Of a DNA stretch of 13,070 nucleotides, positions 1 to 13,070 are shown in pieces. The notes under the pieces are model-generated. The model had not been told where the DNA came from and ran no database searches. It saw nothing but the letters and a program-made list of their open reading frames with translations. The stretch spans positions 1 to 13,070 of the forward strand of contig JAKBQK010000148.1 of assembly GCA_021835265.1 (NCBI GenBank). The letters run 5' to 3'. The position numbers were made by a program, and so were the translations under genes. Source of the DNA: Thermoplasmata archaeon (GTDB taxonomy: Archaea > Thermoplasmatota > Thermoplasmata > Thermoplasmatales > Thermoplasmataceae). Numbering within the stretch: the first letter of the stretch is position 1; each line of letters opens with the position of its first letter.

Positions 1-75
1 AACGGAAGATATGTATTATCATTTGACACCGACAACATAGATGTGTTCGTATTAAGCGAGATACTGAAGGCGTGA
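1..75 (+). CDS. C-terminal end of a truncated upstream protein
   Basis: The window opens inside a reading frame that stays open for 24 codons and ends at TGA 73-75. The encoded tail ends in FVLSEILKA. It is too short to assign a family. The stop lies only 4 bases before the ATG of the next gene, and the GAAGG and GTGAG stretches around the stop could serve as the ribosome binding site for that gene. The two genes are therefore probably co-transcribed and translationally coupled. Confidence 0.5.
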   Translation, partial: NGRYVLSFDTDNIDVFVLSEILKA

Positions 76-79
76 GAAA

Positions 80-589
80 ATGAATTATGAAACTGATGTA
101 AATGGAGCACGGAGACTACAAAACTTTGGAATTATTTGTAAAATATGGTTTGGAGATGAAAGCGGAGTCTACAACAAGAAAGAGTACCCTTTGGAAGAAG
201 ACTATCGAGAACTGATGCGGACTGGGAAATGGAAATCTAGCCATGGGTGCTCTGGGGGCAATAAGTTTGAATGGGGTACCCCCAGACCTTATATGGCCGG
301 CGGAAGAACCAAACTCTTACTATATGATAAAATTGAAAAAGCGATAACAGTTGATGCAACGGTGAAACAAGACGAATATTACTATTGCGATGATGATTGC
401 AACGAAGAGGAAGAATTCTGCTTTAAACACAGAAATATAATAGATGAAGGAAGATTGAAAGTGTTGGATATTGTGATACCCCTAGAAACGATAAGGAAAC
501 TCCCGGGATTCAATAAGTTTGGAGCTAAAGGAGATAGAGTGGCATTTAGGGTTATCTCTGAACAGGATTATGCTTTTCTACTGCGCTGA
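80..589 (+). CDS. Hypothetical protein with acidic Cys/His cluster
   Basis: This 169-residue protein is not one I recognise. It is soluble, with no signal peptide or membrane segment. The striking part is residues 100-117, where an acidic stretch carries Cys103, Cys107, Cys114 and His117 (C-x3-C-x6-C-x2-H), a plausible metal site. The region around residues 74-95 (GGRTKLLLYDK followed by a beta-rich stretch) and the C-terminal part (PLETIRKLPGF to RVAFRVIS) loosely resemble the beta-barrel layout of PUA/ASCH-like nucleotide-binding domains. That is only an impression. It follows the truncated upstream gene by 4 bases, so the two are likely one transcript, and it converges on the restriction-modification operon. 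A T-rich stretch at about 609-623 may end transcription. Confidence 0.7.
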   Translation: MNYETDVNGARRLQNFGIICKIWFGDESGVYNKKEYPLEEDYRELMRTGKWKSSHGCSGGNKFEWGTPRPYMAGGRTKLLLYDKIEKAITVDATVKQDEYYYCDDDCNEEEEFCFKHRNIIDEGRLKVLDIVIPLETIRKLPGFNKFGAKGDRVAFRVISEQDYAFLLR

Positions 590-608
590 TAAAGTATAAG
601 ACTAAACC

Positions 609-623
609 TATTTTTAATATTTT
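609..623 (+). terminator. T-rich putative archaeal terminator
   Basis: About 20 bases after the stop of the 80-589 gene there are two T tracts (611-615 and 620-623) on the coding strand. Archaeal RNA polymerase terminates at oligo-T runs without needing a hairpin. The rest of the interval up to 763 holds nothing convincing. Confidence 0.35.
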
Positions 624-763
624 CATGTTTGGGACTCAGTTCAGTATCGTGTGGGTGTAAATTTAATAGTATGAAAGAGGAGAAAAATACGAAGTTTACT
701 GCTCATAAATATAGATCACAATCGAAATAGGTGTTAATTTTTATAAACTATGGTACTGGTTTA

Positions 764-1279
764 TTAGAACCATCCCTTCGGAATGATAGTGGATTCGTCT
801 ATAGTTTTTCTTACTGAGTCCCAGCGACCAACTATCATTCTCCTTTCACCTTTTGCCCCATATGCAAAAAGATCATCCTTGTCCATCACATGGTATAGCT
901 CATCAAGGGTCCCGGTGCCATTTGGCGATATCAGGAACGATTCCAATGGATTGATCAACTGAGTATATCCCCACAACTGGCCTAGATCTTTAAGTGTAGT
1001 AGTCGGGACTTTCACTTCCATGAGAACCAGCTCTTCTCTATTCCCCCTTTTTAAAGAGGCCACAATATCAACTTTTATTTTGAGCCTTGTAAATAATCCT
1101 CTGTTTATTCCCATTCTTTTTAAGGCGTCTTCAATAAAATGTTTGTGGGAATCCTCACTTACCAGAACAGTCCATTTGTCTTTTCCGTATTTTTCTTCCA
1201 AATAGTTAATGAGCCACCTTCTTATTTCAGGATATAATTCCTCTTCATGGTCAGACAAACCTAATCGTACTCCGTCCAA
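764..1279 (-). CDS. PD-(D/E)XK nuclease, probable restriction subunit
   Basis: A protein of up to 171 residues with a readable PD-(D/E)XK nuclease core. Asp71 lies in KIKVDIVASL, then Glu88 and Lys90 in LVLMEVKVP (D-x16-E-x-K), followed by Gln101 in a helix (LGQLWGYTQLINP). In this superfamily these residues bind Mg2+ and hydrolyse the DNA backbone. It is the last gene of the operon, behind two DNA methyltransferases, which is where a restriction endonuclease would be expected. It is small and has no obvious DNA-recognition domain, so it may need a partner, with the LAGLIDADG-fold protein just upstream the obvious candidate. The start is uncertain: a TTG at 1279 overlaps the upstream gene by 19 bases, while another TTG at 1258 would leave a 2-base gap. 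A methyl-directed or repair nuclease is the alternative. Confidence 0.75.
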   Translation of the reverse strand: MDGVRLGLSDHEEELYPEIRRWLINYLEEKYGKDKWTVLVSEDSHKHFIEDALKRMGINRGLFTRLKIKVDIVASLKRGNREELVLMEVKVPTTTLKDLGQLWGYTQLINPLESFLISPNGTGTLDELYHVMDKDDLFAYGAKGERRMIVGRWDSVRKTIDESTIIPKGWF

Positions 1280-2172
1280 GCGTTTTTAAAATAGCCCAGT
1301 ATCTTCGCAACTTCAGTCCAAGATGAAAAATGCATCCCCCTTATCTGGGCAGGCAGACTGGTATCATTCTCCATAGGATGGATAGGCCTATTTTTCTTTC
1401 TAATAATGTTATTCCAGTAGAATATATGATGCTTATGTTCACCACCTTCAGAAGCTAAGTTTTCCTTGGCCAGTCTTTGCAAGTTCTCATCCTTGTGTTG
1501 AATATTGAAACCAATCTTTAGAAACTCCTCATCATAAATTTTTATTTGATGTTCCTTTTTCCAAAAATATTTCTTTCCTTCGTTATATTTTTTCAATGCA
1601 GGATCTCTGAAATTTGGATGAGCCCAATCTATCTGTTGTACAGGGACGTTCACGCTTGCAAGTAGATTGCAAATGTCGACGACAAGGAACCAATTTTCAG
1701 GCATTTCCAGATAAACTCTATGACCTCCCGGTTCTGTTTTCTTTTTAAAAGCCTTGTCACTGCTTCTTACATGTCCTGTAAAGTCACCAAACCCTCTAAG
1801 GAATTCAATTTTGAACCTTTCTTCCCATTTGAAGATCTCCGAGTGTATTCTAAAATCTTTAAATGAAGAAAAGTTTCCGACATAGTAATTTATAGTATCT
1901 ATTAGAAAGTCTCTGCTATTTTTAGAGAAAGATATGATATGGGAATGAGCTCCAGAGGTTATATTAAGGAGATTGCCAACAACTGGCTGGATCCTCTGTT
2001 GTATCCTAAGGAGACTAGCATCCACGTATAGTCGTGGATCTTTACCGTTTATCCTTAGGCTCTTATGTGGTAATTCCATTATCACTTTTGTTAAATCATG
2101 TGACCTATTTATCTGGCCTTTTGCAAAGATCCCACCCATTAGATAACTTATCTCCGAATTTACCATTGTCAT
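1261..2172 (-). CDS. LAGLIDADG-fold protein with lost catalytic acids, in R-M operon
   Basis: This 303-residue protein shows two degenerate LAGLIDADG helices 114 residues apart: LMGGIFAKG at 11-19 and LRGFGDFTG at 125-133. The second is followed by the usual fold signature, including a lLasvnVPV helix-strand near 170-178 and IKIYDEEFLKIGF near 210-222 with a trailing lysine-rich helix. This matches a two-domain monomeric homing-endonuclease fold. In active enzymes the last Asp of each motif binds the metal; here those positions are Lys18 and Thr132, so cleavage by the classical mechanism is unlikely. The family also gave rise to non-cutting DNA binders such as WhiA. Its ATG overlaps the stop of the methyltransferase by one base (TAATG), and its end overlaps the nuclease gene. 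It sits between modification and restriction genes, not inside an intron or intein, so DNA recognition for the system is the favoured role (inference). Confidence 0.7.
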   Translation of the reverse strand: MTMVNSEISYLMGGIFAKGQINRSHDLTKVIMELPHKSLRINGKDPRLYVDASLLRIQQRIQPVVGNLLNITSGAHSHIISFSKNSRDFLIDTINYYVGNFSSFKDFRIHSEIFKWEERFKIEFLRGFGDFTGHVRSSDKAFKKKTEPGGHRVYLEMPENWFLVVDICNLLASVNVPVQQIDWAHPNFRDPALKKYNEGKKYFWKKEHQIKIYDEEFLKIGFNIQHKDENLQRLAKENLASEGGEHKHHIFYWNNIIRKKNRPIHPMENDTSLPAQIRGMHFSSWTEVAKILGYFKNAWTEYD

Positions 2173-2978
2173 TATCTTCGCTTCCTGAACAACAAAATAT
2201 ATTCATGCACCTTGTTTATGATAAAACTATATGGATAACCCAGTGGCCTCATATTGTTGTACTCCCTCTGTCTGTCCCAGATAATGACATCAATCATCTG
2301 ATAATTCAAATCCATCATAATTTTTGAGACGTCCGAATGGAAAGGATAGAAATTCCCACCTTTTCTTATATCCATTACTACAATGGCACAATGTGCCCCT
2401 GGCTTTAGTATGGTATTGACTTCGTAGAATGCTGAAGCGAGTTTCTTTAAAAAAGCGTCATAATCATTTATATTTCCAAGATCATCTAAGGAATTTGAGT
2501 AATTTACGGATACCTTCCTGTCTGCACTTCTTTTCATGTTAAGGATATCCCAATACGGCGGTGACGTAACGCAGAAGTCTGCTGTTTCTCGCATAATATT
2601 TTTGCTTAAGTTTAAGACATTATCATTGAACATCCTAATTGAAATTTCCGGTTTACCAATTTTTTCCAGTGTCAGTGTGTCTACCCTATTCTTGGAAAAA
2701 TCATAATATTCCTTGGACAGTTCTACCCCTATTCCGTTCCTACCTTCTAGCAGTGAGGCCACCATCGTAGATCCTGAACCCATAAACGGATCTATGACAG
2801 TATCTCCCTTATGTGTGAACATTCTGATTAACCTAGCCGACAATTCGACTGGAAAAGATGCAGGATGATCTCCATTTAGGTCTATCGGGCTCTTCTTTAT
2901 ATCACGCCATATACTGAAGGAATACTGAAGCCAAGTCCTTCCGTCTAGGTCGTTAAGTCTGTCGGCCAGGATTACCAC
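2172..2978 (-). CDS. SPPY-type DNA methyltransferase (N4-cytosine or N6-adenine)
   Basis: This 268-residue enzyme transfers a methyl group from S-adenosylmethionine to an exocyclic amino group in DNA. The N-terminal half has HPASFP (38-43) leading into DPFMGSGST (63-71), the SAM-binding motifs X and I, with Glu86 in GVEL as the likely ribose contact. The catalytic motif IV is TSPPYW (138-143); SPPY is common among N4-cytosine enzymes but also seen in N6-adenine ones. The C-terminal VHEYILLFRK is typical of the N6_N4_Mtase family. The order X-I before IV is not the usual beta-class order, so this is a permuted form. It starts at GTG 2978, overlapping the upstream methyltransferase by 7 bases, with AAGGAG just ahead. 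No separate target-recognition domain is obvious. It probably protects one strand of the site. Confidence 0.88.
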   Translation of the reverse strand: MVILADRLNDLDGRTWLQYSFSIWRDIKKSPIDLNGDHPASFPVELSARLIRMFTHKGDTVIDPFMGSGSTMVASLLEGRNGIGVELSKEYYDFSKNRVDTLTLEKIGKPEISIRMFNDNVLNLSKNIMRETADFCVTSPPYWDILNMKRSADRKVSVNYSNSLDDLGNINDYDAFLKKLASAFYEVNTILKPGAHCAIVVMDIRKGGNFYPFHSDVSKIMMDLNYQMIDVIIWDRQREYNNMRPLGYPYSFIINKVHEYILLFRKRR

Positions 2979-4585
2979 ATGCTCCTTCTGGACAGAACAA
3001 ATGACATAGCATTTTCAACAATTTTAATTAACTGTGGGTCCATTCCAAATAAACTGTATACTAAGGTATCAATTCTCGAAAACAATTCTTTGAGTTCCGA
3101 CTCTTTGCAGTTGTGTATTTTGTCGACTATTTCTAAGATTTCATGCATCTCGTTACTGTGTTCCTTCCATACCACTGGAATCTGACCTAGATAATACCCG
3201 TCCATGTGCATAGTAAGCTTGGACTGAGAAAATATTGAATTAAATAAATAGAAATTAATTAGTTTAGAATTAAGAAGCGCATAAAAAAACTTTAGCTTGG
3301 TGTGATTCGATATCACTACATTAGTTACGGTCTCGGTGGTAATCACTCCAATCTCATCTAAATAAGAGATAATTCCAGATTCTGACGAGTAAATATTCTG
3401 CATAACTATCTTTGGTTTTCTCAATTCCTCTATCTTTGGGTTTTCCGTAGACTTTATATTGAAAGAACAGATTCTTTTGAGGTGACCTTTAGCTATATCC
3501 CTTCCTCTTATACAGCGATTATCAAATTTCCTGTTGGCTTCCGGTGAGTTTTCAGTAATCTCTGTAATGTTTAAAGGTAAACCTCTAAAGACTTTATACT
3601 CAGTGAAATTGGCCAATCTATCTGAATTTTGATTTATGTGCTCCACAGCCTTGAAGATGTCTGGATCTAAAAATACTGGCAACGAGGGCTTATCCAAGAA
3701 ATATTTTTGCGACACAGAAAATGGGACCTGCTTCAAATTAATGGAAGACTTATAGATAGAGATAAATTCTATACTGGAGTTTATAGTTGGCCGGCCTTTT
3801 TTTATAAAGGCAATGATTTGTTCCCCGCGTACCCCTTTGAACTTTATTCCTATTTCCACAATTCTTGTAATTGTGAAATTATGCAGTATATATTTCCGAA
3901 AGTCGTCGTATTTTTTAACATAAAGCAATGACTTCGGTAACACAAAGGCAATTGTTCCACCTTCCTTCAGAAGTTCAATAGCCCTAAGAATGAAGTAAAT
4001 AGGCATATTCTTTGTTTTGTCTGCAATTTTTCTATGAAGACTCCCGACCAGTTCTATTTTCTTCTCTGTAACATTTTTAACGTTGTATGGTGGATTTCCA
4101 ACTATATAATCAAATCCACCATTATTCCTTACATCGTTCAATATGTCAATTTCTGAAGTAAAGGAATTTCCTAGGGACTTGTTGAAAAGAAAATCCCCGA
4201 GTATCACATGAGATTCTGCTATTTTCTCTGATTGACTTCCCATGATGGATTTTAAGGCATTTCTTGTGAAAATTACAGCCCTTTCATCAATATCGATGCC
4301 GTAGATATCTAGCATATACGGTTTTTTTCTAAAAACTGCCATATGGTATAGAGGAAATAGAAACGATCCACACCCACAAGCCGGATCAAGAATCGTGGTG
4401 TCTGGGCCAACTTCAAGATGCTGCAAAATATAATTCACCACATCTTTGTCAGTGTAGAATGCACCTAGATCTTTTTGTTCTATCCCTAGCTTTTCTGGTA
4501 TCTTGTTGATATTGTTATAATAATCTTCGGTTACGGTATTTTGAATAGTCTCCTGTAGCTCATGTTTTATATTCAGCGCACTCAC
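2972..4585 (-). CDS. TaqI-like N6-adenine DNA methyltransferase
   Basis: A 537-residue gamma-class adenine methyltransferase. The motifs appear in order: GAFYT (41-45, motif X), DPACGCGSF (67-75, motif I), YGIDIDE with Asp98 (motif II), GDFL (130-133, motif III) and the catalytic NPPY (164-167, motif IV), which stacks the flipped adenine. The second half, roughly 330-475, with VFRGLP, IRGRDI and a late LLNSKLINFY helix, looks like the C-terminal target-recognition domain of TaqI and type I/IIG-like methylases. It begins with GTG 4585, overlapping the regulator's stop (GTGA), and ends within the start of the second methyltransferase. There is no nuclease domain fused at its N-terminus, unlike type IIG enzymes, so cleavage must come from another gene. 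A type I HsdM is less likely because no HsdR or HsdS gene is present here. Confidence 0.9.
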   Translation of the reverse strand: MSALNIKHELQETIQNTVTEDYYNNINKIPEKLGIEQKDLGAFYTDKDVVNYILQHLEVGPDTTILDPACGCGSFLFPLYHMAVFRKKPYMLDIYGIDIDERAVIFTRNALKSIMGSQSEKIAESHVILGDFLFNKSLGNSFTSEIDILNDVRNNGGFDYIVGNPPYNVKNVTEKKIELVGSLHRKIADKTKNMPIYFILRAIELLKEGGTIAFVLPKSLLYVKKYDDFRKYILHNFTITRIVEIGIKFKGVRGEQIIAFIKKGRPTINSSIEFISIYKSSINLKQVPFSVSQKYFLDKPSLPVFLDPDIFKAVEHINQNSDRLANFTEYKVFRGLPLNITEITENSPEANRKFDNRCIRGRDIAKGHLKRICSFNIKSTENPKIEELRKPKIVMQNIYSSESGIISYLDEIGVITTETVTNVVISNHTKLKFFYALLNSKLINFYLFNSIFSQSKLTMHMDGYYLGQIPVVWKEHSNEMHEILEIVDKIHNCKESELKELFSRIDTLVYSLFGMDPQLIKIVENAMSFVLSRRSMW

Positions 4586-4785
4586 ATCCTTGGAAGGCTG
4601 ACTCGTTTTGTACTGGCATATCTTTCGACCTTTACCTTTCCAGTTTGGGCTAAAATATCCACATATTTTCCGGCCGTGTTAGGAGAAACTGAAGCCTTGA
4701 GTGAAATCTGTTTAATGTACAGAGGACCGTCTTCGAGCGACTTCAAAATTTTATCAATTATTTCAGAATTTGCCGTTCCGATCAT
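4582..4785 (-). CDS. Small winged-helix regulator, probable R-M control protein
   Basis: From ATG 4785 this encodes 67 residues made of a single helix-turn-helix: an ANSEIIDKILKSLEDG helix, then LYIKQISLKASVSPNTAGKY as the recognition unit, then a wing (TGKVKVERYAST) and KRVSLPRM. This fits small archaeal ArsR/MarR-like transcription factors. The frame extends upstream to a TTG at 4848, but that extension runs over the TATA-like box and an inverted repeat, so the ATG start and a leaderless transcript are preferred. It is the first gene of the operon and its stop overlaps the next start by 4 bases. Restriction-modification operons often begin with a control protein, normally of the Xre type; a winged-helix regulator in that position would do the same timing job (inference). 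Confidence 0.72.
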   Translation of the reverse strand: MIGTANSEIIDKILKSLEDGPLYIKQISLKASVSPNTAGKYVDILAQTGKVKVERYASTKRVSLPRM

Positions 4786-4802
4786 AATGGTGACGTTCTG
4801 CA

Positions 4803-4840
4803 AATACTTAAACTTAATTGCGTGCAATAATGAATATTGC
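4803..4840 (-). promoter_or_regulatory. Promoter and operator-like repeats of the R-M operon
   Basis: On the minus strand TTTAAGTATT (4803-4812) lies about 23 bases before the ATG at 4785, a good position for a TATA box of a leaderless archaeal message. Directly upstream is a perfect inverted repeat, ATTGC-GT-GCAAT (4817-4828), and a third half-site, ATTGC at 4836-4840, which forms a second inverted repeat with 4824-4829 (GCAATA-n5-TATTGC). Three half-sites next to the TATA box are what an operator for the winged-helix protein could look like. Confidence 0.45.
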
Positions 4841-4918
4841 TTACACAAATGTATAAGTTAGTTAAATTAGAATATTAAAGCACGTAATAATTACATACTA
4901 TGCTTTTATCATAACTAC

Positions 4919-5356
4919 ATGATTGATGAAAACGATACTGATTTTTTTACTGTTCTGGGTTATCTGGCTGCACCGTCTAGAATAACAAAACTCGATATAG
5001 AAACTCATCCAGATAACCGGGCGACCATTGAAACTAAATATGTGAATCTCGCCGGTGTACGCCTTATTAAGGATGACGTAAATTATTATGTTTGGAAACC
5101 TGGTGTAAATAAATGGGGTAGTGAACTAAGAATTTATTTTAGAAAAAACAACAAAATTCCTGTAAAATTAGAGAGCATGGTTGTTTCACCAAGGTTCCCA
5201 AACAGTCAATTTAATGCAAGAATTAACAACAATGATTTTGTTTGGTTACTCATCAGATATGGATTTAGGGCTGCAAACTTGCAGGATGAGAATCTGATAA
5301 GAACAAAAATAGAGAATCCAAGGATGGGTGAATTTAATGGGGGACTTAATTTATAA
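4919..5356 (+). CDS. Hypothetical protein divergent from the R-M operon
   Basis: This 145-residue soluble protein is not one I recognise. It starts at ATG 4919 and shares a 133-base upstream region with the restriction-modification operon that runs the other way, so it may be part of the same island. The sequence is mostly beta-strand-like with an N-terminal helix. One suggestive patch is PDNRATIETKYV (31-42): Asp32, Glu38 and Lys40 have the short D-x5-E-x-K spacing of MutH/MvaI-type nucleases. The hydrophobic context is weak and the protein is short for such an enzyme, so this is a guess and not a call. A weak AT-rich TATA candidate lies near 4886-4898. T tracts at 5383-5388 and 5430-5437 follow the gene. 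Confidence 0.65.
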   Translation: MIDENDTDFFTVLGYLAAPSRITKLDIETHPDNRATIETKYVNLAGVRLIKDDVNYYVWKPGVNKWGSELRIYFRKNNKIPVKLESMVVSPRFPNSQFNARINNNDFVWLLIRYGFRAANLQDENLIRTKIENPRMGEFNGGLNL

Positions 5357-5381
5357 CCTGAACTCTTTCACATCAAACCAT

Positions 5382-5437
5382 ATTTTTTAATCAGCTGAGC
5401 CCGCGATACAGAGCATTTAATTTCATATCTTTTTTTT
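5382..5437 (+). terminator. Two oligo-T tracts after the 4919-5356 gene
   Basis: Six T residues at 5383-5388 and eight at 5430-5437 lie within 85 bases downstream of the stop on the coding strand, as expected for archaeal intrinsic termination. Nothing else is evident up to 5550. Confidence 0.5.
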
Positions 5438-5550
5438 CATTGGAATAGGTCTAAATTACGTTTAATGAGAAATTTGAAACGTGGAAGGTTCAGTTGTAAA
5501 AAGAATTCTTGTCGGAAGTTTATAGGAAAAGTCAAAGATAGCAGAAATTC

Positions 5551-5841
5551 CTATTTCACGACCTCATGGATCGTTAGCTCGCTCTTCCCGATGAATATAT
5601 CATCTGGATGCTTTCTGGAATGTGCCTGCCTGAATGCGTCACTTTGAGTCCATACATTGAATGTATCCAAGTTTTCCCAGTATGTGAGTACTATATAACT
5701 GTCACCCTTGACAGGTTTCAGTAACTCATTCCTGACGAAACCCTTCATACCTGATAGATGCTCATTCGTGCCCGAAAAGGCCTTTTCGAAATCCACAGAA
5801 TATTTCGAATTCACTTTAATGTGGTTCTGTACAACTATCAT
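5551..5841 (-). CDS. IsdG/HmoA-like heme-degrading monooxygenase (ABM domain)
   Basis: From ATG 5841 this gives a 96-residue protein, the usual size for a single antibiotic-biosynthesis-monooxygenase (ABM) domain. It starts MIVVQNHIKV, then has GMKGFVRNELLKP and YIVLTYWENLDTFNVW, ending in a beta strand. The catalytic triad of IsdG-type heme oxygenases (Asn7, Trp67, His77 in IsdG) lines up with Asn6, Trp64 and His74 here, with the same 10-residue Trp-to-His spacing. Such enzymes work as dimers in the cytoplasm and open the heme ring to release iron. The frame extends further to a GTG at 5910, but those extra residues (RCHFYRKSL and similar) do not match the family, so the ATG is preferred. 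It stands alone, divergent from the GNAT pseudogene; a short T tract lies near 5498-5502 on the minus strand. A heme role is inference; other ABM enzymes oxidise quinones. Confidence 0.78.
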   Translation of the reverse strand: MIVVQNHIKVNSKYSVDFEKAFSGTNEHLSGMKGFVRNELLKPVKGDSYIVLTYWENLDTFNVWTQSDAFRQAHSRKHPDDIFIGKSELTIHEVVK

Positions 5842-6076
5842 GTGTAATGATTTGTGGATTGACCTTAGACTTTTCCGATAAAAGTGGCACCTCAGTCTGG
5901 TGTTCCACACTTCTATGTGGATGCAACGTTATCAACTGAAAGATCCTTCTATCATGATTACATTATATTAATTCAATCGTGTTTAAAATATGATAGTGTA
6001 TTAGATCAGCTATAAAATTGAAAAGGTCCTGTAAGATACTGGTCTCTCAGATCCAAAGGTTTTTTGGAGCATTCAT

Positions 6077-6088
6077 TATTATTAATAT
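6077..6088 (+). promoter_or_regulatory. TATA-like box for the GNAT pseudogene
   Basis: ATTATTAATATC is centred about 25 bases before ATG 6107 with no evident Shine-Dalgarno sequence, matching a leaderless archaeal promoter. Confidence 0.4.
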
Positions 6089-6106
6089 CATTCGAATTGG
6101 GAAGTA

Positions 6107-6607
6107 ATGGCAGATAAATCCCCAGTTGAATTATTACCTATTAGCGAAGATGACTTCCGTAGTTACTTAAAATCACAGATACTTGAATATGCAAAAGAAA
6201 AAGTGAAGTCAGGTAACTGGGCAGAGAGCGAAGCATTTGATCTGTCCACGAAGCCCTTCATGAATCTTTTACCTGAAGGAAGGGGAACTTCCGGTCACTC
6301 GATAATGTCAACAGTAGATTCCATAAATAAAGATAAAGTGGGTGTCTTATGGGTCGAATGGAATAACAAAGAACACAACGGATCATATATCTGGGACATA
6401 ATAATACACGATAAATTCAGAAGAAAAGGTTATGGATCTGTCGCATTAAAACAGCTTGAGAAAATTGCAGCGTAAAAAGGATCCTCTGGCATAAGTCTTC
6501 ATGTGTTTGGGCACAATAAGGCTGCAATATCAATGTATGAATCTCTTGGTTACTACGCGACAAACATCATAATGAAAAAGGATTTAGGAAACCTGATTAA
6601 ACAATAA
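6107..6607 (+). pseudogene. GNAT N-acetyltransferase interrupted by one in-frame stop
   Basis: The frame starting at ATG 6107 encodes 122 residues and then meets TAA at 6473-6475. The same frame continues without any shift for another 43 codons (KGSSGISLHVFGHNKAA, then MYESLGYYATNIIMKKDL) to TAA 6605-6607. The joined product is a standard GNAT acetyltransferase of about 165 residues: a family-typical N-terminal helical segment, the acetyl-CoA pyrophosphate loop RRKGYGS (105-111), then the LHVFGHN strand and the LYExLGY-like motif (MYESLGY) after the stop. The truncated product lacks the last strands of the fold and is unlikely to be active. Changing TAA to GAA or AAA would restore it, so the lesion is a single base and probably recent. 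Readthrough or a sequencing error are the alternatives. Confidence 0.85.
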
Positions 6608-6649
6608 AATTATGATCCCACATCATCATAATGAGGATTCTCATTAACT

Positions 6650-6841
6650 CTAATTAAAACGAAGACTGTTCTCAGCCTTGAGTTGATGTGCATTTTCGTG
6701 AATGAGCTTCTGCATTTTACCGTCATCATTTAGCTCAAAATCTTGTTTTGGTTAATCTTACAGATTAAGCAGTCTTCATTCCCAATCTTGAAGATGGCTC
6801 AGAATTTTCTTAGGTATCACAATCTTAGACACGGCAAACAC
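6650..6841 (-). pseudogene. Frameshifted AbrB/SpoVT-like remnant
   Basis: On the minus strand, from GTG 6841, one frame reads VFAVSKIVIPKKILSHL and stops. The frame one base over continues KIGNEDCLICKINQNKIL and stops at 6730-6732. Joined, these give the signature of a swapped-hairpin AbrB domain (IVIPKKI-x3-L-x-KIG-x-ED-x-L-I then a final strand). The first frame then resumes with DFELNDDGKMQKLIHENAH and ends at TAG 6650-6652, possibly the old C-terminal tail. AbrB-type proteins are DNA-binding regulators, often antitoxins. At least one frameshift breaks the domain, so no full protein can be made. No toxin gene is visible nearby. The match is by eye only. Confidence 0.4.
6813..6837. repeat. 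25-bp direct repeat, copy A (partner 12956-12980)
   Basis: GGTATCACAATCTTAGACACGG plus CAA matches 12956-12980 in 23 of 25 positions, same orientation, 6143 bases apart. On the minus strand both copies read in the same frame as AVS(K/R)IVIP. Confidence 0.7.
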
Positions 6842-6885
6842 TTATATAATTGGACTAGGATATTATTCTGAGCTTATAGGGCTAA

Positions 6886-6896
6886 TACTTTATACT
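6886..6896 (+). promoter_or_regulatory. TATA-like box before the small Cys-rich ORF
   Basis: TACTTTATACT is centred about 22 bases before ATG 6913, close to the spacing seen at the other leaderless starts in this window. Confidence 0.25.
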
Positions 6897-6912
6897 CTAT
6901 CTTTGCTCTAGA

Positions 6913-7050
6913 ATGACACTACACTTCTCGGAAAATATCGTATTTGACTGGATCTGGAAAAAGAAAGTTACTCATATTGTGCATTGTGATTACTGCTACA
7001 TTGCCACACATACGAAGACTTGTAAGGGGAGACAATGTTTATCTTTATAA
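6913..7050 (+). CDS. Possible 45-residue Cys-rich (zinc-binding) small protein
   Basis: A short frame from ATG 6913 to TAA 7048-7050. The N-terminal half (MTLHFSENIVFDWIWKKK) is followed by a cysteine/histidine cluster: Cys25 and Cys28 (HCDYC), then Cys37 and Cys42, with His21, His24 and His33 nearby. A C-x2-C-x8-C-x4-C pattern could hold one zinc ion. A TATA-like box lies in a plausible place upstream. No family is recognised. The interval around it is full of decayed sequence, so it may be a real microprotein, a fragment of a broken gene, or chance. Confidence 0.35.
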   Translation: MTLHFSENIVFDWIWKKKVTHIVHCDYCYIATHTKTCKGRQCLSL

Positions 7051-7425
7051 AGTAACCAGTTAGAGGGATAATTAGACTGGCAAGGTAAGGCAGAAATCGG
7101 AGTGCAAGGGAAAGGAGGTCATAAAGGACAATATAACAACTGTGCGTAAACCCAGGAACAGGATCATTTCCCGTAATGCGCTTGATCCATCTCCATACAT
7201 AATGTACAGGTTCGCATAGGATTTCGGCATGCAGGATTCATCCATCTCCGCCATGAATGGTTTAACTAATATAAGGGAGGCCGGCAGAAGTTGTGATCTC
7301 ACCGATTTCATGGATTTAGAGAATCCCAGCTTCTTATAAGTGTGGGCACTAAGCTGTACTGGTTAGGTTTTGTTGTGCAGTTACTTTGTCGAATAGATTG
7401 GATGGTTTTACTGTACAGATTTATT
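7051..7425. other. Non-coding or decayed interval before the surface-protein gene end
   Basis: No intact gene is visible here. On the plus strand one frame is open from 7076 to TAA 7337-7339, broken only by TAG 7217-7219, and its residues look protein-like (IKDNITTVRKPRNRI, then SRNALDPSPYIMYRFA). The basic stretch is vaguely like the end of a DDE transposase, but this is not secure. The opposite strand also has an open frame of 79 codons over the same bases, which looks like its shadow. From about 7340 to 7425 I see nothing recognisable. Confidence 0.3.
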
Positions 7426-10400
7426 TTATTTTTTCCTGTTTACCAATACTATTGCAGCGCCAATGACCATTATTGCAATAACGACACCTATTATGGCATA
7501 CAGCTCAGTGTTTGAAGGAACAGAGGGACTAGATATTGGCACTAAACTGACTATGAGATTTTTTGCATTGCCAGAATTCAATGAGAAATTGATGTAGTAT
7601 GATATGTAACCAGAACTGGATATAATTACATGATAGGTTCCATTCGGAACTGTTATGTTGAATGATCCCGATGAAGTCAGAGAAACAGATTTCCCGTTTA
7701 CGTCCAGATTAGCGTTTGCCGGGAAAATTGAGCCTGTGATGTATGCCCAGTGGTAATAATCCACATTTTCAGTAACATTCTTGCCGCTTATAACAACAGT
7801 GAAGTGCGTTGTTGTAGTGTAATAGCTGGTCAGGTTAGTTACAGTAAATGAATATGTACCGTTAGCTAGACTGAATAAAAGGTTGGCTTGCGAGGATTCG
7901 TATCCCGATAGACCGGAACCGTTCACGTACCAATTGACCCCTAAAGGCAATCCTGTTTCCATGAAAGTAATAACATACGTTACCTTTGAGAACACAATAG
8001 CTTCTGATAACTGGTTCCCATTTATAATAAATGACCCTGCGGATGGTGATGGCGAATAGGTCTTATTGGAAGTTGATATTGTGTATGAGTATGAACCATT
8101 CGTCAGAGAAAATGTATAGGATGAACTAGTGATCGGACCTGAATCGATTCCGTTTGTGAGATCAACATACCAAACCCCTCCTGAGGATAAACCAGATTCC
8201 GTGAATGTTACAGTGTACTTTACAAGTGAGAATGTAGTTGAAAGCGAAACTGGAGTTCCATCTACTGAAAATGTAGATGAGATTGGTGATGGAGCATATA
8301 TCTTGTTTGCAGAAGCTATTGTGTATGTATAAGTTCCATTGGTCAACGAGAAGGTATACGAAGATCGGGTTATTGGGCCTGAGGATATTCCATTTGATAG
8401 GTTCATATACCATGAAAGACCCGATGGTAACCCTGATTCTGAGATTACGACATTGTATGTTACCTCGATGATATTTGTAACAATACCGAGAGGGGATCCA
8501 TTTACTGTGAGTGAATTCAGGGATGAAGAAGGCGCATATGTCCTGTTTGATGTCGAGATCGAGTATGTATAAGTCCCATTTGTCAAGTCCACTGTATAGG
8601 AAGATTGAGATGCAATTGGGCCTGAAGATGCCATTCCTGATAAATTGACATACCAGAACAAGCCGGATGCCAATCCTGTTTCGCTGAATGTTATCTCATA
8701 TAACTGAAGTTCCATCTTTATTGTGTATGAGAAGGATGAACCATTTACCGTTATGGTGCCGGAAATATTTTTGTAATCATGCGAAGTTGCCTCAAAGGAA
8801 TATGTTCCATTCGGAAGCGAGAAGATGTAAGAGGAGTTTGTGAGCTGGTAAGTAGTCCCTTTGAATGTCAGGTTCCATTGTGTATTCGAAGGCAGACCTG
8901 ATTCCTGTATCGTGACATTGTACATTATCTCAATAAAGTTTACGTTTATTGTAAGCGGGGAAGCATTAACAGTGAACGATCCTGATGTCAGATTAGGAGC
9001 ATAAATCTGGTTTGCAGAAGCTATTGTGTATGAATATGATCCATTTGTCAATGTAAATGAAAATGTCGAAGATGTGATTGCATTTGAATTGTATGAAGTA
9101 CCGTCGCTCTCTGTAACATTTACATACCAAGGCGCTCCGGAAGGAAGCCCCGTTTCTTTGAACGTTACCGTATAGGTCAATGAGTTACTGGGACTCTGAT
9201 TTGTAAAATTCACGTAAGTAGTATTAAAAGAAGAGATTTTGATTATTTGAGAGTTGATTTCCACTCCACTTATATTGAAAGTTTGCAATTCATATGTTCC
9301 TGGCTGAGCAAAATCCATAAATCGATCAGAATGAAGTGATAATTGTGTCCCATTCAATAATACGCTTGATACATTTGCCCCTACTGCACCTATAAGAGTA
9401 CCAGGGAGCATAGAAAATGAGAAATTATAGATAGCCTGAATTCCGCCCCCATAAGTAGATAAGTATAAAGTATCATTAATAAAATCAAATCCTGTTATTT
9501 CTGTTGAAGGCAGATTATATGAAATAGAATGCCAGGCAAGTCCCATATCAGTGGACAAAAACGCACCATGATTTGTTATGGCTAGCAAAGGATAGGGAGA
9601 TATGTTTAGGAACCCAATCTGAAGAGATGCACCAAAACCTTGACTAAAATAAGGAGAACCAACCCAACCGCTTAAATTAGTATTTACTTGCTGGAAGGTC
9701 TCACCATAATCAGAGCTTTCAAACATTTCAGGGTTATTTCTCTGCCCGGTTACCACTATTACTTTACTGTAATTGCCAGGTTCAATCGCAATTGAAACAA
9801 CTGGGGAATTTAATCCAGAAGCTTCAAGCCATCGTTGGCCATCAAAAACATACATGCCAGAATAGTTGGAGGCATAAATATACCCATTAGGATTTACTGC
9901 TAGGCTCAAAATGTCGCTTGGCGATCCATTCCATAAATTCCAAACCTTCCCTTGTTCTGTACCATTATAAATTCCATTTGGGCTTCCAAAATATATGTTT
10001 CCCTGAGATCCCGGGATCTGCGCAAATATCTCATTTGACTCACCCTGATGGTTAGTGAAACTCAGGTCCTTTGAGAACAGTAGACCAGCATCAGAAGAAA
10101 CGGCTAAATAACCATTTCCCGAGCTATAAACATATATCATTGAGGAGTTATATGGATTAATGTAAGAAACAGTTCCTTCTGCAGGCCACAATGGTCCGGA
10201 TAAAAGGCCATAATTCCAAGAAATTCCCCCGTTATGTGACTCTAAAGACCCATAATCTTGCATTGAAACAAAAAGTTCCTCTCCGTTTTGACTAACACTT
10301 ACACCGTAAGTCAGGAAATTTTCAAGGTTTCCATTTATTGAATTCCAGGAAGAGCCAAAGTTAGTTGTTTCGTATATTCCCTGATCTGCTATGTCGAAAG

Positions 10401-12687
10401 CAAGGTTGGGTTTTAGAGGATCAAACTCAAAATTATGCAGGTCCCAAATATTAAAGATGACATAGAATGTTTTTCCTGAGTTGTTAGAATACCACAGGGT
10501 TGGGCTGGTTCCAGCCCAAATAATACTACTGTTAAGGGGATCAAACATAATTTTCCTTACCTGTGGAAGCGCAGTAAAATGTGAATAATTATATCCATTG
10601 TTATATGATACAATCGTTCCCTCGCCGTTCCCGGCAGCTAAATTAACAAAAACTTCATTTGGATTGAAAGGAGATGCACTTATTGACATGGGTACATCTC
10701 CTTGAAAAGCTGGAAATGTGTTGGAGAGGTTCCAGGAATTACCGTAATTATGTGAAAAGTATAGAGAGTCGTTAAAAAGCAGGGCATAAACATAATTCTC
10801 TGAAGCGGTAACATAAGCAACCTGATAGGTAAAATTTATCAAATCTTTGAAAGAACCACCAAAATTGTTTGTTGAGATAACTCCCCCTATGTTTCCCGGT
10901 ATGCCGTTTCCATAACCTGCATAAATTGTAGAATTTACCGATACAAAATTGGAAATATTTGTATAATTAGCTACCTTATACCAGTAATTGCCCCCATCCA
11001 CAGTTTTATAAATTCCAGACTCAAATAGGCCGGCTAAGAGCTCAGCCGGATTGGACTGATTCATAAACAAGGCATCAACCATTGTTCCTGGAAGACCAAA
11101 GTCAGCTCTTGTCCACGTAACTCCTCCGTTAATTGTCTTATAAATGCCGTCATCACCATATGGACCATAACCCATCACGACTCCTGGTCCGGTTGCTGCG
11201 TATATTATATCTGGATTGGAATAGTCAAAAGCGATCTTTCCAAAGTGTCCAGCCTCTTTTATAACCGACCCATTTTCAAGTGTTACCATCGGCCTGTTTG
11301 GCCCCACTTGAGAATACGGATAATTCTTGACGATTCCCGATTCGGTATTGTTCAAAGCAATGTCTATAGAAAGGTTTGATGTCGAAAGTGTATAAGATTT
11401 GAAGGAGTAGTCATAGCTTGGATTGTAAGCAAGTATATTGTAGACCTGTCTAGGAACTCCGTCAAGTTCTAAATATCCATTTGTGGCATTATATGTTTGC
11501 CCATTGACCATCAGCTGAGAGTTAGTTGGACTGACTTTTATTGTTATATTCCCTGTTATTGTCCTGTTTGTCGCCATGTATAAAACTTGTGGCAATCCTG
11601 GTGTCTGTCCAACAAATACAAATGTATTTCGTAAAAATGCAGAATCAGTTATTGTTCCCCAAAGATTATAAATTTGTTCCACGTTGGACCCATTCCCCTG
11701 ATATATTTCAGTGAACCCGTTGTTAACATCGCCAAACTCGTAGTAATTACCAAAGGACTCAACAAAATATATTTGACCACTACTTGGAGTGTAAAGCGTT
11801 TTAACCGCTAAATTGATTGGATTCAAGGAACGAATGCTGTTGTCTGTTTGGAAAATGAAATCAGTACCATTCCATGCAACTTCATGACTATTCAATCCAC
11901 TGAGCCCTCCAAGGGGAAAAAGTGTGCTAATGTCCAGGACAGTATTATTGGTCAGGTAATATATGTAGGACTGACTATTTGAAATCACCAGAAAAACTCC
12001 ATTCCCATACCCAGTTGCGAAGGATGAACTTGACAAATCTGTAAATTTAGAGGAGATGTTTTGAAATGTCGTACTGGTCATTAGAGCTATTTCTGGGATC
12101 ACATTTTTCGTTGCGCTTTCCTCAATCAGAAGAGAATAATTATCCCCGTAACATAGACTGACTATCTCAGTTCCATTACCAGAAGCTGTCCAGTCAGATG
12201 GCAACAAGGTAGTTTCTTGTTCAAGTTTGTTGTTCGCAGGAAAAAAAGAGTATAGTTGAACTCCGCCTTGTGGCAAATTGTTAGTGCTGCTCATTTGAAA
12301 ACCATTGGGAATTGCAGATATGAACGGTGGAGTACCTTGTGGAAAATTACCAAGCGGTGATATAGAACCGTTGATTCCAACTTCCGTATACCCGGCAGAA
12401 TCCCCTAATAGAAATGTACTGGATTGGGCTGCAACAGCAGAGATCCAGCCAACCGGTTCACCTTGAATTTCTTTTGAGAAATTGTAAAGATTATAAACTG
12501 AAGGAAAAATTACGCTGTTGGAGCTATAGGAATAGCCGTCTGGGTTGGAAAATTCATTGCTTACTACCGCTGCATTGCCGTTTAAATTGATATAGGAAAA
12601 ACTCTCAAGCAGTATGATGATCACTATGAGAGATACGACGAAAATCTTAAGTCTATTCAATTTTCTTAGGAATGGCTTAAAAACCAT
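7426..12687 (-). CDS. Giant membrane-anchored surface protein: beta-propeller, six Ig-like repeats, PEGA-like domain
   Basis: This 1753-residue protein has a basic N-terminus (to about residue 14) and a hydrophobic segment (15-28), a signal peptide or anchor. Residues 40-370 are beta-rich; 379-446 resemble a PEGA-like domain. From about 481 to 1088 there are at least ten Asp-box motifs (S/T-x-D/N-x-G-x-x-W/F), such as INGGVTW (519-525), TVDGGNYW, SHNYGNSW, SNNSGKTF, TTNFGSSW, SHNGGISW, SSDYGETF and STDMGLAW (1045-1052), typical of BNR/sialidase-like or Vps10-like propellers. Residues 1172-1644 hold six Ig-like 'ETGLPSG' repeats, and 1647-1716 a PEGA-like domain. A single membrane helix (about 1729-1749) ends in NRKK, so the bulk faces outside. 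N-x-S/T sites are very frequent, suggesting heavy N-glycosylation. Adhesion, carbohydrate binding or a wall-less cell coat are possible roles. No sialidase catalytic residues were identified. Confidence 0.9.
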   Translation of the reverse strand: MVFKPFLRKLNRLKIFVVSLIVIIILLESFSYINLNGNAAVVSNEFSNPDGYSYSSNSVIFPSVYNLYNFSKEIQGEPVGWISAVAAQSSTFLLGDSAGYTEVGINGSISPLGNFPQGTPPFISAIPNGFQMSSTNNLPQGGVQLYSFFPANNKLEQETTLLPSDWTASGNGTEIVSLCYGDNYSLLIEESATKNVIPEIALMTSTTFQNISSKFTDLSSSSFATGYGNGVFLVISNSQSYIYYLTNNTVLDISTLFPLGGLSGLNSHEVAWNGTDFIFQTDNSIRSLNPINLAVKTLYTPSSGQIYFVESFGNYYEFGDVNNGFTEIYQGNGSNVEQIYNLWGTITDSAFLRNTFVFVGQTPGLPQVLYMATNRTITGNITIKVSPTNSQLMVNGQTYNATNGYLELDGVPRQVYNILAYNPSYDYSFKSYTLSTSNLSIDIALNNTESGIVKNYPYSQVGPNRPMVTLENGSVIKEAGHFGKIAFDYSNPDIIYAATGPGVVMGYGPYGDDGIYKTINGGVTWTRADFGLPGTMVDALFMNQSNPAELLAGLFESGIYKTVDGGNYWYKVANYTNISNFVSVNSTIYAGYGNGIPGNIGGVISTNNFGGSFKDLINFTYQVAYVTASENYVYALLFNDSLYFSHNYGNSWNLSNTFPAFQGDVPMSISASPFNPNEVFVNLAAGNGEGTIVSYNNGYNYSHFTALPQVRKIMFDPLNSSIIWAGTSPTLWYSNNSGKTFYVIFNIWDLHNFEFDPLKPNLAFDIADQGIYETTNFGSSWNSINGNLENFLTYGVSVSQNGEELFVSMQDYGSLESHNGGISWNYGLLSGPLWPAEGTVSYINPYNSSMIYVYSSGNGYLAVSSDAGLLFSKDLSFTNHQGESNEIFAQIPGSQGNIYFGSPNGIYNGTEQGKVWNLWNGSPSDILSLAVNPNGYIYASNYSGMYVFDGQRWLEASGLNSPVVSIAIEPGNYSKVIVVTGQRNNPEMFESSDYGETFQQVNTNLSGWVGSPYFSQGFGASLQIGFLNISPYPLLAITNHGAFLSTDMGLAWHSISYNLPSTEITGFDFINDTLYLSTYGGGIQAIYNFSFSMLPGTLIGAVGANVSSVLLNGTQLSLHSDRFMDFAQPGTYELQTFNISGVEINSQIIKISSFNTTYVNFTNQSPSNSLTYTVTFKETGLPSGAPWYVNVTESDGTSYNSNAITSSTFSFTLTNGSYSYTIASANQIYAPNLTSGSFTVNASPLTINVNFIEIMYNVTIQESGLPSNTQWNLTFKGTTYQLTNSSYIFSLPNGTYSFEATSHDYKNISGTITVNGSSFSYTIKMELQLYEITFSETGLASGLFWYVNLSGMASSGPIASQSSYTVDLTNGTYTYSISTSNRTYAPSSSLNSLTVNGSPLGIVTNIIEVTYNVVISESGLPSGLSWYMNLSNGISSGPITRSSYTFSLTNGTYTYTIASANKIYAPSPISSTFSVDGTPVSLSTTFSLVKYTVTFTESGLSSGGVWYVDLTNGIDSGPITSSSYTFSLTNGSYSYTISTSNKTYSPSPSAGSFIINGNQLSEAIVFSKVTYVITFMETGLPLGVNWYVNGSGLSGYESSQANLLFSLANGTYSFTVTNLTSYYTTTTHFTVVISGKNVTENVDYYHWAYITGSIFPANANLDVNGKSVSLTSSGSFNITVPNGTYHVIISSSGYISYYINFSLNSGNAKNLIVSLVPISSPSVPSNTELYAIIGVVIAIMVIGAAIVLVNRKK
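7756..9174 (-). repeat. Six tandem Ig-like protein repeats within the surface-protein gene
   Basis: Units of about 72-82 codons start at 9174, 8922, 8700, 8457, 8217 and 7977, reading down the minus strand. Each opens with a strand like YTVTFxETGLPSG, then WYVNL, then a TxSSYTFSLTNGxYxYTI block and a YAPSP...FxVNGxPL block. Units 3-5 are the most alike, and unit 2 is the most divergent and the shortest (72 residues). The repeats recur in secreted proteins of Thermoplasmatales and in thermopsin-associated proteins. Confidence 0.88.
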
Positions 12688-12708
12688 AAAAAAGGTACGT
12701 TACGGTAG

Positions 12709-12716
12709 TTAATAAT
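12709..12716 (-). promoter_or_regulatory. TATA-like box of the surface-protein gene
   Basis: On the minus strand ATTATTAA lies about 25 bases before ATG 12687 and there is no Shine-Dalgarno sequence in between, in keeping with a leaderless message. The bases between it and 12880 show nothing else recognisable. Confidence 0.45.
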
Positions 12717-12951
12717 TTTTGTTTGCTGCCCCACTCTATTGGATATAGAAATACGTCCCAGAACATTGTGTCGAGAATTATACATCAGTCTAAGGATATC
12801 TTCAACAGTCCGAAGTCAACCTGGTCACGTTCTATTAATAGCACAACCCATACACTTTAGAGGGAGAATAATATTGATTCTCATGCAATTTTTCTAAAAG
12901 AGTTTAGAAGTTCTCTTTCCTCAGGTGATAGGACGCTATGTGCATCAATAA

Positions 12952-13068
12952 TTACGGTATCACAATCCTAGATACGGCAATCGCAAGAGCCGTGCCATAA
13001 ATCACCGTTGCAATATATATTACGATAAGCCCGTAAGAAACTGCTGCCCTTGCCCTGCCCTTCACTCC
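12952..13068 (-). CDS. C-terminal end of a truncated membrane protein
   Basis: The window edge cuts this gene; 38 codons remain, ending at TAA 12952-12954. The tail starts GVKGRARAAVSYG, a basic cytoplasmic-type loop, followed by a hydrophobic membrane segment (LIVIYIATVIYGTALAIAV) and ends SRIVIP. The family is unknown. The last codons coincide with the 25-bp repeat shared with 6813-6837. Just past the stop the -1 frame (12881-12967) reads as plausible protein (TVIIDAHSVLSPEERELL), so the true C-terminus could have been longer before a frameshift. Confidence 0.55.
   Translation of the reverse strand, partial: GVKGRARAAVSYGLIVIYIATVIYGTALAIAVSRIVIP
12956..12980. repeat. 25-bp direct repeat, copy B (partner 6813-6837)
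   Basis: Two mismatches in 25 bases to copy A. It lies at the very 3' end of the truncated membrane-protein gene, the kind of place where integration sites are often found. Confidence 0.7.
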
Positions 13069-13070
13069 GG

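Follow-up and report, generated by a model that had tools for sequence, protein, structure and literature searches.

A stretch of 13,070 nucleotides (the window) carries on its minus strand an apparently archaeal DNA-defence operon, which we read, at a probability of roughly 0.78, as a split Type II restriction-modification system in which a LAGLIDADG-fold protein without catalytic acids recognises the target, a separate PD-(D/E)XK nuclease cuts it, and two methyltransferases protect it. The source was likely an archaeon of the Thermoplasmata group, since the rows nearest to the window in a tree of LAGLIDADG proteins are Thermoplasmata (top identity 51%, locus L002). The operon runs from a winged-helix-like protein through an N6-adenine methyltransferase, a PF01555 methyltransferase and the LAGLIDADG protein to the nuclease, with the following features:

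4582..4848, minus strand: small winged-helix-like protein at the operon head, a possible regulator (Pfam matches below cut-off)
2972..4585, minus strand: N6-adenine DNA methyltransferase, N6_Mtase (PF02384)/Eco57I with a TaqI_C specificity domain
2172..2978, minus strand: DNA methyltransferase, PF01555 (N6_N4_Mtase), motif SPPY, probably N4-cytosine
1261..2172, minus strand: LAGLIDADG-fold protein, 303 aa, Lys18 and Thr132 replacing the acids; proposed site-recognition subunit
2116..2142, minus strand: first LAGLIDADG motif, LMGGIFAKG, residues 11-19 (sequence, alignment, model)
1774..1800, minus strand: second LAGLIDADG motif, LRGFGDFTG, residues 125-133 (sequence, alignment, model)
1702..1719, minus strand: beta strand 152-157 in the sheet of the second repeat, top conservation (0.89), presumably DNA-facing by analogy with the fold alone
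1534..1551, minus strand: beta strand 208-213 in the same sheet, conservation 0.88, presumably DNA-facing by the same analogy alone
764..1279, minus strand: putative cutting partner, a PD-(D/E)XK-like nuclease (171 aa if it starts at TTG 1279, with TTG 1258 as the other possible start)
977..1069, minus strand: nuclease segment holding D71, E88, K90 and Q101, which presumably form the active site (numbered from TTG 1279; invariant in 61/61 rows)

With the starts as listed, the genes of the operon overlap by 1 to 19 bases. The original prediction had the LAGLIDADG gene overlapping both neighbours, which holds for these starts; the nuclease junction is either a 19-nucleotide overlap or a 2-nucleotide gap, depending on the choice of TTG. 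Methyltransferase and nuclease genes stand side by side, the arrangement that marks Type II restriction-modification systems. SPPY, which usually marks N4-cytosine methyltransferases, occurs in an enzyme whose PDB matches were mixed (N4-cytosine 8s9m and PvuII beside adenine enzymes). Relatives of the winged-helix-like protein were present in L002 and L003, and none was found in L004. Promoter and terminator counts in the window were no better than in shuffles, and it yielded no tRNA, Rfam match or tandem repeat. Elsewhere in the window, a GNAT-like ORF of 122 aa (6107-6475, plus strand), perhaps broken, was matched by Pfam Acetyltransf_1 over positions 38-88 of 116 only and ends there, and a predicted surface protein of 1,753 aa (7426-12687, minus strand) shows, by eye, a number of repeated segments resembling ETGLPSG and, C-terminally, a hydrophobic stretch.

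The two LAGLIDADG-like stretches noticed at the outset lie in a real ORF of 303 aa, and the fold proposed for it survived structure prediction: the model has the duplicated alpha-beta-beta-alpha-beta-beta-alpha fold of the superfamily with two LAGLIDADG helices, residues 241-296 forming short helices. Pfam, NCBIfam and PADLOC gave no family for this protein at E<=1, and the window pair matched nothing in PHROGs at E<=0.01. A PDB sequence search with the LAGLIDADG protein, and then with both family profiles, returned no LAGLIDADG or nuclease match, and both folds are therefore assigned from predicted structures. A search of 5.8 billion proteins produced 723 homologues, the best 120 of which were aligned with the window protein (121 rows). 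Weak Pfam matches among these 121 members, to Hom_end (20) and LAGLIDADG_3 (5), are hints only, the unrelated DUF2525 weakly matching 35.

The small protein encoded downstream, which the original prediction did not mention, has the core fold and the D and ExK residues of PD-(D/E)XK nucleases, as seen in the residues of 61/61 family rows, the predicted model and a VIA match; by Foldseek alone the match is marginal (E 1.9e-3). For the window nuclease, Pfam returned nothing at E<=1, PADLOC nothing, and NCBIfam one chance-level match (NF053736 at 12.4 bits, E 0.071, where the family cut-off is 130), while 22 of the 61 family members weakly matched the Pfam YhcG_C nuclease, a hint only. PADLOC also gave nothing for the LAGLIDADG-nuclease pair of L053. 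A joined LAGLIDADG and nuclease query retrieved no full natural fusion among the best 120 of 1,502 matches. A single contig encodes a 321-aa protein (P0335) in which LAGLIDADG residues ~1-166 run in frame into the nuclease, perhaps through a deletion or an assembly fault.

Genomic context was surveyed by scanning one genome per species over 84,980 species, which gave 141 confirmed relatives. The best 80 of these, two Lactiplantibacillus plantarum plasmids, two phages, one viral contig and the window constitute the 86 loci described here (L095 repeats L001). The 80 genome loci, most of them metagenome bins, include 3 from Thermoplasmatota and 58 from Bacillota, span nine named bacterial phyla and comprise 6 without a phylum; two bins from different phyla (L057 and L059) carry identical LAGLIDADG proteins, so a binning error is possible. 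A member of the nuclease family is the next gene downstream of the LAGLIDADG gene in 86/86 loci, always in one order (called ORFs of 146-253 aa, some being truncated or starting too far upstream), and methyltransferases lie upstream in 85/86, in some loci with an intervening gene. The LAGLIDADG gene thus sits in neither an intron nor an intein, as had been claimed, and its homologues, which might have turned out to be free-standing active homing endonucleases, are instead acid-less members of restriction-modification operons in the 86 loci. Two different methyltransferases are present in 83/86 loci; of the other three, L071 starts at a contig edge, and L028 and L051 have a C5 gene only, on 3-kb contigs. 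The sets in the 83 loci were N6 with N4/N6 type (28), EcoRI-type with C5 (49; fused in a single protein in 28 and separate in 21) and C5 with N6 (6), and Pfam confirmed EcoRI_methylase, C-5 methylase, N6_Mtase/Eco57I and N6_N4_Mtase in ten representatives. Three more viral loci show the same layout. Among 391 genomes of one bacterial class the LAGLIDADG and nuclease families share the same 3 genomes, one of them the known centre. The class of L003, over 300 genomes, had the LAGLIDADG family in 2 (L003 and L004, already known) and the nuclease in these two and in one distant case.

This arrangement bears on an unlikely alternative, namely that the LAGLIDADG protein is a WhiA-like controller of the operon and the small PD-(D/E)XK protein a complete restriction enzyme alone. 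WhiA (DUF199) is, in the portions of its literature covered, a transcription factor with a linked HTH domain, whereas the partner here is a neighbouring nuclease that follows in the same order at every locus. The presence of two different methyltransferases in 83 of the 86 loci suggests that the site is asymmetric, and one would not expect a small homodimer to recognise such a site; moreover, the window operon already has its winged-helix-like protein, and L060 has an HTH fused to a methyltransferase.

The metal-binding acids of homing endonucleases occupy, as in I-CreI, the eighth position of each motif, here Lys18 and Thr132. Replacement of both acids, as originally predicted, is a feature of the homologues as well. 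In the 121-row alignment (the best 120 of 723 homologues and the window protein), column 18 holds N in 99 rows, K in 21 and R in 1, and column 132 holds T in 120 and A in 1; in the 86 locus copies (including the best 80 of 141 genome relatives) the two positions are N/T in 82 and K/T in 4. Catalytic acids in the eighth place of the two motifs were accordingly found in 0/121 aligned rows and 0/86 locus copies. It is quite unlikely that the LAGLIDADG protein still nicks DNA with a reconstructed active site, say one centred on Asp130, the small subunit cutting the other strand as in BtsI and BsrDI. Asp130 is indeed invariant (121/121), but it is the sixth motif position and not the eighth, which binds metal in I-CreI; all 121 rows have N/K/R and T/A at the eighth positions, and a distant 477-aa relative in locus L091 has G and I there by alignment. 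A precedent exists in known Type IIT heterodimers that have two methyltransferases and a small subunit of no specificity, as described in the sections covered of a 2014 review of Type II enzymes (PMC4081073). These enzymes are the nearest two-protein precedent, their large subunit (BtsI, BsrDI, BspD6I) itself cutting one strand (PMC4081073), whereas the proposed recognition protein here lacks acids at the LAGLIDADG positions, though it may have a catalytic site elsewhere. That a free-standing homing endonuclease inserted itself here and is now decaying, a reading that would agree with the fold and the lost acids, is very unlikely in view of 37 invariant columns over the 121 sequences, ORFs of normal length (290-343 aa) in 86/86 loci and the same kinds of neighbour in one archaeal and nine named bacterial phyla.

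LAGLIDADG homing endonucleases (PI-SceI, I-DmoI, I-Tsp061I) share the fold and are encoded in introns or inteins or by free-standing mobile genes, whereas the proteins described here lack both acids and are encoded in restriction-modification operons. The fold, the lost acids and the operon linkage support the original proposal of a homing-endonuclease fold tamed as a component of a restriction system, for which we infer DNA binding. In the split-enzyme reading, the LAGLIDADG protein would have kept the pseudo-symmetric DNA-binding saddle, lost catalysis and come to recognise the target, and the small nuclease, probably without specificity of its own, would be recruited to the site through contact with this subunit. 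The nuclease domains of FokI dimerise to cut both strands. The recruited nuclease would dimerise and cut both strands in the manner of the FokI and PaqCI domains, and the two methyltransferases would protect the two strands of an asymmetric site, adenine on one and probably cytosine on the other. Dimerisation of the PaqCI nuclease domains to cut both strands is described in the parts covered of its paper (PMC10201449). PaqCI is a Type IIS enzyme of a single chain, in contrast to the two proteins here; it was considered as a fused relative and set aside, LAGLIDADG being absent from the main text of that paper (PMC10201449), and it was not among the best 50 structural matches of the LAGLIDADG model, though some similarity may exist. 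MhoVII of Mycoplasma hominis, with fused methyltransferases, has no apparent link to the LAGLIDADG-nuclease pair in the portions of its literature covered.

The methyltransferases have been exchanged around the LAGLIDADG-nuclease pair. In a tree of 83 LAGLIDADG proteins (L028, L051 and L071, with operons at contig edges, were excluded from the tree and the three-set comparison), the methyltransferase set changes 5 times by fewest changes, the minimum possible being 2, and LAGLIDADG pairs up to 79% identical (nuclease 78%) hold different sets. Each complete set has one adenine enzyme and one of C5 or SPPY type. The C5 enzymes are 63-73% identical between the two types of set in which they occur (49 x 6 loci), and this conservation extends in the consensus to the region that gives C5 enzymes their specificity; both observations favour a constant site. 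Against it, the N6 enzymes have a mean identity of 47% over 33 loci, the figure being 44% (20-50%) when one bacterial set is compared with the other and 29% (17-32%) when archaea are compared with bacteria (short methyltransferase domains excluded from the counts). Because the N6 enzymes diverge though the C5 enzymes are conserved, a constant site carrying A in one strand and C in the opposite one is put forward as a hypothesis from sequence comparison. In the second repeat, strands 133-136, 152-157, 180-182 and 208-213 have conservation scores of 0.82, 0.89, 0.81 and 0.88 against 0.64 overall, and those of the first repeat 0.40-0.72 by the same scoring (52 sequences of <80% identity), which would fit our hypothesis that the site is short and that one half of the saddle does most of the reading. 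We give even odds to the broader reading of a widespread, uncatalogued Type II class, with a dead-meganuclease specificity subunit and a separate PD-(D/E)XK nuclease, in which one ancestral target is kept and read mainly by the second repeat, and methyltransferases of unrelated types have been swapped in to protect that same target.

Accounts of Type II restriction enzymes treat them as variants of a small number of nuclease folds (PD-(D/E)XK, HNH, GIY-YIG, phospholipase D). The word LAGLIDADG is absent from the 2014 review (PMC4081073). In the portions of the literature covered, to which most subscription journals, bioRxiv and REBASE did not belong, a search on LAGLIDADG and restriction-modification gave no apparent description of such a system, and one joining LAGLIDADG, PDDEXK, methyltransferase and restriction, with the same scope, found nothing. 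A meganuclease-derived recognition subunit, if real, would link homing enzymes to immunity by an additional evolutionary route and offer a precedent in nature for coupling an inactive meganuclease with a nuclease on another chain. It would also give annotators a name for a gene pair that is mostly unnamed or labelled hypothetical protein in the records examined from about ten phyla, and an exchange of methyltransferases while the pair stays would allow tests of how restriction specificity outlasts the enzymes protecting against it.

The distant nuclease case in the class of L003 belongs to a diverged second system, L091 (6656-11103), comprising a C5 methylase, the 477-aa LAGLIDADG-like protein, a 192-aa nuclease and Vsr, with the C5 gene upstream and the Vsr gene downstream (C5 and transposase named by eye from sequence, Vsr by Pfam). 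Its nuclease, encoded behind the 477-aa protein, matched the nuclease profile distantly (E 2.4e-6, 300-genome scan). The 477-aa protein was missed by the LAGLIDADG profile at E<=1e-5 in that scan and found via its nuclease neighbour only; the profile matches it with 56 bits over positions 1-288 (E 1.9e-16 for 1000 sequences), and hhalign gave a probability of 97.6 against the LAGLIDADG family, crossed controls scoring nothing. It had no match in plasmids, phages, viral contigs or 199 other genomes of its class, and the diverged system therefore stands on one example. Two identical 301-aa transposase-like genes flank the island, which resembles a composite transposon carrying a restriction system.

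Several loci have additional genes or settings. A NOV_C (PF13020)-like protein (5970-6995 in L060) lies between the methyltransferases and the LAGLIDADG gene in L060, L026, L043, L076, L078 and L080, with short forms in L018, L032, L035 and others. The EcoRI-type methyltransferase of L060 (3648-4886) has its HTH_3 helix-turn-helix at the N-terminus, possibly for self-regulation. In the Lactiplantibacillus plantarum records (L082, L083) the cassette sits next to a YafQ toxin gene on small plasmids, which were typed as non-mobilizable, and in the two gut phages (L084, L085) it lies near the ends of the records.
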